NCBI GenBank assembly: GCA_026393675.1
Contig: JAPKZQ010000045.1
Coordinates: 124,001 to 188,000 of the forward strand
DNA length: 64,000 bases
Direction of reading: 5' to 3'
Origin: Acidobacteriota bacterium
Lineage (GTDB): Bacteria; Acidobacteriota; Vicinamibacteria; Vicinamibacterales; JAKQTR01
Positions within the stretch are counted from its first letter, which is position 1. Each line of letters begins with the position of its first letter. Positions 1 to 64,000 of this stretch are shown piece by piece. The position numbers were made by a program, and so were the translations under genes. The notes below the pieces were generated by a model. The model was not told the DNA's origin. It did no database searches and was given only the letters and a program-made list of their open reading frames with translations.

Positions 1-278
1 TGAACGACCTTGCCCTCGGGGCCGGTCTGATGCGTGACCAGCTTCATGCCGATCATGGTTGCCGTAAACCGCTCGACGTCTGCGATCGTCTTGGCGAGCT
101 TGACGCCTCCGCCTTTGCCGCGCCCACCAGCGTGGATCTGCGCCTTGACGACGACGGGCAGGCCGAGCCGCTGACTGATGGCGACGGCCTCGTCGGCATT
201 GTACGCCACCTCGCCGCGCGGCACGGGCACACCGTACCTGGCGAGTACCGCCTTTGCCTGGTATTCGTGAATTTTCAC
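1..278 (-). CDS. sucC: Succinyl-CoA synthetase beta subunit, N-terminal part (cut by window edge)
   Basis: The minus strand reads [23 protein letters not shown] and, further on, [23 protein letters not shown], the start of the ATP-grasp domain of the ADP-forming succinyl-CoA synthetase beta chain. That enzyme makes succinate plus ATP from succinyl-CoA in the TCA cycle, together with the alpha subunit SucD. The start is a GTG whose last base lies at 278; no strong ribosome-binding site is visible before it. About 92 residues are present and the reading frame runs open off the left edge, so roughly three quarters of the protein is outside the window. It is divergent from sdhCAB, whose product uses the succinate it makes. 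Confidence 0.93.
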
Positions 279-422
279 GGGATTCTTGGGTGTGACGGGC
301 CCTCAGGGAAAGGTGACGCCGCAAGAGCGAAGGGGCCCGCCGTCCACTTCGCCTCGACGCTTGGGGACCAAGCTCACCCCGGATGCTATCGGGCTGGGCG
401 CCTGAGGTCAAGGCCGCCTACG

Positions 423-452
423 CCCTGAACTCGTCGAAGGGCTACGGCGGCC
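423..452. repeat. Dispersed short repeat core (CCCTGA...TCGAAGGG then GGCTACGGCGG)
   Basis: The bases at 423-441 (CCCTGAACTCGTCGAAGGG) form an imperfect palindrome closely related to the core at 34157-34180. The following GGCTACGGCGG is shared with 34191-34200 and with the 83-bp repeats at 11277 and 18319. This shows a family of modular intergenic repeats in the window. Confidence 0.5.
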
Positions 453-709
453 AGGCCCGCCACGCGCCCTTGGGACGCCGAAGCTGGCGCATTCCACGAA
501 GGCGGCCAACGGGCGCCGAAGCTGCCAAGGGCAGCGAAGGCGGCTCATGCTATCGGCGGCGATGCCGATAACAACAGTAACAGGTGGCGTGGCGCTCGCT
601 GAGGTGCTCGAACCAAAGACTGGATGCTTCTCAGCCAGACACACCCAACACGGGGAGCCGACGAGTACTTCCGACCGCCCCGCCACCGTCTTCGGCTCTG
701 CGCCAGTTG

Positions 710-835
710 CCGGGTCTCAAGACCCGGTTTCCAGTTCATACTTCTTGCTTCGTACCCGCAGCACTATGGCTCGGAACGACGGTTCCTCCGCCCCCGGGGT
801 CGCCACGCTCCAGCGTGGCCGGGCTGGAGCCCGGC
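710..835. repeat. Three 18-nt perfect palindromes with CT-NN-AG centres
   Basis: CCGGGTCTCAAGACCCGG (710-727), GCCACGCTCCAGCGTGGC (802-819) and GCCGGGCTGGAGCCCGGC (818-835) each have 8-bp arms around a 2-nt centre. All three have the pattern N6-CT-NN-AG-N6. The last two share two bases. They would fold as compact hairpins in RNA or as cruciforms. Confidence 0.6.
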
Positions 836-866
836 GATCCCAGGAAATCGCCAATCACTCGGCCCT

Positions 867-908
867 CCCGAATCCCGAACCCTGACTACTGACTACTGAC
901 TACTGGCA
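867..908. repeat. Run of six phased 7-nt units
   Basis: The run reads in register as CCCGAAT, CCCGAAC, CCTGACT, ACTGACT, ACTGACT, ACTGGCA. The unit sequence drifts while the 7-nt period is kept. The first 14 bases plus two recur in inverted orientation at 62041-62056. Confidence 0.65.
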
Positions 909-941
909 ACCGGCTACTGGCAACATTAATTTCCGCCCGGG

Positions 942-970
942 TTGCCTGAATCGAAGTGTCCACATACAAT
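942..970 (+). promoter_or_regulatory. Probable sigma70-type promoter of sdhCAB
   Basis: TTGCCT at 942-947, a 17-bp spacer and TACAAT at 965-970 match the housekeeping consensus well. The expected transcript start near 977 leaves a leader of about 77 nt before sdhC. Confidence 0.5.
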
Positions 971-1053
971 CTCAGGTCGGACTCGACGCTCAGTCCCCTC
1001 CGAGTCCCTCACGTCTCGCGTCCTGGGTCTCTTGTCCCGGGCTGGAGTCGCTC

Positions 1054-1734
1054 ATGGCATCGCGCCAGTCATCATTGTTCTCAACGGTCGCCACGAAAAT
1101 CCTCGTCGCGTTGACGGGCCTGAGTCTCGTGGGGTTCCTGTGCGTGCACCTGGCCGGGAATCTCCTGCTCTACATCGGGCCGGCCAAGTTCAACGCGTAC
1201 TCCCACGCACTCATCACCAACCCGTTTGTCATCCCGGCCGAAGTCGGCCTCACGTTGATCTTCGTGATCCACGTGCTGGAGACCGTCACGCTCTGGTGGA
1301 CCAACCGCGACGCGCGGCCGATCCCGTACCAGTCGAACGCCTGGGCCGGGGGCAAGAGCCGCAAGTCGCTGGCGTCGACCACTATGATCTGGACCGGGCC
1401 GGTGATGTTCGTGTTCCTCGCCGTCCACGTCGCGACGATGAAGTACGGCGCGTGGTACACGACCAGCATCCACGGCGTGGAAGGCCGTGATCTCTACCGG
1501 CTCGTGCGCGAGGTGTTCAGCAACCCGCGCTGGGTGGTCTTCTACGTCCCGTGCGTCGCGGTGACGGGCTTCCATCTGTGGCACGGGTTCTCGAGCGCCT
1601 TTGAATCGCTGGGCCTCAACCATCCGAACCTCACGCCGCGCGTCCTGAAGATCGGCAGAGTCCTCGCCGTGATCGTCGGCGCCGGATTCCTGTCCATTCC
1701 TCTCGTGCTGTTTTTCATGAGGAGCCGATCATGA
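1054..1734 (+). CDS. sdhC: Succinate dehydrogenase cytochrome b subunit (B-type SdhC)
   Basis: This 226-aa membrane protein has about five hydrophobic segments (roughly residues 10-35, 62-85, 108-130, 152-172, 198-220), as in single-subunit, di-haem cytochrome b anchors of B-type succinate:quinone oxidoreductases. Conserved histidines sit in membrane segments (HLAGN near 30, HVLETV near 73, HVATMKYG near 125, FHLWHGFSS near 175), consistent with axial haem ligands. It anchors SdhAB to the membrane and passes electrons to quinone. The ATG at 1054 follows GGAG with a spacing of 8 bases. Its stop overlaps the ATG of sdhA by four bases, so the operon is translationally coupled. No separate SdhD is present, as expected for this type. 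Confidence 0.93.
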
Positions 1735-3680
1735 GCGGCGCACCGCAGATTGCCCCGGCAGGCACACGGACGCTCGACGCGCGATTGCCGTCTGGCCCGC
1801 TGCCGGAGAAATGGGATAAGTACCGCTTCGACGCGAAGCTGGTGAATCCCACCAACCGCCGCAAGTTCACGGTGATTGTCGTCGGGACCGGCCTGGCCGG
1901 CGGCGCGGCAGCCGCGACCCTGGGTGAAGCCGGCTACAACGTGCTCAGCTTCTGCATCCAGGACAGCCCGAGGCGCGCGCACAGCATAGCGGCACAGGGC
2001 GGGATCAATGCGGCGAAGAACTACCGGAACGACGGCGACAGCATCACGCGACTGTTCTACGACACGGTGAAGGGTGGCGACTACCGGGCCCGCGAGGCAA
2101 ACGTCTACCGGCTTGCACAGGTCAGCAACAGCATCATCGATCAATGCGTCGCGCAGGGCGTGCCGTTCGCGCGCGAATACGGCGGCTTGCTGGACAACCG
2201 CTCGTTCGGCGGCGCACAGGTGTCGCGCACCTTCTACGCGCGCGGGCAGACCGGCCAGCAGCTTCTGATCGGCGCGTATCAGGCGATGATGCGGCAGGTG
2301 GGGGCCGGTACCGTCAAGATGTTCCCGCGGTACGAGATGCTCGACCTGGTAGTGGTCGATGGCCACGCGCGAGGCATCATCGCCCGCAACCTGAACACGG
2401 GGAAGGTTGAGCGATTCGACGCGCACGCCGTGCTGCTGGCGACGGGCGGATACGGCAACGCGTATTACCTCTCCACCAACGCCGTCAATTCTAACGCGAC
2501 AGCCATCTGGCGGGCGTACAAGCGCGGCGCGCTGTTCGCCAACCCGTGCTTTACGCAGATCCATCCGACGTGCATCCCGGTGTCGGGCGACCATCAATCG
2601 AAGCTCACGCTGATGAGCGAGAGCCTGCGCAATGATGGCCGCATGTGGGTGCCGAAGACGGCCGGCGACAAGCGGCCTGCCATCGAGATTCCCGACGAGG
2701 AGCGGGACTACTTTCTCGAGCGGCGGTATCCCACGTTCGGCAACCTGGTGCCGCGCGACGTGGCCTCGCGCGCGTCGAAAGCGGTCTGCGACGAAGGCCG
2801 CGGCGGGGGCGACACGGGCCTGGCCGTCTATCTCGACTTCGCGGACTCCATCAAGCGGCTGGGCGAAGACGTCATCCGGGAGCGCTACGGGAACCTCTTC
2901 CAGATGTACGAGAAGATCACCGACGAGAACCCGTACAAGAGGCCGATGCGGATCTACCCCGCCATCCACTACACGATGGGTGGGCTGTGGGTCGACTATG
3001 ACTTGATGTCGACGATTCCCGGTCTGTTCGTGCTCGGCGAGGCGAACTTCTCCGACCATGGCGCGAACCGGCTGGGAGCGAGTGCGCTGATGCAGGGGCT
3101 GGCGGACGGCTATTTCGTGGCGCCGTCCACGCTGCCGCACTACCTGGCCAGCGCGTCGCTGCCGAAGATTGCGACCGATCACGAGGCGTTTCGCGAGGCC
3201 GAATCGACGGTGCAGGCCAAGCTCAAGCGGCTCACGTCGGTCAACGGCAAGAAGACCCCGCGCGAGATTCACCGCGCCCTGGGCCATCTGATGTGGGACC
3301 ACGTCGGCATGGGCCGCAACGAGGCCGGCCTCAAGCAGGCCCTCGCGAGCATCCCCGAACTTCGTGACCAGTTCTGGCGGGAAATCTCGGTGCCCTCTAG
3401 CGGCGAGGAATTCAGCCAAATCCTCGAGTACGCGGGACGCGTGGCCGACTACCTCGAGCTTGGAGAACTGATTGCCCTCGACGCGCTCGAACGCCGCGAA
3501 TCCTGCGGCGGGCACTTCCGTGAGGAATACCAGACACCCGACAACGAGGCGCAGCGTGACGATGAACACTTCACGCACGCGGCGGCCTGGGAGTTTGCCG
3601 GAGAGGGCGCCTTGCCCATCCGGAACATCGAACCGTTGTCGTTCGACTATGTGAAGCCAAGCCAGCGGAGCTACAAGTAG
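1731..3680 (+). CDS. sdhA: Succinate dehydrogenase flavoprotein subunit
   Basis: This 649-aa flavoprotein oxidises succinate to fumarate. It shows the FAD-binding [13 protein letters not shown] motif near residue 47, the covalent-FAD histidine at H84 in [14 protein letters not shown], the QIHPTC active-site region, [12 protein letters not shown] and the FAD-binding [12 protein letters not shown]. The long form and the N-terminal extension before the Rossmann motif are typical of B-type enzymes (Bacteroidetes, epsilon- and delta-proteobacteria, Acidobacteriota). It lies between sdhC (4-bp overlap) and sdhB (3-base gap), so the three subunits are made from one mRNA. Nothing is missing from the catalytic set that I can see. 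Confidence 0.95.
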
Positions 3681-3683
3681 ACC

Positions 3684-4445
3684 ATGGACACCATGACCCT
3701 TCAGCTGCGGGTGTGGCGGCAGACGACAGCCAACCAACCGGGCCGCATAGTCCCGTACACGGCGGAGCACGTCTCACCCGACATGTCGTTTCTCGAGATG
3801 CTCGATGTGGTCAACGAAGGCCTCATCAAGAAGGGCGAGCCGCCGATCGTGTTCGACTCGGATTGCCGCGAAGGCATCTGCGGCATGTGCAGCCTCGTCA
3901 TCAACGGCATCCCGCACGGTCCCGATCGCGGGTCGACGGTGTGTCAGCTCCACATGCGCAAGTTCAAGGATGGGGACACGATCACCATCGAGCCGTGGCG
4001 CGCAAAGGCCTTCCCCGTCCAGAAGGATCTGGTCGTGGACCGGGGGGCGTTCGACCGGCTGATTGCCGCCGGCGGATACGTGTCGGTCAACACCGGCGGT
4101 GCCGCCGATGCCAGCGCGATCCCGGTGCAGAGAGACATCGCGGAGACGGCGATGGATTCCGCGTCCTGCATCGGATGCGGAGCGTGCGTGGCGGCGTGTA
4201 AGAACGCGTCGGCGGCGCTGTTTGTGGGCGCCAAGGTGTCTCAACTGGCGTTGCTGCCGCAGGGACATCCCGAGCGCGCGTCACGCGTGCGATCGTTGGT
4301 CACGCTGATGGACGAGATCGGGTTCGGCAACTGCTCGAATGAAGCCGAGTGCGAGGCGGTGTGCCCGAAGGATATTTCCATCTCGAACATCGCGCGCATG
4401 CGCCGCGAATACGTCAGGGCACTACTGGTCGGGACGGGACGTTAA
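3684..4445 (+). CDS. sdhB: Succinate dehydrogenase iron-sulfur subunit
   Basis: This 253-aa subunit carries three clusters. The 2Fe-2S ligands are in [18 protein letters not shown] with a fourth Cys in STVCQLHM. The 4Fe-4S motif is [14 protein letters not shown], and the 3Fe-4S-type motif is [13 protein letters not shown]. Electrons pass from FAD in SdhA through these clusters to the haems of SdhC. The ATG at 3684 lies just behind the sdhA stop. It is the last gene of the operon; a convergent unknown gene ends 54 bases further on. Confidence 0.95.
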
Positions 4446-4499
4446 CCTCCACTCGCGAGGCGACCGGCGCCTGTCTGAATCGAGGGCGGTCGGGTGCTA

Positions 4500-5999
4500 T
4501 CAGCGCCCGACGCCCGAGGAACCCAGCAGTTGTTCGCCCTTTGCCCCCGGCGCCGCCACGCGGCCGCCCGGGTTGACCTTCCTCGGAGGCTTCGGCGTCT
4601 TCTCGTCGGGATCGCAACCGCCTTCGAGGCGGCACAACACATACGCCGTGGTGCGGCGTTCCCGATTGCCGTGCTCAGCGAGCCACTCCACCTTGTCCTT
4701 CGCGCTGCCGGTCACAGCCTTTCTCGCGCCGTCCACGTAGTGCTTGGTATCAGTGAGGTCATCGACGTCCTTCTCCGATGGCGGCGCCGTTTTCTTCGCC
4801 CACTTCTGGCCGTCCTTGTAGCGCTGGCCCCAGTCGGCGTAGCGATCGCCCGGATCGGCGTCCCCTACAGCGGGGCCGTGCAGCATCGGCGTGAGGCTTG
4901 GCGCGCCATCCGGAACACGGCCACGGCCGTTTGATCGACCGGCAAACGTCCAGCCCTGATCCTCGAGTTGAAACGTCTCGATCCGCCCCTTCACCGGCTG
5001 CTTGTACGTCAGGCGTTTGAACGTATAGCCCTTGAGGCCGGGATCGCCCGGCACGATGAGCGGCGCGATCGCATCGTCGTACGCGGCTTCCGTGGTCCAT
5101 CCGTCAGGCGATCGGAGGGCCGTGATGCGGTGAAGCTTGTCACGCTCAATCGTGTAGACCTCGGGCACCATCACCTGCATGGTGGTGTCCGTGTAACTCG
5201 ACGCCATGAAACGAATGAAGAAGCCGGACGGATCGTAGTTCCAGCGGCCGACCGGAATTTCCCGATCGCCCTCCTGCGGTTCGGCGGTTCCGTCGGGCAC
5301 GGCGATGCTGGCCATTTCCGAGTAACTGGCGCCGGTGGCGAGCAGATCGCGCAGCCTGGCCTGGGCGTCCAGGATCGCGAAGACGGCTGGAGGCAGCCGC
5401 GCCTCGGCCTGCTCGCGCACCGCCTCCCAGATCCGATCGGCCGCCGACGCTTCGAGCGCGGCGATGTCGGCGGGCGGCAGCAGCCGCGCCGCGACGGCCT
5501 GCAGGTCGCGCGGCAGCGTCGAGAACTTCGCGTGCGAGAGAATCGCCCACAGGAGCGATTGCGCGTCTTCCTGACTGATGTCAGGAAAACGATAGAGCCG
5601 CGTCAGGATGTCGCCGACGATCCTCGCCTTCGGTCCGGCAAGCGGCGCATAGAGGTAGCCCTCGCCGCGTGAGGCCCCGGGCGCGCCCGTCTGCAGACAG
5701 AAGCTCTTCGCGTGAAACTCGAAGACGCCAGCCGAGAGCGTGAACGCGCCGTCGGCGTCGCGCGGCAGCGAGGTCATCGGCGCGGCCGTCTCCTCGGTCT
5801 CGTCATCGAGGATCGGCGCATCGGGGTAGGCGTTGGCCACGCCGCTGGTGAGCGCCGCCGGCGTGCTGAGAATCTTGTCGAGTGCGGGGATCTGCAACAA
5901 TCGCTGCAACGGATTCTGCGCGACGACCACCACCGATCCCAGAAAGGCCGCCGCGATTGCCGGAGCAATTCGCGCGAATATGCGTCGTTCGATGGCCAA
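4500..5999 (-). CDS. Exported protein of unknown function (499 aa)
   Basis: I do not recognise the family. The open frame extends upstream, but the TTG ending at 5999 is preceded by GGGAGG at a 6-base distance and starts a clear signal peptide (residues 1-28, ARIAPAIAAAFLGSVVVVAQ), so I use it. The body (about 60-330) has mixed hydrophobic/acidic composition with a YLYAPLAGPKARIVGDIL segment, a helical Ala-rich region near 140-195 and a beta-like part around 215-320. The C-terminus is polar: Lys/Asp-rich near 400, then a CRLEGGCDPDEK segment and a Pro/Gly/Arg tail. It is probably periplasmic. It is convergent with sdhB and separated from plsC upstream by 169 bases. Confidence 0.7.
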   Translation of the reverse strand: MAIERRIFARIAPAIAAAFLGSVVVVAQNPLQRLLQIPALDKILSTPAALTSGVANAYPDAPILDDETEETAAPMTSLPRDADGAFTLSAGVFEFHAKSFCLQTGAPGASRGEGYLYAPLAGPKARIVGDILTRLYRFPDISQEDAQSLLWAILSHAKFSTLPRDLQAVAARLLPPADIAALEASAADRIWEAVREQAEARLPPAVFAILDAQARLRDLLATGASYSEMASIAVPDGTAEPQEGDREIPVGRWNYDPSGFFIRFMASSYTDTTMQVMVPEVYTIERDKLHRITALRSPDGWTTEAAYDDAIAPLIVPGDPGLKGYTFKRLTYKQPVKGRIETFQLEDQGWTFAGRSNGRGRVPDGAPSLTPMLHGPAVGDADPGDRYADWGQRYKDGQKWAKKTAPPSEKDVDDLTDTKHYVDGARKAVTGSAKDKVEWLAEHGNRERRTTAYVLCRLEGGCDPDEKTPKPPRKVNPGGRVAAPGAKGEQLLGSSGVGR

Positions 6000-6168
6000 G
6001 CTGTCCTCCCGCGTCAGTTCGTGCCGAGTTCGAGGCCGAGAGACTTTCTCTCCGAGACAGCGTGGGCAACCAGCCCGAAGCCGCGTTGACGAATCCAGAT
6101 ATCTGACGGAATTGTCGGAAGAATAACACGATTCCCGGGTTGCGCGAGGAGTCGGTGCCCTCTCACGC

Positions 6169-6843
6169 TCAGTCTCCGGCGCGCGGCGCGAGTCGTCGCC
6201 TTTCCATGGCTTGCCGGACACGCGGTGGTCCGCCGACAATCGCGCGACGGCCCGCGGGCGTGACGGGGACGCGGTCGCGCAGATCCTGGAGCAACCGTGC
6301 GGCCAGTGCGGCAGGGTCTTCGCCCGGTCGAGGCTGACCGCTGGCCGGCGCCATGAACCGGACGGTGACGCGCGGCCGCCGGGGCCAACGAACGTAGGCG
6401 GTCGTCCCTTCGACCGCACAAAGCACGACCCGCGCGGCGGAACACCTCCCGGCCAGCACGCCGACCCCGCTGCGAGCCCGCACCGCCTCCCCCCAGGATA
6501 GACGGCCCTCCGGGAAGATGGCGACCGCATCACCCGCCCACAGGGCCTCGACAGCCCGATCGAGGGCCGCGGAGTCCCCGGTGCCCCGCGTCACGGGAAG
6601 TTGTTGAAGGGCATTCAGCGCCGGTCCAAGGCCCGGCACGTGCCACAGGTTGGCGCGCGCGAGGAAACGCACCCGGCGCCTGGGCCTGATGGCGAGCCCG
6701 ACCAGAACCGGATCCCACTGGCTGTCGTGGTTGGGCACCACGAGCAGCGGGCCAGTCTCAGGCACGTGTTCGAGCCCTTCGACTCGAAGCCTCCCCCACC
6801 AGCCAATCGGGCGGAGCATTGACGCAATCAGGTCGTAGAACAT
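6169..6843 (-). CDS. plsC: 1-acyl-sn-glycerol-3-phosphate acyltransferase-like protein
   Basis: This 224-aa protein has the acyltransferase block I as NHDSQWD (NHx4D form, catalytic His near residue 39) and block III as FPEGRLSWGE near residue 115. Both are diagnostic of PlsC/LPLAT acyltransferases, which acylate lysophosphatidate in membrane phospholipid synthesis. A short hydrophobic N-terminus suits a peripheral or monotopic membrane location. The Arg/Pro-rich C-terminus past about 170 is poorly conserved and may be disordered. The gene starts 4 bases behind the radical SAM gene and is probably co-transcribed with it. The exact acyl acceptor cannot be read from sequence. Confidence 0.85.
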   Translation of the reverse strand: MFYDLIASMLRPIGWWGRLRVEGLEHVPETGPLLVVPNHDSQWDPVLVGLAIRPRRRVRFLARANLWHVPGLGPALNALQQLPVTRGTGDSAALDRAVEALWAGDAVAIFPEGRLSWGEAVRARSGVGVLAGRCSAARVVLCAVEGTTAYVRWPRRPRVTVRFMAPASGQPRPGEDPAALAARLLQDLRDRVPVTPAGRRAIVGGPPRVRQAMERRRLAPRAGD

Positions 6844-6847
6844 GGTG

Positions 6848-7723
6848 TCACAGGCCGCGCAGGTACTCTGGCTTTATCGGCAACTGCCCGGCGAGCGCGG
6901 CATCCAGATAGCCGAGCATCTTTGCCTTCGCCTGCGGCATCCGTCCCGTCATTGGCAGGTAGTTGCTGGCATGGTTGCAGGTGAAATACGTCTGGCAATC
7001 GAGCGCCTCCACAAACGCCTTGATCTCCTCGATCGAGCCGCGCGGTGACGGCAGATCCGCTTGCCCTGAGGCAATCCGTTCGTAGAGCGCCGTGCCTGGA
7101 ACCGGCGTATACGTCAGCAGCGCAGTGAACCCGGGCGCCATCTCGTTGATCGCTTCCGCCGATCGCCGCGCATGTTCCAAGCTCCGCTCGACTCCGGCCA
7201 GGCCGATAAGGACCATCACGGAGGTGGTCATCCCCGCGCGACGGGCCCGCTTCACGGCCTCCACGATCTGGCCGGGCGGCGCTCCCTTGTCGATCGCGGC
7301 CAGCGTCTCCGGGTCACCGCTCTCGAGCCCCATGTAGAGCATCCTGAGTTTTCTGTTCCTCAACTCAACCAGTTCTTCATCGGTCTTGGTCAGCACATCG
7401 CGTGCGTTCGCATAGATGCCGACGCGTTGCAAGTTCGGAAAGGCGTCGTTGAGCAGGTCGAGGATCGCAATCAACCGGCGGGTCGACAGGCACATCGCAT
7501 CGCCATCGGCCAGAAACACCCGCCGCACGCCTGGGCCGAACATCGCCAGGGACTCGTCGATGTCGGCCCGTATCTCGTCTGCCGTTCTCGTCCGGAAGCG
7601 CTTCGTGGTGTACATCCCGCAGAACGTGCATCGGTTATGCGAACACCCGATGGTGATCTGGAGGATGAGGGATTCCGCTTCGCTCGGCGGTCTGAATACT
7701 GGCGGTTCACACGACGGGATCAT
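6848..7723 (-). CDS. Radical SAM protein of unknown substrate
   Basis: This 291-aa protein contains a radical SAM core: the cluster motif ITIGCSHNRCTFCGMY near residue 27, then GEE-like FLADGDAMCLST near 75 and the barrel strand LRMLYMGLESGDPETL near 135. The three cysteines are spaced CX4CX2C rather than the commoner CX3CX2C. I recall the GCSHNxCTFC form in a widespread uncharacterised clade. The ATG at 7723 is chosen because the cluster motif lies at the usual short distance from it; the longer open frame upstream overlaps the CAP gene. It probably generates a 5'-deoxyadenosyl radical, but the substrate is unknown. It sits between a CAP-domain exoprotein and plsC. Confidence 0.85.
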   Translation of the reverse strand: MIPSCEPPVFRPPSEAESLILQITIGCSHNRCTFCGMYTTKRFRTRTADEIRADIDESLAMFGPGVRRVFLADGDAMCLSTRRLIAILDLLNDAFPNLQRVGIYANARDVLTKTDEELVELRNRKLRMLYMGLESGDPETLAAIDKGAPPGQIVEAVKRARRAGMTTSVMVLIGLAGVERSLEHARRSAEAINEMAPGFTALLTYTPVPGTALYERIASGQADLPSPRGSIEEIKAFVEALDCQTYFTCNHASNYLPMTGRMPQAKAKMLGYLDAALAGQLPIKPEYLRGL

Positions 7724-7811
7724 GGGGCAGAGTTCATTGTATCCGACCGCGTAGCCGGCCAGGCAATGCGTCTGAGTGCGGGCGCCTCGACGCCTCCTGA
7801 CGTCCTTGCTC

Positions 7812-8675
7812 TCACGAGCCGTCCCAGACCAGGATGATGCAGACGACGTACGCCCCGCCTGGGTACTGGCGGCTGCGGCTGAAGGTGCTTCCGACGCCGC
7901 CCCGTCCAAATCCCTCGACCTCCAGATCACGAACCGACGTAACTAGTCCATCCAGATCCACGCCCGTCACAAAAAAGGCCGTACTCCGCTTGCCGATTAG
8001 GGGCACTTCCGGAACCTCCCCCCCGCCCGCCTTCGCCTCCGCCAACTGATCGGCCATCCGGTTGACGGCGTCGATGAGTACGACGGGAGCCAGGCGCGCC
8101 TTCGCCCTCGCGTCGTTGAGCGCGCCGAGCGTCATCGTTCGGATTTCGGCGCCGGACTTCCGCGCGACACTCTTGATGAAGTCCATCGTGACAAAGTACG
8201 TCCCTCGGCTCCCGAGCGAGACCCCGATGCCGACCGAGTCGAACGCCGGGTTGAGCATGTTCTCCCGATGAGCGGGACTGTCCATGAATGACTGGTGGAT
8301 GAGCCGGGTCAGGAAGGTGTTGCCTCGGCCCACGTTCTCGCCGCTCTCGACAGAACTGACTCCAGCGTCGGTCAGTCGTTGCTGGTAGGACTTCCCCGTC
8401 TCCGATTCGTGTGAGAGGACATCGCGTCTGGCCATCTCCGCGCTATGCTTCCGGGCCAACTCAACCAGTTCGGGCGACATGCGGACGGCCCGGAGACTTT
8501 TCGCGGCGCGCTCCGCGTTGAGTGCCTGATGGAGATCCTTCTCCATCTCAGTGGTGGACGGAACGGTGATTTGCTGCTCCTGGCGAACGGCAACATCACG
8601 GCTCGGCGCACCGGACGGGCCGACCGACCATGCGGCCGTCAGGACGAGGCTGCAGACCGCAAGACGCGTCGACAT
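7812..8675 (-). CDS. Exported CAP (SCP/PR-1)-domain protein
   Basis: This 287-aa protein has a signal peptide (residues 1-23) and a CAP domain at about 40-165. The typical motifs are HSAEMARRDVLSHES, GENVGRG and DSPAHRENMLNPAFDSVGIGV, which carry the conserved His/Glu set. Bacterial CAP proteins are secreted or periplasmic and of mostly unknown activity. The last 110 residues, following a separate Ala-rich segment, form an additional domain I cannot name. The gene begins 16 bases behind the DUF362 gene and is probably in the same operon. No lipobox is visible, so it is likely soluble after cleavage. Confidence 0.85.
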   Translation of the reverse strand: MSTRLAVCSLVLTAAWSVGPSGAPSRDVAVRQEQQITVPSTTEMEKDLHQALNAERAAKSLRAVRMSPELVELARKHSAEMARRDVLSHESETGKSYQQRLTDAGVSSVESGENVGRGNTFLTRLIHQSFMDSPAHRENMLNPAFDSVGIGVSLGSRGTYFVTMDFIKSVARKSGAEIRTMTLGALNDARAKARLAPVVLIDAVNRMADQLAEAKAGGGEVPEVPLIGKRSTAFFVTGVDLDGLVTSVRDLEVEGFGRGGVGSTFSRSRQYPGGAYVVCIILVWDGS

Positions 8676-8691
8676 GGGGTCTCTGGCCTTC

Positions 8692-9690
8692 TTACCCCTG
8701 GGCGAGAATGGACTTCAGGGCATCGGCAACGGCCTTGCTCTCGGCATCGCCGGTGACGATGTCAATCGCGTCGGCGCTGGCCACGCCGAGCTTCAGTTCG
8801 ACGGCCCGCGCGATTTGTTCCTGCTCGAAGATCTTGCGTCCCATGATGGCCTGATTCGCACCAAGCGATTTGAGCATCGCGAGCCCGACGGCGTCGACCG
8901 CGACACGATCGTCGCCGGCGATCATCACATTGGCCGCCTTCAGCTCGCCGCGCGACGGCCCGCCGTCGGTAAATGCCGCCACGCCATCGAGCACGATGAG
9001 ATGTGGTTTGTAGCCGGTATTGAGTTCGGCAATCATCCGGCGCATGTCGGGCGACGCGTGCATGCCCCTCCGGATCGGCTTCGGCGTCAGCCCCACCGCG
9101 AGCTTGAGCGACATGCTGAACACGCCGCCAAACCCGTGCGTCTTCAAGCAGCAGGTCGACACGTTGTACTCGGCCTCCACGACCAGACGGGGCAACGCGA
9201 ACCCCTCGGGCCAGTGCGTACCGGCGGCCGGGATCGTCACCCAGTCCTTCTCGGTGTTCTGCTCGAAGTCCACGACGTCGAAGCGGAGCTCCCTGGCGAG
9301 GTCGAATGTGCCCTTCTTCTCCATGACTCCGCGCGTCTGGGGCGGACCGCTCGACTCACCCAGCGTGACGCTGCGCGCGTTCAACCCGTGCAACTCAGTG
9401 ACCAACTGAGACAGTGTGTCGTTGTGGGTCGACCCCGGCGCATCGTCGGCCGAGTTGAAGTTCGGCTTGATGACGACCTTCTTGCCCTTGACGGCCTTCA
9501 GATCGAGAAGTTTGAGCACGTCGGTGACGCCGCGTTTCCGATCGCTGGTCTTGACGATAGCGACCCGGCTCCGCCGTGGCCCAAGCACCTGCGCCAGTCC
9601 GTCTGTGCCAAGCGCTGGCAGCAAGGCCATCCCCGCCGTCACCACGCGGATGAAGTCGCGTCGATCAAGTTCGTGAGCGAGCCGAACCAT
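8692..9690 (-). CDS. DUF362-family protein with Tat signal
   Basis: The 332-aa product begins MVRLAHELDRRDFIRVVTAG, a twin-arginine signal (RRDFIRV), followed by a short hydrophobic stretch. The body has features of DUF362 proteins: VVIKPNFNSADDAPGSTHND near 65, TLGESSG near 100, CCLKTHGFGGVFSMSLKLAVG near 172 and APDD-like IAGDDRVAVDAVGLAML near 270. DUF362 proteins are often linked to iron-sulfur or anaerobic functions, but no biochemical role is established to my knowledge. The ATG at 9690 follows GGGAGGG by 4 bases. The longer open frame upstream lacks a leader and overlaps the carrier gene. Confidence 0.85.
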   Translation of the reverse strand: MVRLAHELDRRDFIRVVTAGMALLPALGTDGLAQVLGPRRSRVAIVKTSDRKRGVTDVLKLLDLKAVKGKKVVIKPNFNSADDAPGSTHNDTLSQLVTELHGLNARSVTLGESSGPPQTRGVMEKKGTFDLARELRFDVVDFEQNTEKDWVTIPAAGTHWPEGFALPRLVVEAEYNVSTCCLKTHGFGGVFSMSLKLAVGLTPKPIRRGMHASPDMRRMIAELNTGYKPHLIVLDGVAAFTDGGPSRGELKAANVMIAGDDRVAVDAVGLAMLKSLGANQAIMGRKIFEQEQIARAVELKLGVASADAIDIVTGDAESKAVADALKSILAQG

Positions 9691-9755
9691 ACGCCCTCCC
9701 TGTTGAAGACAGTGGGGTCTGCCGTCAATCGCCGATAGTTTACACCCGCTTACGC

Positions 9756-11180
9756 CTACTCCCAGCGGAAGAGCAGCACCGGCGGCACGAGGAGCAGGAA
9801 GCTCAGCACGGTCAGGATCAGCATCAGGGGGAAAAACCACCTGGCCCATCGTTCCCACGGAATCTTCCCCGCCCCGAGCACGCCCATGGTCACAGCGCTG
9901 GTGGGCAGGATGGGGTTGATGAACTCGCAGAGTTGATACGCGTAGACCGCGGTCTGCCTGGTAATTCCCACCAGGTCAGCCAGCGGCGCCATGATGGGCA
10001 TCGTCAGCGCGGCCTGCGCGGTGCCCGAGTGGATGAAGAAATTGATGACGCACTGGATCAGAAACATGACCTGCGCGATGACGCCGACCGGCAGCATCGA
10101 CAGCGTGCCTGACGCGCCATAGAGCATCGTGTCGAGAATCTTCGCCTCCTGGGCAATGACAAGCAACGCCCGGGCGCACGCAACGATGAAGACGACACCC
10201 ACCATGTCCTTGGCGCCCGTTACGAACGTGCGAGCGATCCGGCTTGGGCCGAGACCGCCGGCCAGCCCGAGGACGATCCCCATCCCGAGGAACAGCACGG
10301 CAATCTGATCGATGTACCACTTCCACTCGAGGACGCCGACGACGAGCAGCACCATCGAGGTCACAAACAGCGACAGCGTGGCGACATGTCGCGCGTCCCA
10401 GCCGGCATCGGCCGCGTCGTGGGAGGCGATCGCCTCGCGCTCGAGGTCGATGTCGCGCACCGGGCTCAACTCGGGATTCCGTTTCACGCGCCGCGCGTAC
10501 CACATGACGTACGCAATCGTCACCGCGGTACCAATGACCCACGACACGAGACGGTAGCCAAGTCCCGAGTAGAGCGGGATCCCCGCGATGCTCTGCGAGA
10601 TGCCTACGGTGAACGGATTGAAGAAGGCGGCCGCGAATCCCGCGGCGGCCCCGAGAAACGGAATCGACACGCCCACAATCGAGTCGTACCCGAGCCGGCG
10701 TGCCAGCGGGATGAAGATGATGACAAACGGAATAACCTCTTCGGACATGCCGAAGATCGAGCCCGCCAGCGAGAAGATTGTCATCAACAGGGGGATGAGA
10801 ACCCACTCGAGGTACGGCCGCCTGCTGATGGTATCGGTCAGTCGATGGATGCCAGACTCGACGGCCCCTGTTTCCTGGAAGATGGCGAAACTGCCGCCGA
10901 TCACCAGCAGGAAGCAGATGAGGAGGGCCCCATCCATGAATCCCTTGATGGGCGATTCGAGCACCATCTGCGGCCCGAGGTACACCTTCGGCACCTCGCG
11001 GTAGGTCCCGGCCACGGTGACGTTGCGCGTGCCTTCGCTCGTCTGAACCTTGACGCGCTGGTATTCCCCGGACGGGACGATCCACGAGAGTGCGAGCACG
11101 AGGGTGACGAGCAGCATCACCAGCACGAGGGTGTGCGGCATGACCAGACGCGCGAACAGCGGCTTCTTTGCGCTCGTCAT
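9756..11180 (-). CDS. YfcC-family membrane carrier (C4-dicarboxylate/amino-acid type)
   Basis: This 474-aa protein has about 12-13 membrane segments and the features of the YfcC/DcuC-like group: an N-terminal MPHTLVLVMLLVTLVLALSWIVPSGEY segment, SIFGMSEEVIPFVIIFIPLARRLGYDS and a late FFIHSGTAQAALTMPIMAPLADL repeat with INPILPTSAVTMGVLGAGKIPWERW. The family is annotated as C4-dicarboxylate or basic amino-acid transporters, with few characterised members. I take ATG at 11180 because the first membrane helix follows at the usual distance. It lies downstream of the isoaspartyl dipeptidase gene, so aspartate, isoaspartyl dipeptides or their amino acids are plausible substrates (inference). Confidence 0.85.
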   Translation of the reverse strand: MTSAKKPLFARLVMPHTLVLVMLLVTLVLALSWIVPSGEYQRVKVQTSEGTRNVTVAGTYREVPKVYLGPQMVLESPIKGFMDGALLICFLLVIGGSFAIFQETGAVESGIHRLTDTISRRPYLEWVLIPLLMTIFSLAGSIFGMSEEVIPFVIIFIPLARRLGYDSIVGVSIPFLGAAAGFAAAFFNPFTVGISQSIAGIPLYSGLGYRLVSWVIGTAVTIAYVMWYARRVKRNPELSPVRDIDLEREAIASHDAADAGWDARHVATLSLFVTSMVLLVVGVLEWKWYIDQIAVLFLGMGIVLGLAGGLGPSRIARTFVTGAKDMVGVVFIVACARALLVIAQEAKILDTMLYGASGTLSMLPVGVIAQVMFLIQCVINFFIHSGTAQAALTMPIMAPLADLVGITRQTAVYAYQLCEFINPILPTSAVTMGVLGAGKIPWERWARWFFPLMLILTVLSFLLLVPPVLLFRWE

Positions 11181-11276
11181 AAGTGGGTGGCTCCCGACGG
11201 ATCTTCGCCACTGGCGGGAGGCCAGAGAGTGGCTGCACCTACGCCTGAATTCAACCATCTCGACGGGCAACCCGGG

Positions 11277-11359
11277 GTCTGACCGCCTCCGCCGAGGCTA
11301 CGGCGGTCCGCCGAAGCTCTACGCGAAGGCGGAAGACCCTGGGCTCCATCAGCACAGAC
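11277..11359. repeat. 83-bp dispersed repeat, copy A (3' of iadA)
   Basis: This copy pairs with 18319-18401; by eye there are about seven differences in 83 bases. It contains an internal inverted pair GACCGCC/GGCGGTC and near-inverted ends (GGGTCT and AGACCC), so the RNA can fold. It lies 5 bases from the iadA stop codon. Confidence 0.8.
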
Positions 11360-11364
11360 CGTCT

Positions 11365-12528
11365 CTATTCGAACGTCCCCTTCACCAGCACCTGCCGGTC
11401 CCGCATCAGCCAGCGGCCTTTGGCGATGGTGCCGCAGATCCCGAGATCGCCCGGATCGAGCAGGACGATGTCGGCGTCGGTACCAACCGCGAGATGTCCC
11501 TTCCCGCGCAGTTTCAGGATGCGAGCGGGCGTCGAGGTGACCACCTGCAGCGCGACCTCCAGCGGTACGTGTTCGTCGCGCACGGCATCGCGGACTTCGC
11601 TGAACAGGCTCGTCACTCGCCCAATCTCGAGACGCCGCAATCGACCTTGCGCGTCGAAGTCCGGCAGGCTGCCCTGACCATCCGACGTGAAGGTAATGTG
11701 TGAGACGTCCACGCCAGCGTCGAGCATTCTGCGCAGGCCGGCGCTGCACTTCACCTCGCCCTCGTCGAGAAACGCGGGAACCGTTGACGTGGTGAAATCC
11801 ACCAGGCCGCCCGACTTCGCGTACGCGATGCCTTCGTCGAAGAGCGTCGGATTTCGATTGATGTGTGTGGGCAGGAACTGCGTGATCGGGATCTCGGTCT
11901 CCGCCAGCGCACGCCGGATGAGCGCGAGGCCGCGGGGTCCGTCTCCCATGTGCACGTTGACGATCCCCGCCTTGCCCGAGAGCATCCCGCCGCGGCGCGC
12001 CTCCGCCGCCGTGCGGGAGAACTCGTCGAACGTCGGCTGCGAGGATCGATGGTCCGAGAGCGCCACCTCGCCGACACCGATGATCTTGTCGATGAGCAGC
12101 AGATCCTGCTCGATGCTCCCCGTCAGGGTGCGAACAGGCACGGCGTAGTGGCCGGTGTAGATGAAGGTGCTGATGCCCTCCTCGTCTAGACCCCGGGCCT
12201 TGGCGAGCAGCCCCGCCATGCTGCGCGTCACGCCGTCGGTCCCGAGACATCCGACCACGGTCGTCACGCCGCCTCGTACGGCATCAGACAGCGCCATCTC
12301 CGGCGTGCGGGTCGCGTACCCGCCTTCCCCTCCGCCCCCCGTCACGTGGACGTGGCCATCGATGAGGCCAGGCACCGCGATGAACCCGGTGGCGTCCACC
12401 AGGCCGCAGTAGGCATCGGGAATGTGGATGTCGGGTTCCACGCGTATGATACGGCCGCCCGCGATAAGGATGTCGGCACGGCCGATGTTCGCTGGGGTGT
12501 AGATGTCGGCGTTCTTGAGCAGTAGCAC
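11365..12528 (-). CDS. iadA: Isoaspartyl dipeptidase (beta-aspartyl-peptidase)
   Basis: This amidohydrolase of 387 aa, from the GTG at 12528, cleaves beta-aspartyl dipeptides that arise from damaged proteins. Visible motifs are PGLIDGHVHVTGGGGEGG (metal ligands HxH), GEVALSDHRSSQPT, NVHMGDG, FLPTHINRNPTLFDEG and HITFTSDGQGSLPDFD (catalytic Asp). I prefer the GTG at 12528 because GGGAG stands 7 bases upstream and it aligns with the family start (LLLKNADIYTP). A GTG at 12573 would add 15 residues. At the bridging-ligand position before SDHRS there is Glu. The YfcC-type carrier follows after 184 bases holding an 83-bp repeat. Confidence 0.9.
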   Translation of the reverse strand: MLLLKNADIYTPANIGRADILIAGGRIIRVEPDIHIPDAYCGLVDATGFIAVPGLIDGHVHVTGGGGEGGYATRTPEMALSDAVRGGVTTVVGCLGTDGVTRSMAGLLAKARGLDEEGISTFIYTGHYAVPVRTLTGSIEQDLLLIDKIIGVGEVALSDHRSSQPTFDEFSRTAAEARRGGMLSGKAGIVNVHMGDGPRGLALIRRALAETEIPITQFLPTHINRNPTLFDEGIAYAKSGGLVDFTTSTVPAFLDEGEVKCSAGLRRMLDAGVDVSHITFTSDGQGSLPDFDAQGRLRRLEIGRVTSLFSEVRDAVRDEHVPLEVALQVVTSTPARILKLRGKGHLAVGTDADIVLLDPGDLGICGTIAKGRWLMRDRQVLVKGTFE

Positions 12529-12737
12529 GTCGTCACTCCCGGATCGGACGATCCAAGGCCGGGAGTGTACCACGTCGCGAAGGTGCGATTCCGCTCATAA
12601 GTGGGATAGGATTGGACGGTTGTTTGCTCGTCGGAGCCCTGTGTCTGCTCGCCCTGCCAGGATTGTGACCAGCGCGTCGACATCCAGCACAGCACGCCTC
12701 TGGACGCGGCCGCGCCCCGGGGTTGGAGTAGCAAGCT

Positions 12738-14204
12738 ATGATCCGTCTCCCTCGTTTGATCCCCCCAGCGACGCTGGCGCTTCTTGCGCTGGTGGCGCAG
12801 GCCGCGGCGCAGACCGGTCCTCCCGAGGCCACTCGCGATACCGGTGCCGGCCTCACGGCCATCTCGCCCGCGAGCATCGCTGCCGCGCTCGGCACTTCTC
12901 CGCTCGTCGGCGGCGTCCCAACCGGTGCCGCCGGTCCCGGAACCACTCGGCTCTCGCTCCACGACGCGCTCGAGCGAGGCCTCGCGCACAATCTCGCAGC
13001 CGTCCTCGGCGAGCAGCGCGTCCGGTCGGCAGATGCCGCCAGGTGGGCGGCGTGGAGCGGGCTGCTGCCCTCTGTGTCGGCTTCCCTGGCGCAAGCTCGG
13101 GAACAGATCAACCTCGAGGCCTACGGGTTCCCCGTCGCGCCTGGCCAATCTCCAATTATCGGCCCCTTCAATATCTCGGACCGCCGTGTGTCGGTGACAC
13201 AAACGCTCTTCAGCTACAGCGCGGTCGAATCTGCACGCAGCGGCAATGCCATCAAGGCCGCCGCCGCGTACGCCAACCAGGATGTCCGCGAGCAGGTCGT
13301 CATTGCGATCTCCGGGATGTACCTGCAGATCGTCTCGACGCAGAGCCGGATCGAGGCCGCCCGGGCGCAGTTGAGTACGGCCAAGGCGCTCTACGACAGG
13401 GCCGTCACACTCAAGCAGGCCGGGATGGCCGCCGGTGTTGATACCATCCGGGCGCAAGTGCAGATGGAGAACCAGCGCCAGCGTGTCATCTACTTTGAAA
13501 ACGAGTTCGCCAAACAGAAACTGCAGCTCGCGCGCGCCATTGGGTTACCCCTCGGCCAGAACTTCGATCTCTCCGACCGATTCCCGTACCGCTCACTCGA
13601 CGACATGTCTCAGGCCGATGCCATCTCGCGAGCCACCTCGACGCGCGCCGACTACAAGAGCGCGCTCGAACTGGTCAAGGCGGCCGAGTTCTCGCGTCAA
13701 GCCGCCATCGGCAGTCTGCTTCCCACACTGGGCCTGGACGCCGACATCGGCAACATCGGCCAGCAGTGGGGATCGGCGCTGCGCACGTTCTCACTGGCGG
13801 CGGCCGTCCACATCCCTCTGTTCCAGGCGGGCCGCGAGCGCAGCCGGATTCTCGCCGCCGATGCGTCTCTGCAGCAGGAGCGCGCCCAGCTCGCCGATCT
13901 CAAGGTGCGCATCGAATACGAGGTCCGGGCCGCCTTGCTCGACGTCGACGCCGCCGACCAGCGCGTCAAGGTCGCGCAGGGGGCCTCTGATCTGGCGGCC
14001 CTGCAACTGACGCAGGCGCAGGACCGGTTTGCGGCCGGCGTCGCCAGTCACATCGAGGTCGTGCAGGCCCAGGAAGCCGTCGCCACGGCCTCCGACAACC
14101 TGATTGCGAGCCAGTTCGCGCACAATCTCGCCAAGGGCGCCCTCGCGCGTGCCCTCGGCATTGCCGAAACGTCGGCGGAGCGTTTTCTTGGAGGGCGGCA
14201 GTAA
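12738..14204 (+). CDS. TolC-family outer-membrane efflux protein
   Basis: This 488-aa protein has a signal peptide (residues 1-25, ATLALLALVAQAAAQ) and two long alpha-helical/coiled-coil halves typical of the OEP family. Repeated patterns are seen in LSLHDALERGLAHNLAAVLGEQ near 72 and the related segment near 400 (QLTQAQDRFAAGVASHIEVVQAQEA), where the FxxGxxSxxEVxxAQ-type signature of TolC proteins occurs. It forms the outer-membrane duct of a tripartite exporter. GGAG nine bases before ATG supports the start. Its TAA stop shares two bases with the hlyD start (TAATG), so the genes are coupled. Confidence 0.9.
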   Translation: MIRLPRLIPPATLALLALVAQAAAQTGPPEATRDTGAGLTAISPASIAAALGTSPLVGGVPTGAAGPGTTRLSLHDALERGLAHNLAAVLGEQRVRSADAARWAAWSGLLPSVSASLAQAREQINLEAYGFPVAPGQSPIIGPFNISDRRVSVTQTLFSYSAVESARSGNAIKAAAAYANQDVREQVVIAISGMYLQIVSTQSRIEAARAQLSTAKALYDRAVTLKQAGMAAGVDTIRAQVQMENQRQRVIYFENEFAKQKLQLARAIGLPLGQNFDLSDRFPYRSLDDMSQADAISRATSTRADYKSALELVKAAEFSRQAAIGSLLPTLGLDADIGNIGQQWGSALRTFSLAAAVHIPLFQAGRERSRILAADASLQQERAQLADLKVRIEYEVRAALLDVDAADQRVKVAQGASDLAALQLTQAQDRFAAGVASHIEVVQAQEAVATASDNLIASQFAHNLAKGALARALGIAETSAERFLGGRQ

Positions 14205-15421
14205 TGGCGTTCATGAATGACAATCCGCGTGCGCGGGCGGTGCTGATCGGCGTGGTGGTGGTAGGCATGATTGCCGGCGCAGGTGCGTTCTGGTACTACA
14301 GCGGGCGCGAATCCACCGACAATGCCCAGGTCGACGGCCACATCACGCCCATCGCGGCCAGGGTCGGTGGCACCGTGCTCGCCGTCAACATCCACGAAAA
14401 CCAGTTGGTCGAAGCCGGCGCAGTGCTCGTCAAGATCGACTCGCGCGACTACGACGTCGCGCTGGCCCGTGCGCAGGCGGACCTGGCCGATGCGACAGCC
14501 GCGTTTGAAGCCGCCCGGTCTGGTGTTCCTATCACGACCACAACGACGTCGAGCCAGTTGACCACGGCGACAGCCGCGGTCGAGCGATCACAGACAGGGA
14601 TTGACATTGCCGGCAAGGACATTGAGTCGGCGCGAGCCCGACGCGCGTCGGCCCAGGCCAGACTGCGGGAAGCGCGAGCGAACCAGGCACGCGCCACCAA
14701 GGACCTGGAACGCATGAAGCAGTTGATCGCGAAAGACGAGGTGTCGCAACAGCAGTACGACTTGGCGGCGACCGCAGCCGAAGCGACCGCAGCCAACACC
14801 GAGGCAGCCACTGCCGCCCTCGCCGACGCCGAGCAGTCCGCGCTGGCTGCCGAAGGCCGCCGCACACAGGCGCTCCAGCAGACCCAGCAGGTTCAGGCCG
14901 ATCTACGCACGGCCCAGACCGCCCCCGAGCAGGTCACCGTCACCAGGGCCCGCGCTGCGTCGGCAGAGGCTCGGGTGGCCCAGGCGAAAGCCGCCCTGCA
15001 CCAGGCCGAGTTCAATCTGCAATACACGGAGGTCAGAGCGCCAGTCGGCGGCTACGTGAGCAAGAAGTCGGTCGAACCGGGCCAGGTGATTCAGCCCGGC
15101 CAGCCACTTTGCGCGGTCGTCGCGCTCGACGACGTCTGGGTGATGGCTAATTTCAAGGAAACGCAACTGAACGATGTGCGGCCCGGCCAGCGCGCCATTA
15201 TTCACGTGGATATGTATGGTGAGGACTTCCCCGCCAAGGTGGACAGCCTCTCGGCGGCGACAGGAGCCCGATTCAGCCTGCTGCCTCCCGAGAATGCCAC
15301 CGGCAATTTCGTCAAAGTCGTGCAGCGAATCCCCGTGAAGCTTCTGCTCGACCATCCGCCCGACGCCAATCGCCCGTTGCGGCCAGGCATGTCGGTAACG
15401 GCCACGGTGCTGACCCGCTGA
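14204..15421 (+). CDS. HlyD/EmrA-type membrane-fusion protein
   Basis: This 405-aa adaptor has one N-terminal membrane helix (residues 10-30), then NAQVDGHITPIAARVGGTVLAVNIHENQLVEAGAVLVKID (first biotinyl-lipoyl half), a long Ala/Glu/Gln-rich coiled coil (about 85-255), and the second half ending NLQYTEVRAPVGGYVSKKSVEPGQVIQPGQ. The beta-barrel domain is VWVMANFKETQLNDVRPGQ. It links the inner-membrane pump EmrB to the TolC duct. It overlaps the tolC stop and has GGAGGGCGG upstream. An in-frame ATG three codons later is an alternative start. Confidence 0.92.
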   Translation: MAFMNDNPRARAVLIGVVVVGMIAGAGAFWYYSGRESTDNAQVDGHITPIAARVGGTVLAVNIHENQLVEAGAVLVKIDSRDYDVALARAQADLADATAAFEAARSGVPITTTTTSSQLTTATAAVERSQTGIDIAGKDIESARARRASAQARLREARANQARATKDLERMKQLIAKDEVSQQQYDLAATAAEATAANTEAATAALADAEQSALAAEGRRTQALQQTQQVQADLRTAQTAPEQVTVTRARAASAEARVAQAKAALHQAEFNLQYTEVRAPVGGYVSKKSVEPGQVIQPGQPLCAVVALDDVWVMANFKETQLNDVRPGQRAIIHVDMYGEDFPAKVDSLSAATGARFSLLPPENATGNFVKVVQRIPVKLLLDHPPDANRPLRPGMSVTATVLTR

Positions 15422-15423
15422 GC

Positions 15424-15475
15424 CCCTCGATTCATGGATTCGGCGAACGAATCCATTCACTCAGGACTCAGTGCT
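15424..15475. repeat. Single repeat unit with internal palindrome, 3' of hlyD
   Basis: The flanks (CCCTCGATTC and CACTCAGGAC) match those of the tandem units at 37951-38186. The interior is a perfect inverted pair ATGGATTCG/CGAATCCAT around GCGAA. It starts 3 bases behind the hlyD stop codon. Confidence 0.5.
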
Positions 15476-15547
15476 GAGCGAGCGTTTATGACTGGATCGT
15501 TTTACAAGAATGCGCAACGGTAACTGCGAGTCGAAGCACCGAGCACG

Positions 15548-17152
15548 ATGAGCGTCGATCCCAAAGCTGCGGCTTTCCAGGGTGGTGCCGGCTCGGACAG
15601 CGAGTCCGGCGACGTCCATCCCTGGCTCGAGGCATTGGCCGTCATGGCCGGCACGTTTATGGTTGTGCTCGACAGCACAGTCGTCAACGTCTCGCTGCCC
15701 CACATCGCGGGCAGCCTGTCGGCCAGCATCGAAGAATCCACCTGGGCGCTGACGACGTACCTGGCTGCCAATGCCGTGATTCTGCCCATCACGGGATGGC
15801 TGGCAAACTTCTTCGGCCGCAAACGGCTGCTGCTCCTGTCGGTGGTCGGCTTCACGCTCACCTCGGTGCTCTGCGGCATGGCGCCGACGCTCAGCTTCCT
15901 CATCGCCTGCCGCATCGTCCAGGGCGCGACGGGTGGCGTGATGCAGCCGCTGTCGCAGGCCATCATGCTCGAGGCGTTTCCGCCGCGGAAGCGCGGACAG
16001 GCGATGGCGTTCTGGGGTATCGGAATCGTGGTCGCACCCATCCTCGGGCCATTGCTTGGCGGGTGGCTCACCGAGAATCTCAGTTGGCGCTGGGTCTTCT
16101 ACATCAACGTGCCGGTTGGCATCATCTCTTTCTTGATGGTCGAGGCCTTCATTTTCGACCCGCCCTACATCCGCCGGTCGTCGGCGCGGGTTGACTGGTG
16201 GGGCCTGACGCTTCTCGGCATCGGCATCGCGGCGCTCCAGATTGGACTGGATCAGGGTCAGAAAGAAGACTGGCTCGCCTCGAGTTGGATCGTGGCCCTG
16301 CTGGTCATCGCAGCCGCGGGATTGATTGGCCTGATCATCCGCGAACTGCTCGTTTCCAACCCCATCGTCGACTTCCGGATTTTCAGGGAACGCAGCTACA
16401 CGGCTGGCGTGCTGCTGATGACCCTGCTCGGGTTCGTGCTCTACGGCAGCCTGGTCGTCATGCCCGTCATGCTGCAGACACTACTCGGCTACTCGGCGGT
16501 GGAGGCGGGCAATGCCATGGCTCCCCGCGGCGTGGGTACCTTGTTGGTGATGCCGTTTGTCGGCGTCATGATTGGCCGCCTTGACCCGCGTAAGATCCTG
16601 GCTGCGGGATTCGTCCTCACAGCCGTCACGTTCTTCTGGCTGGGCCAGTTGAACATGAACGCCGGCTACTGGGACATCTTCTGGCCGCAAGTGTTCCAGG
16701 GCATGGGTCTCGGCATGCTGTTCACGCCGCTGGCGACCGTCTCGATGGATCGCATCTCACGCGAACACATGGGCAACGCGACCAGCCTCTTCAACCTGAT
16801 GCGGAACATCGGCGGGGCCGCGGGGATTGCCGTGGTGCAGACCGTGCTCGCGCGCCAGCGTCAGATGCACACCAACGTGCTCGTCGCGCATATCACCGGC
16901 TACGATGTGGGCTCGCAGCAGTTTCTCGCGGCCATGAAGTCTGCGTTCGTCGCACGTGGGACCGACGCGGTCACCGCCGTCGAGCGCAGCTATGGCGCGG
17001 CCTTCGGGTTGGTGCAACAACAAGCCACCATGATGGCGTTTATCGATGTGTTTTGGGGCATGGGGCTGGTGTTTGTCATCCTGCTCCCGCTGATTCTCCT
17101 GATGCGTCGGCCAGCCCACCACGAGCACAGCCCGATCGCGGCGCCCGACTAG
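15548..17152 (+). CDS. EmrB/QacA-type MFS drug exporter (DHA2, 14 TM)
   Basis: This 534-aa transporter has 14 hydrophobic segments. The DHA2 signature is present as LDSTVVNVSLPHIAGSL near 36, with motif A-like GWLANFFGRKRLLLLS near 77 and motif C-like GIGIVVAPILGPLLGGWLTENLSWRWVFYINVPVG near 155. It pumps hydrophobic compounds or acids with proton exchange, and with the preceding HlyD and TolC proteins forms an EmrAB-TolC-type machine. The 126-base gap from hlyD holds a repeat and no obvious promoter. No TetR/MarR regulator gene lies nearby, so control is unclear. Confidence 0.92.
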   Translation: MSVDPKAAAFQGGAGSDSESGDVHPWLEALAVMAGTFMVVLDSTVVNVSLPHIAGSLSASIEESTWALTTYLAANAVILPITGWLANFFGRKRLLLLSVVGFTLTSVLCGMAPTLSFLIACRIVQGATGGVMQPLSQAIMLEAFPPRKRGQAMAFWGIGIVVAPILGPLLGGWLTENLSWRWVFYINVPVGIISFLMVEAFIFDPPYIRRSSARVDWWGLTLLGIGIAALQIGLDQGQKEDWLASSWIVALLVIAAAGLIGLIIRELLVSNPIVDFRIFRERSYTAGVLLMTLLGFVLYGSLVVMPVMLQTLLGYSAVEAGNAMAPRGVGTLLVMPFVGVMIGRLDPRKILAAGFVLTAVTFFWLGQLNMNAGYWDIFWPQVFQGMGLGMLFTPLATVSMDRISREHMGNATSLFNLMRNIGGAAGIAVVQTVLARQRQMHTNVLVAHITGYDVGSQQFLAAMKSAFVARGTDAVTAVERSYGAAFGLVQQQATMMAFIDVFWGMGLVFVILLPLILLMRRPAHHEHSPIAAPD

Positions 17153-17161
17153 AATCGGTTC

Positions 17162-17298
17162 CTCGTCATTCCGGCGTACGCCGGAATCCAGGCTGGACCC
17201 CGGATGCCACCCCATCGCGGCTGCCGCGTTGGGGACCCCGGATGCCACCCCAACGCGGCTGCCGCGTTGGGGACCCCGGCTTTCGCCGGGGTGACGAG
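17162..17298. repeat. 137-bp composite repeat with hairpins and two 38-bp direct repeats, 3' of emrB
   Basis: The ends are perfect inverted repeats CTCGTCA and TGACGAG. Inside are TTCCGGCGTACGCCGGAA (17169-17186), two 38-bp direct copies (17195-17232 and 17233-17270, one base different by eye), and a hairpin CCCCGGC-TTTC-GCCGGGG (17274-17291). It begins 10 bases after the emrB stop and resembles the non-coding palindromic elements that end transcripts in many bacteria. Confidence 0.8.
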
Positions 17299-17399
17299 CC
17301 ACGGAAATGAAGGCTTCAGGATCCGGACGGCTCGTCGTCGCGTCCGAATAAGGTAGAGCGCACGTCGTCCGGGAACACTCCAATCCGGCGGAGGACACC

Positions 17400-18305
17400 A
17401 TGTCGATTCGACCAGTCAAACGGCATCTCAAGTCCACACCGACGATTGAAGGCGCCGGCGTGCGTCTGCGGCGCGGCTTCGGATTTGGCGACACCGAGGC
17501 GTACGACCCATTCCTGTTGTTCGACGATTTCCGGGGCGACCATCCCGACGACTACCTGGCTGGTTTTCCGTGGCATCCGCACCGCGGCATCGAGACGATC
17601 ACCTACGTGCTAGCGGGCACGGTCGTCCACGGCGACAGCCTGGGCAATCAGGGCTCGCTCGGCGCCGGTGACGTCCAGTGGATGACGGCCGGCAGCGGCA
17701 TCATTCACCAGGAGATGCCGCACGGCGACGGACTGGGTCGGATGCACGGGTTCCAGCTCTGGGCGAATCTCCCATCGTCTCTGAAGATGACGACGCCGCG
17801 CTATCAGGACATCCGGTCGAGTGAGATTCCCGAGGTCACCGACGATGATGGCACGCGCGTGAGAGTCGTGTGCGGCAACTTCCGGGGCGTGGGCGGGCCC
17901 GTCGATGGCGTCGCGGCCGAGCCGCAGTATCTCGACGTCTGGGTACCTCCAGGCCTGCGTCGCAGCCTGCCAGTCGAAACGACCCGGCATGCCTTCGCCT
18001 ACGTGTTCGAAGGGTCGGGTCGCTTTGCGCATGCCTCCGAGCCGAGACCGGTGCAGACCGAACGGGTTGGCTTAGTGCCCCAGGGCGCGATGGATGTTGC
18101 CGATAACCGATCGCTTGTCTTGTTCGACTCTGGCGACGAGGTGGTCGTGCAGGCGGGAGACCAGGGGCTCCGCTTCCTGCTGGTGTCGGGCACGCCGCTC
18201 CAGGAGCCGGTCGCGTGGCGCGGCCCGATTGTGATGAACACGCAAGAGGAGTTGAGGACGGCGTTCGAGGAGTACCAGAACGGGACGTTTCTCAAGCACA
18301 GGTAG
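17400..18305 (+). CDS. Pirin family protein
   Basis: This 301-aa bicupin begins with the pirin core. The metal-binding residues are visible: HPHRGIET (H59 and H61) and GSGIIHQEMP (H103 and E105), the human-pirin set. Pirins bind Fe or other metals; some bacterial members act as quercetinases and others have regulatory roles. The C-terminal cupin starts near residue 170 (LDVWVPPGLRRSLPVETT). The ATG at 17400 follows GGAGG by 5 bases. It stands alone behind the efflux operon and is followed by an 83-bp repeat. The substrate cannot be assigned from sequence. Confidence 0.92.
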   Translation: MSIRPVKRHLKSTPTIEGAGVRLRRGFGFGDTEAYDPFLLFDDFRGDHPDDYLAGFPWHPHRGIETITYVLAGTVVHGDSLGNQGSLGAGDVQWMTAGSGIIHQEMPHGDGLGRMHGFQLWANLPSSLKMTTPRYQDIRSSEIPEVTDDDGTRVRVVCGNFRGVGGPVDGVAAEPQYLDVWVPPGLRRSLPVETTRHAFAYVFEGSGRFAHASEPRPVQTERVGLVPQGAMDVADNRSLVLFDSGDEVVVQAGDQGLRFLLVSGTPLQEPVAWRGPIVMNTQEELRTAFEEYQNGTFLKHR

Positions 18306-18318
18306 CGCCGTCCGTCGG

Positions 18319-18401
18319 GTCTGACCGCCTCCGCCAAGGCTACGGCGGTCCGCCGAAGCAAAACGCGAAGGCGGAAGACCCCGGGCTCCATCAGAAAAGA
18401 C
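18319..18401. repeat. 83-bp dispersed repeat, copy B (3' of pirin)
   Basis: This is the second copy of the element at 11277-11359, with about seven differences by eye. It begins 14 bases behind the pirin stop. Both copies stand in the same relation to the gene they follow, as if they mark 3' ends. Confidence 0.8.
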
Positions 18402-18446
18402 GCACGGCCACTGTCAACTTGAACGGTCTCCGGGCTTAGAGGACAG

Positions 18447-20975
18447 CTACCGGCGGGCCGGCGCCACGAGAGGGCCCAACGTATCGCGAAGCGTGCGCAG
18501 TTGGTACGGTTTCTGAACGACCGACGCCACCCGCGTGGCGCCGAGCCGCTCCACTACCTCCGGCTCGCTGTACCCGCTCGCAATCACGATGGGCAGGTCG
18601 GGCCGCAATTGCTGGATGGCCGCCGCCGTCTCCGCTCCGTCCATGCCTGGCATGGTCAAATCCAACAGGACGCACCCTACATGGATCGTGGGCTGGCGCA
18701 AGAGTTCGACGGCCTCCCGTCCACTTCCGACGGCCTCCACCTCGTAGCCCAGACGTTCGAGCATCTGGCGGCAGATGCTCCGCACGGTGTCCTCGTCGTC
18801 GACGATCAGCACTGTCGGGCGGCCCACCGTGCTGGCGTCGGCGACGCGAACACCGGCTGCCGGTTCCACCACCTCGGTCTCTGCGCTCGCCAGGCTGGCC
18901 GGAAACAGCACGGTCACGGTGGCTCCCTGACCCGGTTCGCTTTCGACGAAGATGGTCCCCTTGTGCGCTCTGAGAATGCCCAGCACGGCTGCCATGCCAA
19001 GGCCGCGGCCGGTGAACTTTGTCGTAAAGAACGGCTCAAACAGCCGTGCCTTGACCGTCTGGTCCATCCCACTGCCGGTGTCGCTGATCGTGAGGAACAC
19101 AAACGGCCCCGCTGCGGCCACGTCGGGCACGTGCCCGCCACGGAGCTCCTCGCGGGTCCATTCTCGAGCGCCTGTCGTGAGCGTGATGTTGCCTGCGGCG
19201 TCCCCGATCGCTTCCGCCGCATTGACGATGAGGTTCATCACCAACTGATGGACCTGGGTGGGATCGCCCTCAACGATCGGCACATCGGCTCCCAGTTTCA
19301 TGTCGAACCGAATCGATCGGCGAACCGCGGATCGGATCGTCGACGACATCTCCGTGATCACGGCGTTGATGTCCATCGGTCGCACTTCAAACCGGCCCCG
19401 GCCCGAATAGGCGAGCAGCTTCGCCGTCAGCGCGGCCGCGCGCTTCGCGGCGCTCTCGGCGTCACGCAGATAGGGCCTGACGTCCGACTGCGGCGGAAGA
19501 TCGTCGAGCGCCAATTCGAGATTGCCCAGCATCGCGACCAGCAGGTTGTTGAAATCGTGGGCGATGCCGCCGGCGAGTACACCGAGGCTCTCGAGCTTCT
19601 GAGAATGCTGGACCTGGCGCTCGAGGGCGACGCGGTCGTCTTCACCTCTCCTGCTCTCGGTGAGGTCATGGATGACGGCGAGCCGGAGTCTCCTGGAGCC
19701 TGATTGCAGAAATCGTCCGCGGACGTCGACGGGAAACTGCGTGCCATCAGATCGGCGCAAGACGGTCTGGTATGGAGCGTACTCCTCGCTCGCCAAACGC
19801 TTCTCGATTTCCGAGACCGCCTCGGGCGTGGCGAATTCCAGGACGTGACGCCCAATCACCTCATCGGGTTTGAGGCCCAGCATCGCCGCCACCTGCGGAT
19901 TGGCATCAACCACGACGCCGCCATCGGAGATGACGATGGCCTCCGAGCTCGAGTCGGCCAGCAGGCGGAACCGCTCCTCGCTCTGCCGCAGCGCCTGCTC
20001 GGCCTCTTTCCGTTCCGTGATGTCGGTGACCGCACCGGCCATCCGCTCGGGACGTCCGTGCGCATCGCGATACACGCGCCCGCGCCCCTCAACCCACCGG
20101 ACCGTTCCATCTGGCCGCACGATGCGATGCTCGACACCAAACGGCTCGCTCGGATCAGCCATCGCGGATTCGATCGCCTTCCGTAGCACGTCGCGATCGT
20201 CGGGATGTATCAGCGCCGCATACGCGTCAAACGTCCCCCCGAACGTGCCCGGCACCAGCCCGAACAGCGCCTCGACCTGGCCGGACCACTTCACGTCACC
20301 GCTGGCAATGCGCCAGTCCCAGATGCCGGTCCGGGCTCCCTCGAGCGCGAGGGCCAGGCGATCGGCGGTGACCCGCAGCTCCGCCTGGCGACTGGCCTCG
20401 GCGCGGTCGCGCCTGAACAGGAAGTAGGCGACCAACACGATCGTGACGCCGTGAGTCATGAGCGGCCCGACAATAGGGTCAAGACCGGGCACAATGGCGG
20501 GCGCCAGCTTCGGCATGAGCGCGATCATGACCGTCTGTGCGACGGCAACGACGGACACGGCACGCGCGCTCAGGAAGAGCGCTGTCAGGAACAGATTCCC
20601 CGAGAGCAGGTACAGCGACAGCACCGGGCGGCTGGAGACATCTCCCGCAATCCGGATGAAGGTCAGGACCGGGATGGCAACCACCACCACCAAGGCAGCC
20701 GCCTTCAGGTGCCCCTTTCGGTTGAGCAGATAGCCGGCGACCAAAGCCGCGACCCCGCTCCAGTTGAATCGGTGATGCGGGTAGGTCCAGAGGTTGTAGA
20801 TCTCGGAGCAGAGGAGCACGGAGAGCCCTGCGATGACGATCCGGCCGAAGCTCGTCGCCGTCGCTCGATCAAGCGGGTCGAGCAACGAGGCGGTCGGTTC
20901 CGTGATCCACCGTAGCAAGCCTGCCACCAGGGATCTGACCGGTCTCGCCTGGAACTGCTGTCCGGGATCCGTCAT
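18447..20975 (-). CDS. Membrane hybrid sensor histidine kinase with two PAS domains and receiver
   Basis: The 842-aa protein has an N-terminal block of about six membrane helices (about 30-190), a PAS/PAC domain (ALEGARTGIWDWRI... VTDITERKEAE), a second PAS (RLLADSSSEAIVISDGG... VIHDLTESRR), a HisKA domain with GGIAHDFNNLLVAMLGN and a HATPase domain (NAAEAIGD, DTGSGM, GRGLGMAAVLG). A C-terminal receiver follows: VLIVDDEDTVRSICRQML, phospho-acceptor Asp in LLDLTMPGMDG, Lys in VVQKPYQL. I take ATG at 20975; GTG starts upstream would add a non-hydrophobic 26-residue tail. No cognate regulator gene is adjacent. The signal sensed is unknown. Confidence 0.92.
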   Translation of the reverse strand: MTDPGQQFQARPVRSLVAGLLRWITEPTASLLDPLDRATATSFGRIVIAGLSVLLCSEIYNLWTYPHHRFNWSGVAALVAGYLLNRKGHLKAAALVVVVAIPVLTFIRIAGDVSSRPVLSLYLLSGNLFLTALFLSARAVSVVAVAQTVMIALMPKLAPAIVPGLDPIVGPLMTHGVTIVLVAYFLFRRDRAEASRQAELRVTADRLALALEGARTGIWDWRIASGDVKWSGQVEALFGLVPGTFGGTFDAYAALIHPDDRDVLRKAIESAMADPSEPFGVEHRIVRPDGTVRWVEGRGRVYRDAHGRPERMAGAVTDITERKEAEQALRQSEERFRLLADSSSEAIVISDGGVVVDANPQVAAMLGLKPDEVIGRHVLEFATPEAVSEIEKRLASEEYAPYQTVLRRSDGTQFPVDVRGRFLQSGSRRLRLAVIHDLTESRRGEDDRVALERQVQHSQKLESLGVLAGGIAHDFNNLLVAMLGNLELALDDLPPQSDVRPYLRDAESAAKRAAALTAKLLAYSGRGRFEVRPMDINAVITEMSSTIRSAVRRSIRFDMKLGADVPIVEGDPTQVHQLVMNLIVNAAEAIGDAAGNITLTTGAREWTREELRGGHVPDVAAAGPFVFLTISDTGSGMDQTVKARLFEPFFTTKFTGRGLGMAAVLGILRAHKGTIFVESEPGQGATVTVLFPASLASAETEVVEPAAGVRVADASTVGRPTVLIVDDEDTVRSICRQMLERLGYEVEAVGSGREAVELLRQPTIHVGCVLLDLTMPGMDGAETAAAIQQLRPDLPIVIASGYSEPEVVERLGATRVASVVQKPYQLRTLRDTLGPLVAPARR

Positions 20976-21108
20976 CGACGTCAATGTCACGCCCGAGGTG
21001 TGGAGTAAGAAACCTCTCGTAGCGTACACCGACACGGTCGGCGGTGCCACCACAACGCCAACCGCTCAGGCCAATCCCGGCACGCTGTGCGGTGGCGGGA
21101 GCCCGCCG

Positions 21109-23115
21109 TCACTTTGAGAGGACCAGCGTCCAGACAATCTTCTCCGCCTGCTCCCGGGCCGCCAGCAGAATGCGATTCAGGTGGTCGCCCCAGGCCCTCG
21201 TCAATTGGGGATCGTCGAGACCAATCCGTTCGACGGTCGCCGCCTGGACTTTCGGGTCGAACCGCGCGAACACGACAACCGGCGCTCTGGTTGCGGCCTT
21301 CGACGTCCCGCACGTCAGACGCAGCACGCCCAGGCCCTCCTCGCGAACATCACACGGTGTCATCAGGCTGAGCGTCACCTCGCGGGAGGGATGCCCGAGC
21401 GTCGCGCGATCGGCGATCGTCACGTCGCGACCGCGGTTGAGCCGCACGCTTCGCAGCCAGGACACGATGTCGGCCGAGGCCGGATACGCCGGTGCGATGT
21501 CCATGCGCAGTTCCGCCCCTTCAGCCGAGGCGGCGTAGGTCACGTCTCTTGCCGCCGCCTTCCTTCCCGCCATCTGCATCGCGCCGTTCACGGTGGGCAG
21601 GTTGTGGAAGGCCGACTGCATCTCCCAGATCTCGTAACGACGGTTGCTGAACGTCTGGGCCGTATACACCGGCCGCCCCGCGTCGACGACCACCGGAACG
21701 CCATCGACAAAGACGATGGCATTGCCGACGTCGTTGTGGTTATGGCTCTGATCGTTGTGGGCGCCCCACGCCGCGACATACAGGCCATCGGCCGAGCCCT
21801 CGCGGTCTCGTGCCGCCATCAACTGCATGTCCTCGCTCGGCAGCCACACGTCGCGCGGAAGCGGGGCCGGCGCGTCACGCTCTCTGGCCATCGCTTCCCA
21901 TCCGAACAGGCTGAAGACGGCGCGGCCGATCGAGCGGTCGTCAAGCGCGAGAGCATCCTCGGTGGCGCCCGACGCCCCGAATGCCCGCAGGAGCGGTTCC
22001 CCGATGCTCACGCCGTAGCGGTACGCCAGCGCGCGATCGACCTCGACGCGCGGGTCGGAGTCGCCCACATCGACTACCCAGTCGCCGCTGATGCGCGCCC
22101 GGTAGGCGAACCGTCCCATGTTGGCGATGACCGGGTCGGCAAACTCGTTGATACGCCCACCCGACGCCGATTGCAGCAGCTCGAGCGACTCGAACACACT
22201 GGCGCCGGCCCTGGTCCAGTAGGCCGGCCCTTCATCACAGCTGCCGTCTTTCGGGTACGGGCCGAGGTACTTGTCGAGGCTCCTGAGCGCCTTGTGGACG
22301 ATCTCCGCGCGCCGTTGGTGGGATGGCTCCACGAGCAACGCCGCCGCCAGCACGTTCGAGTTGATCCAGGGATTCCAGTTGTTCGGCCGGCTCGCGCGCG
22401 GGGCGAACCCCATCCACCAGAAGTCGTCCCGCGCCAGGTACGGCCCGAGCACGCGGCGTTCGACCTCGCGGGCCATGCGCGGCCGCACGAGCGGCGACAC
22501 CTTGTCGAGCCGATCGCCAAGCAGATAGAGCGTCCACGCGAAGGAATGCGCCGTCTGCGCGGCGAACAAATCAACGATGGGCTCATCGGTGTCGGGAAGG
22601 CCGCCTTTGGCCTTCTGCGCCCCCTGGTGAGCCGGAACCGTCCACGACGATTCCTCGGCGATGGCCCACACCGTGTCGACAATCGCGTCGAGGAAACGGC
22701 CGCGGTCTTCGAGACACTCCCCCAGCACGAGCGCATGGAGGCGCGCCCGCCGACGGAACATCAGATCCTCGAAGCGAATTCGATTGCCGTTGCGCGTGTA
22801 GTCGAGAAACACCGTCGCCGGCAGCGCCGGGATGGCCTGCGCCAGCGCGCGCTGGGCCTCCTTCGTGATTCGCGCCTTCAGGCCGTCGCTGAGGGCACTC
22901 CACTTGTCCCGGTCGGCGATCGAGGGTGCCGGCTTCCACGCGGCGCGTGCGAGGAGCACCTCACGCAGCCGCGCGACCGGCCAGTCTGACGCGAGCACCG
23001 GCGGACTCTGGTGCGCGCTCGGCGGCTGATTCTGTGGCTGGGTCGCCACCGGTAGGGACAGGATGGCGACGCTGAAGACGATGAATGTGAAAGCGCGGCG
23101 GCGGATCATCGACAT
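21109..23115 (-). CDS. Exported heparinase II/III-like protein
   Basis: The 668-aa product starts with a signal peptide (residues 1-23). It has an all-alpha N-terminal region with NNWNPWINSNVLAAALL near 235 and EGPAYWTRAGASVFESLELL near 285. The beta-sheet part carries HNDQSHNHNDVGNAIVFVDGVPVVVDAGRPVYT near 460, a pattern of heparinase II/III-type polysaccharide lyases (Tyr/His/Asn-rich catalytic cleft). The substrate may be an acidic polysaccharide such as a heparinoid or alginate, but it cannot be told from sequence. The ATG at 23115 is used; a second ATG lies two codons downstream. It lies alone between the kinase and mdh genes, so no utilisation locus is evident. Confidence 0.82.
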   Translation of the reverse strand: MSMIRRRAFTFIVFSVAILSLPVATQPQNQPPSAHQSPPVLASDWPVARLREVLLARAAWKPAPSIADRDKWSALSDGLKARITKEAQRALAQAIPALPATVFLDYTRNGNRIRFEDLMFRRRARLHALVLGECLEDRGRFLDAIVDTVWAIAEESSWTVPAHQGAQKAKGGLPDTDEPIVDLFAAQTAHSFAWTLYLLGDRLDKVSPLVRPRMAREVERRVLGPYLARDDFWWMGFAPRASRPNNWNPWINSNVLAAALLVEPSHQRRAEIVHKALRSLDKYLGPYPKDGSCDEGPAYWTRAGASVFESLELLQSASGGRINEFADPVIANMGRFAYRARISGDWVVDVGDSDPRVEVDRALAYRYGVSIGEPLLRAFGASGATEDALALDDRSIGRAVFSLFGWEAMARERDAPAPLPRDVWLPSEDMQLMAARDREGSADGLYVAAWGAHNDQSHNHNDVGNAIVFVDGVPVVVDAGRPVYTAQTFSNRRYEIWEMQSAFHNLPTVNGAMQMAGRKAAARDVTYAASAEGAELRMDIAPAYPASADIVSWLRSVRLNRGRDVTIADRATLGHPSREVTLSLMTPCDVREEGLGVLRLTCGTSKAATRAPVVVFARFDPKVQAATVERIGLDDPQLTRAWGDHLNRILLAAREQAEKIVWTLVLSK

Positions 23116-23162
23116 GCCAAAAGTATGCTCCAGAACGCCTGCCGCTCCCTGGGGCGATCCAG

Positions 23163-23230
23163 GGGATAGGCGAGAGGCGTGGGGCGTTGGTTGCCTAACG
23201 CCTCTCACCTCACGCCTCACGCCTGGTGGG
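23163..23230. repeat. Inverted pair of 7-nt-unit repeats, 3' of mdh
   Basis: The left arm reads GGCGAGA, GGCGTGG, GGCGTTG; the right arm reads CCTAACG, CCTCTCA, CCTCACG, CCTCACG, CCTGGTG. The two can form a long imperfect hairpin. It lies 7 bases beyond the mdh stop codon and may act as a 3'-end structure. Confidence 0.6.
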
Positions 23231-23236
23231 ATTCCG

Positions 23237-24187
23237 CTACTTGGCCGCGAGCACCTCGTCGGCCGTCTTCTTGACCGCGTCGATCGACTTCGCGAACGCG
23301 GCCTTCTCGGCCTCCGTCAGCTCGAGTTCAATGATCTTCTCGACGCCGTTCCTGCCAAGGATGACCGGTACGCCCACAAACAGCCCCTTCACGCCGTACT
23401 CGCCTTCGAGCAGCACGCACGACGCGATGATCTTCTTCTTGTCGTACACAATCGCTTCCACCATCTCCATGGCCGCGATGGCGGGCGACCAGAACGCCGA
23501 GACGCCAATCAGGCCGACGATCTCGCCGCCCGCCTTGCGCGTGCGGGCCTCGATCGCGCCCAGCGTCTTCTCGTCGACAAACTTGTTTACCGGCATGCCC
23601 GCCACCCGGCAGCAGCTCCGGATGGGCACCATGTCGTCGCCGTGGCCGCCGAGCACCAGGGCCTCGACGTTCTCGACCGACACCCCCGCTGCCTGCGCCA
23701 CGAAATAGCGATAGCGCGCCGAATCGAGCGCCCCGGCCATCCCCATCAGCTTGTGCTTGGGCGGGCTCAGCTTCTGGTACAGCCTGAACACGATGGCGTC
23801 GAGCGGATTGGCAATCGAGATGACGATGGCGTTCGGGCAGAACTTCTTGATGGCGTCGGCGACGGCGTCGGTGATCTTCAGGTTGACCGCGAGCAGTTCC
23901 TCGCGGCTGGGAAACGTCCCGTCAGGCCGGACGGTGCGCGGCACACCGGCCGTGTTGATGATGAGGTCGGCGTCCTGCAGGACGTCGTATTCCTTGCCGG
24001 CGACGAACTTCACGTCGCTCTTGATGATGGGCGTGCCTTCCGCGATGTCGAGACACTTGCCCTTGGCGACATCCGGACCTTTCACGTCCACGAGCGCCAC
24101 GGTCGCCGCCAGCTTGCGCTGGAACAGCTCCTGCGCCAGCACGCCGCCGATATTGCCGCCGCCGATGAGTCCGATCTTCTTGAGCAT
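23237..24187 (-). CDS. mdh: Malate dehydrogenase (LDH-like type) with extended substrate loop
   Basis: This 316-aa enzyme has the NAD-binding IGLIGGGNIGG at residue 5 and the catalytic set: His182 in LGGHGDDMVP and Asp/Arg in LDSARYRYF near 154-158. R84 in TAGVPR marks malate/oxaloacetate specificity. Between R84 and LL the loop is 13 residues long (TVRPDGTFPSREE); the common bacterial form (KPGMSRDD) has 8, so five residues are inserted. GGAGG precedes the ATG by 9 bases. It oxidises malate to oxaloacetate in the TCA cycle. It is divergent from kdsB and followed by a structured repeat. Confidence 0.93.
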   Translation of the reverse strand: MLKKIGLIGGGNIGGVLAQELFQRKLAATVALVDVKGPDVAKGKCLDIAEGTPIIKSDVKFVAGKEYDVLQDADLIINTAGVPRTVRPDGTFPSREELLAVNLKITDAVADAIKKFCPNAIVISIANPLDAIVFRLYQKLSPPKHKLMGMAGALDSARYRYFVAQAAGVSVENVEALVLGGHGDDMVPIRSCCRVAGMPVNKFVDEKTLGAIEARTRKAGGEIVGLIGVSAFWSPAIAAMEMVEAIVYDKKKIIASCVLLEGEYGVKGLFVGVPVILGRNGVEKIIELELTEAEKAAFAKSIDAVKKTADEVLAAK

Positions 24188-24321
24188 GGTATGAGTCCTC
24201 CACGACGGGCGGCCTGATGACCGCCCATGTCCACCCGATCGCCTGCGTTGGTTACATATGGCTGATGATCGTGTCCCCGAGCTATGAGGTCTTCGACTCG
24301 GTCGCGACTCGACCGCGAGCG

Positions 24322-24349
24322 ATTATATCGCAAGCCTTCCTGGCGTCCA
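24322..24349 (-). promoter_or_regulatory. Probable mdh promoter (minus strand)
   Basis: On the minus strand TATAAT (24322-24327) is preceded, after 16 bp, by TGGACG (24344-24349), which matches the -35 consensus at four positions. The leader to mdh would be about 125 nt. Confidence 0.4.
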
Positions 24350-24411
24350 CGACCTCAATCGGGCTTCAACGCCACCGGCGTTCCGGCGCCACCGGCCGCG
24401 TCCCCGCCTCA

Positions 24412-24420
24412 TGCTATGAT
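24412..24420 (+). promoter_or_regulatory. Extended -10 box just before kdsB
   Basis: TGCTATGAT is an extended -10 element (TGn then TATGAT). The GTG start of kdsB lies only 5 bases further on, near the expected transcription start. No ribosome-binding site fits between, so a leaderless mRNA is suggested. Confidence 0.45.
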
Positions 24421-24425
24421 TCGCC

Positions 24426-26872
<2,447 letters not shown>

Positions 26873-26885
26873 CGGGGGGGCTATA

Positions 26886-27731
26886 ATGACCACCGTGACA
26901 CCGGTAACCATCGGCTCTGTGACCATCGGCGGCGGCCATCCGCTCGTCCTGGTTGGCGGCCCGTGCGTCATCGAGAGCGAGGCGCACGCCATCGGCCTCG
27001 GCTCCTCCATCGCCGATATCGCCAGCCGCTGCGGTGTCCCGTTCATCTTCAAGGCGTCGTTCGACAAGGCGAACCGCACGTCGCTGCGCTCGTACCGGGG
27101 TCCCGGCCTTGACGACGGCCTGCGCATCCTCGCGGCAGTCAAGGCCCAGCTGGGCGTGCCCGTGCTCACCGACATCCACGAACCCGGGCAGGCGGCGCGC
27201 GCGGCCGAGGTGGTCGACGTGCTGCAGATTCCCGCCTTCCTGTGCCGGCAGACCGACCTGCTGCTGGCGGCCGCACGCACGGGAAAGGCGATCAACATCA
27301 AGAAGGGCCAGTTCCTCGCGCCGCACGACATGCGGCACGCCATCGAGAAGATCACGTCGGCCAACAACCGCCAGATCATCGTGACCGAACGCGGCGCGTC
27401 GTTCGGTTACAACAACCTGGTGGTGGACATGCGGTCGTTTCCGATCCTCAGGGGCTTCGGGTTCCCGGTGGTGTTCGACGTCACGCACAGCCTGCAACTG
27501 CCGGGCGGCGGGGACGGCGTGACGGCGGGCCAGGCGCAGTACATCGACACGTTGGCGCCGGCCGGCGTGGCCGCTGGCATTGATGGGGTGTTTCTCGAAA
27601 TCCACGAGAACCCGCCCGCAGCGTATAGCGACGCGCAGAATACCCTGGCGCTTGACGCCCTGGAACCCTTGCTGCGCCTGCTCGTCGGGATTGACGCGCT
27701 TCGCCGGGCCTCGGATGGGAGTCGGCCGTGA
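26886..27731 (+). CDS. kdsA: 3-deoxy-8-phosphooctulonate (Kdo-8-phosphate) synthase
   Basis: This 281-aa enzyme condenses phosphoenolpyruvate with arabinose-5-phosphate. It shows GGPCVIESEAHA near 22, FKASFDKANRTSLRSYRGPGLDDGL, TDIHEPGQA, IPAFLCRQTDLL, NIKKGQFLAPHDM and VFDVTHSLQLPGG. The IPAFLCRQ cysteine near residue 120 lies at the start of the segment used to separate metal-dependent from independent types, but I do not assign a type. The ATG at 26886 follows a GGGGGG run. Its TGA overlaps the GTG start of kdsD, so the two are coupled. Confidence 0.95.
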   Translation: MTTVTPVTIGSVTIGGGHPLVLVGGPCVIESEAHAIGLGSSIADIASRCGVPFIFKASFDKANRTSLRSYRGPGLDDGLRILAAVKAQLGVPVLTDIHEPGQAARAAEVVDVLQIPAFLCRQTDLLLAAARTGKAINIKKGQFLAPHDMRHAIEKITSANNRQIIVTERGASFGYNNLVVDMRSFPILRGFGFPVVFDVTHSLQLPGGGDGVTAGQAQYIDTLAPAGVAAGIDGVFLEIHENPPAAYSDAQNTLALDALEPLLRLLVGIDALRRASDGSRP

Positions 27732-28687
27732 CGATTGACCTGGACCTGGCGCGCAAGGTGCTCACCATTGAAGCCTCGGCGGTGCTCGGCCTGGTCGACC
27801 GTGTTGATGATCGGTTCTCGCAGGTCGTGACGCTGCTCTACCAATGCCAGGGCCGCGTGATCGTCACGGGCATGGGCAAGTCGGGCATCATCGCGCGGAA
27901 GATGGCGGCCACCTTCACGAGCACCGGTACGCCGGCCTTCTTTCTCCATCCGGCAGAGGCGGTCCACGGCGACCTTGGTGTCGTCCAAAGCAACGACGTC
28001 GTCGTGGCGTTGTCTTACACCGGAGAAACGGCTGAACTGCTCAGGCTGCTCGAGACCATCCGCCGGATTGGCGCCAAACTCGTGGCCATGACGGGATCGC
28101 CCTTGTCGACGCTCGGACGCGCGTCCGATATCGTCCTCGACTGCGGCGTGAGCGAGGAGGCCTGCCCGCTCAATCTCGCGCCGACCGCGAGCACGACGGC
28201 GGCGCTCGCGATGGGCGACGCGCTCGCGATGACCTTGCTGGTCGCCAAAGGATTCCGGCAGGAGGATTTCGAGTACCTCCACCCGGGCGGGGGACTCGGC
28301 AAGCGCCTGTTGCGCGCCGAGACGCTGATGCACACGGGAGTCCAGATGCCGGTGGTGTCGCTGGATACGCCGATGCCAGTCGTGCTGGCCGAGATCTCCG
28401 GCAAGCGACTTGGTATGACCTGCGTCACCAACGCCGACGGACGCCTAGCCGGCATCATCACCGACGGCGATATCAGGCGGCACCTGATTGACGGCGGCCT
28501 GCTCGAACGGCGGGCGGCGGACGTGATGACGGCGGGGCCCATCACCATTGAGCGAACGCTTCTGGCCGTGGAAGCGCTTGCCCTGATGGAACGGGGCAAG
28601 ATCACCTCACTCGTCGTCGTCGACGCGGACCGCAGGTTGGAGGGCGTGCTGCACCTGCACGACCTCTGGCGCACGCAGATGTTCTGA
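27728..28687 (+). CDS. kdsD: Arabinose-5-phosphate isomerase
   Basis: This 319-aa protein has an SIS domain and two CBS repeats, the KdsD/KpsF/GutQ layout. The SIS part shows [37 protein letters not shown] near 47 and SYTGETAELLRLL near 97. The CBS pair covers about 205-315 (MPVVSLDTPMPVVLAEISGKRLG... RAADVMTAGPITIERTLLAVEAL). It turns ribulose-5-phosphate into arabinose-5-phosphate, the KdsA substrate. The start is GTG at 27728, overlapping the kdsA stop. No KdsC phosphatase gene follows; lapB starts on its stop (TGATG). Confidence 0.94.
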   Translation: MTIDLDLARKVLTIEASAVLGLVDRVDDRFSQVVTLLYQCQGRVIVTGMGKSGIIARKMAATFTSTGTPAFFLHPAEAVHGDLGVVQSNDVVVALSYTGETAELLRLLETIRRIGAKLVAMTGSPLSTLGRASDIVLDCGVSEEACPLNLAPTASTTAALAMGDALAMTLLVAKGFRQEDFEYLHPGGGLGKRLLRAETLMHTGVQMPVVSLDTPMPVVLAEISGKRLGMTCVTNADGRLAGIITDGDIRRHLIDGGLLERRAADVMTAGPITIERTLLAVEALALMERGKITSLVVVDADRRLEGVLHLHDLWRTQMF

Positions 28688-29895
28688 TGGAATCCTACAC
28701 GACGTTCCTCGCGGCACTGCTCACCCTGCTCGTCGGCCTTGCGGCCGGCAAGGCCTGGGAGCGCTATAAGTTGCGGGAGGGACGCTGGATCGATCGACGG
28801 AAGGCGCGCGAGTCGCCGCACTACATCCTGGGGCTGAACTTCCTGGTCGCCAACCAGATCGACCGCGCCATTGATGAATTGAGCCGGGCGGCCCGGCTGC
28901 AGCCCGACGCGCTCGAGATCGAGATGATCCTGGGCAACCTGCATCGCGAAAAGGGGCAGGTCGGCCGGGCGATCACGATCCACCAGGCATTGCTGCAGCG
29001 GCCCAAGCTCACGCATCTCGAACACGCCTACATCCTGCTTTGTCTCGGCCTGGACTATAAGCGGGGCGGATTCGTCGATCGCGCTCTCGAGGCATTCAAC
29101 GAGGTGCTTCGCCTCGATCCGCGGAATCCGTACGCGATGGTGAACCTCGAGAAACTACACGAAGAGCAGCACCAGTGGCAGGAGGCACGCGACGTGCGCC
29201 AGCGCCTCATCGACGTGACTGACGACGCTGAACAGCCGCGTCACCAGCAGATCCTGGCGTTTCTCGAGAACGAGATGGGTCGCGACAAACTCAAGCAGCT
29301 CGACTACGCCGCGGCAGCCGAACACTTCCTCTCGGCCATCAAGTTGGATGAACGGGTCATCCCGGCGCACCTCAGCCTGGGCGACGTCCGGTTTTTCGAA
29401 GGCAACTTTGCCGCCGCCGAGGCCGCCTGGGAACGCGTCGCGGAAGTGGCGCCCGAACGTGCGTACCTGGCGTTCGAGCGTCTCGAGTCGCTGCTGATGA
29501 AGCAGTCCGATACCCAGCGGTTCCAGGTGCTCTGCCGACGGCTGATCACCGCCAATCCGCAGGACTGGCGTGCCCACACGGCGCTGGCACGACACCTGCT
29601 CGCGCGCGGATCTGGCCACGAGGCGCTGGAGCTGCTGTTCGAAGCGCTGTCGCACAGCCCCCACGCCATCAAGGTCCACCAGGAGATCTGGCAGACGCTG
29701 GTCGCCCTCGGACTCGACGCGTCATTGGTCAAGCGCTACATCGAGCTGACGCGGCAGTCGGTGTTTTATCTGGACCCACACGTGTGCCAGCGATGCCACT
29801 ATCGGAGCACCGAGCTGCTCTGGCAGTGCCCGCATTGTCACGAGTGGGACTCGTTTGTGGAAGACCGCATCGCGCCGGCGCAGGAAATTAGATAG
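28687..29895 (+). CDS. lapB: LapB (YciM)-like TPR protein with rubredoxin-type zinc site
   Basis: The 402-aa protein has an N-terminal membrane helix (residues 6-22), a YKLREGR linker, about eight TPR-like repeats (50-365) and a C-terminal metal knuckle CQRCHY...CPHCHEW near 363-385. This is the LapB layout: in E. coli it controls LpxC degradation and coordinates LPS assembly. It overlaps the kdsD stop by one base, so LPS precursor synthesis and its control are in one transcript. Its last 8 bases overlap the 3' end of convergent coaE. The functional transfer from E. coli is inference. Confidence 0.9.
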   Translation: MESYTTFLAALLTLLVGLAAGKAWERYKLREGRWIDRRKARESPHYILGLNFLVANQIDRAIDELSRAARLQPDALEIEMILGNLHREKGQVGRAITIHQALLQRPKLTHLEHAYILLCLGLDYKRGGFVDRALEAFNEVLRLDPRNPYAMVNLEKLHEEQHQWQEARDVRQRLIDVTDDAEQPRHQQILAFLENEMGRDKLKQLDYAAAAEHFLSAIKLDERVIPAHLSLGDVRFFEGNFAAAEAAWERVAEVAPERAYLAFERLESLLMKQSDTQRFQVLCRRLITANPQDWRAHTALARHLLARGSGHEALELLFEALSHSPHAIKVHQEIWQTLVALGLDASLVKRYIELTRQSVFYLDPHVCQRCHYRSTELLWQCPHCHEWDSFVEDRIAPAQEIR

Positions 29896-30496
29896 CCCCG
29901 GCGTCACGCATGAGCGACTGCCAGACTGCGGTGGTCCGGCTGCGCGTGTCGTCGAGCGTGCCATCGGTCCAGATGACATAACTGGCGCGTCGGACCTTCT
30001 CGTCGAGCGGCATCTGCGCGGCCACACGCTGCCGCACTTCCGATTCGGGCAGTTTCGACCGTCGCATCACGCGCCGCACCTGGGTCTCCGGCTCACAGGC
30101 CACGACGACGGTCCTGTCGAAGTCGCCGTCCTTGCCAATCTCGAACAGCAACTGGATTTCCGCCACCGCCAGCACGCTGCCGCGAGCCGCCTGTGCGGCC
30201 ATCCACTCCTGGATCGTCCGGTAGACCTCCGGGTGGATGATGGCTTCGAGATCCCGCCTCGCCTGATCGTCGCCAAAGACGATCTGGCCGAGCTTGCGGC
30301 GGTCGACATTGCCGTCGGGAAAGAGCACCTGCTCGCCGAACCTCATCCGCACAGCCGCCGCGCCTGGCGTGGCGCGGGCAATCACCGAGTGCGCGAGGGG
30401 ATCGGCATCGAGAACCGGCGTACCGAGTTCGGCGAGCGCGACGAGCACGGCGCTCTTCCCCGTACCGATACCGCCGGTCATCGCCACACGTAGCAT
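29888..30496 (-). CDS. coaE: Dephospho-CoA kinase
   Basis: This 202-aa kinase carries out the last step of coenzyme A synthesis. It has the P-loop GGIGTGKSAV at residue 8, DADPLAHSVI near 30, HPEVYRTIQ near 87 and the VVVACEPETQVRRVMRR lid region near 129. The first codons read MLRVAMTGG, and the start fits the family. It lies 6 bases behind folD and closes the operon permease-channel-folD-coaE. It converges on lapB with an 8-base overlap of coding ends. Confidence 0.95.
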   Translation of the reverse strand: MLRVAMTGGIGTGKSAVLVALAELGTPVLDADPLAHSVIARATPGAAAVRMRFGEQVLFPDGNVDRRKLGQIVFGDDQARRDLEAIIHPEVYRTIQEWMAAQAARGSVLAVAEIQLLFEIGKDGDFDRTVVVACEPETQVRRVMRRSKLPESEVRQRVAAQMPLDEKVRRASYVIWTDGTLDDTRSRTTAVWQSLMRDAGAI

Positions 30497-30502
30497 CAGG
30501 CG

Positions 30503-31432
30503 CTACCTCGCGAGGCGAGCCTCGGCAGCCCGAACGGTGTTGGCGAGCAGCAGGGCGATCGTGAGGGGCCCGACGCCGCCTGGCACAGGCGTGAGGGCGC
30601 CGGCCACCTCGGCGACGGCGGGATGCACGTCGCCGACGACGAGCGAACCGTTTCTCGCGAACGCCGCGAGCCTCGGGGATCCCGGCGCGAACAAGGCATC
30701 GACGACGGCACGATCGGTCACCTGTGTCGTGCCGACGTCGACGACGACAGCGCCAGGCTTGACAAAGTCCGGCGTCACAAATGCCGGCTTGCCGATCGCC
30801 GCCACGAGGATGTCGGCCGTCCGTGCGACGGCCGGCAGATCCCGCGTCCGCGAGTGGCAGATCGTGACGGTCGCGTGACGATGCAGCAGCATCATGGCCA
30901 TCGGCTTCCCCACGATGTCGCTGCGCCCGATCACGACCGCGTGGGCGCCCTTGATGGGCACACCGGCACGCTCGAGCATCTCGATGACGCCGGTGGGCGT
31001 GCAGGCGGCGAGGCCTCCCCGGTTCTGGACAAGCCGCCCGACATTGACCGTGGTCAATCCGTCCACGTCCTTCGCCGGATCGATCGCGTCAATCACGCGC
31101 ATCTCCGCTTCGTCGCCCATGCCCGCGGGAAGGGGCGACTGGACCAGGACGCCGTCGATGTCGTCGCGCCGGTTGAGACGGCCGACCGCATCGAGCACGT
31201 CCTGTACGTGCCGATCAGCCTCGACGCGAATCAATTCGGCATGGAGGCCGATCTCCTCGGCCTTCTTCAACTTGTTCCGGACGTAGATTTCGGAGGCGGG
31301 ATCGTGGCCGGCCAGCACGATGCCGAGGCCGGGCGGCCGACCCATCGCGGCGGCGATAGCCGCGATGCGGGGCCGGAGTTCGTCGCGAATCGCGGCGGCG
31401 ACGGAGGTTCCATCAAGGATGCGCGCAGCCAT
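30503..31432 (-). CDS. folD: Methylenetetrahydrofolate dehydrogenase/cyclohydrolase
   Basis: This 309-aa bifunctional enzyme interconverts methylene-, methenyl- and formyl-tetrahydrofolate. Catalytic features are YVRNKLKKAEEIG (Tyr and Lys of the YxxxK motif near 51-55), VLVQSPLPAGM (Gln) and DPAKDVDGL (Asp). The NADP-binding part is VVIGRSDIVGKPMAMMLLHRHATVTICHSRT. AGGAGG stands about 10 bases before the ATG. It is 24 bases behind the K+ channel gene; the functional mix suggests co-transcription by convenience rather than a common pathway. Confidence 0.95.
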   Translation of the reverse strand: MAARILDGTSVAAAIRDELRPRIAAIAAAMGRPPGLGIVLAGHDPASEIYVRNKLKKAEEIGLHAELIRVEADRHVQDVLDAVGRLNRRDDIDGVLVQSPLPAGMGDEAEMRVIDAIDPAKDVDGLTTVNVGRLVQNRGGLAACTPTGVIEMLERAGVPIKGAHAVVIGRSDIVGKPMAMMLLHRHATVTICHSRTRDLPAVARTADILVAAIGKPAFVTPDFVKPGAVVVDVGTTQVTDRAVVDALFAPGSPRLAAFARNGSLVVGDVHPAVAEVAGALTPVPGGVGPLTIALLLANTVRAAEARLAR

Positions 31433-31456
31433 CGGGGTCGTTCCTCCTGAGAACCG

Positions 31457-32479
31457 TCATGCCGCCTGGGCGGCGGCCACTTCGAGTTCGCGAAGCCCGT
31501 CGGTGCGGCCGAGCACGACCAACTGGTCGCCCGCCTGCATCACCGCGTCTCCTGGAGGATTGAACTCCATACGCCCGCCCCGGCGCTGGATGCCGACCAC
31601 GATCAGGCCGAACCGCTGACGCACGTTGGCCTCGATGATGGTCTGTCCGACCAGTCCGCTGTGGTCGGCGATGGTCACCTGCTCGATGGCGAGTTCGGGA
31701 TTGCCCGATCGGGTCGCGAGTTCGAAGAAGTCCACGACGGCCGGACGCAGCGCCGTCTGGGCCAACTCCCGAGCCCCGATGCGGTACGGCGACACGACCC
31801 GGTTCGCGCCCGCGCGCAGCAGTTTGCGCTCCGCGTCCGCGGTCTCGGCGCGGCCGATGATGTACAGATCGGGCCGGATGTCGCGGGCCGTGAGCACGGC
31901 GTAAACGTTCTCGGCGTCGGTCCCGACGGCGGCGATCAGTCCCCGCGCCCGATCGATGCCCACGCGTCTCAGCACCTCTTCGCTGCTCGCGTCGGCCACC
32001 ACGGCGAGGCCGCGCTGTTCGATGACCTCGTGCACCCGCTCCGGGTCCCGCTCGATGACCACGTACGGCACGTGCTGCCGGCGCAGTTCCTCGACGATGG
32101 TGCTGCCGATCCGGCCGTATCCGCACACGATGAAATGATCGCGCAGTTGTTCGAGCATACGCTGCCGCCGCCGGCGCTCGAGGCGCTGGTGAAGCCCTCC
32201 TTCGACCACAAGTGACGCCAGCAGCGTGAACGTGTAAAAGGCCGTTCCGACGCCCGCGACGATCACGCCGACCGTGAACACCTCGCCCGCCCGCGAGAGC
32301 GGATGAACCTCTCTGAACCCGACCGTCGTGATGGTGGTCACGGTCATGTAGAAGCCGTCCCACGGGGACCAGCCTTCGATGACCACATAGCCCACGCTGC
32401 CGCCGGCCAGCACGACAAGCAAAAGGGCGACGGCCAGCCACGGCCCGCGGACCCGGCTGAACCAGTCGCCCTTCGACAT
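31457..32479 (-). CDS. Two-TM potassium channel with RCK (TrkA-N/TrkA-C) domains
   Basis: This 340-aa protein has a membrane helix (about 14-34), a pore loop, a second helix (about 66-90), a TrkA-N Rossmann domain (HFIVCGYGRIGSTIVEELRR near 115) and a TrkA-C domain (about 255-335, GLVGQTIIEANVRQRFGLIVVGIQR). The pore loop reads MTVTTITTVGFREVHPLS: the selectivity filter is TVGFR, with Arg56 (codon AGA) where TVGYG/TVGFG channels have Gly. The ATG at 32479 is used; the longer open frame upstream lies inside the permease gene. The product probably gates K+ flow in response to a cytoplasmic ligand. Confidence 0.9.
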   Translation of the reverse strand: MSKGDWFSRVRGPWLAVALLLVVLAGGSVGYVVIEGWSPWDGFYMTVTTITTVGFREVHPLSRAGEVFTVGVIVAGVGTAFYTFTLLASLVVEGGLHQRLERRRRQRMLEQLRDHFIVCGYGRIGSTIVEELRRQHVPYVVIERDPERVHEVIEQRGLAVVADASSEEVLRRVGIDRARGLIAAVGTDAENVYAVLTARDIRPDLYIIGRAETADAERKLLRAGANRVVSPYRIGARELAQTALRPAVVDFFELATRSGNPELAIEQVTIADHSGLVGQTIIEANVRQRFGLIVVGIQRRGGRMEFNPPGDAVMQAGDQLVVLGRTDGLRELEVAAAQAA

Positions 32480-32502
32480 ACCCAAGGCTCTCAGTCTAAA
32501 GC

Positions 32503-33999
32503 CTAACCCTTGGCGCCCGCCGCGAGCCGCTTGCGCAACTCGCTGTGACGGCGGCCATATCCGAAGTAGATGGCGATGCCGATTGCCATCCAGATGATCA
32601 GCCGCTCCCACGTGGGAAGCGGGAGGCTGGCCATCAGCGCCAACGACACGAGCGCCGACAGGATCGGCACCAGCGGCACCAGCGGCGTTCGGAACGGCGC
32701 CTTGACGTCGGGCCGATTCTTCCGGAGGAAGATAATCCCGAGCGACACGATGACGAAGGCGAGCAGCGTCCCGACACTGACCAGTTCGCCCAGGATACTG
32801 ATCTTCGTGAAGCCCGCGGCGAGCGCGACGGCGACGCCGGTCACGATCGTGGTGATGTGCGGGGTGCGGAACCGCGGGTGAATCTTCTTCGCCCAGGCCG
32901 GCAGCAACCCGTCTTTGGCCATCGAGTAGAAAATGCGAGGCTGGCCGAGCATCATCACGACCATCACGGAGCTCAGGCCGGCAATCGCGCCGAGCTTGAC
33001 GAGGAAGGGCAACATCCCAACGAACCCCGCCCACGCCGTGCCCTGCGCCTGTACGCGTGCCGCGTCGATGGCCACCGCCATCGGCGCCGGGACGCCCAAC
33101 TGCGTGTACGGCACCAGCCCGACCATGACCAGCGAGACCGCCAAGTAGAGCACGGTGCAAATCACGAGCGATCCGAGAATACCGATGGGCATGTCACGCT
33201 GCGGGTTCTTCGCTTCTTGCGCGGCGGTCGAGACGGCATCGAATCCGATGTAGGCGAAGAAGATCACCCCGGCTCCACGCGCAATGCCACTCCACCCAAA
33301 GTAGCCGAATTCTCCGGTGTTGGGCGGAATAAACGGCGTCCAGTTCGCGCGGTTCACGAACGCGGCGCCGGCGATGATCACCAGCAGGACCACGGCCACT
33401 TTCACGATGACGATCACCGAGTTGACGTTGGCGGATTCCTGAATCCCGACAATGAGCAGCATCGTGACAACCACCGTGATGAGCACGGCCGGAAGGTTGA
33501 AGACCGCCGTGACCGAACTGCCATCGACAAGCGTCACCACGGTCCCTGGCGCCGCACTCAGGGCGGCCGGGAACTGGATGCCAAAATCGTGGAGGAAGCT
33601 GACGACATATCCTGACCAGCCGACGGCCACTGTGGCCGCGCCGAGGGCATACTCGAGAATCAGGTCCCACCCGATGATCCAGGCGACAAACTCGCCGAGC
33701 GTCGCGTAGCCGTACGTGTACGCCGAACCGGCAATCGGCACGCTCGACGCAAATTCCGCGTAGCACAGGCCCGCCAACGCGCTGGCCACTCCGGCCAGCA
33801 CCATCGACAGCACGATCGCCGGCCCTGCGTACTGCGCGGCGGCCTGCCCGGTCAGGACGAAAATGCCGGTCCCGATAATCGCACCAATTCCAAGGGTGAT
33901 GAGGTTGACGGGTCCGAGCACGCGCTTCAGACTATGCTCGCCGGTTTCGGCCGCCTCGGCCCTCAACTGCTCCATCGACTTCGTGGCCCACATCGACAT
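32503..33999 (-). CDS. APC-family amino-acid permease (cationic type)
   Basis: This 498-aa permease has about 13-14 membrane segments. The APC signature starts LKRVLGPVNLITLGIGAIIGTGIFVLTGQAAAQYAGPAIVLS near 25; FFAYIGFDAVSTAAQEAKNPQRDMPIGI near 265 is typical of the CAT/YfnA group. The ATG at 33999 has GGAGGACC upstream with about 8 bases spacing. The preferred amino acid is not certain. It is followed after 23 bases by the K+ channel gene, probably in one operon with folD and coaE. Confidence 0.92.
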   Translation of the reverse strand: MSMWATKSMEQLRAEAAETGEHSLKRVLGPVNLITLGIGAIIGTGIFVLTGQAAAQYAGPAIVLSMVLAGVASALAGLCYAEFASSVPIAGSAYTYGYATLGEFVAWIIGWDLILEYALGAATVAVGWSGYVVSFLHDFGIQFPAALSAAPGTVVTLVDGSSVTAVFNLPAVLITVVVTMLLIVGIQESANVNSVIVIVKVAVVLLVIIAGAAFVNRANWTPFIPPNTGEFGYFGWSGIARGAGVIFFAYIGFDAVSTAAQEAKNPQRDMPIGILGSLVICTVLYLAVSLVMVGLVPYTQLGVPAPMAVAIDAARVQAQGTAWAGFVGMLPFLVKLGAIAGLSSVMVVMMLGQPRIFYSMAKDGLLPAWAKKIHPRFRTPHITTIVTGVAVALAAGFTKISILGELVSVGTLLAFVIVSLGIIFLRKNRPDVKAPFRTPLVPLVPILSALVSLALMASLPLPTWERLIIWMAIGIAIYFGYGRRHSELRKRLAAGAKG

Positions 34000-34081
34000 C
34001 AGATGGTCCTCCAAGTAGCGACACGTAAACGCCCGGGGTCCAGTCATCCGCCGCAGGCGCAGTAACCGCCAGGGTGCGGGC

Positions 34082-34110
34082 ATTATACATGGACGGCAAG
34101 GGCAGGCGAA
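34082..34110 (-). promoter_or_regulatory. Probable promoter of the permease-channel-folD-coaE operon
   Basis: On the minus strand a perfect TATAAT (34082-34087) stands 17 bp from TTCGCC (34105-34110), a weak -35. The leader to the permease ATG would be about 75 nt and includes its GGAGG site. Confidence 0.45.
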
Positions 34111-34156
34111 GCGCCTATCGCCGCCTTCGCCCTGAGCCCCTGGACGTTGCTCGGGG

Positions 34157-34200
34157 CTCCCTGAGCGTAGTCGAAGGGAGTTTGTCGAAGGGCTACGGCG
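34157..34200. repeat. Repeat core and GTCGAAGGGCTACGGCG element at the thiE 3' end
   Basis: At 34157-34180 an imperfect 24-nt palindrome (arms CTCCCT and AGGGAG, with GAGCGTAGTCGA inside) is followed by GTCGAAGGGCTACGGCG (34184-34200). The latter also occurs at 435-451. The thiE stop codon (minus strand TAG, plus-strand 34193-34195) lies inside this element. Confidence 0.65.
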
Positions 34201-34852
34201 TGCCAAGGGCGCGAAGGAAAGCGCGAGTCCGGCCGGCGGGATCGTCGGTTGACAGCAGGTCGGAGACGACCGCCACTGAATCGGCTCCCGCGCGAATCAC
34301 ATCTGGCGCGTGTTCGAGCGTGATGCCGCCAATGGCAACCAGCGGCATCCTGGCTCCGTTTGTCTGAGTGGCGTGCTCGGCAAGGATGCGCGCCGCCCGC
34401 CGAACCAGATCCAATCCTCCCGCCGGGTAGCCCGTCTCCTTTGTACCGGTAGTGAACACGGGCCCAACCGCCAGGTACGACACCGGCTCGGTCAAACCAT
34501 CGCTCAGCTGAGTGTCCGTGTACGTCGACAGTCCGACGAGCGCCCTGGCACCCAGCATGTCGCGCACCCGGCGCGGGGGCAGGTCGTCCTGCCCGACGTG
34601 CGCCCCATCGGCTGCCGCCATGGCGGCGACATCCACACGGTCGTTGATGATGATGTGCGCCCCGGCCGGCCGGGCCTTGTCCACCAGGCGTTCGGCCCAG
34701 CGCAGGAAATCACGTCCGGACGCCAGCTTCGCGCGGAGTTGAATCAGCCGGGCGCCGCCATCGAGAAAGGCGCCGGCCAGGTCGGCCACCGTCCAGCCGG
34801 CGCGCAACGCGACGTCGGCATCAACGATGGCGTAGAGGGGTGAAAGCAACAC
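34193..34852 (-). CDS. thiE: Thiamine-phosphate synthase
   Basis: This 219-aa TIM-barrel enzyme joins the pyrimidine and thiazole parts of thiamine. Motifs are LIQLRAK near 32, INDRVDVAAMAAADGAHVGQDDLP near 65, YLAVGPVFTTGTKE near 117 and VAIGGITLEHAPDVIRAGADSVAVVSDLL near 160. I start it at the GTG ending at 34852, five bases behind the accC stop, because the family begins with LYAIVD. The final codons and the TAG stop come from a repeat element. No other thi genes are nearby, so it is apparently only transcriptionally attached to accBC. Confidence 0.92.
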   Translation of the reverse strand: MLLSPLYAIVDADVALRAGWTVADLAGAFLDGGARLIQLRAKLASGRDFLRWAERLVDKARPAGAHIIINDRVDVAAMAAADGAHVGQDDLPPRRVRDMLGARALVGLSTYTDTQLSDGLTEPVSYLAVGPVFTTGTKETGYPAGGLDLVRRAARILAEHATQTNGARMPLVAIGGITLEHAPDVIRAGADSVAVVSDLLSTDDPAGRTRAFLRALGTP

Positions 34853-34857
34853 GCAGC

Positions 34858-36228
34858 CTACACCGCTTCGGCCAGCCCGTTCGACTTCGGTGCGGCGAGG
34901 AACCGTTCCATGAACCCGGTATTCAATCTGCCGGCGATGAAGTCGGGAGACTCCAGAATCCTGCGATGAAGCGGGATGGAGGTCTTGATGCCCTCGATCA
35001 CTGTCATGTCCAGCGCGCGCCGCATCCGGGCAATCGCTTCGTCGCGGTCCCGGCCGAAGGCCATGATCTTGGCGATCATGGAATCGTAGTATGGGGTGAC
35101 GGTGGCGTCGGCATACATCGCCGTATCCACGCGGATCCCAGGCCCGCCGGGGATGCTGAATGTCCTGATGGTACCCGGCGACGGGATGAACGTGTCGGGA
35201 CACTCGGCATTGACGCGGCACTCGATCGCATGGCCCCTGAAGGTGATGTCGGACTGGCGAAACGACAGCCGTTCGCCGGCAGCGATGCGGATTTGCTCCT
35301 TAACGATGTCGACATTGGTCACCAGTTCGGTGACGCCGTGTTCGACCTGGAGCCGGGTGTTGGCCTCCATGAAGTAGAACTTGCCTTCCTCGTCCATCAG
35401 GAATTCGAACGTGCCCGCGTTGGTGTACTGAACGCGGCGCGCCGCGTCGACGACGATGGCGCCCATCTTCCTGCGGATTTTGTCGGTGAGCGCGGGCGAC
35501 GGCGACTCCTCGATCAGTTTCTGGTGCCGACGCTGAATCGAGCATTCGCGTTCGCCGAGGTGCACGACGTGGCCGGTATGATCGCCGAGGATCTGGAACT
35601 CGATGTGCCGGGGATTCTCGAGGTACTTCTCGACGTAGATGTCCGGCACGCCAAACGCCGCCTCGGCTTCGCGCGACGCCGTCCGGTAGGCCCGGGACAT
35701 CTCCGACGGATTCCGGACGACGCGCATGCCGCGCCCGCCGCCTCCGGCGGTGGCCTTGATGATAACGGGATAGCCGATGTCCTGGGCGATCTTCAGGGCC
35801 TGATCTTCGCTGTCCAGCGTGCCTTCGGATCCGGGAAGCACGGGCACGCCCGCCTTCTTCATCGCCCGGCGCGCGCGCGCCTTGTCACCCATCAGGCGGA
35901 TCACCTGCGGATTCGGACCGATGAACTTGATATGGCAGGCTTCGCACACCTCGGCCAGATATGCGCTCTCCGACAGAAACCCGTAACCCGGGTGGATGGC
36001 ATCCGCGCCCGTGATCTCGGCGGCGCTGATGATGGCTGGCACGTTCAGGTAGCTGTCGGTCGCGCGGGGAGGACCGATGCACACGTCCTGGTCGGCAAAC
36101 CGGACGTGCAGCGTCTCTTCGTCGGCTTCCGAATACACCGCGACGGTCTTGATGCCCATTTCCCGGCACGCCAGAATGACGCGCAGGGCAATCTCGCCAC
36201 GGTTGGCGATCAGGATTTTCTTGAACAT
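34858..36228 (-). CDS. accC: Acetyl-CoA carboxylase, biotin carboxylase subunit
   Basis: This 456-aa ATP-grasp enzyme carboxylates biotin on AccB. Motifs are [86 protein letters not shown] and the catalytic [13 protein letters not shown]. The last is commonly NTRIQVEHPVTE; here Pro is Gly and the following VTNVD has Asn where Gly is common. I see no other change in ATP or bicarbonate sites. The ATG overlaps the accB stop (ATGA). AccA and AccD must be elsewhere. Confidence 0.95.
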
Positions 36229-36725
36229 CACTTCACCCTGACGGCGAACAGACGCTCTCCGTACTGAACCGCCTGGGCATTCTCGACGTAGACGGCCACA
36301 ACCTCTCCGTCGTAGTCGCACTCAATCTCGTTCATCAGCTTCATCGCTTCGATGATGCAGAGCACCTGGCCCTTCTTCACATGCGCACCGGTTTCGACAA
36401 ACGGCGGCGCTCCGGGCTCGGGCGCCCGGTAGAAGGTGCCGACAATCGGCGACTTGACGATGGCCATGTCGGCGCCGACAGGTTCCGTGCTCGATGCCGG
36501 CCGCGCCTCAGCGAGCCGTGCGGCCGTTGGCTGGGCCGCGCCAGGAAACGGGGCCACTGCGACCGACGGCAGGGGCGCATACGACGGCGCGCTTTGCACC
36601 TGGACGAACTGTGGGGGTCCGGCCTTTTTGACCTTGATCTTGGTCCCGTCAACCTCGAGCTCGAACTCGGTCAAATCGTGCTCACGCACGAGTTCGAGAA
36701 TGCTTCGAATCTCGTCGACATTCAT
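36228..36725 (-). CDS. accB: Biotin carboxyl carrier protein of acetyl-CoA carboxylase
   Basis: This 165-aa carrier has a short helical N-terminus ([27 protein letters not shown]), a flexible Pro/Ala-rich linker (about 42-88) and a biotinyl domain with the attachment Lys in EAMKLMNEI near residue 127. It carries the carboxyl group for malonyl-CoA formation, the first step of fatty-acid synthesis. It begins 4 bases behind the peptidase gene and overlaps accC. Confidence 0.95.
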
Positions 36726-36729
36726 GACG

Positions 36730-37890
36730 CTATACCACCAGAAGCTTGCGGGAGACGTGGGTCAACAGTTCGGCTCCGCCCGCCACCACAGCCACATCGT
36801 CCTCTATCCGAACCCCGCCGAGGCCAGCGACGTAGGCGCCCGGCTCGACGGTGATGACCAGACCCGGCTCCAGCACCTCGTCCCGCGACACAGGGGCAAC
36901 GCCCGGGACATCGGTGCGAAGTGGGCCGACTCGGGGCTCTTCGTGCACTTCGAGGCCGAGGCCGTGCCCGGTGGCGTGTCCAAACGCCGGGCCAAGACCG
37001 TGCCGCTCCAGCACGCCCCTGGCTGCCTGATCGACCTCGCTGACCCGTACGCCCGGCCGGATGACAGCTAGCGCGGCCGTCTGGGCCTCGAAAACCGCGT
37101 CGTAGAGACGCTGCGCCTCGGCCGACGGCTCACCCACGCAGACGGTGCGGGTCAGGTCGACGCAGTATCCGTCGTACACCCCCCCGAAGTCCAGTACGAC
37201 CAGGTCGCCCGGCGTGAGAGCCCGGGGCCCTGGCCGGGCATGCGGAAGAGCAGAATTCGGTCCTGACGCCACGATGGTGTCGAACGCCGGCCCCTCAAAT
37301 CCGCCCTTTTTCAGCCGAAAATCAATCTCCGCGGCAATGTCGCGCTCGACCTGTCCCACCCGGATGGACGCCAGGACGTCGGCGGCCACCCGGTCCAGCA
37401 GCTCGCCCGCCTGCCTGAACGCCGCCAGTTCCGCCGGGTCCTTCCGAAGACGCTCGGACTCAACCCGGCGGTCGCTTGGCACCAGCTCGACCCTGGCGCT
37501 CCCATGACTGGCCAGGTCCTCCAGGGCTGCAACAATCCACTGGTGCCGCCGGACAGACAAATAGCCTGATTCGAAGCCGACCCGTAGCAGCCGGGTCTGG
37601 TCGATCACCCCGACCAGCGTCGCGTCGTAGGTCGGGTCGACCGGCACGAGTCGGAAGGCCGGGCAGGTGGGCGCGACCGACTCCCGGACCGCCGTGACGT
37701 AGCGGCCGTCGGTGATGAAGACCAGCTCGTCTCGCGTCAGCACGGCGATGGCCGCGCTGCCGTCAAATCCCGTCAGGTAACGGACATTGGGCAGGTGGGT
37801 GACCACCAGCGCGTCGAGCCGGTCTGTATCAAATGTGCGACGCACCCGCTCGTGGCGGGCCTGCAGCAGGTCTGCGGTCAGATTAGGCAT
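36730..37890 (-). CDS. Xaa-Pro peptidase (M24 family)
   Basis: This 386-aa protein has a creatinase-type N-terminal domain (about 1-135) and a pita-bread catalytic domain. Metal ligands appear as Asp in VVLDFGG and Asp in CVDLTRT (near 234 and 245), His in [14 protein letters not shown] near 308, Glu in ITVEPGAY and Glu in VRIEDDV. It removes N-terminal residues before proline or splits Xaa-Pro dipeptides; PepP and PepQ cannot be separated reliably here. The Xaa-Pro peptidase/efp/accB/accC neighbourhood is common in bacteria; efp is not present here. Confidence 0.92.
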
Positions 37891-37950
37891 ATTCTGATGG
37901 GGATTTTCTCACAATTCGTGGGCCGGCGGCGTTGGCGTCTCCGAACTACG

Positions 37951-38186
37951 CCCTTCGACTCACAAATTCGGCCGCGAATTTATTCGCTCAGGACTTCGCC
38001 CTTCGACTCACGGGTCGCCCACAGACGCGTTCGCTCAGGACTAGGCCCTTCGACTCACGGGTCGCCCACAAACGCGTTCGCTCAGGACTGGGCCCTTCGA
38101 CTCACGGGTCGCCCACAAACGCGTTCGCTCAGAACTGGGCCCTTCGACTCACGGGTCGCCCACAAACGCGTTCGCTCAGGACTTCG
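37951..38186. repeat. Five tandem ~47-bp repeats at the 3' end of the TPR gene
   Basis: Units start at 37951, 37999, 38046, 38093 and 38140 with a 47-48 base period. Each begins CCCTTCGACTCA and ends CGCTCAGGACT. Units 2-5 are almost identical. Unit 1 has a different interior holding the palindrome AAATTCG-GCCG-CGAATTT. There are no spacers, so it is not CRISPR. The period is not a multiple of three and the array is not coding. The last unit contains the TPR gene's stop codon. Confidence 0.9.
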
Positions 38187-38769
38187 CCGGGTAGAGTCGG
38201 CCCCGCCGTTCGGCCATGATCGCCTCGAGCCAGCGATGAAGGTAGGCCGACACGCGCCGTCCGCGAGCCTGATCGGGGCCGTCGGCGGCCGTCGCCGCCG
38301 CAGCGGCGCCCACGTCACCCCATGACGCCCCGTGCCGTGGGGCACCGGCAGCGGTCTTCTGTCCGACCTCGCGGCGGAGATCCCGCACCAGCTGTTCGAT
38401 GCCCGGATCGCTGCCCGCCAACTCGAACGCGTTCTTGAATTGCTCAATGGCCTCGGGCAGCTCGCCACGGCGGCGGTGCACCTCCGCCAGACCGCGAATC
38501 GCGGCGAGATTCTCGGGGGCGTGCTTCAGCACGTCGGTCAATTCCCGGTAGGCATCATCGGTTTCGCCAAGCTCCAGGAGGGCTCGCCCGAGCGTGACGC
38601 GGGCGGAGGTATATCCTGGATGCCGTTTCAGGCCTGCCGTGCACACCTCGATCGCCTCGCGAAAACTGCCCGCCAGCCGGTACTCCTCGGCCAGCTGGGC
38701 AAAGGCAATCGACGCCGGATCCTTCTGGATCCGGCGCCGAAGATTGTCAATCCGCGGGTTGTCGGGCAT
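38176..38769 (-). CDS. TPR-repeat protein at the end of the pil operon
   Basis: The 197-aa product (from ATG at 38769) has about three tetratricopeptide repeats (residues 15-120; AFAQLAEEYRLAGSFREAIEVCTAGL, ARVTLGRALLELGETDDAYRELTDVL, AAIRGLAEVHRRRGELPEAIEQFKNAF). A low-complexity linker (GAPRHGASWGDVGAAAAATAADG) and a basic C-terminus follow. No signal peptide is seen, so it is probably cytoplasmic and mediates protein contacts. It starts 2 bases behind the PKD gene, so it is translationally tied to it. Its last codons and stop are formed by a tandem repeat unit. Confidence 0.85.
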   Translation of the reverse strand: MPDNPRIDNLRRRIQKDPASIAFAQLAEEYRLAGSFREAIEVCTAGLKRHPGYTSARVTLGRALLELGETDDAYRELTDVLKHAPENLAAIRGLAEVHRRRGELPEAIEQFKNAFELAGSDPGIEQLVRDLRREVGQKTAAGAPRHGASWGDVGAAAAATAADGPDQARGRRVSAYLHRWLEAIMAERRGRLYPAKS

Positions 38770-38771
38770 CG

Positions 38772-40877
38772 CTACTGGATGATAACCGTGACCGTCGTTG
38801 TACCCACACGGTCCCGGCTGTCCGTGATCGTAAGCCTGACAGTATACGTGCCCCCGCTGACGTATTGGTGCGAGGGGTTGTCGTTGGACGCCGTGTTGTT
38901 GACCCCGGAGGCGGCGTCGCCAAAGTCCCATGCCCACGTGCGAATCGTCGCACCGCTGTACAGTCTTGAACCAACAGAGCTGAAGCCGATGGTGATGGGG
39001 TGTGCCCCCGTGGTCGGCGAGAACGTGACCACTGGCTCGGGGTTCCCCGTCCCGACCGTGACCGTCGCGGACTTCGCACCAGTTCGGCCCGCGCTGTCGG
39101 TCACGACGAGGTTGACGACGTAGGTTCCGGCCTGAGTGTACGAGTGGGAGATGATCCGGGTCCCGACGCAGGTTGAATCCCCTGGGCAGGTGACAATCGG
39201 CGTCCCGTCGCCGAAGTTCCAGGCGAGGTTGGTAATCGTCTGGCCCTGCGCGGTCGTGGACGACGACGCGTCGAAGACGACGTTGTCGGAAACGACCGGT
39301 CCGGTCGGCGAGGACGTGAAGTTTGCCGTCGGCGCCGGTGGATTTCCAACCGTGACGGTCTGTACCGCCGATGTCACGCTCTGGCCCACTTCATCGGTCA
39401 CCTTCAACTGAACCGAGTACGTCCCGGCGGTCGTGTACGAGGTGAACGTCGTCACCCCCGTCCCGGTGAAGCCAGCGACGTTGCCGAACGACCATGCGTA
39501 GGACACGATTGTGTGTCCCGCGCCAGGCGTGGATGTCGAACCATTGAAGAAGACACTCTCGTTGACGCCGGGAGACGACGGCGAGAAGGTGAAGGTTGCC
39601 GTCGGCGGAGTCGCACCAGACGCGGTGACGGTCACATTGTTCGTGGTGCTCGCCGTGCTGCCGTTGCTGTCGGTCACGATCAGCCGCACCACGTAGGTCG
39701 CCGCCGATGCGTACGTGTGCGTCGGGTTCACCCCGGTGCCGGTGGACGAATCGCCGAAGTCCCACGTGTAGCCGGTGATCGGGAACTGACTGGACGACCC
39801 ACTGGCGTTGAAGGACACAACCTGGCCCGTGGTCGGCGCCGTCGGCGAGAAACTGAAATGCGCCACAGATCCGCCGGCTCCAATCCCGACGGTCTTCGTG
39901 GCGGTGTTCTTCTTACCAAGATCATCGGTGACCGTGAGCGACACAACGTATTCCTGGACCGCAGGATAGCTCGTGGATACGTTCGCACCGGTTGCCGTCT
40001 GGTCGTTGCCGAAGTCCCATGCGTAGCTGACGACGGTCCTGCCGGCCGCCGCGGTCGACCCGGTTCCATTGAAGAAGATCCGCTGGTTGACCACCGGATT
40101 GGTGGGCGAGAACACGAAACTCGCCGTCGGCGACGAGGTATCTCTGACGGTGACATCTCCGGTCGTGGTCCCGGTGAGGCCCCGGTCGTCTGCTACGGTC
40201 AGCCGGACGGTGAAGGTGCCTCCCTCCACGAACCGGTGTGTGACCGGCGAACCGCTTCCGGTCGAACCGTCGCCGAAGTCCCAGGCGTACGTGACGATGC
40301 GCGCGCCGGTGACGGTGCTGAGCCCGCCATCGAACACGACGTCAGTTCCGGCGAGAGGGTTGTTGGGCGTAAAGGCCATGACGGCCTTGGGCGCGTTCGA
40401 GGGAGGAATAACAATGCCAGGCGAGGTGAGGCGGATGGTGACGCTTCGGGCCGTCGCTCCGGCGGCGTCGGCGCCTACCGGCGTCGCGAGAATCGTGACC
40501 GACGACAACACGTCGGCCGCCGATTGTGGCGCGTCGGGCGCGGTGTAGGAGGCCGTGGCCCGCCCATCACCACCGGTCACGAGTTGTTTGCTGGAGAGTT
40601 GCCCGAAGTCGGCGACCACGCCGTTTACCCTGGTCTCCAGACGGATGGGCAGATTCGCAATCGGCTGACTGCGGGCGTCGCGCGCCTGAATGGTGATCTG
40701 CGACTGCGAGGCGCCGTCCTGCGTGATGGTGTCCGGGCTCGCGTAGATCGTAATCGCGGTCGCCAGTTCCGAAGGCCCCGCCAGCGGCGGTGCATCCTGC
40801 GTCTTGGCCTTGCAGCCAAGGCTGCCCGCCAACGCCACTCCCGCGATCAGTGCGACGACGTTGATTCTACGCGTCAT
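38772..40877 (-). CDS. Exported protein with Big_1-like and six PKD domains
   Basis: The 701-aa protein begins with a signal ending in GSLGCKAK; the Cys suggests a lipoprotein, although the lipobox is not canonical. Residues about 40-160 resemble a bacterial Ig-like (Big_1/invasin) domain (ITIYASPDTITQDGASQSQITIQA). Six PKD domains follow (about 170-700), each with YAWDFGD or a variant and a THTY/YVVSLTVTDD-type end. PKD domains occur in surface or periplasmic proteins and bind proteins or glycans. The gene lies 155 bases behind the pil-linked lipoprotein, with 28-bp repeats in the gap. A pilus-related or surface role is inference. Confidence 0.85.
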   Translation of the reverse strand: MTRRINVVALIAGVALAGSLGCKAKTQDAPPLAGPSELATAITIYASPDTITQDGASQSQITIQARDARSQPIANLPIRLETRVNGVVADFGQLSSKQLVTGGDGRATASYTAPDAPQSAADVLSSVTILATPVGADAAGATARSVTIRLTSPGIVIPPSNAPKAVMAFTPNNPLAGTDVVFDGGLSTVTGARIVTYAWDFGDGSTGSGSPVTHRFVEGGTFTVRLTVADDRGLTGTTTGDVTVRDTSSPTASFVFSPTNPVVNQRIFFNGTGSTAAAGRTVVSYAWDFGNDQTATGANVSTSYPAVQEYVVSLTVTDDLGKKNTATKTVGIGAGGSVAHFSFSPTAPTTGQVVSFNASGSSSQFPITGYTWDFGDSSTGTGVNPTHTYASAATYVVRLIVTDSNGSTASTTNNVTVTASGATPPTATFTFSPSSPGVNESVFFNGSTSTPGAGHTIVSYAWSFGNVAGFTGTGVTTFTSYTTAGTYSVQLKVTDEVGQSVTSAVQTVTVGNPPAPTANFTSSPTGPVVSDNVVFDASSSTTAQGQTITNLAWNFGDGTPIVTCPGDSTCVGTRIISHSYTQAGTYVVNLVVTDSAGRTGAKSATVTVGTGNPEPVVTFSPTTGAHPITIGFSSVGSRLYSGATIRTWAWDFGDAASGVNNTASNDNPSHQYVSGGTYTVRLTITDSRDRVGTTTVTVIIQ

Positions 40878-40971
40878 GGTCCTGCCCCGTCCCCATGCAG
40901 CCCGTGCTGCGCTCATTACGAACTCTCCGGCCGGCCGCTCGCATCCGTTGCGGGCGCGATCAATCGCGCCC

Positions 40972-41055
40972 CTACGTCAAATCGGGTCGTCCCAATCACC
41001 CACGTCAGATCGGGTCGCCTCAATCACGCCCGTCAGGCCGGGTCGGCCCAGTCGG
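40972..41055. repeat. Three ~28-bp tandem repeats at a lipoprotein 3' end
   Basis: Units 40972-40999 and 41000-41027 share CACGTCARATCGGGTCG-type cores; unit 41028-41055 is more diverged. The third unit covers the last codons and the TGA of the minus-strand lipoprotein gene. Just beside lies the hairpin GGGCGCGATCAATCGCGCCC (40952-40971). Confidence 0.7.
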
Positions 41056-41656
41056 CAAAGTTCACCGAGATGGTGCCCGTCACGGACACCTGATTGCCGT
41101 TCTGGTCCTGCCCGTAGAACGTCACGTCGGCGAGCGTGGAGATGATGATGTCTCCCCCGCTGCCGCGCAGTTCCGCCAGCGGCGACTCGAGTTTGGCCTG
41201 CGCCCGGACCAGGACGAAGACCAGCGAACCGCCGGCCGAGTCGAAGGTGCCGGTGGCCGCGCCGTCAAACGCATAGGGCACGTCGACGCCCTGCGTGTTC
41301 CGGCCATCCGATCGCCGGAACGACACGTGGGAGCGCGTCACGGTCACCCAGTTGGTGGTCGTCGGCGCGTTGGGCGACGCGGCGGTGCCGGGGTCCTTGA
41401 GCGCCATGCGCAACGTGACCTTGCCCGGGTCCTCGTAGATGCTGCCCTTGGTCAGCACGTCGGACTGCAGAGTGGTCGAGAAGGTGTCGGGCTTAGCGCC
41501 CGATGCCGCCTGCAGCAAATCGATGAGGAGGTACGACGAGGCCCGTCCCGTCGAATTCATCTGCCCGCACGCGCTGATCGCCGCCAGCGCCAGGGTGAGG
41601 AAGCCGCAGCCGATCCATCGCGAAGCGGCGCGTCGGGTGTGCCATCTGTCCTGCAT
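41033..41656 (-). CDS. Lipoprotein of unknown function next to pilQ
   Basis: This 207-aa protein has a type II signal: basic N-terminus, hydrophobic segment, then AISAC (lipobox, Cys near residue 30). The remainder is probably beta-rich (TLQSDVLTKGSIYEDPGKVTLRMALKD, WVTVTRSHVSFRRSDG, ADVTFYGQDQNGNQVSVTGTISVNF). I do not recognise a named family. It starts 29 bases behind pilQ and is thus in the pil operon; a role at the outer membrane near the secretin, such as pilotin-like or accessory, is possible but unproven. Its last codons and stop lie within a 28-bp repeat. Confidence 0.8.
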   Translation of the reverse strand: MQDRWHTRRAASRWIGCGFLTLALAAISACGQMNSTGRASSYLLIDLLQAASGAKPDTFSTTLQSDVLTKGSIYEDPGKVTLRMALKDPGTAASPNAPTTTNWVTVTRSHVSFRRSDGRNTQGVDVPYAFDGAATGTFDSAGGSLVFVLVRAQAKLESPLAELRGSGGDIIISTLADVTFYGQDQNGNQVSVTGTISVNFADWADPA

Positions 41657-41685
41657 ATCGCCTTCTCCTGCCCTCTATCCGCCGG

Positions 41686-44073
41686 CTACCGGCGGATCCG
41701 CGGCGTGATGAAAATCAGAAGCTCACGGTTCTCGTCGGTGAACGAGTCACGCTTAAACAGCCACCCGAGCAGCGGGATCCGCGACATCACGGGCACCTTG
41801 TCGTTCTGTGCCTGCTCCTGGCTCACGACAATGCCGCCGATGACGATGGTGTCGTTATCGTTGACGAGCACCTGGGTCCAGGCACGCTGCGTGTTGATCG
41901 GGGGAATGCCGTTGACCGCCTTCGAAAAGTCAGCGCTCGAGTTCTCGAGCTTGACGTCCATGATGACGGTGTTCGACGCGGTGATCTGCGGCCGCACCTT
42001 CAAGGTGAGCGCGGCGTCCTTGAAAGTGACCGTCGTGGTGTTGTTCGACACCACCTGGATCGGGATCTGGATGCCCTGCGTCATCTCCGCTTCGTAGTTG
42101 TTCTGCATCATCACGCGGGGTGACGAAAGCACGCGGAGATTGCCCTTCTGCTCGAGCGCGGAGAGCGCCACGTCGAGATTGAAGGCGCCGTTGACCGAGC
42201 CCATCGCCAGGCCGACCGCGCTGCTGGCGGCGGTGACGCCCAGGTTGACCGCGTTGTTCAGGGCCCCGCCCTGCGCGGTCTGCGACGTGCCGCCGCTGCG
42301 GCCGCTGACCCCGACCTGGTTCGGGAAGGTGATCGGCGTCGTGTTGGCCAGTTGCGGCACGGCCCTGCCCGACAGGCCCCACTGCACGCCAAGAGCGCGG
42401 GCGCTGTCGCGCGACGTCTGGACGATGCGGGCCTCGACTTCCACCTGCGGCTCGGGGCGATCGAGCGTGTTGACCAACTGCGAGGCCCGTTCGAGCGCCG
42501 CCGGCAGGTCGCTGATGATGAGCGTGTTTGTCCGCGGATCCACCTGCACGTCGCCGCGCTTTGTCAGCACGCTCTTCAGCAACAGCATCTGCATGTCGGC
42601 AGCCTTCGCATAGCTCAACGTCTTGGTCAGCACCTTCAGCTCGCCCGAGGTGGCCTGCGCTTCCTTCAGCTTCTGGCGTGCCGCTTCTTCGGCGGCGAGG
42701 TCGTCCAGTTTCGCGATCCGCACGACGTTGTTCTCAATGGTGTAGCCTAACTTGTTGGCGCCGAGGATCTGCTCGAGCGCCTGATCCCACGGCACGTCCT
42801 TCAAGACGATGTCGACGGTCCCGTTGATGCTGGGATCGACGATGACGTTGAGACCACTGATCTCGGTGAAGCTGCGCAGGACCGCTCGCAAGTCGGCCTG
42901 CTGGAAGTCGAAGCTGATCAGGTGGCCGGTGTACTTTTTGACGCCCTGGCCAGACGGATCGGCCTGCGTTGCCTGGGCCGGAGCCGGTATTGTGACGTTC
43001 GGGGCCGGGGCAGCCGGCGGTGCGGGTTTCACCTCGGGCTGCGGGGCTGCCGCAGGCGGAGGCTCGGGTCGAGGAGTCTGGGGCGGCACCACGCCAGGCG
43101 TCGGCGATGGCGCAGGGGTTGGCGGCACGGCCGGCGTCGGGTCAAGGAGGATCGTGAGGCCGGACTCGGTTGTCTCGACGCGATGCGCGACCGGATATTT
43201 AAGATCAATGACGGCGCGCGTGACGAGCGGCTGCCAACTGTTGATGGCCACTCGGATCTTATCGATCGGTCCCTTCCCCACCGCCGTGACCGCCGGCACC
43301 TTGGTGAGGACCTGCGGGAAGTCGATCACGAGTCGGGCTGGCAGCAACCTGGTTGGCTCGACCGACGAGGGCTCTAGTCGGCCCGTGCCGGTGAATCGCA
43401 CGCGAGTGCCGTCGGGCCCGGTCGTGATTTCGATCCCGGTCAACGTACCTACGACGCCTGGCTGCTCGGCCGTCGACGGCTTCTGGGCGGCCGGTGAAGC
43501 AGACTCCGCCGGCGCCTTGACGGGCGGCTTGACGACGGTCTGCGGGGCTGCTGCCGGAGCCGACGACTCGCCCTGCGGCACGGCGGACGCCGCACGCGGG
43601 CCCGCGCCGGAGGCTCCGATGGCCGCATCACCGAGGCGCGCGCCGAACTCGACGATCACCGTGTTCCACCTGCTGCGCACGGTCGGTCTGCCGGGCTTGG
43701 CGAGCGTCAGCTTGACGCGGGCGATGCTGGTGCCGTCATCGGCTTTCGCGGCTTCAACGCTCAGGTCAGAGAGCACGCCCTTCTGTTTCTCGAGGAACGG
43801 TGATGATCCGATCGTGACATCGCGCAGGTCTACCAGTAGCGTCAGGGGGTCCGGCTGCGCCGTCACGTAGGCGACCGGCTCGCTAGTCTCGATCACGACG
43901 GCCGTCGCGCGCCCCTCGATCCGGGTCGAGACATTCACCAGCCGTGCCCTGCCCAAGCCGTCGCCGGCAACGTGCAGGGGCGAGATCAGAAGCACTACGC
44001 CTGCCACCAGCCAGACCAGGCGGCCCGCTCGCGTCATCCGGCGATTCGACGATTCTTGGCGGCCCATCGACAT
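41686..44073 (-). CDS. pilQ: Type IV pilus secretin PilQ
   Basis: This 795-aa outer-membrane secretin has a signal peptide (about 12-39), two AMIN domains (about 42-145 and 205-310) that would bind peptidoglycan, a Pro-rich linker (315-370), the secretin N-domains (about 380-545, FDFQQADLRAVLRSFTEISGLNVIVDPSINGTVDIVLKDVPWDQAL) and the C-terminal secretin barrel. The latter includes GIQIPIQVVSNNTTTV and NDNDTIVIGGIV and ends KVPVMSRIPLLGWLFKRDSFTDENRELLIFITPRI. ATG at 44073 follows GAGAGGAAGG by six bases. It forms the pore for pilus extrusion. Confidence 0.95.
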   Translation of the reverse strand: MSMGRQESSNRRMTRAGRLVWLVAGVVLLISPLHVAGDGLGRARLVNVSTRIEGRATAVVIETSEPVAYVTAQPDPLTLLVDLRDVTIGSSPFLEKQKGVLSDLSVEAAKADDGTSIARVKLTLAKPGRPTVRSRWNTVIVEFGARLGDAAIGASGAGPRAASAVPQGESSAPAAAPQTVVKPPVKAPAESASPAAQKPSTAEQPGVVGTLTGIEITTGPDGTRVRFTGTGRLEPSSVEPTRLLPARLVIDFPQVLTKVPAVTAVGKGPIDKIRVAINSWQPLVTRAVIDLKYPVAHRVETTESGLTILLDPTPAVPPTPAPSPTPGVVPPQTPRPEPPPAAAPQPEVKPAPPAAPAPNVTIPAPAQATQADPSGQGVKKYTGHLISFDFQQADLRAVLRSFTEISGLNVIVDPSINGTVDIVLKDVPWDQALEQILGANKLGYTIENNVVRIAKLDDLAAEEAARQKLKEAQATSGELKVLTKTLSYAKAADMQMLLLKSVLTKRGDVQVDPRTNTLIISDLPAALERASQLVNTLDRPEPQVEVEARIVQTSRDSARALGVQWGLSGRAVPQLANTTPITFPNQVGVSGRSGGTSQTAQGGALNNAVNLGVTAASSAVGLAMGSVNGAFNLDVALSALEQKGNLRVLSSPRVMMQNNYEAEMTQGIQIPIQVVSNNTTTVTFKDAALTLKVRPQITASNTVIMDVKLENSSADFSKAVNGIPPINTQRAWTQVLVNDNDTIVIGGIVVSQEQAQNDKVPVMSRIPLLGWLFKRDSFTDENRELLIFITPRIRR

Positions 44074-44092
44074 CACAGCCTTCCTCTCGGCG

Positions 44093-44551
44093 TTACTTCT
44101 GCTCGATCATGGGGCGCAGCGTCTTGCGCACCTCTCGCTGTTTGGTCACCGACAGCGGATCATTGACGTCCTGCATCAGGATGAGCGCGTTCGCCGTGAT
44201 AGCTCGCACGAACCCGTCAAGAAATCGATCGTTGACGCGCACCAGGTACGTCTTGTTGTCCGGCCCCTGGACGAGCGCAATATTGTCGCCGCGGCTCTGC
44301 AGGATGCCCTTGAGCGCAATCTCGTTGACCAGCAGGCTGCGGACCCCATCTACCACCTTGCCGTCGGGCCGACGCACCGTCTCCCGGCCACGGCGCAGCA
44401 GGCTGACAAACGGATCGCGGCGCCCTTCCGGGTTGTAGGCGTACGCCGGCGGCGCGGTCGCGCTGGGCTGCGGCGGCACCATCCGGCGCGCCGGTTCCTG
44501 ACCGCTCGCCGACACGGCCACGAGCAGAAACGCCAGCAACCAGGGCCTCAC
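44093..44551 (-). CDS. pilP: Type IV pilus assembly protein PilP
   Basis: This 152-aa protein begins at a GTG overlapping the pilO stop (GTGA), with GGAG 7 bases upstream. A signal segment (PWLLAFLLVAVSASGQ) is followed by YNPEGRRDPFVSLL, the typical PilP start of its folded domain, and LKGILQSRGDNIALVQGPDNKTYLVRVNDRFLDGFV. PilP is usually a lipoprotein; here no Cys follows the signal peptide, so it may be soluble or anchored otherwise. It links the PilNO inner-membrane complex to the PilQ secretin. Confidence 0.9.
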   Translation of the reverse strand: MRPWLLAFLLVAVSASGQEPARRMVPPQPSATAPPAYAYNPEGRRDPFVSLLRRGRETVRRPDGKVVDGVRSLLVNEIALKGILQSRGDNIALVQGPDNKTYLVRVNDRFLDGFVRAITANALILMQDVNDPLSVTKQREVRKTLRPMIEQK

Positions 44552-45135
44552 TTCTTGACTCCTGTATCTGGCTTGGCGGCGTCCACCAACACGAACGTGG
44601 TCGCCACGAACGCGACCTGGATGCTGGTGTTGGGATCGGGCTTGTCCTTGGCCCGGATGCGCACGTTGCCGATGTTGATGATGCGCGAGAACCTCGAGAT
44701 CCGATCGAAGAACATCCCGAGGCTGTGGTACGTCCCATCGAGCTCGACGTTGATGGGCCATTCGGCGTGCATCTGCTTGGCCACCACCGGCGCAGGCGTG
44801 AACAATCTGATCGTCAGGTTCGACTGCATCGCCAGCGTCTGGAGACTGCGAAGCAGGTCTCCGAAATCCTTCTCTTCCGGCAGGACCGCCCGAAGTCCGT
44901 CGAGCCGCTTCTGCAACTCCGCCACCTGGGCTCGGAACTGCGGCAGCTTGCCCGCGATGGCCATCCCCTTGCGGATCTCCACCCGAAGCGCGTCCAGCTG
45001 CACCTGCTGCTCGGTCTGCTCGGCGATCACGGGCGTGGCGTACAGGTAGTAGAACGCCGCCACGCCGCAGATGGCGAGGGCGACAAAGGCTCCAGCCTGG
45101 GTGTACCACGGCCATTTATTCAGACTCAGGTCCAT
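44548..45135 (-). CDS. pilO: Type IV pilus assembly protein PilO
   Basis: The 195-aa protein has one N-terminal membrane helix (about 12-32), a coiled coil (35-85) and the ferredoxin-like periplasmic domain (LRSLQTLAMQSNLTIRLFTPAPV... WPINVELDGTYHSLGMFFDRISRFSRIINIGNVRIRAK). PilO forms heterodimers with PilN and is required for pilus alignment between membranes. It lies 57 bases behind pilN and overlaps pilP. Confidence 0.93.
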   Translation of the reverse strand: MDLSLNKWPWYTQAGAFVALAICGVAAFYYLYATPVIAEQTEQQVQLDALRVEIRKGMAIAGKLPQFRAQVAELQKRLDGLRAVLPEEKDFGDLLRSLQTLAMQSNLTIRLFTPAPVVAKQMHAEWPINVELDGTYHSLGMFFDRISRFSRIINIGNVRIRAKDKPDPNTSIQVAFVATTFVLVDAAKPDTGVKK

Positions 45136-45192
45136 GACTTCTTCAGTCGTATCGGGGTCAACCCTGTCCGGCTTTACCGGAATTGCACAACG

Positions 45193-45777
45193 TCAGGCGC
45201 CCGGAGGCGCGAATCGGGCCTTGATCGTGAACCGGATCAGAGTCGTCTCGGCCCCCTGTACCTGATCCAGCTGGCTGTCGATGATTTCGACAGGCTTCTT
45301 GAACCACCCGCTCCGCTCGAGGTTGCCCACGAAATCGGACAGCGAGGTCAACGCGATGCACCGCCCTTCGACCGTCAGGTCGCTGCCCTTCTGTTCGAGT
45401 TGCGTGAGCCATAGCTGGTCGGGCAGGCTGCGGCTGATCTCGTCCAGCATGTGGACCGGACCGTTCTGTCCGCGCCGCAACTGCTCAATCAGGGTCACCC
45501 GCTGCTGCAGTTGCGCCCGCTGATCCTCGTACTTCTGCACTTGGACGATGTTGGACCGCAGCCGCTGGCTCTCCTGCTGGGCATTCGCCAGCTGCTCCGC
45601 CAGCCGGCTCGACTCCTGTTGCAGCGACCAGTACCACCAGGCCACACCGACGCCAGCCACGGCGAGAATCAGCGTGCATGCGACCGTGACTTTCTGGCCG
45701 GACCCGTCAAACGAGGAGACGGCCCGACGATGCCTGGGCTGCTCGCGTTCGGGGCTCAGCAGATTGATGTGGATCAT
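45193..45777 (-). CDS. pilN: Type IV pilus assembly protein PilN
   Basis: The 194-aa product starts MIHINLLSPER, the classical cytoplasmic PilN tail (INLLP-like) that binds PilM. One membrane helix (about 30-50), a coiled coil (52-95) and a periplasmic domain follow (SRSLPDQLWLTQLEQKGSDLTVEGRCIALTSLSDFVGNLERSGWF). The ATG overlaps the pilM stop (ATGA), giving translational coupling of the interacting partners. Confidence 0.93.
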   Translation of the reverse strand: MIHINLLSPEREQPRHRRAVSSFDGSGQKVTVACTLILAVAGVGVAWWYWSLQQESSRLAEQLANAQQESQRLRSNIVQVQKYEDQRAQLQQRVTLIEQLRRGQNGPVHMLDEISRSLPDQLWLTQLEQKGSDLTVEGRCIALTSLSDFVGNLERSGWFKKPVEIIDSQLDQVQGAETTLIRFTIKARFAPPGA

Positions 45778-46835
45778 CGGTCGCCCTCCCGCCGCAGCGC
45801 CAACCCCACGGCCACGACCGAGGTCGGGGCCACCTCGTCTGCGGCGACGCCGAACTTCGCGGCGTCGAACGGAATGCGCCGGAACGGATCGAGCGGTTCC
45901 ACCGGCAGCCCGAATCGCTCGCTGAGCGCGCTGACGAACCCGTCGACGCGGGAGCCGCCGCCGCAAAGCATGATGCGGTCGAGGCGATCGGAGGTGGCCG
46001 TCGCGCGGAAGAAGTCGAAGGTCTTCTGGATTTCGAGCAGCACGTTCTCGGTCACCGCCTTCAGCACCGGACGCATCTCCTGCATCTGCGCGCCTGCGAC
46101 GGCCTCGCCGCGCTTGGCCTGCTCCGCCTGCCCGAACGGCAGGTTGAACTCGCGCTGGATGGCTTCGGTGAACGCATTGCCGCCGACCGAGATGTCGCGG
46201 GTGAACGCGGAGGCTCCGCCGCAGACGATGTTGATGTTGATGCCGCTGGCCCCCACATTCATCAACACGTTCACTGCGGCCGGGTCCGTGTCGTAGTTGG
46301 CCTCGAAGGCGTTCTGCATCGCGAAGGCATCGACGTCGATCACGACAGGCACGCGACCGGCCTGTGCGATCACGCTCGTGTAGTCCCCGATCTTGTCCTT
46401 CTTGGCCGCCACCAGCAGCACATCCATCGCCGTCTTCCCGCTCGCGCCGCCCGCATCGAGAATCTGATAGTCGAGATTGACGTCCTGCACGTCGAAGGGA
46501 ATGTACTGCTCAGCCTCCCAGCGAATCGTCTCGGCCAACTCCGCCTCGGTCATCTGCGGAAGACTGATCTTCTTGACGATGACGGCGTTGCCGGAGAGCG
46601 ATGCCGCCATGTCGCGGGACTTGATGCCGGCCTGGTCGAGCACGCGACGAATGGCGTCGGCGACCCCGGCCCCGTCGATGATGGCGCCATCGACGATGCT
46701 GTCGGGCGGGATCGCTTCGCTCGCAATCGCGGCGATGCGGTACCCCCCGCCAGCTGACTTGAGTTCGACCGCCTTGACGGCACTCGATCCAATGTCGAGC
46801 CCGACGACCGTTCTGGATTTGCCGATGCCGAACAC
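45774..46835 (-). CDS. pilM: Type IV pilus assembly protein PilM (actin-like ATPase)
   Basis: The 353-aa cytoplasmic protein has the FtsA/MreB-like fold: VVGLDIGSSAVKAVEL near residue 9, RWEAEQYIPFDVQDVNLDYQIL near 110, NVLMNVGASGININIV near 190 and IMLCGGGSRVDGFVSALSERFGLPVEPLDP near 285. I take GTG at 46835 since AGGGA lies 8 bases before it and the product begins like other PilM proteins. A GTG at 46961 would add 42 unlikely residues over structured sequence. PilM binds the PilN tail inside the cell. It heads the pil operon. Confidence 0.92.
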   Translation of the reverse strand: MFGIGKSRTVVGLDIGSSAVKAVELKSAGGGYRIAAIASEAIPPDSIVDGAIIDGAGVADAIRRVLDQAGIKSRDMAASLSGNAVIVKKISLPQMTEAELAETIRWEAEQYIPFDVQDVNLDYQILDAGGASGKTAMDVLLVAAKKDKIGDYTSVIAQAGRVPVVIDVDAFAMQNAFEANYDTDPAAVNVLMNVGASGININIVCGGASAFTRDISVGGNAFTEAIQREFNLPFGQAEQAKRGEAVAGAQMQEMRPVLKAVTENVLLEIQKTFDFFRATATSDRLDRIMLCGGGSRVDGFVSALSERFGLPVEPLDPFRRIPFDAAKFGVAADEVAPTSVVAVGLALRREGDR

Positions 46836-47134
46836 GTCGGTGTTCCCTGCCCTTTCCGAAGCTCCGGGGCCCTTGCCTGTGGCCGGTATCCCGTAAGTGT
46901 CTGCCTGGGTGCGACTTGCACGACCGCTCCAGGCATCGACCCGGTGCGTGAGAGCCCTCACGCACTAACTTCGCTTCTGCTTATCGGCGCGTGACGAGAT
47001 TTGCTGCAGGATTTTTTGCCGAAGCCCCGTGTAGCCTCTCGGAGGATGAGGCGGAGCGGTTGACAAGGCACGAAAGGACTGGTACGATTTTGGTTTGCCG
47101 TCGCCGAAATTGACTGAAACATAGGGACTTGCAG
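46836..47134. promoter_or_regulatory. Divergent pilM/rplM control region with structured pilM leader
   Basis: Besides the rplM promoter the region has a perfect 9-bp hairpin (arms GTGCGTGAG at 46944-46952 and CTCACGCAC at 46957-46965, loop AGCC). It also has a two-part hairpin: outer arms TGCCTGG/CCAGGCA (46902-46908, 46929-46935) and inner arms GTGC/GCAC. Both lie in the pilM 5' leader. I do not recognise a riboswitch class, and no clear pil promoter is visible. Confidence 0.5.
47060..47088 (+). promoter_or_regulatory. Strong sigma70-type promoter of rplM-rpsI
   Basis: A perfect TTGACA (47060-47065), 17-bp spacer and TACGAT (47083-47088) precede rplM. The leader would be about 40 nt, long enough for an autoregulatory site but with no obvious structure. 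Confidence 0.6.
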
Positions 47135-47566
47135 ATGCGAACGTATACGGCGAAACTCGCCGAACTGGATCGGCAGTGGATCGAGATCGACGCCGACGGA
47201 AAAGTGCTGGGTCGCGTGGCCACACGTGCCGCCCGGATGCTGATGGGCAAACATCGCCCGATCTACACGCCATTTCTCGACACTGGTGACTTCGTCATCG
47301 TCGTCAACGCGAGTCGCGTCAAGCTGACGGGCCGCAAGGAAGAAGACAAGATCTATCGCCGCCATAGCGGCTACGAAGGCGGCTTGCGCGAGGAACGCGC
47401 CAGCGTCGTGCGCGCGCGGACGCCGCTTCGTATGGTCGAAGAAGCCGTTCGGGGCATGCTGCCGAAGACAAAGCTGGGCGACGCGATGTATCGCAAGCTG
47501 AAGGTGTACGCGGGGGCCATCCACCCGCATACCGCGCAGAAACCAATCAAGCTCGAGGTAGCGTAA
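47135..47566 (+). CDS. rplM: 50S ribosomal protein L13
   Basis: This 143-aa protein begins [33 protein letters not shown], followed by [24 protein letters not shown] and [21 protein letters not shown], a complete L13. A TTG two codons upstream is open, but the ATG at 47135 has AGGGA at a proper distance. It is followed directly by rpsI, as in most bacteria. Confidence 0.97.
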
Positions 47567-47567
47567 C

Positions 47568-47960
47568 TTGACTCTGATCCAGTACTACGGCACCGGGCGC
47601 CGTAAGACCTCTACTGCCCGCGTCTTCCTTCGGCCGGGAAACGGCACGATCTCCGTCAACGCCCGCGAGTTCGCGAACTACTTCCCCACTGAAGTGCTGC
47701 GCACCGAGATCCGGCAGCCCCTGGTGCTCACCGAAACCACCGACAAGTTCGACATTCTGGCGACGGTCGCGGGGGGCGGCATTGCGGGCCAGGCGGGCGC
47801 GGTCCGCCTTGGCATCTCGCGCGCTTTGTGCCGCTATAACCTGGAGCTGCGCGGGGCGTTGAAGAAGGAAGGCCTGCTGACGCGTGACGCGCGGGCCAAG
47901 GAACGCAAGAAGTACGGGCTGGCCGGCGCGCGCAAGCGCTTCCAGTTCAGTAAACGGTAA
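47568..47960 (+). CDS. rpsI: 30S ribosomal protein S9
   Basis: This 130-aa protein has [40 protein letters not shown] and ends [18 protein letters not shown], the C-terminal Lys/Arg tail that reaches the P-site tRNA. It starts with TTG at 47568, one base behind the rplM stop, with GAGGT upstream. This is unusual for a highly expressed ribosomal gene, but no other start fits. Confidence 0.96.
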
Positions 47961-47994
47961 TCGAGAGCTGTTTTTTCGGTTAAAGGGAGGACGC

Positions 47995-48837
47995 TTGAGC
48001 GGGATCGCCATCAAGGAACTGCTGGAGGCCGGCGTGCATTTCGGCCACCAGACCAAGCGCTGGAATCCGAAGATGAAGCCATATATCTTCGGGGAACGCA
48101 ACGGCATCTACATCATCGACCTGGGCAAGACGTCGAAGCTCTACCGCGAAGCGGAGGACTTCGTCACGAACCTGGCGGCCGATGGTGGCACGGTGCTCTT
48201 CGTCGGGACGAAGCGTCAGGCACAGGACGCGGTGGCTGACGAGTCGCAGCGGTGCGGCATGCACTTCGTGAACCAGCGGTGGCTGGGCGGACTGCTGACC
48301 AACTTCACGACGATCCAGCGCAGCCTGGCGCGCTTACGCGAACTCGAGGCCATGAACGCCGACGGCCGGTACGAGTCGCTCTCGAAGAAGGAAATCGCGG
48401 GCATCGAGAAAGAGAAGAAGAAGATCTCGAAGAACCTCGATGGCATCCGGCAGATGACCAAGCTGCCCGACGCGATTTTCGTCGTGGACACGCGGAAAGA
48501 GAAGATCGCGGTCGACGAGGCCCGCAAGCTGAAGATCCCGGTCATTGGCGTGGTCGACACCAATTGCGATCCCGAAGATGTGGATTTCGTGATTCCGGGT
48601 AACGACGATGCCCTGCGGTCGATCCGGCTGTTCACCTCGCACATCGCCGATGCGATCATGGCAGGACGCGGCATGAGGGAATCGGCTCGCGCCGAGGCGC
48701 AGGCGGAAGCCGACGCGGCAGCGGTGACCGAACGTGCGGCGAGAGTCGCGGCGCGGCGGCCGAAACCGGATGCCCCGCCTCCGGCCCCGCCTCCGGCCCC
48801 GCCGCTGGCACCAGCGGCGGCCCCGGCATCGGCCTGA
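47995..48837 (+). CDS. rpsB: 30S ribosomal protein S2 with Ala/Pro-rich tail
   Basis: The 280-aa product matches S2: [68 protein letters not shown] and [23 protein letters not shown]-like sequence. It starts with TTG at 47995, with GGGAGG 4 bases upstream; no ATG or GTG fits. The last 45-50 residues ([27 protein letters not shown] then Pro/Ala repeats) extend beyond the usual end of S2 and are probably disordered. It heads rpsB-tsf-pyrH-frr. Confidence 0.96.
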
Positions 48838-48892
48838 TTGCCTGACACCCCGGAACGCCACAGCGTGTCGGGGATGATGAGAGTGGACTTCC

Positions 48893-48930
48893 GCGCCGGC
48901 CGGAACCGTTCCCTGGCCGGCGCTTCTTGC
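48893..48930 (+). terminator. Terminator/attenuator-like hairpin between rpsB and tsf
   Basis: Perfect 9-bp arms GCGCCGGCC (48893-48901) and GGCCGGCGC (48915-48923) enclose a further GGAAC/GTTCC pairing, giving a long stem, followed by TTCTTG. Attenuation at this position is known in other bacteria and would adjust S2 to EF-Ts ratios (inference). Confidence 0.55.
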
Positions 48931-48952
48931 GTACATCGGAGACCGTAGCACC

Positions 48953-49555
48953 ATGGCTATCACAGCAGAACAGGTGAAGACGCTTCGGGAGAAGACGGGC
49001 GCGGGCATGATGGAGTGCAAGGCTGCCCTGACCGAAGCCAACGGAAGCTTGGCGGAGGCCGTCACCGTCCTCCGCAAGCGCGGCCTGGCGCAGGCCGCCA
49101 AGCGGGCCGGCCGGAATACGTCGCAGGGCCTCGTGAACAGCTACATCCACATGGGCGGCAAGATCGGCGTCCTGCTTGAAGTGAACTGCGAATCCGACTT
49201 CGTCGCGCGCACCGAGGACTTTCAGCACCTGGTGAAGGAAATCGCGATGCACATCGCGGCGGCCGATCCGAAGTACGTGCGACGGGAAGACGTGCCGGCC
49301 GAGCTCCTCGAGAAGGAGAAAGCCATCTACCGGGCGCAGTTCGAGAGCTCCGGCAAGCCAGCCCAGGTCATCGAGAAGATCATCGAAGGCAAGCTGGGCA
49401 GTTTCTACAGCCAGATCGTGCTGCTCGATCAGCCGTCGGTGCGTGACCAGGCCGTCTCGATTGGCCAGATGGTGTCACTGGCCGTCGCCAAGACGGGCGA
49501 GAACATCGTCGTGTCACGGTTCAGCCGGTTCAGGCTTGGAGAGAGCGCCGAGTAA
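48953..49555 (+). CDS. tsf: Elongation factor Ts (short form)
   Basis: This 200-aa nucleotide-exchange factor for EF-Tu begins with the UBA-like segment EQVKTLREKTGAGMMECKAALTEANGSLAEAVTVLRKRG and has the conserved core VNSYIHMGGKIGVLLEVNCESDFVART and EIAMHIAAADPKYV. It is the short type of about 200 aa, with one core subdomain rather than the two of E. coli (about 280 aa). The ATG at 48953 is set by the UBA start. It ends 66 bases before pyrH. Confidence 0.95.
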   Translation: MAITAEQVKTLREKTGAGMMECKAALTEANGSLAEAVTVLRKRGLAQAAKRAGRNTSQGLVNSYIHMGGKIGVLLEVNCESDFVARTEDFQHLVKEIAMHIAAADPKYVRREDVPAELLEKEKAIYRAQFESSGKPAQVIEKIIEGKLGSFYSQIVLLDQPSVRDQAVSIGQMVSLAVAKTGENIVVSRFSRFRLGESAE

Positions 49556-50353
<798 letters not shown>

Positions 50354-50368
50354 CCAACGGTACATCCG

Positions 50369-50407
50369 GGTCGCGGGGCCGGTTGTCGCCGGCCCGGCGT
50401 GGCGACC
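50369..50407. other. Stem-loop between pyrH and frr
   Basis: Nested arms GGTCGC/GCGACC (50369-50374, 50402-50407) and GGGCCGG/CCGGCCC (50376-50382, 50389-50395) form a stable hairpin without a T tract. It may be a processing or stability element rather than a terminator. Confidence 0.5.
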
Positions 50408-50424
50408 TGGCGGAGTAGACAAAC

Positions 50425-50994
50425 ATGGATGTCATCGATCTCAAGAGCCTGTACGCCGACCTCAAGAAGCGCATGGATACGGTGATCGATCATTTGCGTC
50501 ACGAGCTGGCTGGTGTGCGCACCGGACGGGCGACCATCAACATCCTTGATCCGGTCCACGTGGACGCGTACGGCTCGCGGATGCCGCTGAACCAGGTGGC
50601 CTCGTTGTCGGTGCCGGATCCGATGACGATTGTGGCGCAGCCGTTCGACCCGTCGCTGCTCGCCGCGGTCGAGAAGGCGATCCGCGCCTCGGACCTCGGG
50701 TTGAATCCGAACAACGACGGCAAGCTCGTGCGGATCCCGATTCCCGCGCTCACCGAGGAACGACGCAAGGAGATGTCGCGGCACGTGCACAAACTCGCCG
50801 AAGAGGCACGTAACAACGTACGGCTGGCCCGGCGCGACACCAACGAGAAGCTCAAGAAGCTGCTCAAAGACAAGCTGGTGTCGGAAGACGATGAACGAAA
50901 GGGCCTCGACGAGGTACAGAAGGTCACCGACCTGCACATCCGCCTGGTTGACGACCTGCAGAACAAGAAAGACACCGAACTGCTCGGGAAGTAA
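50425..50994 (+). CDS. frr: Ribosome recycling factor
   Basis: This 189-aa protein has the three-helix-bundle RRF features: MDTVIDHLRHELAGVRTGRATINILDPVHVDAYGSRMPLNQVASLSVPDPMTIVAQPFD near the start, LNPNNDGKLVRIPIPALTEERRKEM in the middle and DLQNKKDTELLGK at the end. With EF-G it splits post-termination ribosomes. GGAG stands about 10 bases before ATG. It closes the rpsB-tsf-pyrH-frr group, the usual bacterial order. Confidence 0.97.
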   Translation: MDVIDLKSLYADLKKRMDTVIDHLRHELAGVRTGRATINILDPVHVDAYGSRMPLNQVASLSVPDPMTIVAQPFDPSLLAAVEKAIRASDLGLNPNNDGKLVRIPIPALTEERRKEMSRHVHKLAEEARNNVRLARRDTNEKLKKLLKDKLVSEDDERKGLDEVQKVTDLHIRLVDDLQNKKDTELLGK

Positions 50995-51050
50995 GACGGG
51001 AGTTCCCCGCCTTCGTCCTCCTGAGCCACCCGCCCCCTGGGGATTCCATC

Positions 51051-52223
51051 GTGTCATTGCTGACCCATCTGGAGTGTTCTGTACCGTGCGGCGCGCCACC
51101 GCGCGATCCGCGCCAATGGAACCATCTGTGCTCGTGCGGCATGCCGCTCGTGGCCTGTTACGACCTCGACGCGGCGGCCGCGACATGGTCGAAGGACAGC
51201 CTGTCGGGGCGCGAACCGAATATGTGGCGGTACCGCGAGTTGATGCCGCTTGTCGACGGTGAGCAGCCGGTGACGCTCGGCGAGGGCTTCACCCCGCTTA
51301 TCCACGCCGAACGGCTGGGCCGCGCGCTGGGGCTGACCGCGCTCTACATCAAGGACGAATCGCTCAATCCGACCAATTCGTTCAAGGCCCGCGGCCTCTC
51401 GGCCGCCGTCACCAAGGCCCGCACCGTCGGTGCCAAGACGCTGTCGGTGCCATCGGCGGGCAACGCGGCCAATGCGATGGCGGCCTACGCGGCGTGCGCG
51501 GGTCTCGAGGCCAAGGTGTTCATGCCGCGCGACGTGAAGGTGCCCTTCATCCGCGAGTGCGAGTTGTATGGAGCCGACGTGACGCTGGTCGAGGGCCTCA
51601 TCACCGATGCCGGACGCGTGGCGGCTGAGCGCGGCGGCCCGCTTGGGTGGTACGACGTCTCCACCCTCAAGGAGCCCTACCGCATCGAGGGCAAGAAGAC
51701 GATGGGCTATGAGCTGGCCGAGCAGATGGACTGGCGGTGGCCCGACTGGATCATCTACCCCACCGGCGGCGGCACCGGCATCATCGGCATGTGGAAGGCC
51801 TTTGAAGAGATTGAGCGGCTCGGCTGGGTGCGCAACTGCAAGCGTCCGCGGATGGTGAGCGTGCAGGCCGAGAACTGCGCGCCGATCATCCGCGCGTTTG
51901 AGCAGGGCGCCGAGAGGGCCGAGATGTGGCAGAACGCGCGCACCTGCGCTGACGGCCTGCGTGTGCCCAAGGCGATTGGAGATTTTCTGATTCTCCGCGC
52001 CATCCGCGAAAGCGGCGGGACGGCGCTCGCCGTGAGCGACGAGGAGATGGTGCGCGACATGAAGGCCATCGGTGCGCTCGAGGGCGTGAGCGCGGCACCG
52101 GAGGGCGGGGCGACGCTGGCCGCCCTGCGCAAGATGCAGGCGCAGGGGCTGGTGAAGCCAAACGAGACAGTAGTGCTCTTCAATACCGGCGGGGCGCTCA
52201 AGTACTTGGATGTGCTCGCGTAA
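51051..52223 (+). CDS. thrC: Threonine synthase-like PLP enzyme
   Basis: This 390-aa fold-type II PLP enzyme has an N-terminal cysteine-rich segment (CSVPCG...CSCGMPL) that could bind zinc, then VTLGEGFTPLIHAERLG. The PLP Lys is in KDESLNPTNSFKARG, the phosphate-binding loop is SAGNAANAMAAYA, and IYPTGGGTGIIGMWKAF follows. Threonine synthase makes threonine from O-phosphohomoserine. The sequence is close to the archaeal/plant-like group. The start is GTG at 51051. Related enzymes such as diaminopropionate lyase or cysteate synthase cannot be fully excluded, but the context gives no contrary hint. Confidence 0.85.
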   Translation: MSLLTHLECSVPCGAPPRDPRQWNHLCSCGMPLVACYDLDAAAATWSKDSLSGREPNMWRYRELMPLVDGEQPVTLGEGFTPLIHAERLGRALGLTALYIKDESLNPTNSFKARGLSAAVTKARTVGAKTLSVPSAGNAANAMAAYAACAGLEAKVFMPRDVKVPFIRECELYGADVTLVEGLITDAGRVAAERGGPLGWYDVSTLKEPYRIEGKKTMGYELAEQMDWRWPDWIIYPTGGGTGIIGMWKAFEEIERLGWVRNCKRPRMVSVQAENCAPIIRAFEQGAERAEMWQNARTCADGLRVPKAIGDFLILRAIRESGGTALAVSDEEMVRDMKAIGALEGVSAAPEGGATLAALRKMQAQGLVKPNETVVLFNTGGALKYLDVLA

Positions 52224-52241
52224 GGACCTGGCGCTCGCGTC

Positions 52242-52297
52242 TAGGGATTAGGGGTTAGGGATTAGCTAATCCCTAATCGCCAATCCCCAATCCCTGT
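52242..52297. repeat. Inverted pair of 7-nt units, 3' of thrC
   Basis: The left arm is built of GGATTAG/GGGTTAG units and the right arm of CTAATCC, CTAATCG, CCAATCC and CCAATCC. They join at the palindrome ATTAGCTAAT (52261-52270). It begins 19 bases after the thrC stop and can form a long imperfect hairpin. Confidence 0.7.
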
Positions 52298-52310
52298 TGA
52301 AGCTCCCTCG

Positions 52311-52340
52311 TTGTCCACGTCAGTTCTCACATGGTAGGAT
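52311..52340 (+). promoter_or_regulatory. Probable promoter of tRNA-Ala
   Basis: TTGTCC (52311-52316), an 18-bp spacer and TAGGAT (52335-52340) lie 11 bases before the tRNA 5' end, a suitable distance for a short precursor. Confidence 0.45.
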
Positions 52341-52351
52341 AATTGGATATT

Positions 52352-52427
<76 letters not shown>

Positions 52428-52442
52428 ATGGAAGCGACTGAA

Positions 52443-52462
52443 GGGCCCGCACTTGCGGGCCC
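52443..52462 (+). terminator. Probable terminator of tRNA-Ala
   Basis: A perfect 8-bp hairpin GGGCCCGC-ACTT-GCGGGCCC lies 15 bases behind the tRNA and is followed by TCGGTTTGT, a short T-rich tail. Confidence 0.55.
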
Positions 52463-52615
52463 TCGGTTTGTACGTCCAAAACGGCGGCTTGTTATTGTGA
52501 CGAGGTTGTGACCACGCCGAACGACTCCGCAGAAATGCGGGTTCGCCTCGCCGGCGTGCCGTCCGGCTGGATGAGTTGCTCTGGACTGCAGAACTTTTCA
52601 ACCGCGACCTACGGC

Positions 52616-53140
52616 TTAATCGGTCCCCACACCATCGGGAACGAGAGGAAGTTGGCGCTGAACGACGACGGATCGAGATCGGGCGACCGCCGCCTGGGGC
52701 GCCGACGTGAACACGTCGAACACCCGGCCGGTCAGCGTGATGGTCTGTCCGGTGACAACAGCGAATTTGCCAGAGGCAGACCCGGAGGGATTCGCGACCT
52801 GCAGGCCATAACTGCCAAGCTCCGCGAAGGTAGCACTCACCTGAAAGGACGTGGTGGTGAGGTCTTGAATCTGTGACCCGCCGAGCGTTGTGGTCCCGCC
52901 GCCGGGTGCCGTATTCGTCAGCGTCAAGCCGCTGAGGAAATTGGTGCCGGTCACGATGATCGTCTGACTCGTCGCGCTGCTCGTGATCGTGGCTGGCGAC
53001 ACGCTCGCGATCGTAAGGGTGGCGGTGAGTGTCGTCGGCGTGGGAGTTGGTGCGGACGGGGAAGACGACTTGCCCCCGCAACCGGCCAAGTTGAACAAGA
53101 CGACCACGATGATGGTTGATGTCGAAAGCGAGAACTTCAT
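52616..53140 (-). CDS. IPT/TIG-domain lipoprotein, probably frameshifted near its end
   Basis: The 174-aa product has a signal with lipobox NLAGC (Cys near 21), a Ser/Pro/Thr linker (SSSPSAPTPTPT) and an IPT/TIG Ig-like domain (IASVSPATITSSATSQTIIVTGTNFLSGLTLTNTA... SYGLQVANPSGSASG, about 42-130). The last 25 residues (AAVARSRSVVVQRQL...) look unnatural. Removing one base in the GGGG at 52696-52699 (CCCC on the coding strand) gives instead SPDLDPSSFSANFLSFPMVWGP and a stop at 52609-52611, which looks like real protein. The gene stands alone, divergent from the second kinase. The role is unknown, presumably surface-exposed. Confidence 0.75.
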   Translation of the reverse strand: MKFSLSTSTIIVVVLFNLAGCGGKSSSPSAPTPTPTTLTATLTIASVSPATITSSATSQTIIVTGTNFLSGLTLTNTAPGGGTTTLGGSQIQDLTTTSFQVSATFAELGSYGLQVANPSGSASGKFAVVTGQTITLTGRVFDVFTSAPQAAVARSRSVVVQRQLPLVPDGVGTD

Positions 53141-53520
53141 AAAGCCCCCACCGAGTCGTAACCGCGCTACCGAGTTGGATTGGGCGAGGCGCACGAGGTC
53201 CCGGGCATGGAACCTCTCCTGTCCCATCACGTCGGACGAACCGGGCCTGGAACATGTTGCACGCAACCATCAAGGGAGCGGCAATCACAGCAGAGGTCAG
53301 TGATCTGACCATCAGTGATCTGACCGCTTGACACTCGTGTAGCCAAGTGCATACTCATACGCGGCAGACGTTCCGCGCCTTGCAGCAGCAGCCGCTGATA
53401 GATGCCCCAACACCTCCCACCTTCTCCTGTCGGCATTGGGGCACGCGATTATGCGGGCCAGTTGTCCCTGGCCGTCTCGAGCGTCACTAAAGAGAACGCT
53501 GAAGACCGAAGGTGAGACCG
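53141..53520. other. Gene-free divergent region before the second histidine kinase
   Basis: No gene is seen in this stretch. It contains a direct duplication CAGTGATCTGACC (two close copies in 53299-53325), followed by a perfect TTGACA (53328-53333) with a weak TACTCA after 18 bp (53352-53357). This could be a promoter with an adjacent operator for the kinase gene, but confidence is low. Confidence 0.35.
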
Positions 53521-55914
53521 ATGAGTGAGAAGGCGGCCCGTTCCGACAAACCGGACGAGATGCGCGAGCAGGCGCACGGGACACTGAAACACACCCAGCA
53601 TCTGGTCGGGCGCATTCTCGACTCGGCCCCGATTGTTCTCTACATCTACGACCTGGTCGAACGGCACTATGTGTATTCCAATCGCGAGATCGCAAGTGTC
53701 CTTGGCTACACCCCGAAGCAGATCGGCGCACTGGGATCGGCCCTGTTTCCTACGCTCCTTCATCCAGATGATGCACCGCTGGTTGAGCAACACCATGCCC
53801 GACTCGCCGTCGTCGGCGATGACGAGGTCTTGGAGTGTGAATACCGGATGAAAGACGCCAAGGGACAGTGGCGTTGGCTGAAGAGCCGCGACGTCCCGTT
53901 CGCGCGCGACCGGCAGGGACACTGCCACCAGATTCTCGGCTCGGCCGAGGACATCACCGATCGCAAGGGGACCGAGCAGCGGTTGCGCGAAAGCGAGGCG
54001 CGCTACCGGGATATGTTCGAGGCGAATCCACACCCCATGTGGGTCTTCGACGCCGAAACTCTGCGCTTTCTCGCGGTCAATGACGCCGCCGTGGCTCTAT
54101 ACGGCTACAGCCGCGACGAGTTCCTCTCCAGCACGATCGAGGCCATTCGTCCGGCAGAGGACCTGTCGCATATGCACGAGGCCCTGGATCGCGCGAGGGG
54201 GAATCCGGGCGTCGACCAAACCTGGGCCCGGCATCGGAAGCGGGACGGCACACTCATCAACGTCGAGATCGCGTCTCATCCGCTGGAATTCGGTGGGCGC
54301 CGCACCAGACTGATCCTCGTACACGACATCACCAGGCGCGTGCAGGCAGAGGCGGAACGACAGCACAGCTACAACCTGCTCGCCAAACTCGCCGCGCAGG
54401 TGCCCGGCGTCATCTATCAATACCGGCTGTGCCTCGACGGGCGGTCCTTCTTCCCCTACTCTAGCCCGGGCATGGAGGACATCTACGAGGTCTCCCCCGA
54501 AGACGTCAGGGAAGATGCGACGCCGGTGTTCGGGCGGCTGCATCCGGACGATTACGACTACATCGTCGCCTCCATCCAGGAATCCGCCCGTACCCTTCAG
54601 CCGTACCATTCTGAGTTTCGAGTCGTACTCCCGCGGCAGGGGTTGCGCTGGCGTCTGTGCCATGCGATCCCAGAGCGCATGGAGGACGGAGGCGCACTCT
54701 GGCACGGCATCATCTCGGACATCACCGATCGCAAGCGGGCGGAGGCGGAAAAGGCCGCGCTGCAAGACCAGTTGGCCCAGGCTCAGAAAATGGAGTCGGT
54801 CGGCCGCCTGGCGGGCGGGGTGGCCCACGACTCCAACAACATGCTGGCCGTCATCATGGGACACACGGAACTCGCCCTGGAGCAGGTGGACCCCAACCAA
54901 CCGCTGTACGCCAATCTCGAGGAAATCCGCGCGGCGGCGGAGCGCTCGGCTGCCCTGACACGCCAATTGCTGGCCTTCGCTCGCAAGCAGACCATCGCGC
55001 CCAGGGTGCTCGACCTGAACGAGACCGTGAGCGGGATGCTCAAGATGCTGCGGCGACTCATCGGCGAGAACATCGATCTGACGTGGAAGCCGGCGAGCAC
55101 GCTCGGGCATGTCAAGATGGACCCTTCGCAGATCGACCAGATCCTGGCGAACCTGTCGGTCAATGCCCGCGACGCCATCAGCGGGGTGGGCAAGGTGACC
55201 ATTGAAACGGCCGACGAGGAGTTCGACGACGCGTACTGCGCCAGCCACCAGGGATTTGTGCCGGGGGCGTACCTGATGCTGGCCGTGAGCGACACCGGCC
55301 GCGGCATGGATCGGGAGACGCTGGCTCACGTCTTTGAGCCGTTCTTCACCACCAAGGGCGTCGGCGAAGGGACCGGTCTGGGCCTGGCCACGGTGTATGG
55401 CATCGTCAAACAGAACAACGGATTCATCGACGCCCGCAGCGAACCTGGCCTGGGAACGACGTTCGCGATCTACCTGCCGCGCCACGCCGGCAAAGCCGCC
55501 ACGGCTGCCACCGAGGGCCCGACCGAAGCGGAGATGGGCGGACGGGAGACGATCTTGCTGGTCGAGGACGAGCCGGCACTTTTGAAACTTGGCAAGACGA
55601 TGCTCGAACGATGGGGATACACGGTGCTGGCCGCGACCACACCGACTGAGGCGATCCGCCTGGCCGAGCAGCATGCCGGAAGCATTCATCTATTGGTCAC
55701 CGACGTGGTGATGCCGGAGATGAACGGTCGCGACCTGGCCGAACACCTGCTGACCCGCTATCCGACGCTCACCCGCCTGTTCACGTCGGGGTATACGGCC
55801 GACATCATCGCCCGCCACGGCGTGTTGGATGAGGGGGTGCACTTCATCCAGAAGCCGTTCTCGGCGGGGGCGCTGGCCGCCAAGGTGCGCGAGGCGTTCA
55901 AGGCTCGGACATAG
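53521..55914 (+). CDS. Soluble hybrid sensor histidine kinase with three PAS domains and receiver
   Basis: The 797-aa protein has no membrane segments. It has PAS 1 (ILDSAPIVLYIYDLVERHYVYSN... EDITDRKGTE), PAS 2 (MFEANPHPMWVFDAETLRFLAVND), PAS 3 (VPGVIYQYRLCLDGRSFFPY), a HisKA domain with H436 in GGVAHDSNNMLAV, HATPase motifs (NARDAISG, DTGRGMD, GTGLGLATVYGI) and a receiver (ILLVEDEPALLKLG, Asp in LLVTDVVMPEMNG, Lys in FIQKPFSAG). The H-box has Ser where HDFNN is usual. ATG at 53521 follows AAGGTGAG. The stimulus and output are unknown. Confidence 0.92.
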   Translation: MSEKAARSDKPDEMREQAHGTLKHTQHLVGRILDSAPIVLYIYDLVERHYVYSNREIASVLGYTPKQIGALGSALFPTLLHPDDAPLVEQHHARLAVVGDDEVLECEYRMKDAKGQWRWLKSRDVPFARDRQGHCHQILGSAEDITDRKGTEQRLRESEARYRDMFEANPHPMWVFDAETLRFLAVNDAAVALYGYSRDEFLSSTIEAIRPAEDLSHMHEALDRARGNPGVDQTWARHRKRDGTLINVEIASHPLEFGGRRTRLILVHDITRRVQAEAERQHSYNLLAKLAAQVPGVIYQYRLCLDGRSFFPYSSPGMEDIYEVSPEDVREDATPVFGRLHPDDYDYIVASIQESARTLQPYHSEFRVVLPRQGLRWRLCHAIPERMEDGGALWHGIISDITDRKRAEAEKAALQDQLAQAQKMESVGRLAGGVAHDSNNMLAVIMGHTELALEQVDPNQPLYANLEEIRAAAERSAALTRQLLAFARKQTIAPRVLDLNETVSGMLKMLRRLIGENIDLTWKPASTLGHVKMDPSQIDQILANLSVNARDAISGVGKVTIETADEEFDDAYCASHQGFVPGAYLMLAVSDTGRGMDRETLAHVFEPFFTTKGVGEGTGLGLATVYGIVKQNNGFIDARSEPGLGTTFAIYLPRHAGKAATAATEGPTEAEMGGRETILLVEDEPALLKLGKTMLERWGYTVLAATTPTEAIRLAEQHAGSIHLLVTDVVMPEMNGRDLAEHLLTRYPTLTRLFTSGYTADIIARHGVLDEGVHFIQKPFSAGALAAKVREAFKART

Positions 55915-55970
55915 CATCGAATCTGGGGCCCACGTTGCTGACGGGTTTTCTGTCAGAATGTCTGGACCCC

Positions 55971-57608
55971 ATGATCTCGTTCTCGAACATCAGCAAGCAG
56001 TACGGCCGCCAGATCCTCTTTGTCGACGCCTCGTTCCAGATCAACCCGGGCGAAAAGGTCGGTCTGGTCGGCCCGAACGGCTCCGGCAAGACGACGCTCT
56101 TCCGGATGATCGTCGGCGAGGAAGCGCCAGACGAGGGCGATCTGACGGTGCCAAAGCGGTTGACCATCGGCTACTTCCGCCAGGACATCGAGGATATGGC
56201 GGGCCGCTCGGTCGTCGACGAGACGATCGCTGGCAGCGGCCGAGCCGGCGATCTGCACCACGAACTCGAGGCCCTGCAGCACGCGATGAGCGACCCGGCG
56301 AAGGCCGACGAGATGGACGCCATTCTCGCTCGCTTCGGCGAGGTGCAGGAGGAGTACGACCACCTCGGCGGCTACGCGCTCGAGGCCCAGGCGCGCGAAG
56401 TCCTTCATGGCCTCGGCTTCGAGGACGAGCGCATCGACGGCGACGTCGGCGCGCTCTCCGGCGGATGGAAGATGCGCGTGGCGATGGCGCGGGTGCTGCT
56501 CGGCAACCCGGACATCCTGCTGATGGACGAGCCGACCAACCACCTGGATATCGAGTCGATTATCTGGCTCGAGGCGTTCCTGAAGTCGCGCGCCGGCGCG
56601 CTGCTGATGACGTCGCACGATCGCGAGTTCATGAACCGCGTCGTGACAAAAATCGCGGAGATCGACGGCGGGGAAATCACCGTCTACTCGGGCAACTACG
56701 ACTTCTACGAGCGCGAGCGGGCCATCCGCGAGACCAACCGCGAGGCCGCCTACGCGCGTCAGCAGGCGATGCTGGCCAAAGAACGCCGCTTCATCGAACG
56801 GTTCTCGGCGCATGCGGCCAAGGCGGCGCAGGTGCAGAGCCGGGTGAAGGCGCTCGACAAGATTGAGAAGATCGAACTGCCCAGGAAGCGGAAGGTCGTG
56901 CGGTTCGACTTTCGCACGCCGCCCCGGTCGGGGGATCTCGTCGTCACGCTGGAGGATGTCTCGAAGGCCTATGGCCGGCACGTGGTCTACGACGGCCTCA
57001 ACATGACCATCCGGCGCGGAGAACGCTGGTCGGTGATGGGCCGCAATGGCGCGGGCAAAACCACGCTTCTGAAGATGGTCGCGGGCGTGCTCGACGCCGA
57101 TTCAGGGACCATCCGGCTTGGCGCCAGCCTGAAGATGGGCTATTTCGCGCAGGCCGCGCTCGACATCCTCGACCCGGATCTCACCATCGATGAGCAACTG
57201 CAGAAGGACTTCCCGCAGGAGTCGATTGGTGCGCTGCGCAACCTGGCTGGCGCGTTCCAGTTCTCAGGCGATGACGTGGACAAGAAGATCCGGTCTCTGT
57301 CTGGCGGGGAAAAGACGCGGCTCGTGATGGCCCGGATGCTCCTCAACCCGCCGAACTTCCTCGTGCTCGACGAGCCCACCAACCACCTGGACCTGGCGAC
57401 CAAGGAGATGCTGGTCGACGCGTTGAAGAACTTCGACGGCACGATGCTGTTTGTCTCGCACGACCGCACGTTTCTGCGCGGCCTCAGCAACCGCGTGCTC
57501 GAACTGGGCGGCGAGAGCGGCGACGACACCCACCCGCACCTCTACCCCGGTTCCTACGTCGAGTATGTGCAGCGGACCGGACACGAAGCGCCCGGCGTGC
57601 ACGCCTAG
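55971..57608 (+). CDS. ABC-F family ATPase (ribosome-associated type)
   Basis: This 545-aa protein has two ABC domains and no membrane part. The first has GPNGSGKTT, LSGGWKMRVAMARVLL and ILLMDEPTNHLD; the second GRNGAGKTT, LSGGEKTRLVMARMLL and FLVLDEPTNHLD. The linker between them (about 240-305, QQAMLAKERRFIERFSAHAAKAAQVQSR) is the ABC-F hallmark that enters the ribosomal E site. Such proteins regulate translation or give resistance to ribosome-targeting antibiotics; the subfamily cannot be fixed by eye. The ATG at 55971 is used; the open frame extends 12 codons upstream. It follows the kinase by 56 bases. Confidence 0.9.
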   Translation: MISFSNISKQYGRQILFVDASFQINPGEKVGLVGPNGSGKTTLFRMIVGEEAPDEGDLTVPKRLTIGYFRQDIEDMAGRSVVDETIAGSGRAGDLHHELEALQHAMSDPAKADEMDAILARFGEVQEEYDHLGGYALEAQAREVLHGLGFEDERIDGDVGALSGGWKMRVAMARVLLGNPDILLMDEPTNHLDIESIIWLEAFLKSRAGALLMTSHDREFMNRVVTKIAEIDGGEITVYSGNYDFYERERAIRETNREAAYARQQAMLAKERRFIERFSAHAAKAAQVQSRVKALDKIEKIELPRKRKVVRFDFRTPPRSGDLVVTLEDVSKAYGRHVVYDGLNMTIRRGERWSVMGRNGAGKTTLLKMVAGVLDADSGTIRLGASLKMGYFAQAALDILDPDLTIDEQLQKDFPQESIGALRNLAGAFQFSGDDVDKKIRSLSGGEKTRLVMARMLLNPPNFLVLDEPTNHLDLATKEMLVDALKNFDGTMLFVSHDRTFLRGLSNRVLELGGESGDDTHPHLYPGSYVEYVQRTGHEAPGVHA

Positions 57609-57676
57609 GCAATTGGGGCCAGGCCCAGATTCCACGTCTATCCGAACACCGTGAACGAGTGAGAGGCTGGGTGGGT

Positions 57677-58216
57677 TTATCGTTTTGCCGGGGGTGCGGG
57701 GTCCTTGCGCGCCTGATCGATCGCTGATTTGGTGGCGTTCACCAACTGGTTGGCCAGCGACTGGACTTGGTGGCGAAGGTCGGCCACTTTGTCTTCAGGC
57801 AGGCCGGCCGCCAATGCCCCATACCCGTTGCGGACGACCTCCGCCTGCTGGCCAATCGCGTTCAACGCGGCCACACAAGCCGAGGTGGCCATGCTGTTGG
57901 CTGCGGGTCCATTCGTCGATTTCTTGTCGGCCTGCTGCCCGGCGTCCTCGACTGCAATTCTCGCCGAGAGGATGCCCAGCAGGTCGGAGAGAATCGGTGG
58001 CGTCTTCCCGGACGGATTCTTCACCATCTGAACCAAGTCGTTTGCGGCCTTACGAGCCTGGTCGGGCCTGAGCGTCAGAACGAGATTCCACGTCTTCTCG
58101 CTACCATCCGGCCCAGCGCCTCGCGCGGGCACCGAAGCCTTGTCCTGCGCCAGTGCCGGCACAGCCACCGCGATCACGATCGCCGCGATGCCAAGTGTCT
58201 GTCCAACGCGTCCCAT
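57677..58216 (-). CDS. Small exported helical protein of unknown function
   Basis: The 179-aa product has a clean signal peptide (residues 1-23, LGIAAIVIAVAVPALAQ) and a mostly helical body with NLVLTLRPDQARKAANDLVQMVKN near 45, an Ala-rich segment with SACVAALNAIGQQAEVVRNGYGALAAG near 115 and a Lys/Pro tail. I do not recognise it. GGAG lies before ATG at 58216. It is convergent with the ABC-F gene and divergent from the S9 peptidase; a palindrome GGGCC-A-GGCCC at 57616-57626 lies between the two convergent ends. Confidence 0.75.
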   Translation of the reverse strand: MGRVGQTLGIAAIVIAVAVPALAQDKASVPARGAGPDGSEKTWNLVLTLRPDQARKAANDLVQMVKNPSGKTPPILSDLLGILSARIAVEDAGQQADKKSTNGPAANSMATSACVAALNAIGQQAEVVRNGYGALAAGLPEDKVADLRHQVQSLANQLVNATKSAIDQARKDPAPPAKR

Positions 58217-58500
58217 GGTGGTCTCCTTCCGACCGGCGAGTTGATACCCGTAACCGATTATCGGCTCCAAAGACGAAACCAACACCCGGAGGATACCGGA
58301 ACTGCACACCACTGCGCGACGCTGCGTCGGCTGGAGCTGTTTCCGTGGGTTTGGACGCCCCACGCCATGTAGTCCGGGCACACAGAATTCTCCGTCGAGC
58401 CCCGCAATTTGTAGGTCAAATTTCCGGTTGGTCGAATTCGCTCCCGCCGCGATATCCCGGGTAATACAATGCCGGCCTGTCTGATTTCACGGAGGATGAG
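58217..58500. other. Divergent region before the S9 peptidase gene
   Basis: No gene is seen. A TACAAT (58465-58470) lies at a fitting distance for a -10 of the peptidase gene, but no good -35 is present. GGAGG directly precedes the ATG at 58501. Confidence 0.35.
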
Positions 58501-60795
<2,295 letters not shown>

Positions 60796-60825
60796 CCTCC
60801 GCTGTGGAACAATCGGGAGAGACCT

Positions 60826-62031
60826 ATGCCGCATGCCTTCATCTGTGATGCTGTCCGCACGCCCATCGGCTCGTACGGGGGCTCTCTCGCGCAGGTTCGC
60901 ACCGATGACCTCGCGGCCATCCCGATCCGCGCGTTGATTCAGAGGCATCCCGGTCTGGACATCGCGCGGATCGACGATGTGATCTTGGGATGCGCCAACC
61001 AGGCGGGTGAGGATAACCGCAATGTCGCGCGGATGGCGTTGCTGCTGGCCGGCCTTCCGGTAAGCGTGGCGGGCGCGACGGTAAACAGGCTGTGCGGCTC
61101 AGGCATGGATGCCATCGCCGTCGCTGCCCGGGCCATCGTCGCCGGCGAACAGGACCTGCTCGTCGCGGGCGGCGTCGAGTCGATGTCGCGCGCCCCATTC
61201 GCCATGCCCAAGGCCACAACCCCCTTCAGCCGGAAAGCCGAGATCTTCGATACCACCATCGGCTGGCGATTCGTCAACGAGTTGATGCACAAGCAGTACG
61301 GCACCGATTCAATGCCCGAGACGGCCGAGAACGTGGCGGAGGAGTTCCGCATCTCCCGCGAGGATCAGGACCGGTTCGCGGCGTGGAGCCAGGCCAAGAC
61401 GGCAGCGGCCCAGGAAAAGGGACTATTCGCCGACGAAATCACACCGGTGGTCATCCCGCGCTCGAAACAGGATCCGTTGACGGTGGATCGGGATGAACAT
61501 CCCCGACCAGGCACCACGATCGACAAGCTGAGCAAGCTGCCGGCGCTCTTCCGCAAGAATGGAACGGTGACGGCTGGCAATTCGTCCGGCATCAATGACG
61601 GCGCGTGCGCGGTCCTGGTGGCATCCGAGGCGGCCGCACGTGCAGACGGCCTCACACCGCGAGCCCGCGTGGTCGGGACGGCCACGGTCGGCGTGCCGCC
61701 TCGCATCATGGGAATCGGGCCCGTCCCTGCCACCAGGGCGCTTCTCGCGCGAACGGGACTGACGCTTGATCAGATGGACGTGATCGAGTTCAACGAGGCG
61801 TTCGCGGCCCAGGCGCTGGCCGTGACGCGCGAACTCGGACTGGCCGACGATGACGCGCGTGTCAATCCGAACGGCGGCGCGATTGCCCTTGGCCATCCGC
61901 TCGGCATGAGCGGTGCGCGCCTGGTCACAACGGCTCTGTACCAGTTGCACCGCACGCGCGGTCGTTACGCGCTCTGCAGCATGTGCATCGGCGTCGGCCA
62001 GGGCATCGCGATGATCCTCGAACGGGTGTGA
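60826..62031 (+). CDS. Acetyl-CoA acyltransferase (thiolase, PcaF/PaaJ-like)
   Basis: This 401-aa thiolase has the acylation Cys in [11 protein letters not shown] (near residue 89), [11 protein letters not shown], the His in [13 protein letters not shown] and the second Cys in SMCIGVGQG. The form [10 protein letters not shown] and the overall sequence resemble 3-oxoadipyl-CoA thiolases (PcaF/PaaJ), which cut 3-oxoadipyl-CoA in aromatic degradation. No other pca or paa genes are in the window, so a general beta-ketothiolase role is equally possible. GGGAG stands before the ATG. It is followed by 7-nt-unit repeats. Confidence 0.92.
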
Positions 62032-62040
62032 ATAGGGACG

Positions 62041-62179
62041 GGGTTCGGGATTCGGGCTTCGGGCCCCTGCTCACCGGCGCCGACAGGACGCGACGTGGGA
62101 GCGACGCCGGTGAACAGTGACGCGGCGGTTCGTCTTACGTCCTTCTACCGTCTGCTGACTACCGACTACTGACTGCTTG
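62041..62179. repeat. 7-nt-unit repeats and hairpin, 3' of the thiolase gene
   Basis: Units GGGTTCG, GGATTCG, GGCTTCG (62041-62061) begin 9 bases behind the stop. A hairpin CACCGGCG/CGCCGGTG lies near 62074-62112. Then come CTACCGT, CTGCTGA, CTACCGA, CTACTGA, CTGCTTG in register (62145-62179). The first part is the inverse of 867-882. Confidence 0.65.
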
Positions 62180-62200
62180 AGGCGCGTTGCCGGACCCCCT

Positions 62201-63460
62201 CTATTCAGGCACCCGCTCGACCTTGGCGCCGAGCGCCAGCAGGTGGTCGACCACCGACGAGTAGCCACGCTCGACGGTTTCGAGCGGCCGCACGCGGCTG
62301 TGGCCATCGGCGGCCAACGCTGCCGCAATCAAGGCCATGCCCGAGCGCAGATCGCGTCCGTCCAATTGCCGGCCGCGCAACCGGGTCGGTCCGGTGATGA
62401 TGATGCGATGGGGGTCGCAGAGGAAGAAGTCGGCTCCCATCCCGCTCAATTGCTCCAGCGCGAAGAGGCGTAGCTCGTACATCCAATCGTGGATGAGCGT
62501 GCGGCCTCTGGCTTGCGTGGCCAGCACGGCGAGCAGACTGACGAAGTCGCTTGGGAATCCCGGCCAGAGCCCCGTCGCCAGCCGGCCGAGGCCAACCGGC
62601 GTCGACGGCAGGACGTGCAGCCCGTCGCTGTCGAGCCGGCATCGCACCTGCATCCGTTCGAGCACAGAGGTGACGGGCTCCAGATCTTCGGGACGGGCCC
62701 CGGTAATCTCGGCGGCCCCGCCGGTCACGGCGGTCACAACTGCCCAGCTCCCCGCTTCGAGATAGTCGCCGCTGAGTTGATGGGTGGCGCCGCCCAGCCG
62801 CATGCCGCCCTCAACGCTGATGGTCGACGTGCCCGCTCCCTCGACGCCGACGCCGAGCTGCTGGAGGAAGCGGCACAGCTCAGCCACGTGCGGTTCGCAG
62901 GCAGCGTGCCGCAATTGGGTGCGACCAGGAGCTGCAGCCGCTGCCAGCAGCGCCGTTTCGGTGCCGGTCACTGACGCTTCCTCGAGATACAGCGAGACAG
63001 GCCTCAAGCCGTCCGGCGTTTCGAGCACGTGCCCGGGGGCGTCCACCAGGCGCGCGCCCATTGCGGTCAGGGCCTGCAAATGCGTGGAGAGGGTGCGCCG
63101 AGTCGGAAAATCGCCGCCCGGATCGGCCAGCCTGGCCGAACCGCACCTGGCCAGCAGCGGCCCGAGCAGCAGCACCGACCCCCGCAAGCGTCCGACCAGC
63201 ATCGCGTCGGGCTCATCTGTGACGACCTGCGGGCAACGCACCCGCAAGGTGGACGTCCCAATGCCATCGACCTCAGCGCCCAGATCAACCAGCAGGGCCG
63301 CCATCACCTCGACGTCACGAATGCGCGGCATGTTGGTGAGCACGCACTCCTGATCGGTGAGCAGGCACGCCGCCAGCAGCGGCAGCGCGGCGTTTTTGTT
63401 GCCTTCAACGGCCACCCGGCCTTCGAGACGATGGCCCCCTTCAACAAGCAGCGTGGACAC
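62201..63460 (-). CDS. murA: UDP-N-acetylglucosamine 1-carboxyvinyltransferase, Asp-type
   Basis: The 419-aa enzyme adds enolpyruvate to UDP-GlcNAc in the first committed step of peptidoglycan synthesis. It has EGNKNAALPLLAA (K22, N23), the catalytic loop DPGGDFPTRRTLSTH, GFPSDFVSLLAVLA and the C-terminal ERGYSSVVDHLLALGAKV. At the position of the fosfomycin-target Cys (E. coli C115) stands Asp117. The sequence after it (FPTRR) also differs from the common AIGAR. It starts with a GTG, 17 bases behind murB. A second MurA cannot be excluded outside the window. Confidence 0.92.
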   Translation of the reverse strand: MSTLLVEGGHRLEGRVAVEGNKNAALPLLAACLLTDQECVLTNMPRIRDVEVMAALLVDLGAEVDGIGTSTLRVRCPQVVTDEPDAMLVGRLRGSVLLLGPLLARCGSARLADPGGDFPTRRTLSTHLQALTAMGARLVDAPGHVLETPDGLRPVSLYLEEASVTGTETALLAAAAAPGRTQLRHAACEPHVAELCRFLQQLGVGVEGAGTSTISVEGGMRLGGATHQLSGDYLEAGSWAVVTAVTGGAAEITGARPEDLEPVTSVLERMQVRCRLDSDGLHVLPSTPVGLGRLATGLWPGFPSDFVSLLAVLATQARGRTLIHDWMYELRLFALEQLSGMGADFFLCDPHRIIITGPTRLRGRQLDGRDLRSGMALIAAALAADGHSRVRPLETVERGYSSVVDHLLALGAKVERVPE

Positions 63461-63477
63461 GGCTTACACCTTCCTGA

Positions 63478-64000
63478 TCAGAACTCGCCCAGATAGACGA
63501 TCTCGTCGCGCAGTTGGACACCGAACCGGGCGAAGACCTCGCGCCGGCACGTCTCGACCAATCGTCGAACATCGGCGGCGGTCGCCCCACCCTGATTGAC
63601 GATAAAATTCGCGTGCACGGGCGACACACAGGCGCCGCCGACCGTCCGACCTTTCAATCCAGCCTGATCGATCAAGGCCCCCGCCGACCACGGCAGACCG
63701 GCGGGAAGACGGTCGCGCGCGGGATCCGGATTCTGAAACGCGCATCCGGCGCTCCGCATGTGGAGCGGCTGGGTCTGCTTACGGTGCACCAGCGATTGAC
63801 GGGCGACGGCGCGAAGTCCGGCGGAGTCGCAACCCGGCACAACGCGAACGACAGCCCGGAGCAGGATCTCGCCCGTCTTCTGGAGGCGACTCGTATCGTA
63901 CCCGAACGCCATCTCAGTGGCTGGCACATCAGCCACGGAGCCATCGCGTCGCAACAGCGAGACAGCCGAGACCCACTCGCTGATCAGGTGGCCGCCATAG
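63478..64000 (-). CDS. murB: UDP-N-acetylenolpyruvoylglucosamine reductase, C-terminal part (cut by window edge)
   Basis: The readable part (174 codons) has YGGHLISEWVSAVSLLRRDG, MAFGYDTSRLQ (the YxxSxF-like region), SAGCAFQNPD (catalytic Ser/Cys loop), GALIDQAGLKGRTVGGACVSPVHANFIVNQGGATAADV and ends GVQLRDEIVYLGEF. This is the C-terminal domain of MurB, which reduces the MurA product to UDP-MurNAc with NADPH. It runs open off the right edge. It lies directly upstream of murA in the same direction, so the enzymes of two successive steps are co-expressed. Confidence 0.93.
   Translation of the reverse strand, partial: YGGHLISEWVSAVSLLRRDGSVADVPATEMAFGYDTSRLQKTGEILLRAVVRVVPGCDSAGLRAVARQSLVHRKQTQPLHMRSAGCAFQNPDPARDRLPAGLPWSAGALIDQAGLKGRTVGGACVSPVHANFIVNQGGATAADVRRLVETCRREVFARFGVQLRDEIVYLGEF

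Follow-up and report, generated by a model that had tools for sequence, protein, structure and literature searches.

The locus studied here raises the question of whether a malate dehydrogenase (MDH) with a lengthened substrate-specificity loop is still an ordinary enzyme of the TCA cycle, or whether it also acts on lactate, as do the lactate dehydrogenases (LDHs) of Apicomplexa. The gene lies in the window, a stretch of 64,000 nucleotides from the genome of a Vicinamibacterales bacterium, as an open reading frame (23237-24187, minus strand) that starts with ATG and encodes 316 amino acids. Residues 82-99 of the protein read V-P-R84-TVRPDGTFPSREE-LL, and 13 residues separate Arg84 from Leu98-Leu99. 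The gene, its key residues and a pathway operon are located as follows:

23237..24187, minus strand: malate dehydrogenase (LDH-like / type 3), 316 aa, single copy in the genome (open reading frame and translation, NCBIfam, Pfam, AlphaFold)
23897..23935, minus strand: extended specificity loop, residues 85-97 (TVRPDGTFPSREE), core motif P88-D89-G90-T91-F92-P93 (alignment of 168 distinct sequences)
23936..23938, minus strand: Arg84 codon CGC, equivalent to the specificity residue Arg102 (R in 49/49 long-loop and 117/118 short-loop sequences)
23903..23905, minus strand: Arg95 codon CGC, equivalent to the catalytic Arg109 (invariant in all sequences)
23642..23644, minus strand: His182 codon, equivalent to the catalytic His195 (invariant)
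1054..4445, plus strand: sdhC-sdhA-sdhB succinate dehydrogenase operon, pathway context and not part of the enzyme (NCBIfam)

The gene most likely (probability of about 0.8) encodes the housekeeping NAD-type MDH of this bacterium, a strict TCA-cycle enzyme that belongs to a clade with a fixed five-residue loop extension; the enzyme very probably still works on malate. The protein contains the Pfam domains Ldh_1_N and Ldh_1_C and passes the NCBIfam model PRK06223 for malate dehydrogenase (340 bits against a cut-off of 283). It misses the equivalog profile of bacterial MDH, TIGR01763 (302 bits; cut-off 351.85), and by these scores it is of the same kind as that family, but a divergent subfamily. 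All LDH profile models stayed below cut-off, including TIGR01771 for canonical L-lactate dehydrogenase (208 bits; cut-off 303.55). The signature of LDH-like (type 3) MDHs, which consists of R102, M199, A/S246 and P250 (PMC9486893), is present in the query and its clade as R84, M186, A231 and P235, and none of the four residues of the canonical L-LDH signature (Q102, D/E199, T246, I250) occurs in the window protein. The MDH-type residues of the query comprise Arg84 (102), Arg95 (109), Asp155 (168), Arg158 (171), His182 (195), Met186 (199), Ala231 (246) and Pro235 (250). The GC content of the gene (64%, GC3 91%) is close to that of the window (65%), as expected for a native gene.

Relatives were collected by a scan of named genomes and a scan of 297 genomes of the phylum. 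The identities of the homologues range from ~63 to 93% and then drop to ~54%. All relatives above this gap that were read have the 13-residue loop and keep the arginine, and all those below it have an 8-residue loop, except for one sequence of 14 (L015). The alignment of 168 distinct sequences thus contains 49 loops of 13 residues, 118 of 8 and one of 14, which bears out the first-pass annotation in its statement that the loop exceeds the usual length of 8, and the loop is no private oddity of the window protein. The long-loop consensus, R-x-x-[RK]-P-D-G-[ST]-[LIFMY]-P-[ST]-R-E-E-L-L, is found in all 49 distinct homologues, with Arg84 (102), Pro88, Asp89, Gly90, Pro93, Arg95 (109), Glu96, Glu97, Leu98 and Leu99 invariant and residues 87 (R/K), 91 (T/S) and 94 (S/T) variable. 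An almost invariant motif of the same length that recurs in 49 distinct sequences, taken from independent assemblies, is not an artefact of assembly or chance. Position 92 is always hydrophobic (L in 15 sequences, I in 14, F in 12, M in 6 and Y in 2), a range indicating that the position does not demand any one side chain; tryptophan occurs in none of the 49. Invariant loop positions around a variable residue 92 therefore show strong purifying selection on the insertion, yet not for an aromatic residue.

Using the list of first-shell positions of Boucher et al., we found L112, N140, L167, D168, R171, H195, M199, S245, A246 and P250 to be invariant in the clade where covered; G236 and G237 are nearly invariant, and position 239 is V or I. 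Some 19 further positions set the long-loop clade apart, such as Asn78, Ser124, Ala126, Arg190, Ser191 and Glu213. The window protein and L015 had suggested that a shortened opposing loop (residues 242-244) accompanies the extension, as in Plasmodium LDH; this idea was discarded, because the deletion of that one residue is also frequent among MDHs of this order that have an 8-residue loop.

The long-loop form is held by Acidobacteriota, Calditrichota, a metagenome-assembled genome (MAG) labelled Planctomycetota (L005) and two unclassified MAGs. In Acidobacteriota it occurs in 21 of 297 genomes, distributed over six families (f1, f12, f13, f39, f55, f76), while eight other sampled families of the window's order, for which eight genomes were read directly, yielded nothing but the ordinary type (~45% identity) or remote relatives. 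It is present in 20 of 40 genomes of the phylum of L008, a record titled Calditrichaceae. So scattered a distribution suggests that the gene was transferred long ago or lost differentially. Our literature search found no paper on MDH loops of Acidobacteriota or Caldithrix. The 14-residue loop (RKKDPVTGQFPSRDDLV) belongs to an MDH of a Bacteroidetes MAG (L015:1398-2303) that also keeps the arginine and that the best tree places outside the long-loop clade; it is possibly another separate insertion. Seven Bacteroidota matches to L015, whose span looked five residues longer, all proved to have 8 residues, so that the 14-residue loop remains a single separate case. One long-loop gene (L154, genome G328) contains an in-frame TAA, which is either an assembly error or a sign of a broken gene. 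An apparent 814-aa fusion of isocitrate dehydrogenase and MDH in L004 was rejected as the product of N bases and a chance ORF that is out of frame.

The genome, which is 98.6% complete, has no Ldh_1 member besides the window MDH. Family searches across that genome found neither a malate:quinone oxidoreductase (MQO) nor an Ldh_2-type dehydrogenase, and the matches to FMN_dh were partial and weak only. The genome does encode citrate synthase and NAD-dependent isocitrate dehydrogenase, and the genes of the sdh operon score 149 bits (NCBIfam sdhC_b558), 1149 bits (SdhA, PRK07573) and 414 bits (SdhB, PRK07570). Among 29 other distinct long-loop genomes, with three repeated entries set aside, a second superfamily member is absent from 27 and present in two: G231 also carries a canonical LDH (Q102, E199, T246, I250), and G262 a canonical MDH. 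In the latter genome, the canonical gene with its 8-residue loop directly adjoins the long-loop gene (L099 / L204), and the two form a natural comparison pair.

Neighbours of the orthologues include isocitrate dehydrogenase (L004, L083), succinate dehydrogenase (L004), fumarase (L096), the transhydrogenase PntAB (L005), an NfnAB-like pair (L008) and a homocitrate/citrate-synthase-like enzyme (L010). In L010, the homocitrate/isopropylmalate-synthase-like gene (2922-4259) lies directly upstream of the long-loop MDH gene; we presume that its product may be a Re-citrate synthase. The KDO and CTP synthase genes that adjoin the MDH gene in the window's own genome have no part in the TCA cycle, and this counts against the reading as a TCA-cycle enzyme. 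These neighbours form a kdsB-pyrG-kdsA-kdsD cluster for KDO synthesis and CTP synthase (24426-28687), divergent from the MDH gene, and a kdsB/pyrG-like neighbourhood also adjoins the MDH gene in L001, L002 and L082. Downstream of the MDH gene, the window encodes a 703-aa protein (21109-23220, minus strand) whose only match, a weak one, is to heparinase II/III C-terminal (Pfam PF07940). Another gene of the window (18447-21053, minus strand) encodes an 868-aa CckA/VirA-like hybrid sensor histidine kinase that combines PAS domains with a receiver domain. The reading as a strict TCA-cycle MDH rests on the invariant Arg84, the unchanged first shell, the status as sole MDH gene and the TCA-gene neighbourhoods of the relatives.

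The AlphaFold2 model, built with 66 sequences, has a pLDDT of 95.8 overall and a lower one, 86-87, in the blocks containing the loop. The nearest solved structure is that of an ancestral apicomplexan MDH (4plw; Z 46.5, rmsd 1.2), followed by other type 3 MDHs; the Z values against the short-loop AncMDH2 (46.5) and the engineered AncMDH2-INS (44.9) differ too weakly to discriminate. We propose that the extra [RK]-P-D-G-[ST] segment may make a tight turn that bulges away, and that the hydrophobic residue 92 and Pro93 could pack this bulge. Candidate benefits of the bulge would be rigidity of the loop, sealing of the lid, stability or contact with a partner.

The first-pass annotation had considered an altered or mixed malate/lactate specificity, and had stated that apicomplexan LDHs have a loop of the same 13 residues and that Phe92 lies within one position of their specificity tryptophan. 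The loop length was recovered in Toxoplasma LDH2 (3czm) and in an ancestral LDH (6vdh), and the proximity of Phe92 (Arg84+8) to the tryptophan (Lys102+9) holds counted either way. The change of specificity is not supported by the sequences: Arg84, which the annotation had correctly described as kept, and the first-shell MDH residues are conserved, position 92 is never tryptophan, and the genome, with its citrate synthase, NAD-dependent isocitrate dehydrogenase and succinate dehydrogenase, offers no other MDH candidate. An argument for a natural bifunctional MDH/LDH, with two closed forms of the loop in which Arg84 turns in for oxaloacetate and the hydrophobic residue 92 for pyruvate, is AncMDH2-INS, an ancestral MDH that received the apicomplexan insert with Arg102 kept and became highly active on both substrates; in its crystal, Trp107f is turned inward and Arg102 outward (Boucher et al. 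2014, PMC4109310). Dual activity is therefore conceivable in the window enzyme, and, as Arg102 lies out of the closed site in AncMDH2-INS, whose structure is the only one to combine Arg102 with an apicomplexan-type insert, an invariant arginine is no proof of substrate contact. AncMDH2-INS is also the PDB sequence most similar to the window protein, residue 92 is always hydrophobic, and most carrier genomes are without a separate Ldh_1 enzyme. However, the inserted PDG-x-x-P is unrelated to KSDKEW, the tryptophan is never found at position 92, which is one position too far when counted back from Arg109, and at least one carrier retains a separate canonical LDH. In addition, the same insert in the modern PfMDH and CpMDH lowered oxaloacetate activity more than 100-fold without a gain on pyruvate (PMC4109310). 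A 13-residue length with Arg102 is thus compatible with bifunctionality, but the outcome depends on the tryptophan and the background. We regard a bifunctional window enzyme as unlikely. We consider it quite unlikely that the clade as a whole is a natural and widespread group that gained the apicomplexan-length loop independently, kept Arg102 and handles oxaloacetate and pyruvate through alternative closures, serving as MDH and LDH where no other Ldh_1 enzyme exists; if true, it would be the living counterpart of the resurrected intermediate AncMDH2-INS. That the real substrate is a different 2-oxoacid is very improbable: loop insertions do go with a substrate change in HicDHs and FrsC, but residue 102 is not arginine in those enzymes and is arginine in 49/49 long-loop sequences, and the sole MDH gene and the TCA-gene neighbourhoods of the relatives also argue against it.

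The origin of the insertion was addressed with a tree built without the loop columns, in which 28 long-loop rows were included. They form one clade (SH-aLRT 100) within the type 3 MDHs, on a long stem of 0.72. The best tree places both Toxoplasma LDH2 and the ancestral apicomplexan LDH together with the short-loop ancestral apicomplexan MDH (support 99) among alphaproteobacterial MDHs. The suggestion of the annotation that the insertion arose independently is thus favoured by the separate placement of the clade and by the dissimilar inserts, and falls short of proof, since the deep branches of the tree are short and an AU test did not reject the long-loop clade and the apicomplexan LDHs as one clade (p 0.44, lnL difference 4.1). 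Uniting the clade with L015 was not rejected either (p 0.42). That AU result is compatible with a common ancestry of the two loops, a reading we consider highly improbable, because the well-supported branches of the best tree force separate changes, the insert sequences differ and the apicomplexan insertion has been placed after a duplication of MDH within Apicomplexa (Boucher et al. 2014, PMC4109310). The loop of the long-loop clade probably has an origin independent of apicomplexan LDH.

The clade has kept the same extension fixed for a long time while Arg102 stayed invariant. Whether the insertion alone, or tryptophan together with the loss of Arg102, is needed for pyruvate activity can therefore be tested in natural enzymes, a question that could otherwise be put to reconstructed ancestors alone. 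Should the enzymes be strict MDHs, as we expect, the outcome is a modest correction, namely that lactate activity cannot be predicted from the length of the loop alone, and a caution against annotating long-loop MDHs as LDHs. The window protein is a slightly unusual enzyme of ordinary function, and the clade-defining loop extension is its distinctive feature.

A comparison with known systems places the enzyme close to the type 3 MDHs of Methylobacterium extorquens (4ros) and Chloroflexus (1guy), with which it shares the fold (Z ~45), the catalytic residues, Arg102, M199, A246 and P250. By contrast, these MDHs have 8 residues between Arg102 and the LL/LI pair, a length that is usual for type 3 MDHs without defining them strictly, against 13 in the window enzyme, and the ~19 further clade-specific positions also distinguish the long-loop enzymes from them. 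AncMDH2-INS (4plt, 4plv, 4ply), the engineered ancestral apicomplexan MDH with a loop insert, likewise keeps Arg102 and has a 13-residue loop, but its insert is KSDKEW with Trp107f, and the protein is artificial and bifunctional, with Arg102 swung out in the crystal. The apicomplexan LDHs of Plasmodium and Toxoplasma have the same loop length and differ in their Lys102, in the obligatory Trp107f and in their separate place in the best tree; in the long-loop clade Arg84 is invariant, and the position of Trp107f is taken by Pro93 in the window MDH (counted back from Arg109). The phenyllactate dehydrogenase FrsC and the HicDHs carry an insertion in the same loop, but they belong to different clades, act on aromatic or branched substrates and have neither arginine nor, by the criterion for this group, glutamine at position 102. 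In the natural lengthened-loop enzymes that we found described (apicomplexan LDHs, HicDHs and FrsC), Arg102 was lost and the substrate changed, whereas the long-loop MDHs combine the extended loop with an arginine in 49 of 49 sequences.
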